Positions 1-64,000 of a stretch of DNA of 64,000 bases are shown here, piece after piece. The first letter of the stretch is position 1. Each line of letters starts with the position of its first letter. Origin of the DNA: an uncultured Ulvibacter sp. (lineage in GTDB: Bacteria; Bacteroidota; Bacteroidia; Flavobacteriales; Flavobacteriaceae); NCBI GenBank assembly GCA_943789105.1, contig CALSSW010000001.1:1-64000 (forward strand), given 5' to 3'. The notes under the pieces were generated by a model, which saw only the letters and a list, made by a program, of their open reading frames with translations, searched no databases and had not been told where the DNA came from. A program made the position numbers and the translations under genes.

Positions 1-1919
1 CTTTCGCTAAAGGTTTTAAAGTGCTGAAATGCTAATATTGTGGTAGGCACTAAAATGGCAACCTGCTTGCCATTATCAACGGCTTTAAAAGCTGCACGAA
101 CGGCAACTTCTGTTTTGCCAAACCCAACGTCACCACAAATTAAACGGTCCATAGGGCGCTCACTCTCCATATCTGCTTTTACATCAGCCGTTGCCGTAGA
201 TTGATCTGGGGTATCCTCAAATATAAAGCTGGACTCTAGCTCATGTTGCAAATAGCTATCTGGATCATATTGAAATCCTTTTTGAAGCCTTCTTTTTGCG
301 TATAATTCTATTAAATTAAAAGCAATGTGTTTTACTCTTGCTTTTGTTTTTTGTTTTAGTTTTTTCCAGGCAGCACTTCCTAACTTGTAAATTTTTGGAA
401 CGGCGCCATCCTTGCCATTGTATTTCGAAATTTTATGTAATGAGTGAATGCTTAGATATAAAATATCACGCTCCCCATATATTAATTTAATGGCTTCCTG
501 TTGTTTGCCTTCTACTTCAATTTTTTGAAGCCCTCCAAATTTTCCTATTCCGTGATCAATATGGGTGACATAATCACCAACCACTAGGTTGGTTAACTCC
601 TTAAGGGTAATGGCTTGTTTTTTAGCGTACCCGTTTTTAAGGCTAAATTTATGGTAGCGTTCAAATACTTGATGATCTGTGTAGCAAACATGTTTGCACT
701 GGTGGTCAATAAACCCTTGGTAAAGCGGAAAAACAACCGTCTCAAATTGAGTTACAGCTACCTTGGCGTCTGCAAAAATATCTTCAAAGCGTTTGGCTTG
801 TTGGTCGCTGCTGCAAAATATGTAATTGGTATATCCCTTATCGGTGTTTTGATTTAGATTTTCAATCAGCAAATCAAACTGCTTGTTAAAAGAGGGCTGT
901 GGCTTGGTGTTAAAGCCAATGAGCTTTGATGTATTCTCGGGCAGTGTACCACCTACTTTTTCTCTTAGCCCATGAGGATTACTGCTAGCTAAGGTTATTG
1001 TTTTAAAACCTTCAAATTGTTTTTTTAACAGCCTAGAGGTGCAAAATAACAGCTCAGGAGAAATTCTTTTAACCTCCCCTTGCAGCATACCATATGCCTG
1101 GGTTGCTTTGGTAAAAAGAGTGTCTATAGCGCTGTTTACTATTTCTTGATCTTTAAGACAAACAATAGTTTTTCCAGAGATGTATTTAAGAAAACTTTCT
1201 CTGTTTTCTTCCATCAGCTTGTTTTCTACATTAGGAATGACAAACACTTTTTTTAACTGCTCGAGAGAGAGTTGTGTTTCTACATCAAAGGTTCTTATGG
1301 AGTCAATCTCATCTCCAAAAAATTCGATCCTGTAGGGCTCATCGTTACTAAAAGAAAATACATCTAAAATACCGCCACGAACAGAAAACTCTCCTGGCTC
1401 TGTTACAAAATCTACCCTTTTAAAGTTGTATTCAAACAATACTTCGTTTACAAAATCTATAGATAGGTTTTCTCCAACCGAAATTTTTAGGGTGCTTTTA
1501 TCTAGCTCTTTTTTTGTAACTACTTTCTCAAATAACGCTTCGGGGTAGGTAACAATAAGCGCTGGTTTTTTTCTGGAATTGATACGGTTTAACACCTCAC
1601 TTCGAAGTAAAACATTTGCGTTGTCTGTCTCTTCTATTTGATAAGGCCTTCTATAGCTTCCAGGATAAAACAACACACTTTCATCTCCCAGGATATTTTC
1701 TAAATCATTGAGATGATATGCAGCTTGTTCTTTGTCATTTAAAATAAGTAGAAAAGGAAGGGCTGTTTCCTTGAATAGTTCAGCAATTGTAATAGAGAGT
1801 GCGCTTCCTACAAGTCCTGATACCACGCAGTTATCCCTGCTTTTTTGATTAAGCTGGGTTTTTAATACTGCCTGTGCAGAAGACTCTCTAAAGAGAGAGC
1901 GAACAAGTTTTTTGCTCAT
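1..1919 (-). CDS. mfd: Transcription-repair coupling factor Mfd, N-terminal part (runs off left edge)
   Basis: Minus-strand ORF from ATG at 1919, open to the window edge; translation includes VVGDYVTHIDHGIGKFGGLQKIEVEG (CarD/RID-like) and DRLICGDVGFGKTEVAVRAAFKA (Walker A). Confidence 0.95.
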   Translation of the reverse strand, partial: MSKKLVRSLFRESSAQAVLKTQLNQKSRDNCVVSGLVGSALSITIAELFKETALPFLLILNDKEQAAYHLNDLENILGDESVLFYPGSYRRPYQIEETDNANVLLRSEVLNRINSRKKPALIVTYPEALFEKVVTKKELDKSTLKISVGENLSIDFVNEVLFEYNFKRVDFVTEPGEFSVRGGILDVFSFSNDEPYRIEFFGDEIDSIRTFDVETQLSLEQLKKVFVIPNVENKLMEENRESFLKYISGKTIVCLKDQEIVNSAIDTLFTKATQAYGMLQGEVKRISPELLFCTSRLLKKQFEGFKTITLASSNPHGLREKVGGTLPENTSKLIGFNTKPQPSFNKQFDLLIENLNQNTDKGYTNYIFCSSDQQAKRFEDIFADAKVAVTQFETVVFPLYQGFIDHQCKHVCYTDHQVFERYHKFSLKNGYAKKQAITLKELTNLVVGDYVTHIDHGIGKFGGLQKIEVEGKQQEAIKLIYGERDILYLSIHSLHKISKYNGKDGAVPKIYKLGSAAWKKLKQKTKARVKHIAFNLIELYAKRRLQKGFQYDPDSYLQHELESSFIFEDTPDQSTATADVKADMESERPMDRLICGDVGFGKTEVAVRAAFKAVDNGKQVAILVPTTILAFQHFKTFSE

Positions 1920-1980
1920 AGCATGCAAAAATAAACCAAAGTTAAATCCTTACAAAGGGCCTTAAGATATATTTAAACAA

Positions 1981-2772
1981 TTAATTTTTTTTAAAAAGTT
2001 TACTAAGTGGGTTGTTTACAGTGTTTTTTAGAGAGTGAATACTACTGCTCAAAAGTAAGACCCCTGCACATAGATAGGCCATTTGCTTTATAGCTTCATA
2101 ATTACCTGTGTTTGCCACTCCAATGGCCACTAGGCCCCAAGCGCCAACTAAGGCAAATTCGGGCATATTTCGTCTCCAGTTAACAACAAGATTTATAAAA
2201 GTGGCAATGCCAATCATTGTAAAAGTCCAGGCCTCTGGGGAAATGCCCCAGCCCTCCCAGCCAATTTTTGTAAGATAGATCGTTACATTAGCAATACAAG
2301 CCACGGTAAGCCATCCACTATAAATAACAAAGGGCCACCACAAAAAAGCAATTGTTGAAAGTGGCGCATCCCAAAGTTTCATTTTATTTCTCATTACAAT
2401 TTGTAGCAAACAAAATAAAATAAAGAAAATAACAAAGGTAGATAGCAGTATGTGATCACAAACAAATAAGTAGCACCATAGGCTATTTGCTGTACAACTA
2501 AGTATAAACCACCATCCTGTTTTTTCTATAAATGCATCATTAGATACTTTAACAAAAAGGCTTCTAGACTGGTATATAACAAAACCAAAAAGTAAAAGAT
2601 AAATAACCCCCCATATAGAAAACCCATAGCTTGCTGGAGTAAAAAGAGTTTGATATTTACCGCTTATGTCAGCCTGTGTGGAGTTGTTAAACATCCCTGT
2701 GCTTGAGCCGTAGTTCACATAAATAGTCCCAATAAAAAATACAATATTAAGAATCTGGAGTAGTTTTTTCAA
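1981..2772 (-). CDS. TspO/MBR-like multi-pass membrane protein
   Basis: Hydrophobic Trp-rich 263 aa protein, FTPASYGFSIWGVIYLLLFGFVIYQ motif. Confidence 0.65.
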   Translation of the reverse strand: MKKLLQILNIVFFIGTIYVNYGSSTGMFNNSTQADISGKYQTLFTPASYGFSIWGVIYLLLFGFVIYQSRSLFVKVSNDAFIEKTGWWFILSCTANSLWCYLFVCDHILLSTFVIFFILFCLLQIVMRNKMKLWDAPLSTIAFLWWPFVIYSGWLTVACIANVTIYLTKIGWEGWGISPEAWTFTMIGIATFINLVVNWRRNMPEFALVGAWGLVAIGVANTGNYEAIKQMAYLCAGVLLLSSSIHSLKNTVNNPLSKLFKKN

Positions 2773-2887
2773 GAGTTGAGGTGTTTGTTAATGCTAATTT
2801 AGAGCTTTAAAGTTACGGGACTTATTTTAATAAAAAATAGTAGCATTTAAAAAAATAAGTATCTTTCTGTTTCTAAAACACCCTAAA

Positions 2888-4795
2888 ATGCAAAACCACT
2901 ATCATATTGACTCTTTAGAGGCTTATAATCAGGCCTGCCAAGATGCAACAAACACTCCTGAAGATTTTTGGGATACTATTGCTCGTGAAAATTTTGACTG
3001 GATAGCCCCCTGGGAAAGTGTGTTAGAGCATGATTTGTCGATCCCAGCGGTAAGCTGGTTTAAAGGTGCTAAATTAAACATCACTTTAAATTGTATAGAT
3101 AGGCATTTGGCCACTCGAGGGTCAAAAACAGCCTTGCTTTTTGAACCCAATGATCTCGGGCAACCTGCTGTTGCCATTAGTTATAGAGAGCTTCATGTGC
3201 GCGTTTGTAAAATGGCAAATGTGCTAAAGAGTAAAGGCATACAAAAAGGCGATCGGGTGTGTTTGTATCTGCCTATGATTCCAGAGCTGGCAATAGCCGT
3301 TTTGGCCTGTGCTAGAATTGGCGCTGTTCATTCTGTAGTGTTTGCTGGGTTTTCTGCTGCGGCCTTGGCTACACGTATAAACGATTGCGATTGTAAAATG
3401 GTTATAACTAGTGATGGGTCCTACAGGGGCGCTAAAACCATAGATTTAAAAGCTATTGTTGATACCGCACTTTTAAGCTGTGAGGCAGTACAGAGTGTTT
3501 TGGTAGTGAAAAGAATAGGAACCGAAATTACCCTATACAAGAACCGTGATTATTGGATACAACCACTACTTGATGCCGCTTCTGGTGTTTGCCAGGCTGA
3601 GGTTATGGATGCAGAAGATCCTTTATTTATTTTATACACCTCTGGATCTACCGGTAAACCCAAAGGAATGGTACATACAACTGCCGGATATATGGTGTAT
3701 AGCGCCTATTCATTTAAAAATGTATTTCAGTATCAAGAGAAAGATGTGTATTGGTGTACCGCAGATATTGGCTGGGTAACAGGCCATAGTTACATTGTAT
3801 ATGGCCCTTTGGCCAATGGAGCCACTTCTTTGATGTTTGAAGGAGTACCTACCTATCCAGATGCAGGACGCTTTTGGGAGGTAGTTGCAAAACACAAAGT
3901 CACTCAGTTTTATACCGCTCCCACAGCTATTAGAGCCCTGGCTAAAGAATCATTATCTCTAGTAGAGAAACACGATCTATCTTCTTTAAAGGTACTCGGC
4001 ACAGTTGGAGAACCTATAAACGAAGAAGCGTGGCACTGGTATGATGACCATATTGGTAAAAATAAAGCCCCTATTGTAGATACCTGGTGGCAAACAGAAA
4101 CAGGTGGTATTATGATTACTTCATTACCAGGAATAACAAAAACAATTCCTACCTACGCAACCCTGCCTCTGCCTGGTATTAAACTAGCCCTGATGGATGA
4201 CACAGGACAACAAATTACAACACCTCAGGGGCAAGGAAAATTATGTATCACCTTTCCGTGGCCTTCCATGGCGCGCACTATATACGGAAATCATCAGCGG
4301 TACAAACAAACGTATTTCTCTGCCTTTAAAAATGTCTATTTCACAGGTGATGGTGCACTTCGGGATGCCGAAGGAAATTACAGAATTACAGGAAGAGTAG
4401 ATGATGTTATTATAGTCTCTGGCCATAATTTAGGCACAGCCCCCATTGAGGATGCTATAAATCAGCACCCTTTGATTGCAGAAAGTGCTGTTGTAGGATT
4501 TGCCCATGATATAAAAGGGACCGCTCTTTACGGGTATGTAACCCTAAAAAACACCAATGTTACAAATCAAGACCAACTCCGCAAAGAAATAAATGCAAAG
4601 ATTAGACTCGAGATCGGAGCTATTGCAAAACTTGATAAAATTCAATTCACGCAGGGCTTGCCTAAAACTAGAAGCGGGAAGATAATGCGCAGGATACTGC
4701 GTAAGATTGCCGGGAAACAAACCGATAATTTAGGAGATATTTCTACCCTATTAAATCCAGAGGTAGTGAAAGATATTAAAGAAAACGCGCTTTAA
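2888..4795 (+). CDS. acs: Acetyl-CoA synthetase (acyl-CoA ligase)
   Basis: AMP-binding motif YTSGSTGKPKG, WWQTETGG, KTRSGKIMRRILRKIA. Confidence 0.95.
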   Translation: MQNHYHIDSLEAYNQACQDATNTPEDFWDTIARENFDWIAPWESVLEHDLSIPAVSWFKGAKLNITLNCIDRHLATRGSKTALLFEPNDLGQPAVAISYRELHVRVCKMANVLKSKGIQKGDRVCLYLPMIPELAIAVLACARIGAVHSVVFAGFSAAALATRINDCDCKMVITSDGSYRGAKTIDLKAIVDTALLSCEAVQSVLVVKRIGTEITLYKNRDYWIQPLLDAASGVCQAEVMDAEDPLFILYTSGSTGKPKGMVHTTAGYMVYSAYSFKNVFQYQEKDVYWCTADIGWVTGHSYIVYGPLANGATSLMFEGVPTYPDAGRFWEVVAKHKVTQFYTAPTAIRALAKESLSLVEKHDLSSLKVLGTVGEPINEEAWHWYDDHIGKNKAPIVDTWWQTETGGIMITSLPGITKTIPTYATLPLPGIKLALMDDTGQQITTPQGQGKLCITFPWPSMARTIYGNHQRYKQTYFSAFKNVYFTGDGALRDAEGNYRITGRVDDVIIVSGHNLGTAPIEDAINQHPLIAESAVVGFAHDIKGTALYGYVTLKNTNVTNQDQLRKEINAKIRLEIGAIAKLDKIQFTQGLPKTRSGKIMRRILRKIAGKQTDNLGDISTLLNPEVVKDIKENAL

Positions 4796-4807
4796 ATTTT
4801 ATGAGGC

Positions 4808-5806
4808 TTATTTCATAAAGCTTTCGGCCATGGTAACCATATTCTTGCTTCCGCAGAAAAAAGGAACTCGTTGGTGCAGCTCGGTGGGTTTGATATCTAG
4901 TATTCTGGTATACCCATCACTGGCTTTACCTCCAGATTGTTCTGCAATATAGGCCATTGGGTTGCACTCATACAATAAACGTAATTTCCCGTTTGGGTCC
5001 TTAGAGGTGTTTGGGTACATGTAAATCCCTCCTTTGATCATATTTCTATGAAAATCTGAGACCAAAGACCCAATATACCTTGAGGTGTAAGGTCTATCCT
5101 CTTCTTCTTTTTGGCAATACTTTATATAGTCTTTTACACCCTGCGGGAAATGCACATAATTACCTTCATTTACAGAGTAAATGCTTCCGTTTTCTGGAAA
5201 TTGCATGTTAGGATGCGATAAATAATAGGTGCCAATAGCCGGGTTTAACGTAAAGCCATTTACCCCATGCCCTGTAGAGTATACAATCATTGTTGAGGTA
5301 CCATATACAATATATCCTGCTGCTACTTGTTTGTTTCCAGGCTGTAAAAAATCATTAATTGTTACAGGAGTTCCCTCTGGGGTGATTCTTCGGTAGATAG
5401 AAAAAATAGTACCTACAGAAACATTAACATCTATATTGGAGGACCCATCTAGGGGGTCTATTAAGACAACGTATTTATTGTCATTTTTTTCATTTCTACC
5501 AATAATGGTTATAAAGTCATCCTCTTCTTCGCTGGCAATACCACATACAATTTCTCTGTTAATCAATGTTTTGATGAACACATCATTTGCGTATATATCC
5601 AATTTTTGTTGATCCTCTCCTTGCACATTTGTTTCTCCTGCTGCTCCCAAAATATCAACCAAACCCGCTTTGTTTACCTCGTGGTTTACCACCTTTGCTG
5701 CTAAACGGATAGAATTAATTAATCTAGAAAGCTCACCAGAGGAGTATTTAAATTCTGTTTGGTTTTCTATAATAAATTCTCCTAATGTTTTATTTTTATT
5801 TGGCAT
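4808..5806 (-). CDS. fbp: Fructose-1,6-bisphosphatase class I
   Basis: [46 protein letters not shown]; start set at [11 protein letters not shown], downstream of the longest-ORF start. Confidence 0.95.
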
Positions 5807-5888
5807 ATTGGCTTGTTCAAGGAATTTAGTGCAAATATCGCATTTTTTAAGAAATTGAACCGATATTTGTGTATCAAAACGTAAACCA

Positions 5889-6371
5889 ATGGGTGTTGTT
5901 GTAAGAAAAGCCACGAAAGAAGATATGCCAGATGTACTCGAGCTTATCAAAGAACTTGCTGTTTTTGAAAAGCATCCAAATGCTGTGCAGATTGATGTAG
6001 ACACGCTGGTTGTTGAAGGTTTTGGTAAACACCCTCTTTTTACTTGTTTTGTTTCTTTAATAGCGGGTCAAATTGTAGGGATGGCACTGTGTTATTTTAG
6101 ATTTTCTACCTGGAAGGGGCGCAGTGTTCATCTAGAAGATTTAATTGTGAAAGAGTCTAAGCGAGGCCAAGGCGTTGGTATGGCTTTGTATAAAAGAGTT
6201 ATGGAGCATGCCGCATCTTTTGATGTAAAAAGAGTAGAGTGGGTGGTGCTTGGTTGGAATACCCAGGCCATTAAATTCTATGAAAAAACAGGAGCAACGA
6301 TATTAAAAGATTGGTATTTAGCTCAATTTGACCAAGAGGGATTGTCTAATTTTATTAGCCCTAGTAGTTAA
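5889..6371 (+). CDS. GNAT family N-acetyltransferase
   Basis: [23 protein letters not shown] acetyl-CoA binding motif. Confidence 0.9.
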
Positions 6372-6388
6372 CTTTAAATAATAGCTTT

Positions 6389-7657
6389 GTGATCAATACT
6401 ATGAATGTATTTAAATTTGGAGGCGCTTCTGTAAAAGATGCTCAGGGAGTAAAAAATGTTGCTACTGTTTTACAGCAAACAGGCCATGTCAATCTTGTAA
6501 TCGTAGTCTCGGCTATGGGCAAAATGACCAATGCCTTAGAGGGTGTTGTAAACTGTTATTTTAAAGAACCTGCAAAAGTAAAACAAGCAATAGAAGATAT
6601 TAAGGAATATCACTGGTCTGTCTCCAAGGAAATATTTACAGATATTAACGCTCCAATTTTCAAGCAAATACAGGCATTAATTACAACACTTTCTTCTTTT
6701 TTACAGACTAATAAATCTACCAACCAGGCCTATGTTTATGACCAGGTGGTGGGCTATGGAGAGCTTCTCTCTACCACCATTGTATCTGCGTATTTAACCC
6801 AAAAGACCATAAAAAATACCTGGGTAGACATACGCACTTGCATAGTTACAGACGCCAGTTTTAGAGATGCCTCTGTAGATTGGCAAACCACAAAGCAGCA
6901 TATTATTAAAAATATTCCTGCCACAGGCATTACAATAACACAAGGCTTTTTGGCAGCAGAGGCCACCAATAATTTCACAACAACTCTGGGCAGAGAAGGT
7001 AGTGATTACACCGCCGCAATTCTTGCCTACTGTTTAAACGCAGCAAGTGTTACCATCTGGAAAGATGTTCCTGGTGTTTTAAATGCAGACCCTAGGTATT
7101 TTAAAACCACAACTTTATTGCATCACATTTCTTATAGAGAAGCCATAGAGTTGGCTTTTTATGGCGCTTCTGTGATACATCCTAAAACCTTACAGCCCTT
7201 ACAGAAAAAAGAAATACCTTTATTTGTGAAATCATTTTATGATCCACTAAGCCCAGGCACTTGTGTGGGCAAGGGTGTTACCTTAGATCCAAAAACAGCC
7301 TGTTTTATTTTAAAGAAAGGACAAGTATTACTATCCTTATCATCTTTAGACTTTAGTTTTATTGTAGAGAAAAACATAAGTGATGTATTTACATTACTAG
7401 ATAAAAATAAAATGAAGGTTTCCTTAATTCAAAACTCAGCCATTAGTTTTTCTGTGGTTATCGATAATATATACAACAACCTAGAGGTGTTACTCACCTC
7501 ACTTCGTTCCACTTTTAGGGTAAGTTGGAATGAAGAAGTCACTCTCTACACCATCCGCCACGCTTCTTTTAATGATGTAAAGTCTCTAATTAAAAACAAG
7601 GAGGTTTTATTAAAGCAGGAAAGTAGAGAGACCGTGCAGGTGGTTATTAAAGATTAA
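6389..7657 (+). CDS. Aspartate kinase
   Basis: N-terminal VFKFGGASVKDAQGVKNV, GREGSDYTAAILAY, KDVPGVLNADPR. Confidence 0.9.
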   Translation: MINTMNVFKFGGASVKDAQGVKNVATVLQQTGHVNLVIVVSAMGKMTNALEGVVNCYFKEPAKVKQAIEDIKEYHWSVSKEIFTDINAPIFKQIQALITTLSSFLQTNKSTNQAYVYDQVVGYGELLSTTIVSAYLTQKTIKNTWVDIRTCIVTDASFRDASVDWQTTKQHIIKNIPATGITITQGFLAAEATNNFTTTLGREGSDYTAAILAYCLNAASVTIWKDVPGVLNADPRYFKTTTLLHHISYREAIELAFYGASVIHPKTLQPLQKKEIPLFVKSFYDPLSPGTCVGKGVTLDPKTACFILKKGQVLLSLSSLDFSFIVEKNISDVFTLLDKNKMKVSLIQNSAISFSVVIDNIYNNLEVLLTSLRSTFRVSWNEEVTLYTIRHASFNDVKSLIKNKEVLLKQESRETVQVVIKD

Positions 7658-8078
7658 AGCGGGTATTTGAAAAGGCTAGACAATAGTTTTTTATTTCTTC
7701 TCTGGCTTTTATAAATGCAGCTTCCGTTTGTTTAGCAGTACCAATAAACTTTGATGGATCATAAAAATTATGATGCAATCTTTCTGCGTTTGGTGCCGCT
7801 ATAAAAGGACAATTTTCATAGGCATGATCACAGACGGTGATAATGTAATGCCAATCTATTTCTTGGTACTCATTTACATTATTGGAGGTATGACCAGAAA
7901 TATCAATACCGTCTTTTTTCATGGCTAATGCCGCTCCCGGATTAATGCCGTGGGTTTCTATTCCTGCGCTATAGATAGTTGCCTTATCTCCAAGAATTTG
8001 ATGTAGGTAACCATGTGCCATTTGGCTTCGGCAACTGTTACCTGTACAAAGAACGAGTATGTTTTTCATGTTTTTCAT
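7647..8078 (-). CDS. arsC: Arsenate reductase / low-molecular-weight phosphotyrosine phosphatase family
   Basis: ILVLCTGNSCRSQMAHGYL active-site loop (CX5R); 3' end overlaps the aspartate kinase 3' end by 11 bp. Confidence 0.85.
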   Translation of the reverse strand: MKNMKNILVLCTGNSCRSQMAHGYLHQILGDKATIYSAGIETHGINPGAALAMKKDGIDISGHTSNNVNEYQEIDWHYIITVCDHAYENCPFIAAPNAERLHHNFYDPSKFIGTAKQTEAAFIKAREEIKNYCLAFSNTRFNL

Positions 8079-8112
8079 TTGTTTTGTATGGTAGCTATTA
8101 TTTTAAAATTTA

Positions 8113-8604
8113 TTAACAACACCCACTTCCAGGGGTGCAACTATTTGCTTGTGGCTGGGTGTTTTCTATTTCTGGAATTCCGCAGATATCTTCTGCTTTA
8201 CAGGCAGTTTTTTGAGTAGCTAGATGCACCAGTAAGCTGTCGTTGGTTACCTCTACTGCCGATACAAATAATTGGGCGGTATGAAATAGCGTATTACTAT
8301 ATTCAAAACGCACAGTGCTTGTATTGGTGTAAGGTCTTATTTTCCCTACGGTATTTAAAATAGCTAAGGCTTTATGACAACTCATAAAATCTATCTTTCC
8401 TATCTCCGAGGGGCTTTCCCATAGTTGTATGATGGTTTCTTTCCAGGAGTCTTCTCTAGCGCCACAATCTACAGATTCTACGGTGATGTGTTTTACTTCT
8501 GTAATGTGGTAATTAGCTCCAACGAGTTGCCCAGGCATGTATTGAAATAGCAACGATTTGCCTGGGTGTTCTTTTAGAATGTTAAAAAATTCTTGTGTTG
8601 TCAT
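8113..8604 (-). CDS. DUF6428-like protein, adjacent to arsC-like gene
   Basis: 163 aa ORF directly upstream of the arsC-like gene; C-terminal Cys-rich tail (SCTPGSGCC); family assignment from memory. Confidence 0.55.
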   Translation of the reverse strand: MTTQEFFNILKEHPGKSLLFQYMPGQLVGANYHITEVKHITVESVDCGAREDSWKETIIQLWESPSEIGKIDFMSCHKALAILNTVGKIRPYTNTSTVRFEYSNTLFHTAQLFVSAVEVTNDSLLVHLATQKTACKAEDICGIPEIENTQPQANSCTPGSGCC

Positions 8605-8622
8605 AAGGTATTATTTTTGGAT

Positions 8623-9570
8623 TCACTTTGTGTTTGGTCTATATCTTGTCACTATTTTATTGACTATTACTTGCGCTAATTTTTCTTTACTCTCAATGGT
8701 CCAGCCTGCAACATGTGGGCTTAAAATAACATTGTTCATGGCCAAAAGCTCCTTAAATTCTTTTGGCATCTTTTCTGTAAATAATGTTTCAAAAGAGCGT
8801 TTTTCATATTCTAAAACATCCAGACCAGCCCCTAGTATTTTTCCGCTTTTTAACCCAGAAACCACATCTTTGGTTACCACGCTTTTTCCTCTTGCGGTGT
8901 TAATAAGCCAAAATGGTTTTTTAAACTTGGCTATAAAAGCAGCATCCACCATTTTATCGGTCTGTGGAGTCCAAGGGGTATGAAGGCTTAGAACATCTGC
9001 CTTTTCTTGTAATGTTTCTAGAGACACTTGTGTTGCGTTTTTGTTGCCTAGGTCTTTTTGTATATCATAGCAAAGAATAGTACACTTAAAACCTTTTAAT
9101 TTTTTTGCAAAGCTGCGCCCCATGTTTCCATACCCAATAAGGCCAATGGTTTTTCCTTTGATTTCTAAACCTCTATTGTGCTCTCTTTCCCAGAGCCCAG
9201 ATTTTACTTGCCTATCTGCTCGGTTTAGCTTATTAAACAAAGACAACAGCATGCCCAGGGCATGTTCGCCCACTGCATTTTTGTTTCCCTGGGGTGCTGC
9301 AAATAGAGAGATGTTTTTACTTGCTGCATAACAGACATCGATGCTTTCTAGACCAGCTCCCACGCGAGCTATAAATTTTAAATGGGTAGCTGCATCTAAA
9401 AATTGTTTGTCTATTTTAAACCTGCTTCTAATAACAATACCATTATAAGGGGCTATACGGTTCTCTATGTCCTGTTTTGAAGAGGTGTAATCTTCCTGGC
9501 AATCAAAACCAGCTTGGGTAAGCTGCTCGATAAGCAAGGGGTGGTTTTGGTCTAGATGCAGTATCTTCAT
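8623..9570 (-). CDS. D-2-hydroxyacid dehydrogenase / phosphoglycerate dehydrogenase-like
   Basis: GKTIGLIGYGNMGRSFAKKLKGF NAD-binding motif, NTARGKSVV, LGAGLDVLEYE. Confidence 0.9.
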   Translation of the reverse strand: MKILHLDQNHPLLIEQLTQAGFDCQEDYTSSKQDIENRIAPYNGIVIRSRFKIDKQFLDAATHLKFIARVGAGLESIDVCYAASKNISLFAAPQGNKNAVGEHALGMLLSLFNKLNRADRQVKSGLWEREHNRGLEIKGKTIGLIGYGNMGRSFAKKLKGFKCTILCYDIQKDLGNKNATQVSLETLQEKADVLSLHTPWTPQTDKMVDAAFIAKFKKPFWLINTARGKSVVTKDVVSGLKSGKILGAGLDVLEYEKRSFETLFTEKMPKEFKELLAMNNVILSPHVAGWTIESKEKLAQVIVNKIVTRYRPNTK

Positions 9571-9639
9571 ATTACACGATAAACAAGCAAAGATACCAGG
9601 TCTTTGTATAGATATACATTGTCTTAGATTATATAAAAG

Positions 9640-10005
9640 TTAAATTTTAGGATAAGTGTTTTGTGTTTTCTCGTGCACCACATTGCCGGTATGTTTGGTG
9701 TCTAGTTTTTCAAAAAGTAAGAGGTGTACCTCTTGATCATTCTGGCTTTTTGGACAATGCTCTACCCCCTTAGGGACTACAATAATTTCTCCTTGTTTGA
9801 CAATCTCTATTTTATCTCTAAAATGCATTTCTAGCACTCCTTTTTGTACAAAAAATAGCTCGTCTTGCTCCTGGTGTTTATGCCACAAAAATTCTCCTTT
9901 AATTTTGGCTAGTAGAACTTGCATGTCATCCACAACAGCGATCTGGTGTGGGCGCCATTTTTTATCAAATTTGCTAAATTTTTCTTTGATGTTAATTGGG
10001 TGCAT
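9640..10005 (-). CDS. Cupin domain protein
   Basis: HKHQEQDELFFVQKGVLEM ... VVPKGVEHCP cupin motifs. Confidence 0.85.
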   Translation of the reverse strand: MHPINIKEKFSKFDKKWRPHQIAVVDDMQVLLAKIKGEFLWHKHQEQDELFFVQKGVLEMHFRDKIEIVKQGEIIVVPKGVEHCPKSQNDQEVHLLLFEKLDTKHTGNVVHEKTQNTYPKI

Positions 10006-10075
10006 TGTGTTATATTTTATACCAAAAACATGGCGCTACTATTTAAAAAACGGGAGACTCTAGCCAAAAAGAAGC

Positions 10076-11425
10076 CTAAAAGTTTAAAATTAGTTTGGCT
10101 ATAAAGAAGAATAGAAAAATCCCAAAAATATCATTACTTGTTGTTATAAAGGGACCAGTTGCAATGGCAGGGTCAATGCCTTTTTTGTCTAAGATAATTG
10201 GCACAAAAGTACCTACTAGAGCCGCAACTATAATGACCAAAAGCATAGAAATGGCGATGGTAAATGCCACTTGTTGGTCCATCTGTGTTAAGGCGCCAAA
10301 TAAAATAACCAACACCCCAAGGGCAACACCATTTATAAGAGCAAGGCCTACTTCTTTAAGCAGTCTTTTAAATAAACTTCCCTTTACATTGTCATTGGCC
10401 AAACCCTGTACAATAATGGCACTAGATTGTACTCCAACATTTCCGGCCATGGCGGCAATAAGAGGGGTGAAGAAAAACAGCTCTACATGGGTTGCAAGGG
10501 CCTCATCAAAACCTCTCATAATATACACACTCCCAAGACCTCCCAGGAGTCCTAAAACTAGCCAGGGCAAGCGGGCTTTTGTAAGGTCTACAATGCTGTC
10601 ATCCGCCTCTACATCTTGTGAGATACCTGCAGCCATTTGGTAATCCTTTTCTGCCTCGTCTTTTATAAAATCTACAATATCATCAATGGTAATTCTTCCC
10701 ATCAAAATACCCTGATCATCAACAACAGGGATCGCCTCTAAATCATACTTTTGCATAATACGTGCCACCTCTTCGTTTTCTGTATGCACAGTCACGTAAT
10801 CTACCTTTGGTATGAATACATCACTAATTTTTGTTTTTGCTTCTGCGGTTAGTAAATCTTTTAAAGAGAGCCTACCTGTTAGTTTTCCTTCTTTATTGGT
10901 AACATAAATAGAGTGTACTCTTGTTACATTTTCTGCCTGGCGGCGCATTTCACGAACACAGCCCGCAACAGTCCAGGTTTCTTTTACCTGCACCAATTCT
11001 TTAGCCATTAGAGCTCCAGCGGTATCCTCATCATAGTTAAGCAGTTCAACAATATCTGCGAGATGTTCTTGATCTTCAATTTTATCTATTACTTTTTGCT
11101 GGATTTTTTCATCAAGCTCTGCAATAATATCTGCAGCATCATCTGTGTCAAGCTCTTCTAGCTCTGCAGCGATTTCTTTAGGAGAAAGACGCTCAAGAAT
11201 TTTTTCTCGCACATCATCATCAAGCTCCATAAGGGCCTCAGATGTTAAATCACTTTCTAGTTGTTGAATTAGGTAGGTTGCCTGATCGATTTTAAGCTGA
11301 TCGAGTAGCTCTGCAATGTCTGCAAAGTGAAAATCTTGCAATACTTCACGCAACGTATTACCCTCTTTTTTGGCAATGTGTTGTGCTATATTTTCTATAA
11401 AATCACTGGTGAGTTGAAATTGCAT
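10076..11425 (-). CDS. mgtE: Magnesium transporter MgtE
   Basis: MgtE_N repeats, CBS domain pair, [16 protein letters not shown] and [21 protein letters not shown]-terminal TM region. Confidence 0.93.
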
Positions 11426-12257
11426 CGTCTTCCAATTTTTGTGTTAGTGCAATAAATTGCGCTACAGATAGCTGCTCGGGTCTTTGCCCAAAGATAGCAT
11501 CTTCTTTTATTTTATCTGAAAGATTAAAAGATTTTAAACTATTTCTTAGTGTTTTACGTCTTTGCTGGAAGGCATTTTTGACAACTTTATACAGCATGGC
11601 CTCACTACAATCAATGTCTAAGGAGGCTTTTCTGCGCAATCTAAGCACGCCGCTCTCCACTTTGGGTGGCGGGTTAAATACCGTGGGTGGAACCGTGAAA
11701 AGATACTCTGCATCATAAAATGCCTGGGTAAGTACAGAGAGAATACCATAGGTTTTGCTGCCTTCTTTGGCGCAAATACGCATGGCTACCTCTTTTTGAA
11801 ACATGCCACTAAATTCTGGCACCTGCTGTTTCATCTCAAGCATTTTAAATACAATTTGGGTAGATATATTGTAAGGAAAGTTACCTATAATACCAAACTG
11901 CTGCTCTCCAAAATAATCTTTTAGGTCTTCTTTTAAGAAATCTGCCTCTAAAATCTGCAAGTTCTGGTTGGGGTAATTATTGATAAGATAATCTACAGAT
12001 TCGCTATCGAGTTCCATGGCCACGAGATTGATGTCTTTCTCTAGTAAATACTTGGTCATTACACCTGTTCCTGGGCCAATCTCCAGCACGTTTTTATAGC
12101 CTTCAAGCTTTAGGGCTTGAGAGATGTTGTTGGCAATAGTTTCGTCTATTAAAAAATGCTGGCCTAGGTGTTTTTTTGCGCGCACCCCATCGTTTTGCGG
12201 ATTAAACTCTCTCTTAGGAAACGCGGTATGTTTATTGTATTTTTTCTTTTTTGCCAT
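11403..12257 (-). CDS. rsmA: 16S rRNA (adenine1518/1519-N6)-dimethyltransferase
   Basis: [33 protein letters not shown]; overlaps the mgtE start by 23 bp. Confidence 0.95.
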
Positions 12258-12264
12258 GGGTGGG

Positions 12265-12573
12265 TTATTGCTCAGATATTACCTCTAATTCTGTTCTAAA
12301 GGCTATATAGTTTCCCTCAAATGCTTTGCCTTGCGCTCTTAATGCCGGGGCATCTTCTTTGTAATACCTCTCTAGGGTTTGTTTGCTATCTGTGGTGTAT
12401 TGTACAGAGTAGGTGATCCCGCCCATCTCTTCTTCCACCATTACTTTAGTCATAAGGGCTTTACTGAACTTATTGGTAGCCAGCATTGCAGGAATATGGC
12501 TGTTTTTCATCCAATATAACCACTCAAGATGTATGGCATTTTCTACGTTAATAGTGACATTATATATATACAT
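12265..12573 (-). CDS. DUF4286-like small protein
   Basis: 102 aa, [31 protein letters not shown]; next to rsmA. Confidence 0.6.
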
Positions 12574-12624
12574 AGGGGTATATTAAGGTTATAGTTTTCA
12601 TGGCTTTAAAAGCAGTATTAGATG

Positions 12625-14400
12625 TTATCTTCCTCGCAGCATCCGATATTTCTTTCTAGCCTGGGTAAAGTAAATACTGTCTGCAAAGTCAAAAATAATT
12701 TGCTCGTAATACTGTTTTGCTTTTTGAGGATCTTGTAATTGATGCTCATATAAATTTGCGAGATTGAAATACGCATCATCTGCTAGGATTTCATCTTTAT
12801 AGACAGTAATTATTTTGAGGTAATTGGCCTCGGCTTTTTTGTATTGCCCTGTTTTTTCAAAGAGTTCTGCTTGTTTTAAAAGGGCTTCGTCTTCTATTTT
12901 TTCACCTTTGTGGGTGGTCAAAATTTCTGACAAAACCTCGATGGCCTGAGCATCTTTATTTTGAAGTGCTAAGAAATCTGCCCTAGCATATTTTTTCAAG
13001 GCAGTTTGCAGAGAATCTTCCAGGGTGTTGTCATGAATCATGAGTGTCATTTTCAGGGCATCATTGGCAATAAGCTGGGTGGTAGATTTACGCAAAACAT
13101 CTGTCTGGGCTTTAGCCCAAACAAAATCACCTTTAAAATAACTTGTTCTTGCTACTTTAAATCTAGCCTGTTGCGCTAAGACATCACTTTTAACTTTGTT
13201 TTGGATTTGAGAATAATAAATAAGCGCTCTATTAAATTTCTCGTCAAAGACCAATATATCTGCCAGTTCCATCTTAACTAAAGATTCTTGATATGGATTT
13301 AGCTGTTTTTTAATGAGTTTTTTTAGATTGGCAGTAGCCAGGGGGACCTCTTTGGCAGTAAAAGCCAAAAAGTGATTGTAATCTATTTGAAGTAAATAGG
13401 TCTGGCCGTCATGCCCGTATTGGTCTAGCAGGGTTTCAAACTGCTGGGCTATTTTTTTATAGTCTTTTTCTTGGGCGGTGGCGAGCCTTATTTTCATCAG
13501 GTATTGATGCCCTTGCAGCTTTGCACTTGGGGTTACAGATCTATCAATTAAAAAATTAATAATTTGCTCTGCATTGAGATAGTCTTTTTCTTCTAAGGTA
13601 ATTACGGCAAGATCAACAATAGCCGTAAGGTCTTGATCTCCCATTCTTTTGTAAATGGCTTTTTCTTGGGCAAACGCTTTATTAAATTCTTTTTGCTGTA
13701 TAAACAACCAGCTTAAAAGTTCATTATAAAGAACATCTGGTCCTTGTTGTAATTTTTTCAGTAGTGTTTTTCTCAGTAAAACATTGGCATTGTTTTGAGG
13801 GTCTTGTGTGATGTACAAACTAAAATTACGTTGGGCTAAGGGCTTATAACGCTGTTGTAGTTTTACAGCATTAATATATTTTAAAAACATCTTTTCAAGG
13901 GCACCTTGCTCTCCATATAGACGGGCAACTTGAATGTTGTAATTTACTGCTGGATTACCCTCCATTGCTTTTTCATAGGCCATTATAGCCCTGTCTAGCA
14001 AGCTGTACTTTTCGAATTTTTTGGCAATTACAGAACCGTAATTTGGGTTTTGAGCAACTAATTCAAGAGCTTGGGCGTAATACTTGTTAGCGAGAGAGTC
14101 TTTTTTTTGCAGCGAATAATTGTGCCCTAAATCAACCAAATATTGATTTTGACCATTGCGCGTGTTTACTTGTTTTTCCAGTAACGCCTGTGCTGCCTGA
14201 AAGTTTTCTAGTTGCTGATGCGCCTCCACAAGTCTGAGCATGTACTGGCTTTTGTAGGGTGTTTTTGCGTATAGTTTTTCGTAAATAGAAATAGCCTTTT
14301 GATATTCCCCACGATCAAAGTAGTTTTCGGCTAAAATTTCGCTTTGCGAAAAAACCGAACTACTGGCAAGAAAAAATAAAAGGATATACAATAACCGCAT
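12625..14400 (-). CDS. Secreted TPR repeat protein
   Basis: Signal peptide and many TPR-like repeats (YFDRGEYQKAISIYEKLYAKTP; LANLYEHQLQDPQKAKQYYEQII). Confidence 0.85.
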   Translation of the reverse strand: MRLLYILLFFLASSSVFSQSEILAENYFDRGEYQKAISIYEKLYAKTPYKSQYMLRLVEAHQQLENFQAAQALLEKQVNTRNGQNQYLVDLGHNYSLQKKDSLANKYYAQALELVAQNPNYGSVIAKKFEKYSLLDRAIMAYEKAMEGNPAVNYNIQVARLYGEQGALEKMFLKYINAVKLQQRYKPLAQRNFSLYITQDPQNNANVLLRKTLLKKLQQGPDVLYNELLSWLFIQQKEFNKAFAQEKAIYKRMGDQDLTAIVDLAVITLEEKDYLNAEQIINFLIDRSVTPSAKLQGHQYLMKIRLATAQEKDYKKIAQQFETLLDQYGHDGQTYLLQIDYNHFLAFTAKEVPLATANLKKLIKKQLNPYQESLVKMELADILVFDEKFNRALIYYSQIQNKVKSDVLAQQARFKVARTSYFKGDFVWAKAQTDVLRKSTTQLIANDALKMTLMIHDNTLEDSLQTALKKYARADFLALQNKDAQAIEVLSEILTTHKGEKIEDEALLKQAELFEKTGQYKKAEANYLKIITVYKDEILADDAYFNLANLYEHQLQDPQKAKQYYEQIIFDFADSIYFTQARKKYRMLRGR

Positions 14401-14503
14401 AGGGTAAAGATAGTGTTTTTAGCCTGCTCTATAAAGAGAAAAACCACCGCTTAAATTAGCTTGGTGGTTTATGGGTTTGAACTTATTTTTTATGACTGTT
14501 GTG

Positions 14504-15775
14504 TTAGTTTATCATGTCAAAACCACAATAGGGCACAAGTACCTCCGGGATTTTAATACCCTGCGGGGTTTGGTAGTTTTCTAAAATACTAGCCAGTACT
14601 CTAGGTAGGGCCATAGCGCTACCGTTTAGGGTGTGTGCTAGTTTGTTTTTACCATCTGTGTCTTTAAAACGAAGCTTTAATCTATTTGCCTGAAAGGTTT
14701 CAAAATTAGAAACAGAACTTACCTCAAGCCATCTGTCTTGGGCTGTTGAGAACACTTCAAAATCATAGGTGATTGCTGCTGCAAAACTAAGATCTCCACC
14801 ACATAGACGCAAAATTCTAAAAGGGAGTTGTAGCGCTCTTAAGATGTTGGCAACGTGTTCTACCATGTCCTCTAGCGCTTTTGTGCTATTATCTGGATGC
14901 TCTATACGTACTATTTCTACCTTGTCAAACTGGTGCAATCTGTTTAGGCCCCTTACATGCGCGCCATAGCTTCCAGCCTCTCTTCTAAAGCAAGGCGTGT
15001 AACTTGTGCAAGATATAGGCAAATCTGCCCCTTGGACTAGGTCACCTCTAAACAGGTTTGTAACTGGCACCTCTGCCGTTGGTATTAGATACAAATCATC
15101 AACACCTACGTGATACATCTGTCCTTCTTTGTCTGGCAATTGTCCTGTTGCTATTCCAGAGGCTTCATTTACCAGATGAGGTACTTGGTACTCTGTATAA
15201 CAGGCTGCTGTATTTTTATCAAGAAAATAAGAAATAAGAGCACGCTGTAGGCGGGCTCCTTTTCCTTTATAGACAGGAAATCCTGCGCCAGTGATTTTAA
15301 CACCCAATTCAAAGTCTATAATATTGTATTTTTTCGCTAATTCCCAGTGAGCCATAGCACCTTCTTCCAATACAGGAATAGCACCTTCTCTAAGGGTTTG
15401 CTCATTGTCATTCTCATCTTGGCCAGAGGGAACTAACTCTTGAGGTATGTTGGGAATGGTGTAAAGCAGGTCTTGTAATGTTTTTGAAATACTCTTTAAA
15501 TGGTCATCTAAGGCTTTTGAAGTCTCTTTTAAAGTGCTTGTTTTTTCTTTAAGAGCGTTTGCCCCAGCGGCATTTCCAGATTTGAAAAGAATACCAATTT
15601 CTTTAGAAAGGGAGTTTGATTCTGCTAGGAGATCATCTAGTTTTGCTTGGGTAGCACGACGGTTGTCGTCTGCCTCTAGAACTTGATTAATAACAGGTGT
15701 TGCATCCATACCTCTTTTTTTCAAGGCTTTGACGAAGGCTTCTTTGTGATCTCTAATGCGCTGAACTTGTAACAT
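14504..15775 (-). CDS. serS: Seryl-tRNA synthetase
   Basis: Coiled-coil N-term and class II motifs: CFRREAGSYGAHVRGLNRLHQFDKVE, NGSAMALPRVLASILENYQ. Confidence 0.97.
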   Translation of the reverse strand: MLQVQRIRDHKEAFVKALKKRGMDATPVINQVLEADDNRRATQAKLDDLLAESNSLSKEIGILFKSGNAAGANALKEKTSTLKETSKALDDHLKSISKTLQDLLYTIPNIPQELVPSGQDENDNEQTLREGAIPVLEEGAMAHWELAKKYNIIDFELGVKITGAGFPVYKGKGARLQRALISYFLDKNTAACYTEYQVPHLVNEASGIATGQLPDKEGQMYHVGVDDLYLIPTAEVPVTNLFRGDLVQGADLPISCTSYTPCFRREAGSYGAHVRGLNRLHQFDKVEIVRIEHPDNSTKALEDMVEHVANILRALQLPFRILRLCGGDLSFAAAITYDFEVFSTAQDRWLEVSSVSNFETFQANRLKLRFKDTDGKNKLAHTLNGSAMALPRVLASILENYQTPQGIKIPEVLVPYCGFDMIN

Positions 15776-15939
15776 GATTCCCTTAATTTTTATAAGGCAA
15801 AGTTATGGAATTTGTAATAATGAAGGCTTTATTGTACTAGAAATTAGCAAGTAGATTTGTTTTACAACAAAAGTAAAGCCTAAAGCACGTTATTGCTAGG
15901 GATGTATTGCATTGTACTGCTTTTTAAAGGGAGAGATCG

Positions 15940-16047
15940 CTAAAAACGTTTTAATAAAAACCCCATAATTACAAGAATAAAAATAACCAGTAACACTACA
16001 GATTGCATGTTGCGGGCTTTGTCTTTTTTAGAGTTTTTGTTGAGCAT
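15940..16047 (-). CDS. Candidate 35 aa single-TM small protein (below ORF-track threshold)
   Basis: Hand translation: MLNKNSKKDKARNMQSVVLLVIFILVIMGFLLKRF*. Confidence 0.5.
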   Translation of the reverse strand: MLNKNSKKDKARNMQSVVLLVIFILVIMGFLLKRF

Positions 16048-16105
16048 ACTATGGTTTTACAGCTAATTTATAAATATAGTTATTTATTTTTTCTGGGCGG
16101 CTATG

Positions 16106-17443
16106 CTATTTTTTTGGAGAAGGCAAAATCCAAAAGTGGTGTTTTAAAGGGGTCCATTTTTGTGACCCTAGGTCTATGGTGTCATTTATTAAACGAGCGT
16201 AAGGCCCGCCATTTACACTCACTTTTGTGTCTGCAAACACGGCAACATCAATACCTTTTTGGGCCTGTATTTGCTTTATTCTTTGGGCCAATTGCCAGAT
16301 AACATCTGGTTTTGTGCCTACGGTTCTTTGTTGTTTTTTGGTAAGTATTTCCTTGATGTTGTACTTGCTTTTTTCTTGTGTGTTTTTATCTAGCGTGTAC
16401 ATGGTGGTGTATCCTGTTTTACTTCTTAGCATCATGCGCCAACTAAGGCGGTGCCCTTCTTCTGTCCATAAAACATCATCTTTAATGCCTAAATGCCTTA
16501 GTGGCAACGCTATTTGTAATATAAAATATAAACACAGGATACTACTAATTATCTTGCCGTTAGGTGGCACTTTGACCTCTCCCAACTCATAGTGTTCTTT
16601 TTTTGGTAAAAAGCGCTGTTGCAAATTTTTGGAGGAAAAAAAGAAAAAGGCAAATGCCAAAGACATGAACGGAAAAATACCTATTTGAAATACCACAGCA
16701 TTAAAAAGATGAAAAACAATAGAGCAGCAAAATGCTAAAAGGCGAGTGCGTTTGTATAAAAGTAATGGTACGATTAGTGCGTCAAAGAAAATCCCCACAT
16801 ATGCAATAGCATAATGCACCCATTGTTGTTGTAAAAAAGGACCAATGAGCCAATAGTCTTTTTTGCCTGTCATAAGCAAGCCAGTGACCGTTCCATCTAG
16901 CCAGGCTGGGTATATTTTTGCGATGGCCGCATAGGTGTACACAATCCAAACTTGCACAATAAGTGCCAAGATAACCCATCTAGGCATAGACCTGGATGCT
17001 ATGTTTGGTTTTTGTCTCGCATCTATAGAAAACCATTTGTTGGCAGGTAAAAAAACCATACCCCAAGACAGCAGTAGCATTAAATAATAATGGTTGTTAT
17101 AACTACTTTTTTGCATTAAGTATACCCCGCTCCACAGCAAAGCAAAGCAAAACATACTGAGTCTGTATTTATACCCGAGCATTACTCCAACCCCTAGTAT
17201 ACCCAGGCACATAAAATAGATATACATCCCGTTACCCTCCAAGGGTTGCAGCAACTCAAAACCAATAAAGTTAAATGTAAACTGGGGGTCTATAAGGGTT
17301 TTTTTTACCCAGCCTGTTGCAATGGCTCCAAAACCTTCAAGGGCAATAAGAAACCCAAATACTACCCTAAACAGCACTAGCCCAGAATTGTCGATATGTT
17401 TAAAGAGGAGTTTATGCAAGGGGTTGTATATAGTCTCGTGCAA
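16106..17443 (-). CDS. HTTM / vitamin K-dependent gamma-carboxylase-like membrane protein
   Basis: LVLFRVVFGFLIALEGFGAIATGWVKKTLIDPQFTFNF and following TM segments; start overlaps ribF by 32 bp. Confidence 0.8.
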   Translation of the reverse strand: MHETIYNPLHKLLFKHIDNSGLVLFRVVFGFLIALEGFGAIATGWVKKTLIDPQFTFNFIGFELLQPLEGNGMYIYFMCLGILGVGVMLGYKYRLSMFCFALLWSGVYLMQKSSYNNHYYLMLLLSWGMVFLPANKWFSIDARQKPNIASRSMPRWVILALIVQVWIVYTYAAIAKIYPAWLDGTVTGLLMTGKKDYWLIGPFLQQQWVHYAIAYVGIFFDALIVPLLLYKRTRLLAFCCSIVFHLFNAVVFQIGIFPFMSLAFAFFFFSSKNLQQRFLPKKEHYELGEVKVPPNGKIISSILCLYFILQIALPLRHLGIKDDVLWTEEGHRLSWRMMLRSKTGYTTMYTLDKNTQEKSKYNIKEILTKKQQRTVGTKPDVIWQLAQRIKQIQAQKGIDVAVFADTKVSVNGGPYARLINDTIDLGSQKWTPLKHHFWILPSPKK

Positions 17444-18344
17444 AGGCCTCGTCTTTTTGGATGGCTTGTTTTAAGCTTTCTAAGTCTTTAAAAGTGGCCT
17501 CCTCCCGTATGTGCTGCAAAAACTGTAGTTGTAGCTCTTTGCCATAGAGATCTGTGTTTGTGTCTAGAAAAAATGTTTCTATACTCTTTGCCGTTCCTCC
17601 TACGGTAGGGTTTGTACCTATGCTTGTGATTCCGTAGGTTAGGGAATTGTTTATTTGCGCTTTTACCACATATACTCCATTTTTGGGTATAAGCTTATAG
17701 GTTTGTGGTACATGCAAATTGGCGGTAGGATAGCCAATGGTTCTTCCCAGGGCTTTTCCTTGGGTAACAGTGCCTTCTATGGTAAAAGCATAGCCTAGGT
17801 ATGTATTTGCGGTATGGATATCTCCCTGGGCCAGGGCTTTTCTAATTTTGGTAGAACTTACAGATACCTCATCTAGTTGTTGGGCGCTTATTTCTTCTAC
17901 TTCAAAACCAAACTCTACCCCATATTTTTTTAAATCTTGGATATCTGCATTTCTATTTCTGCCAAAGCGGTGGTCATAGCCAATAATAATTTTTTTAGCC
18001 TTGAGCTGTGTCACCAAAATATCCCTTACATATTCAAGGGCAGAGAGTCTAGAAAACTCATAGGTAAAAGGCTCAACCACAAAATAATCTAGGCCAATAT
18101 CTTCTAGAAGTTGTTTTTTTTCTGAAAGAGTATTTATAAGCTTGATATCGCTGTTTTTTTGCAAAACCATCCTTGGGTGAGGAAAAAAAGTAAGCACCGT
18201 AGATACAAGCCCCTGCTCTTTTGCTGCCGAAACAAGGCGCTCCATAATAGCGCGGTGGCCAACATGAACACCATCAAAGGTGCCAATAGTAATCACGCTT
18301 TGGGTATTGCTTTTAAATTCAGCGGTTGTTGTGAGTTGCTCCAT
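17412..18344 (-). CDS. ribF: Bifunctional riboflavin kinase/FAD synthetase
   Basis: VITIGTFDGVHVGHRAIMERL, IIGYDHRFGRNR, GRTIGYPTANLHV. Confidence 0.95.
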   Translation of the reverse strand: MEQLTTTAEFKSNTQSVITIGTFDGVHVGHRAIMERLVSAAKEQGLVSTVLTFFPHPRMVLQKNSDIKLINTLSEKKQLLEDIGLDYFVVEPFTYEFSRLSALEYVRDILVTQLKAKKIIIGYDHRFGRNRNADIQDLKKYGVEFGFEVEEISAQQLDEVSVSSTKIRKALAQGDIHTANTYLGYAFTIEGTVTQGKALGRTIGYPTANLHVPQTYKLIPKNGVYVVKAQINNSLTYGITSIGTNPTVGGTAKSIETFFLDTNTDLYGKELQLQFLQHIREEATFKDLESLKQAIQKDEAFARDYIQPLA

Positions 18345-18350
18345 CGAGTA

Positions 18351-19040
18351 TTATCCGTTAAAGGTATTCATGGTATTGTCTAGCCCTGCAAGGGCAAAAG
18401 ATTCTATAGCTTCAATGCTCTTTGGGATTTGGGTGATAAGATGAGACTCCTCTTGCGGGGTCCACTCACCTAAAACATAATCTACTTGTTTGCCCTTAGA
18501 AAAGGCATCACTAATGCCAAATCTAAAACGAGGATATTTTCCAGTACCAAGCATCTCCTGGATATCTTTAAGACCATTGTGGCCTCCACTGCTTCCTTTG
18601 CCTTTTATTCTAAAGGTTCCAAAGGGTAAGTTGAGGTCATCGGTTACTACCAGCAGGTTTTCAAGGGGGATGTTTTCTTTCTCCATCCAGTATTTTACTG
18701 CCTTGCCACTTAGATTCATGAAAGTGCTTGGTTTAAGAAGTATAAGGGTGCGCCCCTTTTTTTTGTGGGTAGTGATGTCTCCAAGTTTTACGGTTTCCCA
18801 AGGAAGGTCTGCTTGTTTTGCCAGGGCATCAAGGACTCTAAAGCCAATGTTATGGCGTGTATTTTTGTAGGCAGGGCCAATGTTGCCAAGGCCAGCGATT
18901 AAAAATTTTTTCATATCCAAGCTCCTATTCTTTGTAGCAAGTGTTTGTGTTTGTACGGCTGTTTGTTTCTCTATCTCTAAAGATACGTTGTTTGTTGCTG
19001 GGTTTTTAAGACCCAACAATTTTCTAACAAATGAAAGCAT
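18351..19040 (-). CDS. pth: Peptidyl-tRNA hydrolase (with N-terminal extension)
   Basis: KFLIAGLGNIGPAYKNTRHNIGFRVLD, GKGSSGGHNGLKDI; exact start uncertain. Confidence 0.92.
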   Translation of the reverse strand: MLSFVRKLLGLKNPATNNVSLEIEKQTAVQTQTLATKNRSLDMKKFLIAGLGNIGPAYKNTRHNIGFRVLDALAKQADLPWETVKLGDITTHKKKGRTLILLKPSTFMNLSGKAVKYWMEKENIPLENLLVVTDDLNLPFGTFRIKGKGSSGGHNGLKDIQEMLGTGKYPRFRFGISDAFSKGKQVDYVLGEWTPQEESHLITQIPKSIEAIESFALAGLDNTMNTFNG

Positions 19041-19120
19041 TGTTTTGTGTTGGTTTTGTAAAAATAAAAAAAGCATCCCGAATTAACGGAATGCTTTGTA
19101 TATAATTAACTTTCTTGTGC

Positions 19121-19774
19121 TTACTGAGCAGCAGCGGCCTCCGGAGCAGCAGTGCCTTCTGCACCTTCTGCATCTTCTGCACCTTCTGCACCTTCTGCTT
19201 CTTCTTCATCTGTTTCTTCATCTTCAACAGCAACTCTAGATGTTCTAATCTGGCAAATTACAGTGTTGTCTGTATGAAGTATAGAGAATGTATCTTCTTT
19301 AACAGCAGTGATATACATTTTTGCGCCAATTTTCATCTCTGTAATATCTGCGTTGATAAAGTCTGGAAGATTTTTTGGTATTGCCTTCACACGTAACTTA
19401 CGTGTTACAATACGAAGTACCCCTCCATTTTTAACACCACGAGAATTTCCTGACACACGTACAGGAATTTCCATCATTACTTCTTTATCATCAAATATTT
19501 GATAGAAGTCTATGTGCAGGATTCTGTCTGTTACTGGGTGAAATTGAATGTCTTGTAAAATTGCATTGATTTTAACACCGTCTAACTCAATTACTACGGT
19601 ATGCACATCTGGTGTGTATACTAGTTTATTGAAGGAAAGCTCTGGTGATTGAAAGTGAATTGGCTCGTCTCCTCCGTATACTACGCAAGGAACCATACCA
19701 GCATTACGTAAGGCTGCAGTTGCTTTTTTGCCTACGACTTCTCTTTTTGATCCGTTGATTGTAATTGATTTCAT
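19121..19774 (-). CDS. rplY: 50S ribosomal protein L25/general stress protein Ctc
   Basis: [16 protein letters not shown]25 N-domain plus TL5 C-domain; acidic/Ala repetitive tail. Confidence 0.92.
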
Positions 19775-19946
19775 TTTGAAATTTTAATTTATAATATATT
19801 GTTTTCCCGATTTTTCGGGCTGCAAAGATAAAATTTTATATTGTAAAGTAGTGGCTCTTGGGCACAATTTTGGCACAAAGACTCAAAGTGTAGGGTTGTA
19901 TTAGGAGTTTTAAGGTTTTATCACCCCTAAAAGTGGGGGTGTCTAA

Positions 19947-20876
19947 TTACATTAAGAACTTAGAACTTATAGACTCGTTTTTATGCACACTTGTCATTAC
20001 ATCTGCAAACAAAGTGGCGCAGGTAAGTACTTTAAGTTTTGGACTTTCTTGACCAATGGGTATAGAGTCTGTAACAATAAGCTCTTGTAGTTTTGAGTTT
20101 TCAAGACGCTCAAAGGCACTTCCAGACATAATAGGGTGGGTGCAAATAGCACGAACGCTAAGTGCGCCTCGATCTATCATAAGGTCTGCTGCTTTGGTAA
20201 GGGTTCCAGCGGTATCTACCATATCATCTACCAAGACTACATTTTTACCTTTCACGTCTCCAATGAGCTCCATGTGGCTAATAACATTTGCTTTTTCGCG
20301 TTGTTTGTAGCAAATTACTACATCACTAGAAAGGGCCTTAGAATATGCGTAGGCTCTTTTACTACCTCCCATGTCTGGTGATGCAATGGTTAAGTTATCA
20401 AGCTGTAAGCTTTTTAAGTAAGGTAAGAAAATAGTAGAGGCATATAGATGATCTACAGGTTTTTCAAAGAAACCTTGTATTTGGTCTGCGTGCAAATCCA
20501 TGGTGATAATACGGGTGGCTCCTGCAGTTTCTAGCATTTTAGCAATCAGTTTTGCAGCTATTGGCACACGAGGCTTGTCTTTTCTGTCTTGTCTTGCCCA
20601 ACCAAAATAAGGGATTACAGCTGTAATGTGTCTAGCACTTGCGCGTTTTGCCGCATCACACATTAGCAGTAGCTCCATAAGGTTGTCGCTACTTGGGTGG
20701 GTAGAGCCTATTAAAAACAAACGACACCCTCTAACAGATTCTTCAAAACTGGGCTGAAATTCACCGTCACTATAGGTTGAGGTAATAATATTTCCTAGGG
20801 GTAGGCCATAGGCATTTGCAATATCTTTGGCTAGTGATTGGCTTTGTTTACAAGCAAATATCTTTGGTGTTGGCAT
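19947..20876 (-). CDS. prs: Ribose-phosphate pyrophosphokinase
   Basis: STYSDGEFQPSFEESVRG, ITMDLHADQIQGFF, VVLVDDMVDTAGTL. Confidence 0.96.
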   Translation of the reverse strand: MPTPKIFACKQSQSLAKDIANAYGLPLGNIITSTYSDGEFQPSFEESVRGCRLFLIGSTHPSSDNLMELLLMCDAAKRASARHITAVIPYFGWARQDRKDKPRVPIAAKLIAKMLETAGATRIITMDLHADQIQGFFEKPVDHLYASTIFLPYLKSLQLDNLTIASPDMGGSKRAYAYSKALSSDVVICYKQREKANVISHMELIGDVKGKNVVLVDDMVDTAGTLTKAADLMIDRGALSVRAICTHPIMSGSAFERLENSKLQELIVTDSIPIGQESPKLKVLTCATLFADVMTSVHKNESISSKFLM

Positions 20877-20998
20877 AGTTTGAGATTTTATTTACACAAA
20901 TGTAAAAGAAAACAATATACACAAACTCTTAAGTTATGCTGAGTTATTAAGAATGTCCAAAAACAAACTATTGTAGGTCTTTTTATAATTATAGAAAA

Positions 20999-21034
20999 AA
21001 ACCTCCTTCCTTTTTTACAAGGTGGAGGTTTTTT
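20999..21034. terminator. Intrinsic terminator, hairpin ACCTCC...GGAGGT with flanking A/T runs
   Basis: aaaaaaacctccttccttttttacaaggtggaggttttttt. Confidence 0.7.
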
Positions 21035-21057
21035 TGTTGATTGTTACTAATTGATTG

Positions 21058-21912
21058 TTATTGTATTAGTAGCTTTTTTGAAAACATAGCGTTTCCGGAT
21101 TTTAGTTTTAAAACATACATTCCTCTTGTAAGACCTAGTGTAGAGATGCTTTGAGTTTGTGTTGTGCTATGTAGTTTTTTGCTTCGGATACTCATGCCTA
21201 ACATATTGTATAGCGTTGCAGTTGTGTTTTCTTGCCCTTGAGCAAGTCCTTTTATGGTGATAAATGAATCTGTATTTGCTTTGTAAACTTCAAAGGCATC
21301 TGATGCAAACAAATTGCTAGTTGCTAAGACATCTTCTCCTAAAATTTCTGTTGTAAAATGGATTTGAAACCTACCCTCTTCATTTAAATCACTTTGAGCC
21401 GTTAACTCAAAATCTTTTTCTAATATTAAAGTAAATGTATTTTCTAATATATCTTCAATGTAAACATTTACATTGTCAGGTAAGGTGTTTTGCGAAAGGT
21501 TAATTCTAAAAGTTTGACCAATAGATTGATTAATTATTAACGGAACCGTTTGATTATAGGCAGATTCTAACCCCATTGCGTTTATAGCGAAGTTAGTCCC
21601 TTGGTTATCTTCAACTAATCTTGAACTCAGAGAAGTGTCCTGATCAAAAGCTCCTGCATCATACCCTGGGTCTAAACCTAGGGTGAGACCGTTTTGAAAG
21701 TAAAATCTAGTTTCTGCATCTTCTGTCTGACCATTATATAGTTTTAAAAATAAAGTATAAGTGGTTAAAATTGGCGCACTTGTCAAAGATTCACTTTCAG
21801 AAATTATATTAGATGTGTGGCTTAAATTTATGAGAGTTTCTTCATAATTTTTTGAGTAACAAGTAAAGGAGAAAATCAAAGTTAATAATGGGAGTAAAAT
21901 AAGTTTTTTCAT
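21058..21912 (-). CDS. Secreted protein with T9SS C-terminal sorting domain; short paralogue of the C-terminal half of 22567..24147
   Basis: Signal peptide; shares LxLKLYNGxxExAxTxFYFxxGLTLGLDPGYDA, FELTAQSDL and C-terminal LYNMLGMSI...GMYVLKLKSGNAMFSKKLLIQ with the ORF at 22567. Confidence 0.8.
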   Translation of the reverse strand: MKKLILLPLLTLIFSFTCYSKNYEETLINLSHTSNIISESESLTSAPILTTYTLFLKLYNGQTEDAETRFYFQNGLTLGLDPGYDAGAFDQDTSLSSRLVEDNQGTNFAINAMGLESAYNQTVPLIINQSIGQTFRINLSQNTLPDNVNVYIEDILENTFTLILEKDFELTAQSDLNEEGRFQIHFTTEILGEDVLATSNLFASDAFEVYKANTDSFITIKGLAQGQENTTATLYNMLGMSIRSKKLHSTTQTQSISTLGLTRGMYVLKLKSGNAMFSKKLLIQ

Positions 21913-22070
21913 AACAATTTTTTTTGGGGGTTATTTATAGTACAAACATAATTATAAACTTCTAAACAAAACACTTAATCCGATAATAATTACATTTAAA
22001 CGATAAATAAAGGTTTTTTTAAGCATTTAAAAAGTATTTTCTTACAATTAAGGCACTGTAAACAGGAAGT

Positions 22071-22332
22071 TTATCGATAAACTGCAATTTTACATTTATT
22101 TTGTTTTTTTATTGCATTTTGTGTGTTTTTATCGATAATATTTGCTTTTAATCGTATTTTTTGAAGAAAAAAATGCTATAAAACGTCAATTCTTACACTT
22201 TCAAATAAAATAATCGATAAAGTGCACACCAAAAGAATAGTGTTACTATTTTCGATTTCTGTAAAACAATTTTTAAGGGGTAGCGGATGGTTTTATTTAC
22301 AAATCAGATTCAACTAAAAAAATTATCGATAA
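22071..22332. promoter_or_regulatory. Cluster of four near-identical palindromes (T/A)(T/A)ATCGATAA
   Basis: TTATCGATAA at 22071-22080, 22129-22138 and 22323-22332; TAATCGATAA at 22211-22220, all in the divergent intergenic region. Confidence 0.5.
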
Positions 22333-22436
22333 GCGCGCAAAACAGATTACATTAAACCTGAAACTTTTTAGGATAATATAATAATTCTTGGAGATAATTT
22401 GTACACCCCCCACTCCAAGTATCGAACTTTTTCTTG

Positions 22437-22586
22437 CAAGATTTGGATAGGTTAAGAGATTTCACTCTACGCTTAAATACGGTTTAAATTTCACTCTTGT
22501 AGTTGTATTTAAAAAGAAATGTTCTATTTTTGAGAGAGATTTAATTAATCATTTAATCACTAATTAATGAAACAATTTTTTACACT
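22437..22586 (+). repeat. 150-bp leader/promoter repeat, copy 1
   Basis: Identical by eye to 25800-25949; includes Bacteroidota-type promoter TTG (22503)-N19-TATTTTTG (22525-22532), 5'UTR and first codons MKQFFT. Confidence 0.9.
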
Positions 22587-24147
22587 ATTAGCGGCGGTAT
22601 TATTTACTGCAACAACTTTAGCCCAAGGAAATTTAACTGTCACCTCTGGGGGTTCTCTAACGGTAAGCGCAACAAATTATTTAACTGCTGCTGGTAACTT
22701 TTCCAACAATGGTGGTACCGTTACTTTAAACTCTACCGCAGATAATTTTTCTTCTCTTATTGTGCAAGGAACTGCAACTGGAGACATCGTTTACAACAGA
22801 TTTGTAAATGTGTATGACGACCTTAATGGTGGTGGTTGGGATTTTGTAGGAGCCCCTACCGGGATGACCATTGCAGATTTTATAACAGCAAATGGATCTA
22901 ACATACAAGTACTTGGTGATGATTATGCATTCGCTCAGTATGATAATGCGACTGGACAGTATACTAGATACGCAACAGCCTCACAAACAGGAAGCTTTAC
23001 ACCTGCACAAGGGTATGCATTGGCAATGTCACCAGAGGATCTACCTCCACCTCCATCAGGTGGCGTACCTGGAACCACAGTAGCCTTTACTGGTGCTATG
23101 GAAACTACATCTCAAAGCATCAATATTGTTAACAATCATGACGGCGCCGGAGGTAGAAGATGGAACTTGGTATCAAATCCTTTCCCTTCATATATATCAG
23201 GAAATACTGCTGCAGGAGTTACTAACTTTATAGATGCAAACAGCACTGTTATTGATAATGAGCGTTTGGCTGTATATGGTTGGAATGGCTCTGATTACGA
23301 TATTTACAACCAGCTTTCAGGTGGTTTTTCAATAGCTCCTGGTCAAGGATTTTGGGTAGCTGCAGCAAGCACGTCAGATGCCGCTCTTGATTTTACAGCT
23401 GCTATGCGTACTTCTATAGGAACTGGAGATTTTGTTTCAGGACCACAGCTACTTACTTACAATTTAGGATTAAAGCTTTACAATGGTGAGATAGAAAGAG
23501 CAGCAACCAATTTCTACTTTAGAGATGGTCTTACCCTAGGTCTTGATCCTGGGTATGATGCAGCAGCATACAACCAGTCAACAAAACTAAGTTCAAGACT
23601 GGCCCAAGGAAGCCAAGAAACAGCATTTGCTATAAATGCTATGGATATTGATGATTTGCAAAACACTAGAGTGCCGCTAGAGATAAGACAAAATGCAGGA
23701 CAGGCCTTCAGCATTAGTATTGCAGATATGGAACTGCCTCAAGATATCTCTGTATATCTAGAAGATACCTTAAACGGTACCCTTACTTCACTAAAAGACG
23801 GAGACTTTGAGCTAACGGCTCAAAGCGATCTTAGCGGTATAGATAGATTCTTTATTGTCTTTAAAGACAATAGCGTACTCTCTAGTGGAGATAACCTTGG
23901 TATAAACACGCTAAATGTATATAAAGCAAATACAGAAAACTTTGTAACTATAGCAGGTATAACGCCAAGTCTTGGTAAACTGGATGTTACGCTGTATTCT
24001 ATGCTAGGGCAAACAGTACTAGAAAAAGCATTAAACCAAACAACAACAACCCAGAGAGTATCTACAGAAGGCCTAGCAAGCGGTTTATATGTTGTACAAA
24101 TAAGGTCAGGAAATCAAATATTTAACAAAAAAATAATTATAAAATAA
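22567..24147 (+). CDS. Secreted protein with T9SS C-terminal sorting domain
   Basis: Signal peptide MKQFFTLLAAVLFTATTLAQ; C-term VTLYSMLGQTVLEKAL...GLASGLYVVQIRSGNQIFNKKIIIK. Confidence 0.88.
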   Translation: MKQFFTLLAAVLFTATTLAQGNLTVTSGGSLTVSATNYLTAAGNFSNNGGTVTLNSTADNFSSLIVQGTATGDIVYNRFVNVYDDLNGGGWDFVGAPTGMTIADFITANGSNIQVLGDDYAFAQYDNATGQYTRYATASQTGSFTPAQGYALAMSPEDLPPPPSGGVPGTTVAFTGAMETTSQSINIVNNHDGAGGRRWNLVSNPFPSYISGNTAAGVTNFIDANSTVIDNERLAVYGWNGSDYDIYNQLSGGFSIAPGQGFWVAAASTSDAALDFTAAMRTSIGTGDFVSGPQLLTYNLGLKLYNGEIERAATNFYFRDGLTLGLDPGYDAAAYNQSTKLSSRLAQGSQETAFAINAMDIDDLQNTRVPLEIRQNAGQAFSISIADMELPQDISVYLEDTLNGTLTSLKDGDFELTAQSDLSGIDRFFIVFKDNSVLSSGDNLGINTLNVYKANTENFVTIAGITPSLGKLDVTLYSMLGQTVLEKALNQTTTTQRVSTEGLASGLYVVQIRSGNQIFNKKIIIK

Positions 24148-24173
24148 TTTAGCCTTAATAAACTAATTAACCA

Positions 24174-25562
24174 ATGAAACAATTATTAACACTTTTAGCA
24201 GCAGTATTACTAACTGCAACAACGTATGCCCAAGTGGGTATAAACACAGAAAATCCAGATCCATCTTCGGCATTAGACATTAACTCTACCACAGGGGGTT
24301 TGTTAACGCCAAGAATGACCAACCAGGAGCGTCTTGATATTCAAGACCCAGCTGTAGGATTACTTGTTTACCAAACAGATGGTACAGCGGGTTTTTATTA
24401 TCATAATGGAACTAGTTGGGCTGCGGTAAGTGGTTCTGGAGGGTCTGACACCAATTGGTTAGATGATGGTACAGGTAATATCTCTAATTCTAATACAGGA
24501 AGTGTTAATGTTAATAGTGTTTTAAATGCCAATGGTGGTATTGTTAATTCAGACATTACGGCATCTAGTTCATTATTTGCTACATCAACGGGTACAACTA
24601 CCTTAGGAGGTGGCGCTGTAGATGTAAGTGCTCTTGGAGCTACCACAACTATTAAAGGAGATTTGGTAGTAGATGGTTCTTTTACAGGAGATGTAACAGC
24701 TACAAGTGTAGAAAATGGTGTGTATACCATAGGAGGTCAAACAATCGCTGGCACTAAAAATTTTACTGATGATTTATTTTCTACTGGAGATTTTTGGAAT
24801 GAAGGAATTATGCATTCTTTTGGGGAAATAAGATCTTTTGATACTATAAATTCTTATGGTGTTTTAAATGCCAATGGTGGTATTGTTAATTCAGACATTA
24901 CGGCATCTAGTTCATTATTTGCTACATCAACGGGTACAACTACCTTAGGAGGTGGTGCTGTAGATGTAAGTGCCCTTGGAGCTACCACAACTATTAAAGG
25001 AGATTTGGTAGTAGATGGTTCTTTTACAGGAGATGTAACAGCTACAAGTGTAGAAAATGGTGTGTATACCATAGGAGATCAAACAATCGCTGGCACTAAA
25101 ACTTTTAGTGATGATTTAATTTCTATGGATATGCTAAGAAGTGATGGTGTTCTAGAAAATAATGGCCTATTAATATCTCCAGGTACTATAAATTCTATGG
25201 GTAACTTCTATGGACAAACGTTGCACGCTAATGAATATATCACCACCTCAGATAGACGCCTTAAGAACAATATTAAACCAATGACAAAGGCTATAGATAA
25301 AGTTATGGCGCTAAACCCAGTAAGCTACAACAAGAAAAAATCAATTTCTGACAGTGAGTATGTTATTCAAGAAAATGGATTTATAGCCCAAGAGTTACAA
25401 AAAGTAATGCCAAAATTGGTAAAAGTTGGAACAGATAAGGATAAAACACTGTCTGTGAATTATTCAGGAATAATCCCAGTGCTTACCAAGGCCATACAAG
25501 AGCAGCAAAAGGAAATTGAAGAGCTAAAGCAATTGGTTAAAAAATTACTCTCTTCAAAATAG
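24174..25562 (+). CDS. Tail-fibre-like surface protein with C-terminal S74 intramolecular chaperone domain
   Basis: MKQLLTLLAAVLLTATTYAQVGINTENPDPSSALDI...; C-term TSDRRLKNNIKPMTKAIDKVMALNPVSYNKK...NGFIAQELQKVMP. Confidence 0.88.
   Translation: MKQLLTLLAAVLLTATTYAQVGINTENPDPSSALDINSTTGGLLTPRMTNQERLDIQDPAVGLLVYQTDGTAGFYYHNGTSWAAVSGSGGSDTNWLDDGTGNISNSNTGSVNVNSVLNANGGIVNSDITASSSLFATSTGTTTLGGGAVDVSALGATTTIKGDLVVDGSFTGDVTATSVENGVYTIGGQTIAGTKNFTDDLFSTGDFWNEGIMHSFGEIRSFDTINSYGVLNANGGIVNSDITASSSLFATSTGTTTLGGGAVDVSALGATTTIKGDLVVDGSFTGDVTATSVENGVYTIGDQTIAGTKTFSDDLISMDMLRSDGVLENNGLLISPGTINSMGNFYGQTLHANEYITTSDRRLKNNIKPMTKAIDKVMALNPVSYNKKKSISDSEYVIQENGFIAQELQKVMPKLVKVGTDKDKTLSVNYSGIIPVLTKAIQEQQKEIEELKQLVKKLLSSK
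24517..24776 (+). repeat. 260-bp internal direct repeat, copy 1
   Basis: Matches 24859-25118 at an offset of 342 bp (114 codons) with about 5 mismatches by eye. Confidence 0.9.
24859..25118 (+). repeat. 260-bp internal direct repeat, copy 2
   Basis: See copy 1 at 24517-24776. Confidence 0.9.
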
Positions 25563-25620
25563 AAACTATTAAAAAGAAAGATTTTTATCAAAGCCCTTTC
25601 ATAAATGTTGGGGCTTTTTA

Positions 25621-25767
25621 ATTATTTATCAATTTAGCGTAGCGATCTCACAAACACCTTTCAAGAAAATAACAATGGGTGCGTAATTTAATAAGTGCCG
25701 CGTAAGCGGCCGAGTAAAAAAAATAAATCCCCAAGAATAATAATTTATTCTTGGGGATAAATTGTAC
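25621..25767 (+). repeat. 147-bp trailer repeat, copy 1 (contains GCCGC-GTAA-GCGGC and 14-bp-arm terminator-like hairpin)
   Basis: Ungapped alignment to 26719-26865 with 12 differences; hairpin arms 25727-25740 / 25745-25758. Confidence 0.9.
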
Positions 25768-25799
25768 ACAACGTACTCCAATTATCGAACTTATTCTTA

Positions 25800-25949
25800 C
25801 AAGATTTGGATAGGTTAAGAGATTTCACTCTACGCTTAAATACGGTTTAAATTTCACTCTTGTAGTTGTATTTAAAAAGAAATGTTCTATTTTTGAGAGA
25901 GATTTAATTAATCATTTAATCACTAATTAATGAAACAATTTTTTACACT
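25800..25949 (+). repeat. 150-bp leader/promoter repeat, copy 2
   Basis: Identical by eye to 22437-22586; promoter TTG 25866-N19-TATTTTTG 25888-25895. Confidence 0.9.
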
Positions 25950-26711
25950 TTTAGCAGCAGTATTACTAACTGCAACAACCTATGCTCAAATAGGTATTAA
26001 TAATGAAAACCCAGATGCTTCTGCGGCTTTAGATATTACTTCTACTACGGGAGGGTTACTGCCACCACGTATGACAACTACCCAGCGTGATGCGATTAGT
26101 GCTGCAAAAGGATTAGTGTTATTTAATACTACTACAAACACACTACAGATTAATGAAGGAGATGCTACAACAGCCAATTGGTTAAGTTTAACTGCTTCTA
26201 CTTGTGGCTTATCAATAGGTGATACCCACCAAGGTGGTATTATCTTTTATTTAGATGGTTCAGGCTGCCATGGATTGGTGGCTGCGCCAAGTGATCAAAG
26301 TACAGGGATTCAGATGGTATGCATGGCAGGTTATACTCGACAGCCTATGCTTATGGAAATGGTATTGGCAGTGGAGAAGGTAATACGTCAAGGAATCAGG
26401 CAGCCAGTGGCATGGAGATGATGGTGATAATTATGCAAGCTCGAATTATGTCAAGATTTAAAATTTCGAGGAGGACAGAAACTGGGATTGGTATTTACCC
26501 TCTAAATACGAGTTAAATCTTATGTATGAAAACATAGGACAAGGAAATGCTCTTGGGCCTGGGGAATGTTGGTAATTTTGCTAGTAGTTCCTACTGGAGT
26601 TCTACGGAGTACGATTAACTTTGACGCGTGGAAACAGAGTTTCTTCAATGGTAGTCAGACCAACGTCATAAGTCAGCGCAGTACTATGTGCGTGCTGTTC
26701 GGGCTTTTTAG
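25930..26711 (+). pseudogene. Decayed secreted protein gene with lectin-fold-like (DUF1566/FISUMP-type) C-terminal segment
   Basis: Intact N-term MKQFFTLLAAVLLTATTYAQIGINNENPDASAALD; domain pieces recovered in different frames: STAYAYGNGIGSGEGNTS, WDWYLPSKYELNLMYENIGQGNA, GNVGNFASSSYWSSTEYD, YYVRAVRAF*. Confidence 0.8.
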
Positions 26712-26718
26712 TTATTTA

Positions 26719-26865
26719 ATTATTTATCAATTTAGCGAAGCGGTCTCACAAACACCTTTCAAGAAAATAAGGAGGGGTGCGTAATTTAATAAATGCCGCG
26801 TAAGCGGCCGAGTAAAAAAAATATATCCCCAAGAATAAATTATTATTCTTGGGGATAATTTGTAC
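26719..26865 (+). repeat. 147-bp trailer repeat, copy 2, abutting tRNA-Leu
   Basis: See copy 1; perfect 15-bp-arm hairpin 26824-26838 / 26843-26857. Confidence 0.9.
26815..26857 (-). terminator. Intrinsic terminator of tRNA-Leu (minus strand)
   Basis: Minus strand: TATCCCCAAGAATAA-TAAT-TTATTCTTGGGGATA followed by TATTTTTTTT. Confidence 0.8.
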
Positions 26866-26944
26866 TCAAGATGGGAATCGAACCCACACTCCCGAAAGAA
26901 CTGGATTTTGAATCCAGCGCGTCTACCAATTCCGCCACTTGAGC
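26863..26944 (-). tRNA. tRNA-Leu (anticodon CAA)
   Basis: Minus strand GCTCAAGTGGCGGAATTGGTAGACGCGCTGGATTCAAAATCCAG...GTGGGTTCGATTCCCATCTTGAGTA; 7-bp acceptor stem, loop TTCAAAA, long variable arm; CCA not encoded. Confidence 0.95.
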
Positions 26945-27074
26945 ATTTAGAGGCTTCAAAAATAAAACAATTTTATAATGCCTTGCGTGTATTGTATTAA
27001 TTATTTCAGAAAAAATAACACTATTTTTGTTACCCGGGTTGGATACCCTACTTTTATACTCTCACATTAAACCC

Positions 27075-27509
27075 ATGAAGCAAGACAAACAAACCACCTA
27101 TGATATTGCCTATTTAAGAATGGCCAGAGAGTGGAGCAAACTCTCCTATTGCAAACGCAAGCAAGTAGGGGCTCTTATTGTTAAAGACAAGATGATTATC
27201 AGTGACGGCTACAACGGTACCCCAACAGGTTTTGAGAATGTTTGTGAGGATGACCACGGAGACACTAATTGGTATGTACTCCACGCAGAGGCAAACGCTA
27301 TATTAAAAGTAGCAGGCTCTACCCAATCTTGCAAAGATGCCACACTATATATTACCATGTCCCCATGTAAAGAGTGTAGCAAGCTCATACACCAATCTGG
27401 CATTAAGAGAGTTGTTTACCACTTAGGCTATAAAGATGCCAGCGGATTGAAATTTTTAGAAAAAGCAGGCGTTAGTATTACACACATCCCAAGTTTAGAA
27501 AACCAGTAG
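27075..27509 (+). CDS. Deoxycytidylate/cytidine deaminase family protein
   Basis: VLHAEANAI and SPCKECSKLI zinc motifs; YLRMAREWSKLSYCKRKQVGALIVKD. Confidence 0.88.
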   Translation: MKQDKQTTYDIAYLRMAREWSKLSYCKRKQVGALIVKDKMIISDGYNGTPTGFENVCEDDHGDTNWYVLHAEANAILKVAGSTQSCKDATLYITMSPCKECSKLIHQSGIKRVVYHLGYKDASGLKFLEKAGVSITHIPSLENQ

Positions 27510-27513
27510 CACT

Positions 27514-29113
27514 ATGCCTGTCCAGAAAAAATACATTCCTTTACTTCTAGGAGTTGCTGTTGCCGTAGGGATTTTTCTTGGCGCAAGACTAAATTTTACT
27601 ACCGTAAGTGACACGCTGTTTTCTTCCAACTCAAAAAAAGAAAAGCTCAACAGGCTTATAGACTTTATAGACTTTGAGTATGTAGATAAGGTAAATACAG
27701 ACAGCATCGTAGATATTACCGTAAACAGCATCCTTGAAAATCTGGATCCACACTCTGTGTATATCCCATCAAAAAGCTATGAAGATGCTGCAAGTGATAT
27801 GCGCGGAAATTTTATTGGTATTGGTATTAGTTTTTACCAACACCAAGATAGTATTGCCGTGATACGCACCATCGAAGACGGTCCTGCACAAAAGGCTGGC
27901 ATCCATAGCTGGAGACAGAATACTATACGCAGATACCATACCCTTGTTTGGCAAGGGTCTAAACAGGTATGATGTTGTCTCTCAACTTAAAGGCACCCGC
28001 AATAGTAAGGTTTCCCTTAAAATAAAAAGAAAAAACCAAGACAGCCTTTTAACTGTAAAAGTAACCCGGCAAAAAATACCGCTGGTTAGCCTTGATGCTG
28101 CCTACCTTCTTACCGATGCTATAGGGTATATCAAACTCAACCGTTTTGCAGAGCCTACCTATAGTGAGTTTAAAAAAGCACTGACAGCTCTCATTGATCA
28201 AGGCGCCACCAAATTAGTGCTAGATTTAAGAGATAACCCAGGGGGGTACATATCATCTGCCCAGGCTATTGTAGATGAGTTTTTACAAGACAACACCCTG
28301 ATACTTATCACCAAAAACAAAAATGGCAAACAAGAAAAAACCTATGCAACAAATAAAGGCAGCTTTAAAACCGGTAGCCTATATGTGTTAATTAACGAGA
28401 ACTCTGCCTCTGCCAGCGAAATTGTAGCAGGCGCCCTGCAAGACAACGATAAAGGGGTTATTATTGGCCGCCGCTCTTTTGGTAAAGGACTTGTGCAGCG
28501 CGAGATGGCCCTTGGAGATGGTAGCGCCGTGCGTCTTACCATTGCTAGATATTACACCCCAACAGGAAGATCTATTCAAAAACCCTACGATAAGGGCAAT
28601 GACGCCTATTACAGTGAGTATGAGTCTAGGTATGTAAACGGGGAGCTGCAAAGTCTAGACAGTATCGTAGTTAATGATTCTTTGCGTTTTGTTACTCCAA
28701 AAGGAAAGGTAGTATATGGCGGGGGAGGGATTATCCCAGATGTGTTTGTGGGTAAAGATACCACTCAAGAGTATCAGGCCATTAGTTATATCTCAAATAA
28801 TGGCTTTATGAGTTATTTTGCCTTTGAGTACCTAGACACCCACCGCCAAGATTTTAAAGGGCAAACCCAGCAAGATTTTATAGATAATTACACGGTTTCT
28901 AAGGCTACATTGCAGGCTTTTTTAAGCTATGCAAACATCACAGAGCTTACTACTTTTAAAGGCTACACCCCCCGTCTTAAACTCCTTATTAAGGCCACTC
29001 TAGCCCGGCAATTATACGGCACCCAGGCCTATGAGATGATTTTAAATAGCCAAGACCCTATGATTAAAAAAGTATTAGAACTTCAACAAAGGCTTGCTGT
29101 TACAGATCAGTAA
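27514..29113 (+). pseudogene. S41-family C-terminal processing peptidase with one extra nucleotide (frameshift or sequencing error)
   Basis: ORFs 27514..27972 and 27944..29113 join as ...AQKAGI[+1 nt ~27904]IAGDRILYADTIPLFGKGLNRYDVV...; S41 core NSASASEIVAGALQDNDKGVIIGRRSFGKGLVQ. Confidence 0.85.
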
Positions 29114-29115
29114 AA

Positions 29116-29319
29116 CTAGTTTTGCTGTCTTGCTTTTTCTGAAATTTTCTTAGACACCAGTAAAATACTCAGCATCACACCAACGCAGGCTGCTGCAAGA
29201 GTGCAAATAGCTGCTGTGGTACTATCTTTTTCAAAGGGGGCAGAGAAATCTATGTTTGTGATGTTAAAAACCATCATAAAAATAGAAATAGCCAGTAATA
29301 TATAAATGAAAATTTTCAT
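29116..29319 (-). CDS. Small two-TM membrane protein
   Basis: 67 aa hydrophobic ORF, gene-dense context. Confidence 0.6.
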   Translation of the reverse strand: MKIFIYILLAISIFMMVFNITNIDFSAPFEKDSTTAAICTLAAACVGVMLSILLVSKKISEKARQQN

Positions 29320-29355
29320 GAACTCTGCGGGTATTATGTTGCTACAAAAATACGC

Positions 29356-29937
29356 CTAATTGAATAACTCTTGAATATTTGAGGTAAATAATTTTACTGC
29401 AATGGCAAGTAAAATTACACCAAATACTTTCTCAATAATCTTAATTCCGTTTTTACCCAGAAAGCCTTGAAGTTTATTAGAGGTTTTCAAGACAATATAA
29501 ACCACCACCACATTTACCAAAATAGCAATAATGATGTTCTCTAAGGCGTATTCTGCGCGCAAAGATAATAAGGTAGTTAAACTTCCAGGACCTGCCACAA
29601 TAGGGAAGGCTATTGGAAACACCGTTGCCATCTCTAGGTTAGACTCATCTTGTTTAAATAAAGTAACCCCTAAGACCATTTCTAAGGCAATAAAAAATAA
29701 AATGAGTGATCCTGCAACCGCAAATTCATTTACATTAATACCAATAAGGTTTAGGATTTCTTCTCCAATAAACAAGAAAATAATAAGAACAAAGGCCGCA
29801 ATAATGGAGGCTCTTCCACTTTTTATAGTACCGTTTTTCTCCCGCAAAGAAATAATGATAGGAATACTACCCACAATATCTATTACAGCAAACAATACCA
29901 TTGTTGCCGTTGCAATTTCTTTAAAATTAAAACTCAT
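29356..29937 (-). CDS. MarC family integral membrane protein
   Basis: AVIDIVGSIPIIISL, VFPIAFPIVAGPGSLTTLLSL. Confidence 0.88.
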   Translation of the reverse strand: MSFNFKEIATATMVLFAVIDIVGSIPIIISLREKNGTIKSGRASIIAAFVLIIFLFIGEEILNLIGINVNEFAVAGSLILFFIALEMVLGVTLFKQDESNLEMATVFPIAFPIVAGPGSLTTLLSLRAEYALENIIIAILVNVVVVYIVLKTSNKLQGFLGKNGIKIIEKVFGVILLAIAVKLFTSNIQELFN

Positions 29938-30060
29938 AATACCTATCTTTAGGGTGCAAAATTAGGAATTTAAAAACTAGCGCATGGTTTTTTGTAGCAT
30001 TATGTCACCCCGAGGCTTAATTTTTCAAAAGCACCTATTAAAACATGTATATTTGCGAGC

Positions 30061-30627
30061 ATGTTTCAACTAGGAAAAACCATCGTATCTGAGGATATCA
30101 TAGAAAAAGACTTTGTCTGTAATTTAGGAGCCTGTAAGGGTGAGTGTTGCATCTCTGGCGCTGCAGGAGCTCCCGTTACTAAGGATGAAGTTACTATATT
30201 AAAAGACATCTACCCAAAGGTAAAACCATTTTTACGCCCAGAGGGTATTGCTGCCATAGATAAGCAAGGCACACACGTGCTTAGCACTACAAACGAGCTA
30301 GAAACCCCCTTGGTACATCAAAAAGAATGTGCCTATGTAACCTTCTCTGAAAACGGTACTGCTGGCTGCGGCATAGAAGATGCCCATAACGCAGGAGTCA
30401 TAGATTTTAAAAAACCCATTTCATGTCATTTATATCCTGTTAGAGTCCAGGATTACAGTGAGTTTTCTGCAGTAAATTATCACAAATGGCCAATTTGTGA
30501 TGATGCCTGTACTCTGGGAAATGAGCTTAAAGTGCCTGTGTATAAATTTGTAAAAGAAGCTCTTGTTAGAAAATTTGGACCACATTGGTATGCAGCCCTT
30601 GAGAAAGTAGCAAGCTCTCTCTCTTAG
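30061..30627 (+). CDS. DUF3109 family Cys-rich protein
   Basis: CNLGACKGECCISGAAGAPV...ISCHLYPVRV. Confidence 0.8.
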   Translation: MFQLGKTIVSEDIIEKDFVCNLGACKGECCISGAAGAPVTKDEVTILKDIYPKVKPFLRPEGIAAIDKQGTHVLSTTNELETPLVHQKECAYVTFSENGTAGCGIEDAHNAGVIDFKKPISCHLYPVRVQDYSEFSAVNYHKWPICDDACTLGNELKVPVYKFVKEALVRKFGPHWYAALEKVASSLS

Positions 30628-30779
30628 CACATTTTTTACTGTAGCTTAAAAAAATCAGTCAAAAACCAACAAGCCAACCTTAAAATTTGTTTTATTACAA
30701 AAAGGTGTTGTTTTTAAAATCATTTTTTATAAATCTGCTTTTTTTTTTAAAAAATATGTTAAAGTTTTTTCTAAAATAT

Positions 30780-30859
30780 GTTGAAAAAACATCTTGTTAA
30801 AACAAGGGTGAAAGTGCCCTTAAACTACCGCTGTATCAACTCTGGTTAGGCTTTTCAAC
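30780..30859 (+). other. Candidate structured leader upstream of nrdB
   Basis: Closing inverted repeat GTTGAAAA (30780-30787) / TTTTCAAC (30852-30859) enclosing hairpins AAGGGTG-AAAG-TGCCCTT and CTACC...GGTTAG. Confidence 0.4.
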
Positions 30860-31085
30860 TACATTTTTTTGAATTGTTAATAATCTAGAGGCAGCCTTTT
30901 AAGCTACTGTTTATCAGTGTTTTGTGAAATAAATTAACAAAACTATAGTAACAACTCAATTTTTTCGTTGTTGAAAACTTTGTTGAAAACCCGCTGTGTT
31001 TTGTTCTTTTTAAACCTCATATATTTATCATATTTGTTAGTCCCCAGTAAACAGACATTTTTAATAATTTATTTAAGAAGATATA

Positions 31086-32066
31086 ATGAACGCATCAGAG
31101 CCAATTTTAGAGAAAAACGACGGAAGATTTGTAATTTTCCCTATTCAACATCATGATATCTGGGAGTGGTATAAAAAATCTGAGGCAAGTTTTTGGACTG
31201 CCGAAGAAATCGATTTGCACCAAGACCTTACAGACTGGACCTCAAAATTAAATGAAGATGAGCGTTATTTCATAAAGCATATTTTGGCATTTTTTGCTGC
31301 CAGTGATGGTATTGTAAATGAAAACTTAGCTGAAAACTTTGTAAACGAAGTACAATACAGTGAAGCAAAATTCTTCTATGGTTTTCAAATCATGATGGAA
31401 AACATCCACAGTGAAACCTACTCACTACTTATTGATACCTACGTAAAAGATGACAAAGAGAAGGACCAATTATTTAATGCCATAGAGAATTTCCCCGCCA
31501 TCAAGAAAAAGGCAGACTGGGCCTTAAAATGGATCGATTCTCCAAGTTTTGCAGAACGTTTGATTGCTTTTGCAGCCGTAGAAGGAATTTTCTTTAGTGG
31601 AGCCTTTTGTTCTATTTTCTGGTTGAAAAAACGTGGTATTATGCCAGGACTTACCTTTTCCAATGAGCTTATCTCTAGAGATGAAGGAGTACATTGTGAT
31701 TTTGCAGTACACCTGCACAACCACCACTTAGTAAACAAGGTACCAAAAGATCGTATCCGCAGCATTATTGTAGATGCTTTAAACATAGAACGTGAATTCA
31801 TTACAGAGTCTCTGCCGGCAAGTTTAATTGGTATGAATTCTAACTTAATGACTCAGTACTTAGAGTTTGTTACAGACAGATTACTAGTAGAGCTTGGTTG
31901 TGAGAAAGAATTTAACACCAAAAATCCTTTTGATTTTATGGATATGATCTCTTTGCAAGGAAAAACAAACTTCTTTGAGAAAAGAGTGGCAGAGTATCAA
32001 AAAGCAGGTGTTGCCAACACCACAGACAAAGAAGCCAATAAAATTAGCTTCGACGCAGACTTTTAA
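31086..32066 (+). CDS. nrdB: Ribonucleoside-diphosphate reductase, beta subunit
   Basis: [44 protein letters not shown]. Confidence 0.96.
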
Positions 32067-32192
32067 GCCAAACATACTTTAGAAATATAATACCTAAGTG
32101 CTTGATAGTGTGTGTTTTACAAAACACACGCCTGAAATCACTTTACCATAATAATAGCAGAATCAAAAAATAACCTCGAAAACCCGCAAGAT

Positions 32193-34685
32193 ATGAATGT
32201 ACTAAAAAGAGACGGCCGCAAAGAACCCATCATGTTTGATAAAATTACAGCACGTGTAAAAAAGCTGTGTTATGGCCTTAATGAACTTGTGGATCCCGTT
32301 CGTATCTCAATGCGTGTAATTGAGGGTTTGTATGATGGTGTAACTACCAGTGAGTTAGATAATCTGGCAGCAGAAGTTGCTGCAACCATGACAACATCAC
32401 ACCCAGACTACGCAAAGCTTGCTGCGAGGATATCTGTTTCTAACTTACATAAAAATACAAAAAAGACATTCAGTGAGGTGATGGATGATTTATACACCTA
32501 TGTAAATCCCCGTACCGGGAAAGACGCTCCTTTACTTAGTGATGAGGTTCACAAAGTAATTATGGATAATAAAGAAGAATTAGATTCTACTATTATTTAC
32601 AACCGTGATTTTGGCTATGACTATTTTGGGTTTAAAACCCTAGAGCGTTCTTACCTGTTAAAATTAAATGGCCAGATAGCAGAGCGCCCTCAGCATATGT
32701 TAATGCGTGTGTCTATTGGGATTCACCTAGATGATTTAGAAGCTGCCAAAGAAACCTATGAGTTAATGAGTAAACGGTTTTTTACCCACGCAACGCCTAC
32801 ACTATTTAATAGTGGTACACCAAAGCCACAAATGTCTTCCTGCTTTTTATTGGCCATGCAAGACGATAGCATAGACGGTATTTATGATACGCTAAAACAA
32901 ACCGCAAAAATTTCTCAGTCTGCAGGTGGTATAGGTCTCTCTATACACAATGTACGTGCTACAGGGTCATACATATCTGGCACCAACGGTACCTCTAATG
33001 GTATTGTGCCAATGTTACGAGTATATAACGACACGGCACGATATGTAGATCAAGGTGGAGGAAAACGTAAAGGTAGTTTTGCTATTTACGTAGAACCGTG
33101 GCATGCAGATATTTTTGATTTTCTGGATCTTAAGAAAAATACAGGAAAAGAAGAACAACGAGCGCGGGATTTATTTTATGCTATGTGGATTCCAGATTTA
33201 TTCATGAAACGGGTAGAGGAAGATGCAGAGTGGACTCTTATGTGTCCTAACGAGTGTCCAAACCTCTATAACGTTCACAGCGATGAGTTTGATGAACTAT
33301 ACTTAGGCTACGAAGCTGAAGGAAAAGGAAGAAAAACCATTAAAGCGCGTACACTTTGGGAGAAAATAATGGAATCTCAAATTGAAACTGGAACCCCTTA
33401 CATGCTCTACAAAGATGCAGCAAACCGTAAGAGTAACCAGAAAAATCTGGGAACCATACGTTCTTCAAACCTTTGTACAGAAATCATAGAGTACACCTCA
33501 CCAGATGAGGTTGCTGTATGTAACTTGGCCTCTATAGCACTTCCTATGTTTGTAACTGATGGCGCCTTTGATCACGACGAGTTATTTCGTGTAACCAAAC
33601 AAGTAACTAAAAACCTAAACCGCGTTATAGACCGTAATTACTATCCTGTAAAAGAAGCAGAAAACAGTAATTTCCGTCATAGACCTGTTGGGCTAGGTAT
33701 CCAAGGATTAGCAGATACCTTTATTATGCTCCGTTTACCTTTTACCTGTGACGAGGCTAAAAAGCTAAACCAAGAAATTTTTGAGACGCTTTATTTTGCT
33801 GCGTTAACAGCATCTATGGAAGAAGCCAAAGCAGATGGCGTATATGAGACCTATGAGGGATCTCCTATTAGTGAAGGGAAGTTTCAGCACAACCTATGGG
33901 GGATAGAAGACAATGAATTAAGTGGCCGCTGGGATTGGGCAGCTCTAAGAGCTGAAGTGGCAGAGCATGGAGTGCGTAACTCACTGCTTGTGGCGCCTAT
34001 GCCTACAGCATCCACATCACAAATTTTAGGAAACAACGAAGCCTTTGAACCTTACACAAGTAATATTTACACAAGGCGTGTGTTAAGTGGAGAGTTTATA
34101 GTTGTAAACAAACACTTACTGGAAGACTTAGTAGGTCTAGGACTTTGGAACGACACTTTAAAAGAACAAATTATGCGTAATAATGGTTCTGTACAAGATG
34201 TAGATATTCCTCAAGATTTAAAAGACCTTTATAAAACAGTGTGGGAGCTTTCCATGAAAGACATCATTGATATGTCAAGACACAGAGGGTATTTCATTGA
34301 CCAGTCTCAGTCTTTAAATCTATTTATGGAAAATGCTAGTTATGCAAAATTAACATCAATGCATTTTTATGCCTGGAAAAGCGGTCTTAAAACAGGAATG
34401 TATTACTTGCGTACCAAGAGTGCGGTAGATGCCATTAAATTTACACTCTCTAAAGAAGATAAAAAAGAACAGCCAAAGGCTGCCGAAGCACTATCTACAA
34501 CAGCAATTGATGCAGATGGCGCATTGGCATCAGTACCAGCTCCAGCGCCAAGCCCAGCGCCAAAAGCTCAGTTAGGCAATACCGCCACAGAGCAAAAGCC
34601 AATGACGGCTCAGGAGTTTAAGGACCAAATGAATAAATCACAAAATGGCGGTCCAGATGAGGATTGTTTGATGTGTGGATCTTAA
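32193..34685 (+). CDS. nrdA: Ribonucleoside-diphosphate reductase, alpha subunit
   Basis: ATP-cone [53 protein letters not shown]-term CLMCGS. Confidence 0.97.
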
Positions 34686-34712
34686 AATTATATTTTTAAG
34701 AGTACAAAAAAA

Positions 34713-34741
34713 GGGACACCATCTTTTGGTGTCCCTTTTTT
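34713..34741 (+). terminator. Intrinsic terminator after nrdA
   Basis: GGGACACCA-TCTT-TTGGTGTCCC + T run. Confidence 0.85.
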
Positions 34742-34755
34742 ATTTTTAGTGGCTG

Positions 34756-34961
34756 TTACTGTAAAATGTCTGTCCCCAAATACCCATCATCTTTGTTGTA
34801 ATACCAGGCTTTCTCTTTTGGAAATTTTATGCCATTGATTATCTTGATATCCTTAAGTAAGATAAACTCGCCTGTCTTCTAGCTTTTCACCGCTAATGTC
34901 TTTAAAGCTCAACGAGCAAAAAAGAAAACCCAAGCAAATAATAAATCCGTATAATTTCATA
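34756..34961 (-). pseudogene. Decayed small exported/lipoprotein-like gene (about 67 aa if repaired)
   Basis: Two +1 shifts (a T7 run in the signal peptide, and near GAAAAGCTAGAAGACA) join MKLYGFIICLGFLFCSLSFKDISGEKL and KTGEFILLKDIKIINGIKFPKEKAWYYNKDDGYLGTDILQ*; 206 nt total. Confidence 0.55.
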
Positions 34962-35010
34962 CAATAGCATTTACATACTCAAGATAGTAAAACCTACACC
35001 AATGTAAGTA

Positions 35011-36141
35011 TTAAATAAGCGCTAGTAGATATCCAAGGATAGCTCCCACAACAAGCACCCACATCACAGAAACTTTCTTAAATTTAAAGATAAGTACCCC
35101 ACTTAACACAGCAATAAAAGTAGCTTGCCAATCTACAAGGGTTTGTTGGCTCATAGTGATAAGAACGGCAAGCATAATGGCAACTGCTGCTACGTTTATA
35201 CTATCAAGGAAATAGCCTAAGACCTTAGATTTTCTCATTTTTGGTATCAGCGGGTTTAACAGCCAAACGAACAAAAAAGAGGGCATAAAAATACCGGCAG
35301 TTGCAGCAATAGCACCCCAAAAACCACCTAGTTGGTAGCCAATAAAAGTGGCTGTTGATAATACAGGACCTGGGGTAAATTGCCCAATACCAATGGCTTC
35401 TATGAGCTGCCCTTGATTTAGTAAGGCGGTAGTTACAAGTTCTGTGTCTAAGTAGGCAAAAAGCACATACCCACTACCGTATAGTATACTACCCACTTTC
35501 AAGAATTTTAAAAAGATACCAACCGTAGTTAATTTAGCCCCTATTTCTGAGACTATAAAGATCATAAAGGTTGGCGCATATAGGGGTGTAGTGTGTTGTA
35601 TTTTTGACCGCATTAAAAACAAACACATTCCCGCTATACCTCCTCCAAGGAGTAGCAATATTTGGTTAATACCTAGAAGGCTAGCAATTAAAAAAAGACT
35701 CCCTAAAACAGCAAGCTCCCAATTTTTTAACGCCTTTTTCCCCAGTTTTATAACAGCAGAAGCAATTATAGCCATAACGGCTGGTTGTATCCCTTTAATA
35801 AAAGGCTGTACTTGGGGCAATGCGCCATACAAGACATATAAATACCCTAGAATTGCTGTTATAAAAACTGCCGGAAAAATAAAACTAATGCCTGCTATAA
35901 ACAATCCTTTTTTACCTGCCCGCTGAAAGCCGCAGTGCATGGTCATCTCTGTTGAGTTGGGTCCAGGTATAAGATTTGTAGCTCCTATAAGGTCCAGATA
36001 GTGCTCCCGTGTCATCCAGGCTCGTTTGGTGACGACCTCATGCTCCATCATCGCAATATGAGCTGCAGGACCTCCAAATGCAAAGAGACCGAGTTTAAAA
36101 AAAACGGCTGCGACTTGTTTTAATTTTTGAGATTCAGACAT
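35011..36141 (-). CDS. Chromate transporter (CHR family)
   Basis: FFKLGLFAFGGPAAHIAMMEHEVV...LDLIGATNLIPGPNSTEM; second half GQFTPGPVLSTATFIGYQ. Confidence 0.92.
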   Translation of the reverse strand: MSESQKLKQVAAVFFKLGLFAFGGPAAHIAMMEHEVVTKRAWMTREHYLDLIGATNLIPGPNSTEMTMHCGFQRAGKKGLFIAGISFIFPAVFITAILGYLYVLYGALPQVQPFIKGIQPAVMAIIASAVIKLGKKALKNWELAVLGSLFLIASLLGINQILLLLGGGIAGMCLFLMRSKIQHTTPLYAPTFMIFIVSEIGAKLTTVGIFLKFLKVGSILYGSGYVLFAYLDTELVTTALLNQGQLIEAIGIGQFTPGPVLSTATFIGYQLGGFWGAIAATAGIFMPSFLFVWLLNPLIPKMRKSKVLGYFLDSINVAAVAIMLAVLITMSQQTLVDWQATFIAVLSGVLIFKFKKVSVMWVLVVGAILGYLLALI

Positions 36142-36224
36142 AGAGCTTACTAGTTAAAAGTAATAAAAAACCCCACAATTCAAAAGAATATGCGGGGTCT
36201 TTGAGGGGTTTAATAAGGCAATGC

Positions 36225-38472
36225 TTACTCTTTTTTATAACTCGTATAATACTCATCCATTAAATTCATAATACTTGATACCAAATCTTTAGTTTCCAGT
36301 AAAATATTAAAGTATAGAGATGTGTTTTTTGGACTTTCTTCCTCGGTTCTTGTTCTATCAATCTGGGTTGTAATTTTTTCAGAAATAATTGTAATAAGTT
36401 CCTGTTTTTTAGAAAGCACATAACTAATTCTTTCAAACTTACGGCTGTTAAATACCTCTTCAATTTCAACGAGCAACCCTTCCAAAAAATCATCAATTTC
36501 TTGGAGATCTTTAATTTGATTGAATTTTAATTTTCGATGATTGTTATTAACGTGCTTAAAACTCTTCTTTGATATAAAGTCCAAAGACTGAGTCATATCC
36601 GTAAGGTATGCTAGTATGGTTATATAAAAACTACTCCCCCGAACACTTGTTTCATCTAGGTTTTTAATTAGGTAGAAAATATTATCTCTCAGATCTTCTA
36701 CCTCCTGGTCTAGTTTTTCTACACCTTTTCTAGCCTTTTTAAGTGCTTTAGCATCTTCTTTGGCTAGACCTTTTAAAACATCTGTATAGATTTTGTTGGT
36801 TCTAGAAACCACATTAGAGATATTATCTGCACTCTCAGTAATAATTCCTTGAACCGTACTACTCTCAGACTTTTTTAAGCTTTTAGGATCTACTGTTGTA
36901 ATACTACTTTTCTTGTGAGACAAGTAGTTTCTCACGAGCAATAAAACTGTAAATAACAGTAATATAGGAATCATAACATTTTTATTCCAACTAATTAAAT
37001 ACACAACAGTACCTGCAGCAACTAGGGCTCCGAATGCCGTAAAAAACCATCCTCCAATAACATTTAATACTCCAGCTACACGGTATACAGCACTTTCTCT
37101 ACCCCATGCTCTATCGGCAAGTGAGGTACCCATTGCAACCATAAAAGTTACATAGGTGGTAGACAGTGGTAGTTTCATGGACGTTGCAATGGATATAAGT
37201 ACTCCTGCTACCATTAGATTTACCGAAGCTCTAATCATGTCAAAGGCAGGCGCATCAATACTCTGGTCTTTGGTAAGAAGCTTTGTATCCGGCTTAGTGA
37301 AACTTGCATTTATTTTTTCTTGCGTTGCTTTTGGTAGAAAACCGCTAATACTATTAGATAGCCATGAACTCCCTTTTACAATTCCTCTAGAAAGCATATT
37401 TGGCTGAAATTTCTCATGTGTATCATTTTGGCGAGACAGGCTTAATTCTGTCTCTGCAACTGTTTTTGCTTTTTTAGAAAACCAAAGAGTTGCCACCATG
37501 ATACCTCCAGCTATAAATAACAAGAATGGCTCAGCAGGCATTTTTTTGTCTAAGACCTCCATGGTAAACTCTGTGGCAGGAATTCCAGATACAGACCACG
37601 CCTCATAAGAGTGGTAAGCGGCCATTGGTACCCCAATGAAATTTACCAAATCATTACCAGAGAAGGCCAAGGCCAATCCAAAAGTACCAACTGCAATAAC
37701 AACAAGTAGGATACTTTTTTTTGTAATTTTTTGGAACGCATAAGAAAACAAAGTAAAAAATACAAAACTCAACGCCATTACTAAATATTCATTACCATCA
37801 AGGTATCCTTTCAAATCTTTATAGAATGGGCTTCCTTTAAGTCCTTTCATAAAAATAAAATACATGATGGCAGCGAGTGCTAAACCTCCAAAAAGAGCCC
37901 CAAAATTCTTTATTTTTTTCTCAAAATGGAATGAAAATATTCTGCGAGATATCCATTGAACAACAGCCCCAACACTAAAGGCAATCACTACAGAAAGTAA
38001 AATACCACTTATAATAGTAAGCGCTTTTTCTTTGTTAATGTAATTTCCAAGATCTGCAATGGTAGCTCCATCTGTACCACTTATTTTAATTAAGGATACT
38101 ACAATAGCAGCACCAAGTAAGTTAAATACAATAGAGACCGTTGTAGATGTTGGCAGCCCTAGGGTGTTAAAGAAATCTAGAAGTAAGATATCTGTAATCA
38201 TTACTGCCATGAAAATCATCATGATTTCATCGAAGGTAAACATCGCCGGGACAAAAATTCCTTTACGAGCCACTTCCATCATACCACTAGAGTAAACAGC
38301 ACCAATAAAGATACCCAAACTGGCAACAATCATGATTGTTCTCAGTGAAATTACCTTTGACCCAATAGCTGAGTTTAAAAAGTTAATAGCGTCATTACTA
38401 ACCCCAACCACAATATCTGCAATTGCAAGAATTGTCAAGTGCTACCAGCATTAATAAATAAATGTTATCCAT
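36225..38472 (-). pseudogene. Inorganic phosphate transporter (PiT family) with C-terminal PhoU-like region; N-terminus interrupted by one extra nucleotide
   Basis: TILAIADIVVGVSNDAINFLNSAIGSK, MKLPLSTTYVTFMVAMGTSLADRAWGRESAVYRVAGV; upstream MDNIYLLMLVAL from 38472 is out of frame by +1 near 38438. Confidence 0.8.
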
Positions 38473-38542
38473 ACCATAGTTAGTGTAATATTTTACTACA
38501 AATGTCTCTAATTTGTAAGACTAATTTGTTACCAAATTGTTA

Positions 38543-39745
38543 TTAAAAATGTAAATCGAAACCAGTTCTTACCATGATATTATCTTGCTCACCATTTTTG
38601 GTTGCGTAGCTAATATCTGCCTGTACTTTTAATTTATGGCCTACCACATATTTAGATATACCTAGTGTGTACTGATCTTGAGGATCTCTAGAGGTAATGT
38701 CATCAAATTCTAAGGTGGTATAGCGTCCAGTTATCTCAACATTGTTTTTTAGCAAATAACTTAGTTGCATGTTTATGGCATTTCCAACTCTTACAATATC
38801 TCCAGTTTCTGTTCCATCTGCATTTACTGCAACAGCAGCGTCTGCTTCACGCATGGCATATTCACCCATAAAGGCAAGCCCTTTGTATTTAAACATGGCA
38901 TCTGCAAAAAATGTAGTAATATCTGTTTGGTATAAAGAGCCGTCATTCAAAAACATGTAGCTCCCCATATTACTTCTTGTTTTTACAGCATCTTTATTGT
39001 AATCGTAGGTGAGCCCTACCATTAATTTTGGTGCTTTTTCACGCTTTAGATCTCCTTGTGAATAATCTCCCTTTGAAGCAAATTTTCCAAAAGGTAAAAA
39101 CTCCAAACGCCCTGTGTATTGCAAGCCGCCTTCATTACCTTCAGTGATGTTTCTTCCTTCACCCTGTGAGATAGCAATTTTTTCACGAATCATGAAATCT
39201 CCAAATAGTGTTCCGTGGTGTCTTAGTTGTATTCCCACATCACGATCAATATTAAAGTTACTATTTAATAACGATCGGTTTATGAGTTGCAGATTTGCAG
39301 AAGATACAACGCGTTCCACATTTCCTGGTAATTTTGTTTGTCCTGCCCAAAGTTCAAAATTTTGGAAGAAATTCCACATTACAACGGCATCTAGAATAAT
39401 GCGAGGTGTGTTGCGATTAAATTCACTAGCTCCAGATACATCTCTATTTGAGAGTCCAAGCTCAACTTTATATTTAAGTTTTGTGGTGTAGGCAAAACCG
39501 CTAAATTTTAAACGGGCTCTTCTAAGTGAAAAATTTTGAGCTGCATCACCATAACTGTCTCCATCATAATCCCACTCAGAGTTAAATCTGGCCTGGATAC
39601 GAGGTGCAAATTTCATGCTAAAGGTACTGTCTTTAGCAACAAAGTTAAAAAGGCCTTTGCCAAAACTAGCATCGCTAAGGGTTTGGGCATTTGAGGTTGT
39701 GTATGCAAAACATACCACTACAATAAGGAAGTTGCGTAATTTCAT
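38543..39745 (-). CDS. Phosphate-selective porin O/P-like outer membrane protein
   Basis: Signal peptide; FAPRIQARFNSEW, FSLRRARLKFSGFAYTTKLKYKVELGLSNRD; next to PiT. Confidence 0.85.
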   Translation of the reverse strand: MKLRNFLIVVVCFAYTTSNAQTLSDASFGKGLFNFVAKDSTFSMKFAPRIQARFNSEWDYDGDSYGDAAQNFSLRRARLKFSGFAYTTKLKYKVELGLSNRDVSGASEFNRNTPRIILDAVVMWNFFQNFELWAGQTKLPGNVERVVSSANLQLINRSLLNSNFNIDRDVGIQLRHHGTLFGDFMIREKIAISQGEGRNITEGNEGGLQYTGRLEFLPFGKFASKGDYSQGDLKREKAPKLMVGLTYDYNKDAVKTRSNMGSYMFLNDGSLYQTDITTFFADAMFKYKGLAFMGEYAMREADAAVAVNADGTETGDIVRVGNAINMQLSYLLKNNVEITGRYTTLEFDDITSRDPQDQYTLGISKYVVGHKLKVQADISYATKNGEQDNIMVRTGFDLHF

Positions 39746-39851
39746 GTTGAAAAATCTATTTTAGTTTTTGTCAAGGGCAAAATTCTAAAATAAATAGGAT
39801 TCCAATGTTAACAAATCTTTAAGCTTATGTTGTTTTTATGTGTTATTTTTA

Positions 39852-39884
39852 ATAAAAAAAAAGGGCCATCTATAAAGATGGCCC
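39852..39884 (-). terminator. Intrinsic terminator/attenuator-like hairpin on minus strand upstream of the porin
   Basis: Minus strand GGGGCCATCTTTATAGATGGCCC followed by a T9 run. Confidence 0.65.
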
Positions 39885-40121
39885 CAAACGTAAAAATCTA
39901 GTCGACAAAAACTAAATGATTTTCATACGCAAATACAAAATAAGCCCATTTATGTGCCCTTTGTGTAAATGGAATATTACCAAATTATTAAAATTTAAAT
40001 TAAAATTTAAAATATATAAGTACCTTAAAAACAGGTAATTGAGAGATTAATGTTAATTTAATGTTATCAAAACGTTGTCTGAATGTAAAAATTTTAATAA
40101 ATTTATGTTATTAATAAAATA

Positions 40122-40499
40122 ATGCGTCTAATGATGAAAAAGACAATGCTACTACTTGTTACCCTTTTTGTTGTACAATTTACATTTGCACAACAACACA
40201 AGAACAATCAATATGTTGCTGATGGAGAAACCATTAAAGCCACATTATATCATGATAATGGGATGGTAGCTCAGACCGGGTTTTACACTAAAGATAATGT
40301 GTTAGATGGTCACTGGATTAGTTATGATGCTCAAGGAAATACAACTGCCGTTGCACGCTATGACAAGGGCCTTAAAGTAGGTACTTGGATGTTTTATCAA
40401 GGTGACAGTATCAAACAAGTGACTTATCAAAACTCAGATATTGCAGAAGTTAAAACCTGGAGCGTTACAGATACTCGAGTAGTATCAAATAGGCCCTGA
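40122..40499 (+). CDS. Secreted YwqK/MORN-like repeat protein
   Basis: Signal peptide MKKTMLLLVTLFVVQFTFAQ; YHDNGMVAQTGFYTKDNVLDGHWISYDAQGN. Confidence 0.75.
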   Translation: MRLMMKKTMLLLVTLFVVQFTFAQQHKNNQYVADGETIKATLYHDNGMVAQTGFYTKDNVLDGHWISYDAQGNTTAVARYDKGLKVGTWMFYQGDSIKQVTYQNSDIAEVKTWSVTDTRVVSNRP

Positions 40500-40519
40500 A
40501 CTTAAGGATATATAACATA

Positions 40520-40549
40520 AAAAGCCCCTTAAGTAAGGGGCTTTTTTTA
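40520..40549. terminator. Bidirectional intrinsic terminator
   Basis: aaaaagccccttaagtaaggggcttttttt. Confidence 0.85.
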
Positions 40550-40583
40550 GTACAAACAAAGTGGATCTGTTTGGCTAATAAAA

Positions 40584-41603
40584 CTATAATCCTGCTGCAA
40601 CCCAAGCCCATCCAGATATGTCAACGGCTGTGCCGTTAAAAACATCATCTGAGGGATCACTCATTGGTGTATTGTCTACAATAACATTTTCAATTGGCCC
40701 CTGGTCTTTCATATCTACATTAGTATCATATCCCATTAACAATACATTTGTCATAGTAGCACCCGAGAGTTTCTTAAACTGTAATGCTGTTCCACCAACA
40801 GTAGATACGGCTGTAAAATTTGTGATGGTTGGATTGTTGTTATCACCATCTGCCTCAATTGCAGTAGAGAACCCATCATTGTTATGAACAATATAGGTAT
40901 TTGTTAATGTTCCGTTCCAACCCTCCGTCCAATCTACAGAGTCATCTTGATTGTTTTCTGCATATAAGTTGGTGATTGATACGCTTCCGCCAAAAAACTC
41001 TACACCATCATCTGCGCCATCAAGTAGTGCTACATTATCAATACTAGTTCCACTTCCTACAGCGTATAGCGTAAGGCCATTGTATTGAGAGTCTGCGTTA
41101 ATTTGAGCTCCTGCGTTTTTAATGATTAAGTAATTAATGGATCCAGAACTATCACTTGGGTTGGTACCACCGTAGATAAATCCTCCAACTTCAGCAGTTG
41201 CATTAACTCCCTCTGTTGTTACAGCATCTCCAAGAAGAACTAGTCCTCCCCAGTCTCCTTGATTGCCTGCACTACTTCGCATTATCACAGGCAGGCTTTG
41301 TGTTCCTTGAATGTCAATATTTGCGCCTTTTTCTATAGCAATATAATTGTTACTTGCTACCTGAGAGATAATTTGTGTCCCAGCAGGAATGGTTAGGGTA
41401 GCCCCAGCTTTTACAATGTAAGACCCTGTAAGGCTATAAGGTTGACTTGGGTCAAGTATCCTGTCACTTTCAAGAACTCCGTTTAACTCAAAGTTAGCCG
41501 GGTCTACACCTGGATCTGTAGAGATGAAGTCATCATCTGAGTCACAAGAAGTGAAGATTAAGCAAAGAATTGCTAATGCGATTGTAAAATAATTGTTTTT
41601 CAT
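40584..41603 (-). CDS. Lipoprotein with beta-helix-like repeats
   Basis: Lipobox ILCLIFTSC|DSDDD; GATLTIPAGTQIISQ; parallel-beta-helix-like pattern. Confidence 0.75.
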   Translation of the reverse strand: MKNNYFTIALAILCLIFTSCDSDDDFISTDPGVDPANFELNGVLESDRILDPSQPYSLTGSYIVKAGATLTIPAGTQIISQVASNNYIAIEKGANIDIQGTQSLPVIMRSSAGNQGDWGGLVLLGDAVTTEGVNATAEVGGFIYGGTNPSDSSGSINYLIIKNAGAQINADSQYNGLTLYAVGSGTSIDNVALLDGADDGVEFFGGSVSITNLYAENNQDDSVDWTEGWNGTLTNTYIVHNNDGFSTAIEADGDNNNPTITNFTAVSTVGGTALQFKKLSGATMTNVLLMGYDTNVDMKDQGPIENVIVDNTPMSDPSDDVFNGTAVDISGWAWVAAGL

Positions 41604-41626
41604 GATTTATAGTTAAAAGTTAAAAG

Positions 41627-44410
41627 TTAAAAAGTGTATGTAAGATTTAGTCCTATTTGTGCACCACGGGTGTAGGAAAGCACTGTTTCATTTGTTTCAA
41701 ATTGCGTGTTAGGATTTCTGACCAATTGTGTTCTTTTTATTTCTGGATTTAACAAATTTCTCGCCACAAGTCCTAAAACTAGTTTTTCTGAAAGCGTTTT
41801 TGTTGTGGTAAAGTCTAGGGCAACAAACCCATTTTCAATAATGGCATCATTATAATTAACATCTCCAGAGTCTCTAATGGTAGCATTACCAAGGGCAAAT
41901 ATCTTTCCTGAAGTGTAGTTTGCAGTTATGGTAGCTAAAAATGGTTTTTGTGTATTAGAATTATAACTCAACGAACCATTGACAATCCAATCTGAGGCTC
42001 CTTGCAACCCCTCTTGGGTCAATCCTTTATATCTAAAGGTGTTTACAAAGTTTCCATCTCCATCTCTGATTTCTTTTAGATCCTGTTGGTGCCACATTCT
42101 TGAAGCATTTACATTTACATCTAGGTTTGCTGTTTTGTTTTCTGACCCATCTATTAGCGACATACGAGCTTCAATCTCTAAACCGTATATGGTTGCCTTC
42201 TCTGAGGTGTTGAAGTATGAGAATGCTCCAGAGGCTCCTCTATCTTGTACTTTGTTGATAGGGTCTTCAATCTTTTTATAGAAACTTGTAAGTGATAAAA
42301 GCTGCCCCTTGGATGGGAAGTACTCAAACTTTAAGTCATAATTTGTATTCAAAGAAGCTTCAATATCTGTGTTTCCACGAGTTACTTGACCAACTGCAGA
42401 TACGTACTCAAAGGGAGCAATCTCTTTAAATTCTGGAAGGGTAGTAGTGTAGCTGTTTGCAAAGCGAAGATTTAACTTCTCTGTCGGGGTATACTTAAGA
42501 TTCACAGATGGGTATACTCTTTGATAGTTTTTATCAACCATTCCCAATCTTCCAGGAATATTACCCACATCATATTGTACATTAATTTGGTCATCCTGAT
42601 ATCTCACACCTCCTTGTAGTGTGAATTTACCTATCACTGCTGTTGCTTGTATGTAAGTTCCTAGAGATTCTAATGAACCCCTGTAACGATCTACGGGGAG
42701 TCTATTTATTCTCAAAAGACCATTATCTATATTTTGCTCGGTAAAGATCTCTGAAAGCGCGTCAATAGAAGTTGGGTTCACTGCATTAAGAACTGTTTCT
42801 TGAATGCCAAAGAATTGAGAACCAAAATTACGCTCCTTGTTTCTGTAGGTTGCGCCAACATCAACTTTAAAATTTTTGGAGTCTGTGTCCTTTACAATAA
42901 ATTCATTGTTTATGCGCCCATTGTATTCTATGTCTTTGATTTTTTGAATTGTTTTACGTTGTTGAAAGCCTCCGTTTCTTCCTAGCTGTACCAGTGCCGG
43001 ATCTTCCGCAAAATTAAAATTCACCTCATTTCTAATTCTGTTTGGCTCATCTGCCTTGAGATAGTTATATCCTAATGCCCAGTCTAATGTGTTTTTCTGA
43101 CCAAGATTATTTTTACCGCTAAACTGTGTGATAGAGGTGAGCGTGTTTTTAGTATTTTGATCTCTTATAAACTGAAATGCTTCCCCAACATTGGTTTCCT
43201 CAAAAATTGTAGTAGTTCCTGCGCGACCTCCCTCAAACACCTCGTCTTGTATTTTGTTTATAAACAAAGAGGTCAGTTCAAATGTATTGTCATCATTGGC
43301 GCGGAATTTTCCATTAACAAGTCCTGATGTAGCAATTGTTTTTCTCCATCGTATGGCATCTGGAATGGTGTCGTCTATAAAGTTTCCTCTAAATTCTCTA
43401 AAAACACCTTCTCGGTATTCAAAATTTGAGGCTTGTCCTAGGGTTGCCAGTACCTTTATTTTGTCTCCGATCTTACCGCCTGCACTTACAGAAAATGAAG
43501 TGTTGATAGGATTTTGTATTGTTTGCGGAGACCAAGACTCCTTGGTTAGAGCTTCTCTTGTATTTAAATTTCTAGAATAAAAACCAGCAGTAATATTCTC
43601 GTTATTTGGTGATACTTTAAAATTACTAAATACGCCATTACTTATCACATTTGTATTAACTGTACTGGATGTTTTTAGTTTTAGTAATTTACTTCCATTC
43701 AAGCTTTTAGTGCTAATATTTACATTACCCGATGCCTGATCTGCAGACAGCTCAGATGAGGTAGTTTTGCTCACATCTATACTCTCTAAAAGTCTTGTAG
43801 TAAAAAGTCCAAGATCTATGTTCTTTTTTTCAATATCATCTGAGGGTATTGGCAACCCGTTTAGTGTAGTATATAAGTAACGGTCTCCAAGGCCTCTTAT
43901 AAAAACATCTCCAGTCCCTTCAGATTTAGATATCCCCGATATTTTTGTGGTAGCTGCAGCGGCATTAGAAATTCCAAGTTTTGAGAGCGCAACAGATCCA
44001 ATACTCTCTTTTATGGTAGAGGCTTTCTGTTGTTCTAACAAAAGGACACTTTCTGTATCTCTTCTTAGGCTAGTCTTTATAACCACTTCATCAAGTGCTG
44101 CTGCACTAGGGCTTAGGGTTACATCTAATGTAGTGCTTTGGTTTGCTTGTATAGAGATCGTTTTCTCTATGGTTTGATAACCAACAAAACTGAATTCTAT
44201 AGTATAAGTTCCAGGAGCTAAATCATCTATGGCATAAAGCCCATCAAAATCTGAAGTGGTTCCTTTGCTGGAGTCTTTTATGATTACGTTTGCGAAAGGC
44301 AGCGGTTCGTTGTTCATTTGTTTGTCTGTCAAGGTCCCTTTTACAGAACCTGTTTGAGCATGGGTTATAGATGCTATTATGCTTGTTAATACAAAAAGTA
44401 ATTGTTTCAT
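41627..44410 (-). CDS. TonB-dependent receptor with carboxypeptidase-D regulatory-like N-domain
   Basis: VKGTLTDKQMNNEPLPFANVIIKDSSKGTTSDFDGLYAI; plug FIRGLGDRYLYTTLNGLPIPS; C-terminal beta signal ending LNLTYTF. Confidence 0.93.
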   Translation of the reverse strand: MKQLLFVLTSIIASITHAQTGSVKGTLTDKQMNNEPLPFANVIIKDSSKGTTSDFDGLYAIDDLAPGTYTIEFSFVGYQTIEKTISIQANQSTTLDVTLSPSAAALDEVVIKTSLRRDTESVLLLEQQKASTIKESIGSVALSKLGISNAAAATTKISGISKSEGTGDVFIRGLGDRYLYTTLNGLPIPSDDIEKKNIDLGLFTTRLLESIDVSKTTSSELSADQASGNVNISTKSLNGSKLLKLKTSSTVNTNVISNGVFSNFKVSPNNENITAGFYSRNLNTREALTKESWSPQTIQNPINTSFSVSAGGKIGDKIKVLATLGQASNFEYREGVFREFRGNFIDDTIPDAIRWRKTIATSGLVNGKFRANDDNTFELTSLFINKIQDEVFEGGRAGTTTIFEETNVGEAFQFIRDQNTKNTLTSITQFSGKNNLGQKNTLDWALGYNYLKADEPNRIRNEVNFNFAEDPALVQLGRNGGFQQRKTIQKIKDIEYNGRINNEFIVKDTDSKNFKVDVGATYRNKERNFGSQFFGIQETVLNAVNPTSIDALSEIFTEQNIDNGLLRINRLPVDRYRGSLESLGTYIQATAVIGKFTLQGGVRYQDDQINVQYDVGNIPGRLGMVDKNYQRVYPSVNLKYTPTEKLNLRFANSYTTTLPEFKEIAPFEYVSAVGQVTRGNTDIEASLNTNYDLKFEYFPSKGQLLSLTSFYKKIEDPINKVQDRGASGAFSYFNTSEKATIYGLEIEARMSLIDGSENKTANLDVNVNASRMWHQQDLKEIRDGDGNFVNTFRYKGLTQEGLQGASDWIVNGSLSYNSNTQKPFLATITANYTSGKIFALGNATIRDSGDVNYNDAIIENGFVALDFTTTKTLSEKLVLGLVARNLLNPEIKRTQLVRNPNTQFETNETVLSYTRGAQIGLNLTYTF

Positions 44411-44586
44411 CGTCGACTATTTTTAGTTTAAGGCAAAGATGCGGTGCTATCGTAAAGTTGGTGTTACCGAAATATTATGTCTCTATAACCTTTGGGTTAT
44501 TTTAATGTTAACAACCCTATCTTATGGCTTGTGTTTTAAATTTGTAAAATCAGTGGTATATTGCTACCACTTAAACCAAGAGCGTT

Positions 44587-45930
44587 ATGATGCAATGGGA
44601 ACAACTACTATCACTAAAAAAACAAGGAGTATCAAACAAAAGATTACGTAAAGAAGAAGATCCAACTCGCTTGGGTTTTGAAGTAGATTACGATCGTATT
44701 ATTTTCTCTCAAGCCTTTAGAAGCCTTCAAGATAAAACCCAGGTAATACCGCTGTCACAAACCTCTTTTGTACATACTAGATTAACCCATAGCCTTGAGG
44801 TTTCTGTAGTAGGCAGGTCTTTAGGGCGCACCGTAGGTAAGGCAATACTTGAAAAACACCCGCAACTAGAATCGATACATGGATATCATTTCAATGACTT
44901 TGGAGCTATTGTGGCGGCTGCCTCTTTGGCTCATGATATTGGTAATCCTCCTTTTGGTCATAGCGGGGAGAAGGCCATTGGAGATTATTTTTCAAACGGA
45001 AGAGGAAAGCGTTTTAAAGCCTTGCTTAGTGATAAAGAGTACCAAGATCTTGTAGATTTTGAGGGTAACGCCAATGGTTTTAAAATACTAACCCAGTCCA
45101 AAAATGGATTAGACGGCGGTTTGCGTCTTACCTATGCCACCTTGGGCGCCTTTATGAAGTACCCTAAAGAATCCTTACCTAAAAAACCGACCGCTCACAT
45201 TGCAGACAAAAAGTTTGGGGTATTTCAGTCAGAGGTTTTTTTCTTTGAGCAGGTCGCTCAAGAGATAGGTCTTACCAAACGTGGAGAGAAAGAGGATTTA
45301 AGTTACAACCGTCACCCCCTGGCATATTTGGTAGAAGCCGCTGATGATATATGTTACACAATTATAGATTTTGAAGACGGCATTAATCTAGGACTTATAG
45401 AAGAAGAGTTTGCCCTAGAATATCTTATTGCACTAGTTAAGCATACCATAGACACAGCAAAATACCATAAATTAAGTGATAGTAAAGACAGGTTAACTTA
45501 CCTAAGGTCTATGGCCATTGGGGTTCTTATACAAGAGGCTGCACAACTATTTTTGGCAAATGAAGAGGCTATTTTGGCAGGAACCTTCACAGGATCTCTT
45601 CTAGACAACAGTAAATATAAGGCTCAAATAAACGACATTATTAAAATTTCGGTAACCAATGTGTATCAAAGCCAAGAGGTTATTGAAAAAGAAATAGCCG
45701 GATACAAAATACTATCTGAGCTACTGGACACCTTTACCACCGCCATAGAAAACTACCATACCACTGGAGAGTTGCGCCACTATGATGCGCTTATTTTGAC
45801 CCACTTTGACGCCTCTATTAAACAGCCGCAATCTGTCTATCAATATGTAATGGCATGTTGTAGTTTGGTTTCAAGATTAACAGACGGTAACGCCTTGCAA
45901 ATATTTCAAAAAATAAACGGAAAAATATAA
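44587..45930 (+). CDS. dgt: Deoxyguanosinetriphosphate triphosphohydrolase-like protein
   Basis: HTRLTHSLEVS, AASLAHDIGNPPFGHSGE HD motifs. Confidence 0.93.
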   Translation: MMQWEQLLSLKKQGVSNKRLRKEEDPTRLGFEVDYDRIIFSQAFRSLQDKTQVIPLSQTSFVHTRLTHSLEVSVVGRSLGRTVGKAILEKHPQLESIHGYHFNDFGAIVAAASLAHDIGNPPFGHSGEKAIGDYFSNGRGKRFKALLSDKEYQDLVDFEGNANGFKILTQSKNGLDGGLRLTYATLGAFMKYPKESLPKKPTAHIADKKFGVFQSEVFFFEQVAQEIGLTKRGEKEDLSYNRHPLAYLVEAADDICYTIIDFEDGINLGLIEEEFALEYLIALVKHTIDTAKYHKLSDSKDRLTYLRSMAIGVLIQEAAQLFLANEEAILAGTFTGSLLDNSKYKAQINDIIKISVTNVYQSQEVIEKEIAGYKILSELLDTFTTAIENYHTTGELRHYDALILTHFDASIKQPQSVYQYVMACCSLVSRLTDGNALQIFQKINGKI

Positions 45931-46013
45931 GGAGTTTTTTTCTGTTAAAAATGTTAATTCCTCTTTTTTGTTCGTGTAGTGTGAGTAGCTTTGAAAAAAA
46001 ATAGCATCTTATT

Positions 46014-48617
46014 ATGAAAAAGTACGCATTGTTAATTTTGTTATGTACCATTGGCTTTAGTAATGCTCAAGACAATCAAGCCATTCTAGAAAACCATTTT
46101 AACACAAACAGAGCCCAATTGGGTCTCTCTCAAGAAGATGTTAATGATTTTAAGGTAAATTCATCAACATATTCCAAGAGTATGAGAATAGATAATGTGT
46201 ACGTCTCTCAGCGTATATCTGGCATTGAAGTATTCAATTCTACTTCAGTTTTTGGAATCAAAAATGGTGTTGTAGTTTCTTCAAAAATGGGTTTTATACC
46301 AAACACAGCTCAGAAAATTAATACCACAACTCCAGTAATCACTGCTCAAAATGCAATTGTTAAGGCAGCTACAGCTATTGGAATAAGTGCTCCAACAGCA
46401 CTAGAGATTCTAGAAACCACAGCGCCCAATAGTTTTGTTTTTAATACCGGATCAATCTCTTTAAATAACATACCTGTTTCACTGGTATTTCAACCAATGC
46501 AGGACGGCACACTTAATCTTGCTTGGGATATCAGTATCTATTTGTTAGACGCTTCTCATTATTATGCCGTGAGAATAGACGCCATTACAGGCGCTTTATT
46601 ATCAAGCAATGACTGGGTAACTAGTTGTGATTTTGGTAAGCCAACTCACAATCATCTTCCAAATACTAATACCGGCAGCAGCTTTTTACATAAACCAGAA
46701 AACACAGTTTTATTCAATGCACAAGGCGGGGTAAGCTACAGAGTATTTCCAGTACCCTTTGAAAGCCCTAACCACGGTGGTGATGAGTTAGTAATTGACC
46801 CTGCAAACCAAGATGCTTCTCCTTTTGGATGGCATGACACAGATGGGGTGGTAGGACCAGAATACACTATCACTAGAGGGAATAATGTAATTGCCAGAGA
46901 TGATATAGATAACAATAATTCTGGGGGCGTTTCTCCAGATGGTGGTGCTTCATTGACCTTTGATTTTCCTTTTAATTTTAATGCAGACCCTATAGAAATG
47001 TTACCTGCAGCAACTACTAATTTATTTTATTGGAATAACATCATGCATGATGTGTACTATCAATATGGCTTTGATGAAGCAAGCGGAAATTTTCAAGATA
47101 ATAACTACGGAAATGGCGGTACCGGCAATGATTTTGTAGATGCCCAAGCTCAAGATGGTGGCGGTACTAACAATGCTAATTTTTCTACCCCGCCAGACGG
47201 TGGTAACCCAAGAATGCAAATGTATTTATGGAATGGCCCTCCAGGCAATGCCTTAACAATTGACGGATCTCTTGCGGGTGATTATCTTGGGGTACCTGCT
47301 AATTTTGGGGCTCCACTTCCAGAAGACACTCCAATTGTAGGACAACTAGCCCTGACCCTAGATGATGACCAAGGAGCCTCTGAAGACCCCTATGACGCCT
47401 GTGATGATTTATTAAATGGACCAGATTTAAATGGTAATATTGCAGTAATTAGAAGAGGAGAATGTCAATTTGGATTTAAGATATTATCTGCCCAAAATCA
47501 AGGAGCTATTGCCGTTATTATTGTCAATAATGTTCCGGGAGGCCCCATTGTAATGGCACCAGGAGAAGTTGGAGATCAAGTAACGATAACCGCTATTATG
47601 ATTTCTCAGGCAGATGGAGATGCAATTATTGCAGCATTGCTTGCCGGTGAAGATATTGAAGGTTCTTTACTTAACAGCACTTCATACCAACTCGATGGTG
47701 ATGTAGATAATGGAATAATAGCGCATGAGTATGGCCATGGTATCTCCACTAGGCTCACAGGAGGAAGATTTAATTCAAGTTGTTTGTCAAACCAGGAGCA
47801 AATGGGCGAGGGATGGAGTGATTGGTTTGGTCTTATGCTAACACAACAACTTGGAGATCAACCAGAAGATATTCGTGGTATTGGTACTTATGCAACTGGC
47901 CAGGCTACAGACGGTGGCGGTATTAGAGAAGCCCCTTACAGCACAGATTTTTCTATAAATAATTATACCTACCAAGATACAGACGGAAATGTTTCTGTTC
48001 CTCACGGTGTTGGTTTTGTTTGGGCAACGATGTTATGGGAAATGACCTGGGATTTGATAAATCAATATGGGTTTGATTTAGATCTATACAACGGAACTGG
48101 TGGAAACAACATCGCCATGCAACTTGTACTAGATGGTCTGAAGTTACAGCCTTGTAATCCTGGTTTTGAATCTGGTAGAGATGCCATACTTGAGGCAGAT
48201 ATGCTAGCAAATGGTGGTGCCAACCAATGTTTAATTTGGGAAGCATTTGCGCGAAGAGGATTAGGATTGTCTGCCTCACAAGGAAGCTCCAATAGCCTTA
48301 ATGACCAAACAGAGGCCTTTGATGTTCCTCAGACTCCAGATTGTCTTTTAGATTCTGCAGATAGATCACTTTTACAAACAGGTATTATTTTATACCCAAA
48401 TCCTGCCAAGCAGACCGTTCATATACGTGTCAACCAGGTATCTGGTGATGCAAATGTATCTATACTTGATATAAATGGAAGATTAATTGTTACCAAAGAA
48501 ATTTCTCTTGATTCTACTGCCACTGTTGATGTTAGTCAATTCATCTCTGGGGTTTATCTAGTTCAAGTTACATCGAAAGATGGATTTATGTCAACAACTA
48601 AGTTAATTATCAAATAA
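46014..48617 (+). CDS. Secreted M36 (fungalysin)-family metalloprotease with PA domain and T9SS sorting domain
   Basis: HEYGHGISTRLTGG zinc motif; GFKILSAQNQGAIAVIIVNN PA-like; C-term ILYPNPAKQTVHIRV...GVYLVQVTSKDGFMSTTKLIIK. Confidence 0.92.
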   Translation: MKKYALLILLCTIGFSNAQDNQAILENHFNTNRAQLGLSQEDVNDFKVNSSTYSKSMRIDNVYVSQRISGIEVFNSTSVFGIKNGVVVSSKMGFIPNTAQKINTTTPVITAQNAIVKAATAIGISAPTALEILETTAPNSFVFNTGSISLNNIPVSLVFQPMQDGTLNLAWDISIYLLDASHYYAVRIDAITGALLSSNDWVTSCDFGKPTHNHLPNTNTGSSFLHKPENTVLFNAQGGVSYRVFPVPFESPNHGGDELVIDPANQDASPFGWHDTDGVVGPEYTITRGNNVIARDDIDNNNSGGVSPDGGASLTFDFPFNFNADPIEMLPAATTNLFYWNNIMHDVYYQYGFDEASGNFQDNNYGNGGTGNDFVDAQAQDGGGTNNANFSTPPDGGNPRMQMYLWNGPPGNALTIDGSLAGDYLGVPANFGAPLPEDTPIVGQLALTLDDDQGASEDPYDACDDLLNGPDLNGNIAVIRRGECQFGFKILSAQNQGAIAVIIVNNVPGGPIVMAPGEVGDQVTITAIMISQADGDAIIAALLAGEDIEGSLLNSTSYQLDGDVDNGIIAHEYGHGISTRLTGGRFNSSCLSNQEQMGEGWSDWFGLMLTQQLGDQPEDIRGIGTYATGQATDGGGIREAPYSTDFSINNYTYQDTDGNVSVPHGVGFVWATMLWEMTWDLINQYGFDLDLYNGTGGNNIAMQLVLDGLKLQPCNPGFESGRDAILEADMLANGGANQCLIWEAFARRGLGLSASQGSSNSLNDQTEAFDVPQTPDCLLDSADRSLLQTGIILYPNPAKQTVHIRVNQVSGDANVSILDINGRLIVTKEISLDSTATVDVSQFISGVYLVQVTSKDGFMSTTKLIIK

Positions 48618-48669
48618 ACAAACAAATACATATAGACAACAAAGAGGCCTTTGTTTTTGGCCTCTTTTT

Positions 48670-50454
48670 TTATGTGCAATAGGTAAGTAACCTTTGTTTT
48701 ATTTTTTCTGAGGATATGCCCTCTAAATCTTGTAACTGGCTTACCCTTGCATGCTGTGGAAATTCATCCTTAACACCAAGTAGCTCCACTTTATTAGTGT
48801 AGTTGGTGCTTGCTTTATATTCCAAAACAGCGCTTCCAAACCCACCACTTACAACACCATCTTCTAAGGTTATTATAGTTGTGTAGTGTTCAAAAATTTC
48901 AGCAAGTAGTTTTACATCTAGCGGTTTTATAAAACACATATCATACACGCCCACTTGATTTTTTTGCGACTCTGAGTCAAGCAAATCTATCGCCTGTTGT
49001 GCATTTTGTACCATACCGCCAATGCATAAAAGAGCAATACTAGTGCCTTTTTTTAGTTCCTGTGCCTGGCCAATGGCTATTTTTTTAAAGGGCTGTTTCC
49101 AGTCTAATATACTGCCGCGCCCTCTTGGGTATCTTATGGCAATTGGCAAATCTAGACCTAGTTGTGCGGTGTATAAAATGTTGCGAAGTGCAATTGCATT
49201 GCTGGGTGCAGCAATAATAATATTTGGAATACACCTTAAAAATGCCATGTCAAAAATACCATGATGGGTTGCACCATCCTCTCCAACGATGCCAGCTCGG
49301 TCTAGGCAAAATATCACGGGGAGTTTTTGCAAGCATACATCGTGTATTACCTGGTCATAGGCACGTTGTAAAAAAGTTGAATAGATAGTACAAAAAACAT
49401 GTAATCCTTGGCTGGCAAGCCCTGCAGATAGAGTAACGGCATGCTGTTCTGCAATGCCTACATCAAAAGCGCGCTTAGGAAAGGCCTCCATCATATATTT
49501 TAGGGAGCTTCCCGTTGGCATGGCTGGGGTAATACCTATGATCTTGTCATTATCTTTGGCTAGATCAACAAGAGTGTGCCCAAAGACATCTTGAAATTTT
49601 GGAGGGAGCTTGGCCGTATTGTTTTTTAACCTATCACCTGTTGCAGGGTTAAACTTACCTGGAGCATGGTAGGATACCTGATCTTCTTCTGCTTGTTTAA
49701 GCCCTTTTCCTTTCTTTGTGATAACATGCAGTATTTTTGGGCCTTTTTTATGTATAAGTTTTTCGAAAACAGCTATTAATTCACTGATATTGTGCCCATC
49801 TACAGCCCCTGTATAATCAAAATTTAATGCCTCAAAAATATTGTCTGTATCTGGGGCGCCGTCTAGAGTTACTTTGGTGAAATATTGTTTTAATGCTCCC
49901 ACGCTAGGGTCTATACCAATAGCATTGTCATTTAAAATCACTAAGATGTTCGTATCTGTAACTCCTGCATGGTTTAGGGCCTCAAAGGCCATTCCACTGG
50001 CTATGGAGGCATCTCCTACTACAGCGATATGTTGTCTTGTATTGTTATTTGCCAAACGGGCTGCAATAGCCATCCCCAAACTAGCAGATATTGCAGTACT
50101 ACTGTGTCCTGTACCAAAACAGTCATAAATACTTTCTTCTATTTTTGGAAACCCACTAATGCCCTTTAAGGTTCTGTTGGTGTGAAAGATCTCTTTTCTT
50201 CCAGTGAGTATTTTATGGCCATAGGCTTGATGTCCTACATCCCAAATCAATTTGTCCTCTGGGGTATTAAAAAAGTAATGCAATGCAATAGTTAGCTCTA
50301 CCACACCTAGTGAAGCCCCCAGGTGTCCTTCTTTTACAGCTACTATATTAATAATAAAATCTCTTAGCTCTTGGGCTAATTGGGGTAATTGATCTTTAGG
50401 AAGCGCTCTAAGATCTTTGGGAAATGATATGGTCTGTAATAGGTTTTTTGACAC
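48670..50454 (-). CDS. dxs: 1-deoxy-D-xylulose-5-phosphate synthase
   Basis: GHLGASLGVVELTIALHYFFNTPEDKLIWDVGHQAYGHKILTGR; GIAEQHAVTLSAGLA; DRAGIVGEDGATHHG. Confidence 0.97.
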   Translation of the reverse strand: MSKNLLQTISFPKDLRALPKDQLPQLAQELRDFIINIVAVKEGHLGASLGVVELTIALHYFFNTPEDKLIWDVGHQAYGHKILTGRKEIFHTNRTLKGISGFPKIEESIYDCFGTGHSSTAISASLGMAIAARLANNNTRQHIAVVGDASIASGMAFEALNHAGVTDTNILVILNDNAIGIDPSVGALKQYFTKVTLDGAPDTDNIFEALNFDYTGAVDGHNISELIAVFEKLIHKKGPKILHVITKKGKGLKQAEEDQVSYHAPGKFNPATGDRLKNNTAKLPPKFQDVFGHTLVDLAKDNDKIIGITPAMPTGSSLKYMMEAFPKRAFDVGIAEQHAVTLSAGLASQGLHVFCTIYSTFLQRAYDQVIHDVCLQKLPVIFCLDRAGIVGEDGATHHGIFDMAFLRCIPNIIIAAPSNAIALRNILYTAQLGLDLPIAIRYPRGRGSILDWKQPFKKIAIGQAQELKKGTSIALLCIGGMVQNAQQAIDLLDSESQKNQVGVYDMCFIKPLDVKLLAEIFEHYTTIITLEDGVVSGGFGSAVLEYKASTNYTNKVELLGVKDEFPQHARVSQLQDLEGISSEKIKQRLLTYCT

Positions 50455-50518
50455 ACTACAAAGATACTAGAATAAATACATCGTGCCCGCTTTGTTTTTG
50501 AAGTGAATATAAAATAAT

Positions 50519-51034
50519 GTGCGGGATTATTTTTTTAGTGTATTAACTCAATTACCATTATTTTTAAGGCTAATAAAAGCTATTTTGATTACACCTCACG
50601 ACGATATTTATTTTATGAAACGCGCCCTGCAAGAGGCGCAAGCCGCCTATGATAAGTCTGAAATTCCTATTGGTGCTGTCATTGTTGCAGATAATCAAAT
50701 CATAGCAAGGGCACATAATTTAACCCAGACACTTAATGATGTTACAGCGCACGCAGAAATGCAAGCCATTACAGCGGCAGCAAATTTTTTGGGTGGCAAG
50801 TATTTACACAAATGCACCTTATATGTAACCATAGAACCCTGCCAAATGTGCGCAGGAGCTTTGTTTTGGAGTCAAATACCTAACATAATATATGGCGCTT
50901 CTGATTCCCAAAGAGGGTGTATTGCAATGAAAACGACTCTGCATCCTAAAACCAAAATACGTGGGGGGGTTCTTGCCAAAGAAGCTGCGGGTTTAATGCA
51001 GCAGTTTTTTGTCGAGAAAAGAAACCTTAACTAG
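50519..51034 (+). CDS. tadA: tRNA-specific adenosine deaminase-like nucleoside deaminase (start may be ATG near 50615)
   Basis: TAHAEMQAITAAA and EPCQMCAGALFWSQIPNIIYGA. Confidence 0.88.
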   Translation: MRDYFFSVLTQLPLFLRLIKAILITPHDDIYFMKRALQEAQAAYDKSEIPIGAVIVADNQIIARAHNLTQTLNDVTAHAEMQAITAAANFLGGKYLHKCTLYVTIEPCQMCAGALFWSQIPNIIYGASDSQRGCIAMKTTLHPKTKIRGGVLAKEAAGLMQQFFVEKRNLN

Positions 51035-51045
51035 AATAGTAAAAC

Positions 51046-51080
51046 AAAAAAAACCTCGCTTTTGTAAAGCGAGGTTTGGT
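51046..51080. terminator. Bidirectional terminator between tadA and csp
   Basis: aaaaaacctcgcttttgtaaagcgaggttt. Confidence 0.8.
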
Positions 51081-51094
51081 TTGCTAAAAAAGGA

Positions 51095-51286
51095 TTATAT
51101 AGCCGTTACTTGGGCAGCTACAGTTCCTTTTCTTCCTTCTTCTTCAACATATGTTACCTTATCACCTTCGTTAAGAGATGGCCCGTTAACTCCTGTGACG
51201 TGTACAAAAATATCTTGCCCAGTTTCATCATTTGTAATAAAACCAAACCCTTTAGATTCGTTAAAAAATTTTACTGTTCCTTCCAT
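51095..51286 (-). CDS. Cold-shock domain protein
   Basis: MEGTVKFFNESKGFGFITNDETGQDIFVHVTGV. Confidence 0.96.
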   Translation of the reverse strand: MEGTVKFFNESKGFGFITNDETGQDIFVHVTGVNGPSLNEGDKVTYVEEEGRKGTVAAQVTAI

Positions 51287-51368
51287 TTTTCAATTGTAAT
51301 ACATTAATAATATAACAAATGTATGGAAAAATAAATTTCAAATATAGTCTATAAACGGTTTTTTGATA

Positions 51369-51614
51369 TTATAACGTATTGTTATTGGTGTATTTACGCA
51401 TTTTCAAGATGTTTTCTTGGTTGAGCATATATTGCTTTACATCCTTTCCTTTCCAGCGGTAATAAACAAAAGTTGGCATCCAGACAAAGAATAAGGTTGT
51501 TACCCCCAAACCTATAAATAGTTGTGATGTAGCAAGATCTTCTTGACCAATATAAAAGCCATAACCTGCTAAAATAACTGCTGTAACAAAGAAAATATAT
51601 AATAGTATACGCAT
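51369..51614 (-). CDS. Small two-TM membrane protein
   Basis: 81 aa, two hydrophobic segments; 6 bp downstream of aspS. Confidence 0.65.
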   Translation of the reverse strand: MRILLYIFFVTAVILAGYGFYIGQEDLATSQLFIGLGVTTLFFVWMPTFVYYRWKGKDVKQYMLNQENILKMRKYTNNNTL

Positions 51615-51620
51615 GTGTTA

Positions 51621-53375
51621 TTATTGTTGAAGGTCTAGTTTTAGGTGTAGCTCTGTAAGTTGAGTGTCATCTAGGGGGGCAGGGGCATCAATCATCACAT
51701 CACGACCACTATTGTTTTTTGGAAAGGCTATAAAATCGCGAATGGTTTCTTGACCTCCAAGAATTGCAACTAGCCTATCTAGACCAAAAGCAATACCTCC
51801 ATGAGGTGGCGCACCATATTCAAAGGCATCCATCAAAAATCCAAACTGTGCCTTGGCCTCTTGCTCACTAAAGCCTAAATGTTTTAACATAGTGGCTTGG
51901 GTTTGCTTGTCATGAATACGGATAGAACCTCCACCAATTTCATTTCCGTTTAATACTAGGTCATAGGCATTCGCTTTTACCTCTCCGGGGCTTGTTTCTA
52001 GAAGTTCCATCTGCCCAGGTTTTGGAGATGTAAAAGGATGGTGCATGGCATGGTAGTTTCCTGTTTGCTCATCTAGTTCTAACAGCGGGAAATCAACAAC
52101 CCACAAGGGTGCAAACTCATCTGGCTTTCTGAGACCTAATCTTTCAGCCAGTTCCATACGAAGGGCACTTAATTGTGCGCGTACCTTATTGGTTTGACCA
52201 GAGAGCACACAAATTAAATCCCCAGGTTTTCCGCCAGTAGTTTCTGCCCATTTAGCTAAATCTTCTTGGTCATAAAACTTATCTACAGAAGATTTAAAGC
52301 TGCCATCGTCATTACAACGGCAATACACCATACCAAGGGCTCCTATTTGTGGCCGTCTTACCCAGTCAATTAATTTGTCAATTTCTTTTCGTGTAAAACT
52401 ATTTGCTCCCGGGACGGCAATACCAACTACTAATTCTGCAGTGTTAAAGACGTTAAATTCTTTGTGTTTTACAACTTGGTTTAACTCTCCAAATTCCATT
52501 GCAAAACGTATGTCTGGTTTGTCATTTCCATACAAACGCATGGCATCATCGTACTGCATTCTTGGAAATGCCCCAACACTTACTCCATTTATTTCTTTTA
52601 GTAAATGGCGGGTCAATCCTTCAAAGGTGTTAAGAATATCTTCTTGTTCCACAAAAGCCATTTCACAATCTATTTGTGTAAACTCAGGCTGTCTATCTGC
52701 CCGTAAATCTTCATCTCTAAAGCATTTTACAATTTGGAAGTATTTGTCTAAACCTCCCACCATAAGTAGTTGCTTGAATGTTTGGGGTGATTGTGGTAAT
52801 GCGTAAAATTGTCCTTGGTTCATTCTACTTGGCACAACAAAATCACGCGCACCCTCTGGCGTAGATTTAATCAAATAGGGTGTTTCTACATCTACAAACC
52901 CTTGTCCAGATAAGTAATTGCGTACTGCCATAGACACTTTGTGCCTAAAGATAAGATTTTCGCGCACTGGATTTCTTCTTATATCCAGATAGCGGTATTT
53001 CATGCGCAGGTCCTCTCCACCATCTGTAGTGTCTTCAATAGTAAAAGGAGGAGTGAGTGAGGCGTTAAGAATTATAACTTTTGAAACTAAAATTTCTATA
53101 TCCCCCGTTGGCATGTTTGGGTTTTTAGATTCACGCTCTATTACAGTTCCCGAAATTTGAATAACAAACTCACGTCCAAGATTTTGAGCTTGCTGCATCA
53201 TGGATTTTTGTGTGCGCTGGGCATCAAAAATAAGTTGCGTCACACCATAGCGATCTCGAAGGTCTACCCAAACCATAAATCCTTTGTCTCGAGTTTTTTG
53301 CACCCAACCTGCAAGTGTTACTTCTTGTCCTACGTTCTGTGCCCTTAGTTGGCCATTAGTATGTGTTCTGTACAT
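51621..53375 (-). CDS. aspS: Aspartyl-tRNA synthetase
   Basis: [64 protein letters not shown]. Confidence 0.97.
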
Positions 53376-53639
53376 GCGTGTTTGTTTTATATCTTTTAAC
53401 AAAAGATGTATGCAAATTTAATAAGTTCTTTGATATTGACCCTCCTTTTAAGGTATTTATAGCAATGCCAAAAACAACAAAAAGAAATAATTAAAAATTA
53501 ACATGTAAATTTCATGTTAATACAGCTTCTCTCTAGCTGTATACAGATGCAATCTTTTTCTCAGATGGGCAATAAAAGCAGTTAAAATAATGCTTTATAA
53601 CTTACATAGCCATATATTTACATAGTAATTTTGGATTAT

Positions 53640-53768
53640 AGTGTACCGTAAGAACCAAGATTAACCAATAGAAGTATTGGGCACGTATGCCAAAATGATG
53701 TTTTTTGTTTCTTACACGTAGTTTTCAATTATACAAAGTCGCCTGTAGCAGTACAGGCGACTTTTTTT
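53640..53768 (+). ncRNA. Candidate orphan small RNA ending in a strong intrinsic terminator
   Basis: Plus-strand TAATTTTG (53626-53633) promoter-like box; hairpins CCAATA-GAAG-TATTGG (53665-53680) and GTAAGAA/TTCTTAC; terminator AAAGTCGCCTGTA-GCAG-TACAGGCGACTTT + T7; both flanking genes are on the minus strand. Confidence 0.5.
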
Positions 53769-53812
53769 AAAATACGGGTCCAATGTATTGAGGTTTCCTT
53801 TTTAACACCTTT

Positions 53813-56800
53813 TTATTGAAGTTTAGTTGGGTTTCGTTCCGCGATAAATACAGCAATTTTCATTTTGAGTCGAGTAGCAAAATAAAATAGGATGGGAACA
53901 ATAATTAATGTCAAAAATGTGGCAATAATTAAACCATATATTACTGTCCAGGCTAAAGGCCCCCAGAAAATCACATTATCTCCTCCCATGTAAATATTAG
54001 CGTCAAAGTCACTAAATAAAGTAAAGAAATTTATATTTAAGCCAATGGCCAATGGTATGAGCCCTAAAACAGTAGTAATTGCTGTTAACAATACAGGGCG
54101 TAATCTTGCCTTACCTGCTTGTATGATACACTCTAGTAGGTCGTCTTTCTCTAGATATTTATTAGTGTCTAAATTCAGGGTGTTTTTCTTTCTATCGATA
54201 AGCAGCTGGGTATAATCTAACAAAACAACACCATTATTAACAACAATACCAGCAAGGGATATAATACCCATCATGGTCATGATAATAACAAATGGAGCTC
54301 CAGAAATCACAATGCCTCCAAAGACACCAATAAAGCTAAGGAATATAGCCATCATGATAATAAATGGTTTAGAGACAGAATTAAATTGAAAAATTAATAT
54401 CAGAAAAATTAAGCCCAAGCCACTAAAAAAAGCGCCCATTAAAAAGGCCTGTTCTTTATTTTGTTTTTCTAGTTGCCCTGTGTAATCAATTTTTACACTA
54501 TCTGGTATTCCTTCAATGTTAAGCATTTCATCTTTTACCAGTGCAACTGCAGCACCTGCATCTGTATATCCCGGAGATAATGCAGAATACAGCGTTACAA
54601 TTCTTTTAGATTGTTTGTGCTTTATGGCACTAAACCCAGACTTGTTTTTTTGAGAGGCAACTGTTGACACAGGTATTTCACGCAGTTTTCCGGTGGCAGT
54701 TCTAAAGGTAATCGTTTGATTAAACAGGGCACTTGAGTTGTAACGGCTTGCCTTGTTAAAACGAATATATATATCATAATCTTCTCCGTCTTCTTTGTAC
54801 ACCCCTGCCTTGGCGCCAAATAAAGAGTTGCGCAATTGTTGGCCTATTTGCCCAGCATTGACCCCTAACTCTCCTGCTTTTTCTCTGTCAATGATCACCT
54901 GCATTGCTGGTTTGTCTTTGTTGACATCTATCTTTAGCTCATCTATGGCAGCTATGTTTTTGGTGTTTAAAAAAGCACGCATTTTTTCTGCAGCAGTGAT
55001 TAGCTCATTATAGTCATTGCCAGAGAGCTCTATGTTTACTGGTGCTCCTTGCGGTGGTCCATTAGAGTCTTTCTCTACAGAGATGATAATGCCGGGATAA
55101 ATACCCTTTAAATCTTCTTGTACTTTTTTGCGCAATACCTCACTGTCTTCTCCACGGCGGTATTTATACTCTCTCATGGAGGCTGTTATTTTTCCTTTAT
55201 GAGGCATTTCTGCTGCAGACCCGCCATCCGTTTGGGGGTTTCCTGCACCTTCTCCAACCTGAGATACGGCACTCTCTACCAAATAATTAAATCCTCCATC
55301 TGTGTACTGATCACTATTTATAGTATTGTATACACGCTTTTCAATTTCTTTGGTAATCGCATTTGTTTTTTCAATTGAAGTTCCTTGGGGATATTCTAGA
55401 TATACTATAATTTGATTGGGTGTGTTGTCTGGAAAAAATTCAATTTTTGTTCTTTGGTTTGAAACTGAAATTCCAAATGCTGCAAAAGCTCCAAATAGCA
55501 TTACAAAAGTAAATCCAATAATAAAATAAGGTCTTGCACCTTTAAAGGCTATTGTTAGGTTTTTTTTGTACCAATTCTCTAATCTAGTAAGGACCTTGGT
55601 CTGAAATGTGTTGGCAAGTTTGCGCAGGATTAAACGATACACCCACAACATAATGGCAGTAAATATCATTAGGCTTCCAAGACCGCTATAAGCGCCTCCA
55701 AATGCCATAATAAATGTTCCAATACCCACCATAATTGCTGAAATGGCAATAATATTTTTTAAAGGCATGTCTTTGTCTTGGATAGACATAAACTGAGACA
55801 CCAGCACCGAGTTAAAGAATATGGCAACAAATAACGAGGACCCTAACACCACAGACAGCGTGATAGGGAAGTAAATCATAAATTGCCCCATTAGCCCCGG
55901 CCATAGCCCTAGGGGTATAAATGCAGCGACTGTTGTTGCTGTAGAAATAATAATAGGAAATGCAATTTCTCCAATTCCTTTTTTAGCAGCATCTAAACGG
56001 CTAAGACCTTCTTCGTCCATTAACCGGTATACGTTTTCTACAACTACAATACCATTATCAACCAACATACCAAGGCCCATTATGAGTCCAAAAAGAATCA
56101 TGGTATTTAATGTGTATCCCATCCAACCCAATATCATTAACGACATAAACATAGACATGGGTATTGCAAAACCAACAAATAGCGCATTTTTAAAACCAAG
56201 GAAAAACATCAATACCGTTACCACCAAGATGATTCCGAAAATAATATTATTCACCAAATCATCTACCTGTCCAATTGTTTTTGATGATTGATCATTGGTG
56301 ATGTTTACCTGCAGGTTTGATGGAAACACATTGGCCTGTGTTTGTGCCACAATTTTTTCTATTTTTTCGGCCGCAGCAACCATGTTTTTACCAGATCTTT
56401 TCTTAACATCTAGCATAACCACTTGGTTACCGTATTCTCTGGCAAAGGTGGTTCTGTCTTTCTCCTTAAAACTTACAGTAGCCACATCTTTTAGATAGAC
56501 TATGTCTCCATTTTCTGACTTTACAACAAAATTTTCTAATTCTTTGGGGTTTTCTATTTCGCCTAAAATTCTGATGGTTCTGCGCTGTCCGCTGGTTTTA
56601 AAATTACCTGCAGACATGGTGGTGTTACCATTAGATACGGCACCTTGAATATCACTAAAACTAACAGAAGAGGCCATCATTTTATAAATGTCTACAGCAA
56701 CTTCTACTTCTTTTTCTTGAGCTCCACGAATATCAACTTGCTTTATTTCTTCTAGATTTTCAATTTCATCTTGTAGGTATTCTGCAAATTCTTTTAATTT

Positions 56801-57301
56801 TTCTACTGGATAATCACCCGAAATATTGATGTTTAAAATGGGCATTTCTTCGCTCATACTGAGCTCAAAAATAGTAGGCTCTACTTTTGCGCCATTAAAA
56901 GTAGGCCAATCCTCATTGGAGGTTTGGGTGTCTATCTCATCTTTAACTTTTTGTTTTGCTTGGTCTACAGAAATACCTTCATCAAACTCAACTATTACCA
57001 TAGAGTAATCTTCTTGGGAGGTGGAGGTTATTTCTACTACATTGCTTACTGTTTTTAATTTATCCTCTAATGGGTCTGTGATAAGTTTTTCAATGTCCTC
57101 TGCGGTATTTCCAGGATACACAGAGCTAATGTAAATTTTTGTTTCTCTAATTTCTGGGAAGTTTTCACGCGGCATATTATTGTATGCGCTTGATCCTAAA
57201 AATAACACCAATACCATTGCCATATAAATGGTTGTTTTGTTATTAATGGCCCAAGATGAAAGTTTAAACTCTTTCTCGGTATTTTTTTTATGCTTTGCCA
57301 T
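53813..57301 (-). CDS. RND family efflux permease
   Basis: 1162 aa; GLIMGLGMLVDNGIVVVENVYRLMDEEG; second TM set MGIISLAGIVVNNGVVLLDY. Confidence 0.95.
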   Translation of the reverse strand: MAKHKKNTEKEFKLSSWAINNKTTIYMAMVLVLFLGSSAYNNMPRENFPEIRETKIYISSVYPGNTAEDIEKLITDPLEDKLKTVSNVVEITSTSQEDYSMVIVEFDEGISVDQAKQKVKDEIDTQTSNEDWPTFNGAKVEPTIFELSMSEEMPILNINISGDYPVEKLKEFAEYLQDEIENLEEIKQVDIRGAQEKEVEVAVDIYKMMASSVSFSDIQGAVSNGNTTMSAGNFKTSGQRRTIRILGEIENPKELENFVVKSENGDIVYLKDVATVSFKEKDRTTFAREYGNQVVMLDVKKRSGKNMVAAAEKIEKIVAQTQANVFPSNLQVNITNDQSSKTIGQVDDLVNNIIFGIILVVTVLMFFLGFKNALFVGFAIPMSMFMSLMILGWMGYTLNTMILFGLIMGLGMLVDNGIVVVENVYRLMDEEGLSRLDAAKKGIGEIAFPIIISTATTVAAFIPLGLWPGLMGQFMIYFPITLSVVLGSSLFVAIFFNSVLVSQFMSIQDKDMPLKNIIAISAIMVGIGTFIMAFGGAYSGLGSLMIFTAIMLWVYRLILRKLANTFQTKVLTRLENWYKKNLTIAFKGARPYFIIGFTFVMLFGAFAAFGISVSNQRTKIEFFPDNTPNQIIVYLEYPQGTSIEKTNAITKEIEKRVYNTINSDQYTDGGFNYLVESAVSQVGEGAGNPQTDGGSAAEMPHKGKITASMREYKYRRGEDSEVLRKKVQEDLKGIYPGIIISVEKDSNGPPQGAPVNIELSGNDYNELITAAEKMRAFLNTKNIAAIDELKIDVNKDKPAMQVIIDREKAGELGVNAGQIGQQLRNSLFGAKAGVYKEDGEDYDIYIRFNKASRYNSSALFNQTITFRTATGKLREIPVSTVASQKNKSGFSAIKHKQSKRIVTLYSALSPGYTDAGAAVALVKDEMLNIEGIPDSVKIDYTGQLEKQNKEQAFLMGAFFSGLGLIFLILIFQFNSVSKPFIIMMAIFLSFIGVFGGIVISGAPFVIIMTMMGIISLAGIVVNNGVVLLDYTQLLIDRKKNTLNLDTNKYLEKDDLLECIIQAGKARLRPVLLTAITTVLGLIPLAIGLNINFFTLFSDFDANIYMGGDNVIFWGPLAWTVIYGLIIATFLTLIIVPILFYFATRLKMKIAVFIAERNPTKLQ

Positions 57302-57313
57302 AGTTATTACAAA

Positions 57314-58481
57314 TTAGTAGGTAATGATTTTTACTGGCTGCTCATCTTTTACGCTACGAGCTCCCTCTTCAATAATTTGATCTCCGTCCTTCAGGCCAGA
57401 CAAGACCTCGATGCTATTTCCTTGTTTTTTTCCTGTTTCAATAATCACACGACTAGCCACCGCTTTGTCTTGATTTATTTGTTTTAAGATATAGATATAT
57501 TGTTCTCCCTGTGCATTTTCTGAAATAATACTTTGTGGTATTACAATAGCATTTTTGTTTGTGTAGTCGTTAATTTTTAATCGTGCAGTTAAATTTGGCT
57601 TGATATTGTTTTTCCTATTTTTTAGGTCTATTTCTGCCTTAAATGTCCTGTTGTTGGGATTTATAAAACTTCCTGTTTGGCTTATTGTTGTATCGAAGGT
57701 TTCTCCTAGTACTGCAAAGGAAACCTCAACTTGTTTTCCTACTGTGACACTGGTTATATATGTTTCTGGCACATCAGCCTTCACGTACATATTCTCTAAA
57801 CTCACAATTCTAAATATTGCTGTTAGTCCCGTGGCTACTACATTTCCTTTCTCTGTAATAATATCATCAATAGTACCAGAGAAGGGAGCCTTAATACTTG
57901 CTTTGGCTACTTGTTGTTGCATAGCGTTAACTGCTTTTACTTGTCCATCATAGAGCCGTCTTAGCCTGTAGGTATTGTATTTCGCTACCAATGTTTTGAT
58001 TCCATAGGCGCTCCTGTCTCTCAAAAGTTGTTTTGGCAAGTGCCTTCTGTACCTGCATTTGGGCCAATGATTGGCTCATACCACCATCATCTATAGTGGC
58101 AAGAAGCTGTCCTTTTTTCACGCGTTGGCCTTTTTTTACATGTACGTTCTTTAAGATACCACCCATTTCTGGGGTGATTAGAATGTTTTGGTCTGTTTCT
58201 ACACTTCCTTGCAATTCAACATAATGCTTGAAAACCGTCTTACTTGCTGCAAAAGAGGTTATTAAAGGCATGTTTTTTTCTGGATTTAATGCTGTCAGAG
58301 CCTTATCTAAGGCTTTTATTTGGCTGTTTGCTTCTTGCTGCTGTAGTACTATTTTGTCACGTCTTTTTTGAATTGCATCCACATTTTCAGAAGCAATTAT
58401 CTCTTGGGTTGTTTCTTGTTTTTGGTCTGCGCAGCCTGTAAGTAAAATTGTTATGGCCAGTAGTGTAATTATATTTTTCAT
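57314..58481 (-). pseudogene. HlyD-like RND periplasmic adaptor subunit with one extra nucleotide
   Basis: ORFs 57948..58481 and 57314..58039 join at ...EIQYLQAKTA[+1]YDGQVKAVNAMQQQVAKASIKAPFSGTIDD; lipobox LLTGC; 1168 nt = 3n+1. Confidence 0.85.
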
Positions 58482-58505
58482 AATTGATTGTATTGCTTTT
58501 TGATC

Positions 58506-59942
58506 TTAGTATTTGTTTTTAATCTCTTCTACAGACATCCTTAAATTTGGGGTATTTAAAACCGTTTCCATTTCTGCTTTGGCATTTATTATTTCTACCA
58601 TAGCATTCAAGTGTTGTTGTTGTACCCTAAATAATTGGCTTTGAGCTTGTCTTAAATCAAAACTTGTTGCCAAACCTTCTTTAAATTTTACCTGATTTTT
58701 ATGTTCAATGCTTCTAGCCAAGACAAGGTTTTTTTGAGTGTTTTGATAACGCTCTAGACTATACTGATAGTTGCTTTTTGCTCTTTCAAAGTCTAGTTTT
58801 ACACGCTGGATTGTTTGATCAAAATCTGTTTTTGCTTGATCTAGGGCTATTTTTGCTTGTTGGTTTCTAGCATTTCTCAAGCCACTAGAGAAAACCGGAA
58901 CATTTAAAGTTATTCCAAAAGCAGAAGATTGATACCAGTTTTGATTACTACTGAAAAAATCAAACTGATTTCCAAAGCCTGTACTCCCATAATCGATAAA
59001 ACCATTTAAAGAAGGCATGCCTTGGCTTTGTTCAAGTTTTAATTCTATCACGCGCTGGTTGGTGAGGTTTTCTGCAAGTTTATAGTCCAGGTTTTTTTCG
59101 ATTTCCAAGGTGTTGTCCAAAAGGACCAAAGAAATATTATCAGCGGTGAGCCCTTCAAGGGTATTGGTTAACACCACTTTTTTATCTACACTAATACCTA
59201 AGGTTAGATTTAATAATTGTTTTGCAATATTAAAAGACCTTTGTGCATTACTTAATTGTGTTTTCTCATCCAATAGTGTAATCTCTAACTGCTGTATAGC
59301 TTGTTGTTCTATAAGGCCGTTTTCATAGACCTTTGTTGCCTCAAAGAGGTTTTCTTCTACATTAGCAATGTTGTTTTTTGTAATCGTTATAAACGCATCT
59401 GCCACTAGCACATTTGCATAGGCCTCGATAACTTGTTTTCTTACCTCTAGGTTTGTTTTTTCGTTTAAATTTTCATTAAAACTAAGGAGCGATTTTACAC
59501 CTTCAAGTGCAAACAAGTAGCTTCCGTCAAAAATAAGTTGGGTAAGGGTGGCAGAGGCTCCTAAATTTTGTTTTGTCCCGAAAACTATAGGAACAAAACC
59601 CTCAGGCGCAATGGGTGTCCCCGTGGCTTGTATACCAAAAAACTCCTCAACGGTGTTTATCACACTGGTAGTGTTGTCAAAGGCTGCAGCAGGCAGTAAT
59701 GAAACTCGTTGGCTTAGGTTATTTTGGTAAGAAAAATTAGCATCTATTTGTGGCAGCCCCATTGCTGTGGCTTCCCATTTTCTTTTTAACACCTTAGAGA
59801 TCTCTCTTCTAGAATTAATGGTTGCATAACTACTATCAATTGCAAATGAGATGGCCTGTTGTAAAGAAAAAGAGTAGGATTTGTCTTGGGCAAATCCCTG
59901 TAGGCTTACTAGAGCGCATAGTATAATGATGTGTTTTTTCAT
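58506..59942 (-). CDS. TolC family outer membrane protein
   Basis: Signal peptide; repeated heptad-rich TolC-like domains, SLQQAISFAIDSSYATINSRREI. Confidence 0.92.
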   Translation of the reverse strand: MKKHIIILCALVSLQGFAQDKSYSFSLQQAISFAIDSSYATINSRREISKVLKRKWEATAMGLPQIDANFSYQNNLSQRVSLLPAAAFDNTTSVINTVEEFFGIQATGTPIAPEGFVPIVFGTKQNLGASATLTQLIFDGSYLFALEGVKSLLSFNENLNEKTNLEVRKQVIEAYANVLVADAFITITKNNIANVEENLFEATKVYENGLIEQQAIQQLEITLLDEKTQLSNAQRSFNIAKQLLNLTLGISVDKKVVLTNTLEGLTADNISLVLLDNTLEIEKNLDYKLAENLTNQRVIELKLEQSQGMPSLNGFIDYGSTGFGNQFDFFSSNQNWYQSSAFGITLNVPVFSSGLRNARNQQAKIALDQAKTDFDQTIQRVKLDFERAKSNYQYSLERYQNTQKNLVLARSIEHKNQVKFKEGLATSFDLRQAQSQLFRVQQQHLNAMVEIINAKAEMETVLNTPNLRMSVEEIKNKY

Positions 59943-60598
59943 TAGTCTTGGTTTGATTGTATCAGTTGGTTTAATATGTTTCTTCCCTTTGGCGTAACAA
60001 TGCCTCTAAGGTGATATTCTAGGTACATTTCATAGAGGGTTTCTCCCTCATACATGGTGTGTGGGAATAACGACTCTTCTTTAATGCCAGTAATTCCGTT
60101 AAAATATATTCTGGCTACAAATTGCACTTCAATATTTTTACGATATAGGTCCTGGTCTAAACCTTTGTTGAGGTTTTTAACAACACATTGTTGCATATAT
60201 CCAAATTGGCGTTTTTTTATATTATCATAAATAGAAGGGTAGTATTTTTGAAGTTGGTACCATGGAGATGCTTTTTCTTTCTGCATGTATTGCATCACTC
60301 TCTTTTTAATGGCGTACAATTCCTCAATCGGGTTTTGTCCCAAATCACAAATAGCATCAATATCTTCGCACACTACTTCAAATACATGGTCAGTAACAAC
60401 TGCTACAACTGTCTCTTTGTTACTAAAATGGGTGTAAATGGTTTTTTTAGAAATACCCATTTCTTTTGCAATGTCATCCATAGTAACACTCTTGAAACCA
60501 AGTTTCATGAAGAGTTCTGTAGCCTTAAGGATGATATTTTTTTTCATAATGCGATGGCAAATATACAAGGAAACTTCAGATACAAAAAAAGTTTCCAT
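59942..60598 (-). CDS. TetR/AcrR family transcriptional regulator
   Basis: ILKATELFMKLGFKSVTMDDIAKEMGISKKTIYTHFSNKETVV. Confidence 0.95.
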   Translation of the reverse strand: METFFVSEVSLYICHRIMKKNIILKATELFMKLGFKSVTMDDIAKEMGISKKTIYTHFSNKETVVAVVTDHVFEVVCEDIDAICDLGQNPIEELYAIKKRVMQYMQKEKASPWYQLQKYYPSIYDNIKKRQFGYMQQCVVKNLNKGLDQDLYRKNIEVQFVARIYFNGITGIKEESLFPHTMYEGETLYEMYLEYHLRGIVTPKGRNILNQLIQSNQD

Positions 60599-60733
60599 GG
60601 TTTAATCTTTTTTTAACACCTCATATTCTCTTTTTTAAAATGGGGTATCTTTTGTTAAAACCAGGTCATAAAAGATTGCGAACATCTCCCATTAATATCC
60701 AGTTAATCCTTATTTTTGAGGAAATTTTACAAC

Positions 60734-61705
60734 ATGGATATTTCAAAATATAGTGATGCCTTAGTTGCGCACCTGGCCAACAAGGTTGCAATAAAAGAGC
60801 CTGCATCATTGTATGAGCCTATCAAGTATATTCTTACTCTAGGAGGCAAGCGCTTGAGGCCAGTATTAACACTTATGAGTGCAGATTTTTTTGGAGGAAA
60901 TTACAAACAGGCCCTTGATGCCTCTCTTGCCGTAGAAATGTTTCATAATTTCTCGCTAGTTCATGATGATATTATGGACAATGCACCACTTAGAAGAGGC
61001 CACCAAACAGTACATGAGAAATGGGATGTCAATACGGGTATTTTATCCGGAGATGCCATGCTAATTTTAGCCTACCAACTTTTTGAAACCTACAGGCCAA
61101 AAGTGTTCACTCAATTGGCCGTTTTGTTTAGCAAGACAGCTCTAGAGGTTTGTGAGGGCCAGCAATATGATGTAGATTTTGAAACAAGAAATGATGTTAC
61201 CATTTCTGAGTATATTAAAATGATTGAATACAAAACGGCGGTTTTAATTGGCGCTTCTTTACAAATGGGTGCTATTATTGCCAATGCATCAGCGTCTTGC
61301 CAAGAAAAAATATATGCTTTTGGAAAAAATTTAGGCATCGCATTTCAATTACAGGATGACTACTTAGATGCCTTTGGAAACCCCTTGACTTTTGGAAAAC
61401 AAGTCGGAGGTGATATTATAGCCAATAAAAAAACATTTCTCTATTTAACGGCCTTACAAAAAAGCACTCCTTCTGGGGCCCAAGAATTATCTTCATTGTT
61501 TGCTACTATGCCCAAAGATCCTTCAGAGAAAATAACAGCTGTAAAAGAAATATTTGTCTGCTCAGGAGCTGCAAAAGCAACCGAAGATGAAATAGCTAGA
61601 TATACAAACACATCTATATCATTATTACAAGACATTAAAATTTCACAGCAACACAAAGACACTTTAAAGAGCTTTGCAGATTATTTAATGAATAGAAACG
61701 TCTAG
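60734..61705 (+). CDS. Polyprenyl synthetase (isoprenyl diphosphate synthase)
   Basis: GGKRLRPVLTLM, LVHDDIMDNAPLRRGHQTVH, QLQDDYLDAFG. Confidence 0.95.
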   Translation: MDISKYSDALVAHLANKVAIKEPASLYEPIKYILTLGGKRLRPVLTLMSADFFGGNYKQALDASLAVEMFHNFSLVHDDIMDNAPLRRGHQTVHEKWDVNTGILSGDAMLILAYQLFETYRPKVFTQLAVLFSKTALEVCEGQQYDVDFETRNDVTISEYIKMIEYKTAVLIGASLQMGAIIANASASCQEKIYAFGKNLGIAFQLQDDYLDAFGNPLTFGKQVGGDIIANKKTFLYLTALQKSTPSGAQELSSLFATMPKDPSEKITAVKEIFVCSGAAKATEDEIARYTNTSISLLQDIKISQQHKDTLKSFADYLMNRNV

Positions 61706-61901
61706 GTTTTTCTCTAGATAAAAATTCTTACAAAAGGAAAATACTTGCATTATAAAGTTAAAATTACTTGTTATTTTTTGATGGGTCATCATTAGAGATC
61801 GCTTATGACAATTAGTACCATAAATATACGATTTCCAAAGATGTATTTTTAGGTATTTGTTGTATTTTTGCCTTGTTTTAAAACATCGCAGGATTCCAAT
61901 T

Positions 61902-64000
61902 ATGGATAAATATTCTTTTCTAAATGCAATTCATCCCGAGCAAATTTCGGAACTATATTCTACGTACTTAAAAACTCCAGATATTGTAGAGCCTAGTTGG
62001 CGTGCTTTTTTTCAAGGGTTTGACTTTGGTATAGAAAGCGGTAGTGTTGCAGAAGGGCTTGGTATTACGGATGCAGATACCGTTCCCCAGGATGTATTAA
62101 ATGAGTTTAAGGTTATAAAACTTATTGATGGCTACAGAACACGCGGGCACCTGTTTACCAAAACAAACCCAGTTAGAGAGAGAAGAAAATACCAACCAAC
62201 CTTAGGGCTTGAAAATTTTGGCCTACAAGAATCTGACCTTCAAACAGAATTTGAAGCAGGGTCCATTATAGGGCTTGGTAAAACAACCCTAGCAGTAATT
62301 GTAAGTCATCTTGAGGCTATTTATTGTAATTCTATTGGAGTTGAGTATATGTACATACGCAACCCAGAAGAAATTAAATGGATACAAAATTGGATTAACA
62401 CCAATGACAATGCTCCTACCTATTCTACCGAGCAACAAAAACACATACTAAAAAAATTAAATCAAGCACTTTCTTTTGAAACCTTTCTGCACTCAAAGTA
62501 TGTAGGCCAGAAGCGTTTTTCTATAGAAGGAGTTGATGCGCTGATTCCAGGGCTTGATACCCTAATGGAAAGGGGAGCAGAAAAAGGTGTAGAACAATTT
62601 GTGGTAGGAATGGCCCATAGAGGCCGTCTTAATGTCTTGACGAATATCTTCGGAAAATCTCCCGAGGATATATTTAGTGAGTTTGACTCTAAAGAATACG
62701 ATGAGGCAGAACTCTTTGATGGAGATGTTAAGTACCACATGGGCTGGACAAGTTTTAGAAAAACAGATGGTGGTAAACAAGTACGTATGGACTTGGCACC
62801 AAACCCTTCTCACCTGGAAGCAGTGAATGCTGTGGTTGGTGGTATTTCTAGAGCAAAAATAGACACAAAACTAAATGGAGATGCCTCCAAAATATTGCCT
62901 ATTTTAATTCACGGTGATGCCGCAGTAGCCGGGCAGGGTGTTGTGTATGAATTTATTCAAATGGCGCAACTCGATGGCTACAAAACTGGAGGAACCATTC
63001 ATATTGTGGCAAACAATCAAGTTGGTTTTACCACCAACTATTTAGACGCGCGTTCTTCTACCTATTGTACAGATATTGCAAAAGTAACCTTGTCTCCGGT
63101 ATTGCATGTAAATGCTGATGATGTCGAGGCGGTTTGCCATGCCTTTAGCTTTGCGCTAGATTTTAGACTTGAGTTTGGGCGTGATGTATTTTTAGATATT
63201 TTAGGGTATAGAAAGTATGGACACAATGAGGGAGATGAACCCCGTTTTACCCAGCCTAAATTGTATAAGGCAATTGCAAAACATCAAAACCCTAGAGATA
63301 TTTACGCTGCAAAATTAGTCCAACAAAATTGTATTGATGCCGGATATGTAAAAAAACTAGAGCAACAATACAAAGACGAGCTCGAAGATGATCTGCAGGC
63401 GTCTCGAAAAAAAGACAAGACTGTTATTACCAAAATACTAGCCGATGATTGGGAAGGATATACCCTTGGCAGAAAGGAAGCTATCCTAGCTCCTACAGAC
63501 ACAACATTTGCTTTAAAAAACCTAGACAAACTAGCCGAGGGGATTACAAAATTACCTGCAGACAAAAATTTTATGCGTAAAATAGAGCGCATTATTGCAG
63601 ATAGAAATAAACAATATACCCAGCACAATAGCTTAGACTGGGCAATGGGAGAGCTGTTGGCTTATGCTTCTTTAATGGAAGAAGGGTTTGATGTTAGAAT
63701 CTCTGGTCAAGATGTAGAGCGCGGTACCTTCTCTCACAGGCATGCAGTTATAAAAACAGAAGAAGAAGGGGAGCGTATCAATCTTCATAACAAACTTGAT
63801 TTACAAGGTAAAATGCATATCTACAATTCACTACTCTCTGAGTACGCTGTTGTAGGTTTTGATTATGGCTATGCTATGGCAAGTCCTAAAACATTAACCA
63901 TTTGGGAAGCACAGTTTGGAGACTTCTCAAACGGAGCGCAAATTATGTTAGATCAATACATATCTGCAGCAGAAAGTAAGTGGAAAACACAAAACGGTCT
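61902..64000 (+). CDS. sucA: 2-oxoglutarate dehydrogenase E1 component, N-terminal part (runs off right edge)
   Basis: ATG at 61902, open to edge: MDKYSFLNAIHPEQISELYSTYLKTPDIVEPSWRAFFQGF; VVGMAHRGRLNVLTNIFGK; HGDAAVAGQGVVYE; YRKYGHNEGDEPRFTQP. Confidence 0.96.
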   Translation, partial: MDKYSFLNAIHPEQISELYSTYLKTPDIVEPSWRAFFQGFDFGIESGSVAEGLGITDADTVPQDVLNEFKVIKLIDGYRTRGHLFTKTNPVRERRKYQPTLGLENFGLQESDLQTEFEAGSIIGLGKTTLAVIVSHLEAIYCNSIGVEYMYIRNPEEIKWIQNWINTNDNAPTYSTEQQKHILKKLNQALSFETFLHSKYVGQKRFSIEGVDALIPGLDTLMERGAEKGVEQFVVGMAHRGRLNVLTNIFGKSPEDIFSEFDSKEYDEAELFDGDVKYHMGWTSFRKTDGGKQVRMDLAPNPSHLEAVNAVVGGISRAKIDTKLNGDASKILPILIHGDAAVAGQGVVYEFIQMAQLDGYKTGGTIHIVANNQVGFTTNYLDARSSTYCTDIAKVTLSPVLHVNADDVEAVCHAFSFALDFRLEFGRDVFLDILGYRKYGHNEGDEPRFTQPKLYKAIAKHQNPRDIYAAKLVQQNCIDAGYVKKLEQQYKDELEDDLQASRKKDKTVITKILADDWEGYTLGRKEAILAPTDTTFALKNLDKLAEGITKLPADKNFMRKIERIIADRNKQYTQHNSLDWAMGELLAYASLMEEGFDVRISGQDVERGTFSHRHAVIKTEEEGERINLHNKLDLQGKMHIYNSLLSEYAVVGFDYGYAMASPKTLTIWEAQFGDFSNGAQIMLDQYISAAESKWKTQNG

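Follow-up and report, generated by a model that had tools for sequence, protein, structure and literature searches.

A probable tRNA-Leu-anchored additive island with surface-protein genes resembling targets of diversity-generating retroelements in an uncultured Ulvibacter sp.

How did two units of secreted-protein genes with the same leader and the same trailer come to lie beside a tRNA gene? Such an array is found between prs and tRNA-Leu(CAA) (Table 1) in the window, the whole 64,000-nt stretch of DNA that was analysed from genome G000. We consider it fairly likely that this region is a tRNA-anchored additive island formed by serial insertion, with cargo from target cassettes of a diversity-generating retroelement (DGR).

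Organization of the array

The leaders are part of a 243-nt repeat (22384-22626 vs 25747-25989, 93% identity) and the trailers of a 155-nt repeat (25617-25771 vs 26715-26869, 92% identity), so the sequence-only reading was right that both units have the same leader upstream and the same trailer downstream. Its three boundaries were also confirmed: (A)TTCTTGGRGATAAWTTGTAC occurs at 22384-22404, 25747-25767 and 26845-26865, and the third copy abuts tRNA-Leu(CAA). The middle boundary is proposed to be a decayed attachment-site copy. When the whole G000 genome was searched, the trailer was confined to this array, short hairpin matches aside. In an Rfam search of 21.9-27.1 kb, nothing but tRNA exceeded its gathering score.

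Table 1. Features of the array in the window.
Feature	Position	Strand	Description
Outer boundary	22384..22404	+	ATTCTTGGAGATAATTTGTAC; terminator arm partial; without trailer
Leader, unit 1	22384..22567	+	95% to unit 2 leader; repeat runs on into signal-peptide codons
Unit 1 gene A	22567..24147	+	526-aa T9SS-sorted secreted protein, Por_Secre_tail
Unit 1 gene B	24174..25562	+	462 aa, Peptidase_S74 (endosialidase chaperone) C-terminus
Trailer, unit 1	25617..25771	+	Putative DGR target-end stub, then hairpin, terminator, boundary
Hairpin GCCGC-GTAA-GCGGC, unit 1 trailer	25697..25710	+	DGR type
Middle boundary	25727..25767	+	tRNA-type terminator hairpin and AAATTGTAC
Leader, unit 2	25747..25930	+	Counterpart of unit 1 leader
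Unit 2 gene	25930..26709	+	Secreted lectin-type (Lcl_C) putative DGR target; frame broken by indels
Variable repeat (VR)	26592..26708	+	3' end of unit 2 lectin; compared with G165 template
Trailer, unit 2	26715..26869	+	Counterpart of unit 1 trailer
DGR-type hairpin GCCGC-GTAA-GCGGC, unit 2 trailer	26795..26808	+	
tRNA-Leu terminator hairpin and 3' flank	26820..26861	-	
tRNA-Leu(CAA)	26862..26944	-	Candidate insertion anchor

Each boundary had further been read as followed by a tail resembling a tRNA 3' end. The third is followed by the real tRNA-Leu, but the tails at the other two were not significant alone. Compared with 20,000 random 32-mers, the tail at 22.4 kb gave p = 0.019, with an alignment other than the one proposed, and that at 25.77 kb gave p = 0.065; by this test the two internal boundaries hold the terminator and GTAC only. 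True copies of the tRNA-Leu 3' end do occur at internal boundaries in the array of the sister genome G011, though not at the window's own. They lie at L027:8295 and G011:C2:39003, with 13 and 11 leading bases exact, respectively (p about 3e-4), and both are joined to the same terminator as the window boundaries.

The boundary hairpin is of an ordinary terminator type, found also after tRNA-Arg in G000 (L029) and after tRNA-Leu(TAA) in G002 (L032). It could be regarded as an attC-like folded site in an integron-like system, where cassettes are caught at an attI-like site by the tRNA; most cassettes do end in a hairpin, the junctions are precise and the cargo is mixed. However, some cassette ends lack the hairpin. 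Since it is the clade's usual tRNA-terminator type and no integron integrase was recognised among the four PF00589 matches in G000, this highly improbable reading was rejected. Two of these matches were strong and are taken as XerC and XerD from match strength and length; the other two are recombinases of tRNA elements.

As for the cargo, gene A aligns over 401 aa, at 71% identity, with a protein from the neighbourhood of a tRNA-Ala element in G011 (L212). Gene B has an N-terminal block resembling that of the lectin and contains an internal 277-nt duplication. The lectin gene had been described as decayed. Its frame is indeed interrupted, but decay is not a safe reading, since one nucleotide is inserted in the neighbouring S41 peptidase gene when compared with G011, and the assembly may thus carry indel errors; the indels of the lectin are either assembly errors or decay. 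A homologue is intact in G003.

Relation of the cargo to diversity-generating retroelements

The last 117 nt of the lectin gene were compared, as a VR, with the intact template repeat (TR) of the relative G165. Of 45 adenines 17 differed, against none of 70 other bases (p = 1.3e-8 for the adenine bias), whereas upstream of the VR the mismatches fell evenly on all four bases. The Lcl_C domain (PF07603) was detected in the G003 and G011 homologues. Judged from its sequence, the unit 2 lectin is a predicted DGR target. The hairpin GCCGC-GTAA-GCGGC of both trailers corresponds in place and type to the one between the VR and the Avd gene in G165, G155 and G347, and the target-end stub of the unit 1 trailer, GTTGGGGCTTTTTAATTATTTATCAATTTA, starts a few bases upstream of 25617. 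Both trailers are thus putative descendants of a DGR target cassette. The sequence-only reading had missed both this ancestry and the bias towards adenines in the VR-type 3' end of the lectin. The VR pattern was not found in viral contigs.

G165 carries an intact DGR consisting of VR, Avd, TR and reverse transcriptase (RT); its RT has the motif IGNLTSQ, with the 8ub7 RT group as best PDB match. No DGR RT was found in the clade. Neither an RVT_1 match nor a G165-like RT was present in G000 or G011, whose genomes are 83% and 77% complete, so that absence of the RT is not proved. The ORF list held no Avd in the window region, and no TR was found in the 83% complete G000. As far as the assembly shows, its lectin is an orphan target.

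The array of G011 contains, at L027:8085-8201, a TR-like relic with a TR-type 3' flank. The C4a copy in G011 was rejected as a VR and treated as a template relic because the sequence next to it, CAAACTTTCTTAAAA, agrees with what flanks the G165 template.

DGR retrohoming copies the 3' ends of target genes. The array might be an ordinary gene family with real adenine-biased variation, whose ends were homogenised by DGR machinery and gene conversion without mobility, and the derivation of the trailers from a DGR target end would fit. Retrohoming would not copy the leader, terminator and tRNA end, however, and sister genomes differ in cassette content. We regard this explanation as improbable.

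Cassette turnover in sister genomes

The turnover of cassettes between tRNA-Leu(CAA) and prs that had been proposed was seen across relatives, rather than a fixed gene order. The cassettes differ among G000, G001 and G011, and in these genomes different ends and starts meet exactly at TTTGTAC. In G001 a short unit adjoins the tRNA; in G011 the same start lies deeper in, and an extra cassette follows.

Serial insertion or tandem duplication at the tRNA 3' end had both been suggested, with the DGR cargo unseen. Insertion is backed by the turnover, the G011 copies and an element at tRNA-Met described below. In a tandem duplication by homologous recombination, an ancestral lectin cassette would have been copied in place and its coding parts later replaced or recombined, with the tRNA as a bystander. 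The length of the homology, 243 nt for the leader and 155 nt for the trailer, fits such a history, as do the N-terminal block common to two of the three genes, the signal-peptide start common to all three, and the fact that the G001, G003 and G004 contigs stop at or near the locus. But unrelated ends meet at the same TTTGTAC, some with other hairpins (G011 L027:5480, 8385), two G011 boundaries hold tRNA-end copies, and G000 has analogous tRNA-bounded units with a recombinase. Tandem duplication is possible, though rather unlikely.

tRNA-associated recombinase elements and formation of the array

At tRNA-Met of G000, a tyrosine recombinase gene lies between identical 106-bp repeats of the tRNA end and terminator. 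A third, decayed copy (CTAC and terminator, 90%) closes a unit without integrase, whose anatomy appears to be the same as that of the window array. In G155, VR lectins, an Avd fragment and a recombinase lie between repeats of the tRNA-Met end. In G165, a VR-lectin unit lies between 128-bp repeats (97%) of the tRNA-Asp end, and further VR genes are near a 76%-identical recombinase adjoining tRNA-Met. With G254 assumed to be part of the sample and kinship ignored, this rare recombinase was found in 3 of 4 genomes with the VR motif vs 6 of 250 (p = 3e-5). In the array region itself, the ORF list and the PF00589 search revealed no recombinase or integrase, in agreement with the sequence-only reading. 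A recombinase is present in an element next to tRNA-Leu in G005 (L140), but this element was left out as evidence because no tRNA-end repeat was found in the 17.6 kb searched.

According to the island explanation, repeated insertion at the tRNA end probably stacked the surface-protein genes. Elements would have inserted successively at the tRNA-Leu 3' end, and every insertion would have left the tRNA end and terminator behind in a further copy; older copies would have kept the terminator and TTTGTAC and lost the tRNA letters. The remaining units would be cargo without integrase, the recombinase presumably being supplied in trans by related elements or since deleted. This cargo would consist of secreted surface proteins from DGR target cassettes with a common plan: a leader with the promoter is followed by the signal peptide and an N-terminal block that is shared, then by a C-terminal domain that can be swapped, and the 3' end is of DGR type, with a VR or VR stub ahead of a hairpin. 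Adenine-specific mutagenic retrohoming probably diversified the unit 2 lectin in this lineage by an RT now missing from the assembled genome.

Several observations count against an island: the array has no integrase, its internal boundaries have no significant tRNA letters, and the leader and trailer homology reaches well beyond any attachment core, a pattern also expected from tandem duplication. Moreover, the incomplete assemblies of G000 and G011 yielded no RT, and that of G000 no template, and the recombinase family is known here from tRNA-Met and tRNA-Ala, not tRNA-Leu.

Comparison with known systems

The array had been thought a possible undescribed cassette-type system. Additive islands are already described in other aquatic bacteria, namely a tRNA-Lys island of Methylophilaceae in which the final 20 bp of the tRNA recur (PMC10872708) and the additive flexible genomic islands of Alteromonas (PMC5217437). 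As in these, cassettes are gained and lost at one chromosomal site, which in Methylophilaceae also lies beside a tRNA gene. The window differs from them in its cargo, a series of secreted DGR-type targets sharing leader and trailer, and from the Methylophilaceae island in the decayed tRNA letters at its own boundaries. Tycheposons, as outlined in PMC10872708, are tRNA-bordered elements with a tyrosine recombinase; going by that outline, the elements of G000, G011 and G165 are similar in having a tyrosine recombinase adjoining a tRNA copy, plus cargo, unlike the recombinase-free window array. Like DGRs of the BPP-1 type (Roux et al. 2021, PMC8144416), the array has a C-terminal Lcl_C target, adenine-specific VR/TR differences and a post-VR hairpin, and G165 carries Avd, TR and RT; unlike a complete DGR, G000 has no detected RT or TR. 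The array is best seen as a variant of these known kinds, a tRNA-anchored additive island and a DGR target, and not as an undescribed integron.

In cis-mobilizable elements and ICE accretion, integrase-less units bounded by attachment-site copies lie beside integrase-bearing relatives. The same arrangement is found here, but no conjugation genes were seen and mobilisation in trans is hypothetical.

Two sources of diversity that are mostly investigated separately come together at the locus: gene turnover at a tRNA site and adenine-specific hypermutation of binding proteins. It is a tentative and rather doubtful idea that DGR targets hop in marine flavobacteria as small units from one tRNA gene to another (Leu, Met, Asp), apart from the mutating retroelement. 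If so, a cell could gather a shifting collection of surface lectins diversified beforehand, which could be diversified again once an element with RT and template arrives. RT-based DGR surveys would then overlook such targets, and RT-less genomes such as G155 (single contig, 99% complete) would be miscounted as having no diversified proteins. In G155, VR lectins, an Avd fragment and a recombinase lie between repeats of the tRNA-Met end. In G165, a VR-lectin unit lies between 128-bp repeats (97%) of the tRNA-Asp end, and further VR genes are near a 76%-identical recombinase adjoining tRNA-Met. With G254 assumed to be part of the sample and kinship ignored, this rare recombinase was found in 3 of 4 genomes with the VR motif vs 6 of 250 (p = 3e-5).

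Repeats and boundaries of the array

The positions of the three boundary copies, of the leader and trailer repeats and of tRNA-Leu(CAA), as described in the sequence-only reading, were confirmed (Table). Elsewhere in G000, the genome of the window, a genome-wide search for the trailer returned short hairpin matches only. The tRNA-like tails proposed in the same reading did not stand out in the window on their own strength (p = 0.019 for one, with a different alignment, and 0.065 for the other). Because hairpins of the same type trail tRNA-Arg in G000 and tRNA-Leu(TAA) in genome G002, the CCCCAAGAATAA..TTATTCTTGGGG hairpin is best read as a tRNA terminator, copied along with the tRNA end. The split S41 peptidase gene suggests that the G000 assembly may contain indel errors.

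Table. Coordinates of repeats, genes and tandem units in the window and at other loci
Feature	Location	Coordinates	Remark
Leader repeat (243 nt, 93% identity)	window	22384-22626 / 25747-25989	extends into signal-peptide codons
Trailer repeat (155 nt, 92% identity)	window	25617-25771 / 26715-26869	
S74 gene internal duplication (277 nt, 96%)	window	24507-24783 / 24849-25125	
S41 peptidase gene	window	27514-29113	split by 1-nt insertion vs intact G011 gene
Terminator-like hairpin, same family	L030 (G000:C5)	7959-8000	no tRNA detected near
Second array, secreted BspA-like lipoprotein genes	L209 (G000:C5)	1750-8530	inside tRNA-Met element; common leaders; 75-nt internal repeats in genes
Tandem 391-bp units	L204 (G155)	3030-5059 / 12113-12538	tRNA-Met 3' end + GIY-YIG gene

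Turnover between prs and tRNA-Leu(CAA)

The G000 assembly (2.1 Mb, 83% complete) shares its genus with Patiriisocius marinus. In the larger congeners prs adjoins tRNA-Leu(CAA), and where prs and dcd lie on one contig the interval contains an operon whose first gene, judged by its translation, is TonB-receptor-like. As in the window, dcd adjoins tRNA-Leu(CAA) in two relatives with small genomes, G001 and G011. The G011 array, whose cassettes include sulfatase, polysaccharide-type and T9SS genes, is in two stretches (the end of contig C4 and the interior of C2), the continuity of which is assumed. Array junctions fall at TTTGTAC or a near variant, with differing left ends and differing right starts, and two G011 junctions are followed by the tRNA-Leu end TCAAGATGGGAAT or TCAAGATGGGATT. 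The window array probably arose by serial insertion at the tRNA.

tRNA elements with a tyrosine recombinase

On contig C5 of G000 (locus L209), a tRNA-Met copy and the gene for a 347-aa tyrosine recombinase are separated by 57 nt. Identical 106-bp repeats, made up of the tRNA end and terminator, border this element; a third such copy, cut down to CTAC and the terminator (90%), ends a unit that lacks an integrase. Recombinases of this type are rare (6/250 genomes of the taxonomic family, E <= 1e-60). Related ones lie beside tRNA-Ala at two places in G011 and, with 76% identity, beside tRNA-Met in G165. The unit 1 T9SS protein has a 71% relative near a tRNA-Ala element of G011.

A 96-aa protein (MNTTGKKFGGRQKGTPNKLSNK...), apparently invariant, is encoded near the recombinases of loci L209, L210, L211 and L212. 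Genome G005 has, downstream of tRNA-Leu(CAA) (L140, contig C51), an element of phage-like or mobilizable character that encodes a tyrosine recombinase; its second attachment site was not found.

The unit 2 lectin as a diversity-generating retroelement target

In the lectin cassettes of G000, G011 and G003 the final 117 nt vary almost solely at adenines. In diversity-generating retroelements (DGRs), mismatches between template (TR) and variable repeat (VR) are overwhelmingly opposite adenines (Roux et al., PMC8144416). A pattern search for VR in 398 genomes of the family pointed to G165. Between the window VR and the G165 TR, 17 of 45 adenines but none of 70 other bases were changed (p = 1.3e-8); in a control comparison of G000 with G003 over the gene sequence preceding the VR, differences were about equal for all bases (0.20-0.34). 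Unit 2 is almost certainly a DGR target.

The DGR of G165 is complete, with a VR protein, a bAvd/DivGenRetAVD accessory protein (Avd), an adenine-rich TR and a 403-aa reverse transcriptase (RT). This RT carries an IGNLTSQ motif, which we take to be typical of DGR RTs. Its highest-ranking PDB hits are RTs of the 8ub7 group, 8ub7 presumably being the BPP-1 DGR enzyme. At least five VR genes occur over three contigs of G165 (L201, L202, L203), several close to tRNA genes.

Downstream of the VR, genomes G165, G155 and G347 have an AT-rich stretch with a CCGC-GTAA-GCGG hairpin after it, and then an Avd gene. Hairpins of this kind aid retrohoming in BPP-1, reportedly the work of Guo et al. in 2011, a study that Roux et al. 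cite. Both window trailers contain this hairpin and the unit 1 trailer retains a VR-end stub; therefore unit 1 would likewise descend from a target cassette.

Among 12 genomes of the G000 genus, RVT_1 matches were absent outside G007 and G009, and the G165 RT as query gave a weak match in G007 only. VR lectins occur together with a 62-aa Avd fragment in both G155 and G347, and no G165-type RT was found in these two genomes. Since the G155 assembly is a single contig and 99% complete, targets without an RT (orphan targets) do exist. G011 has a lectin gene whose 3' end is the template sequence, followed by the flank that belongs to the template; judged from its sequence, this end is a TR relic.

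VR lectins in tRNA-bounded units

In G165 one VR lectin unit is bounded at tRNA-Asp by 128-bp repeats, and a VR cluster with recombinase lies beside tRNA-Met. The VR lectins and recombinase of G155 lie between tRNA-Met end repeats, and the VR lectins of G347 are beside Avd and a recombinase. In the 250-genome sample, assuming that G254 belongs to it, 3/4 VR-positive genomes have the tRNA-element recombinase (p = 3e-5, ignoring kinship). Serial insertion at the tRNA and the DGR-target nature of unit 2, taken jointly as stated, are favoured, a little less firmly than the insertion origin by itself. Remote DGR targets and tRNA islands are each already known. A limited literature search found no paper describing their combination, which, occurring here in several genera, appears new. 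In the tandem repeats of G155 (L204), a CCCCGATA..TATCGGGG hairpin stands in place of the anticodon-loop region.
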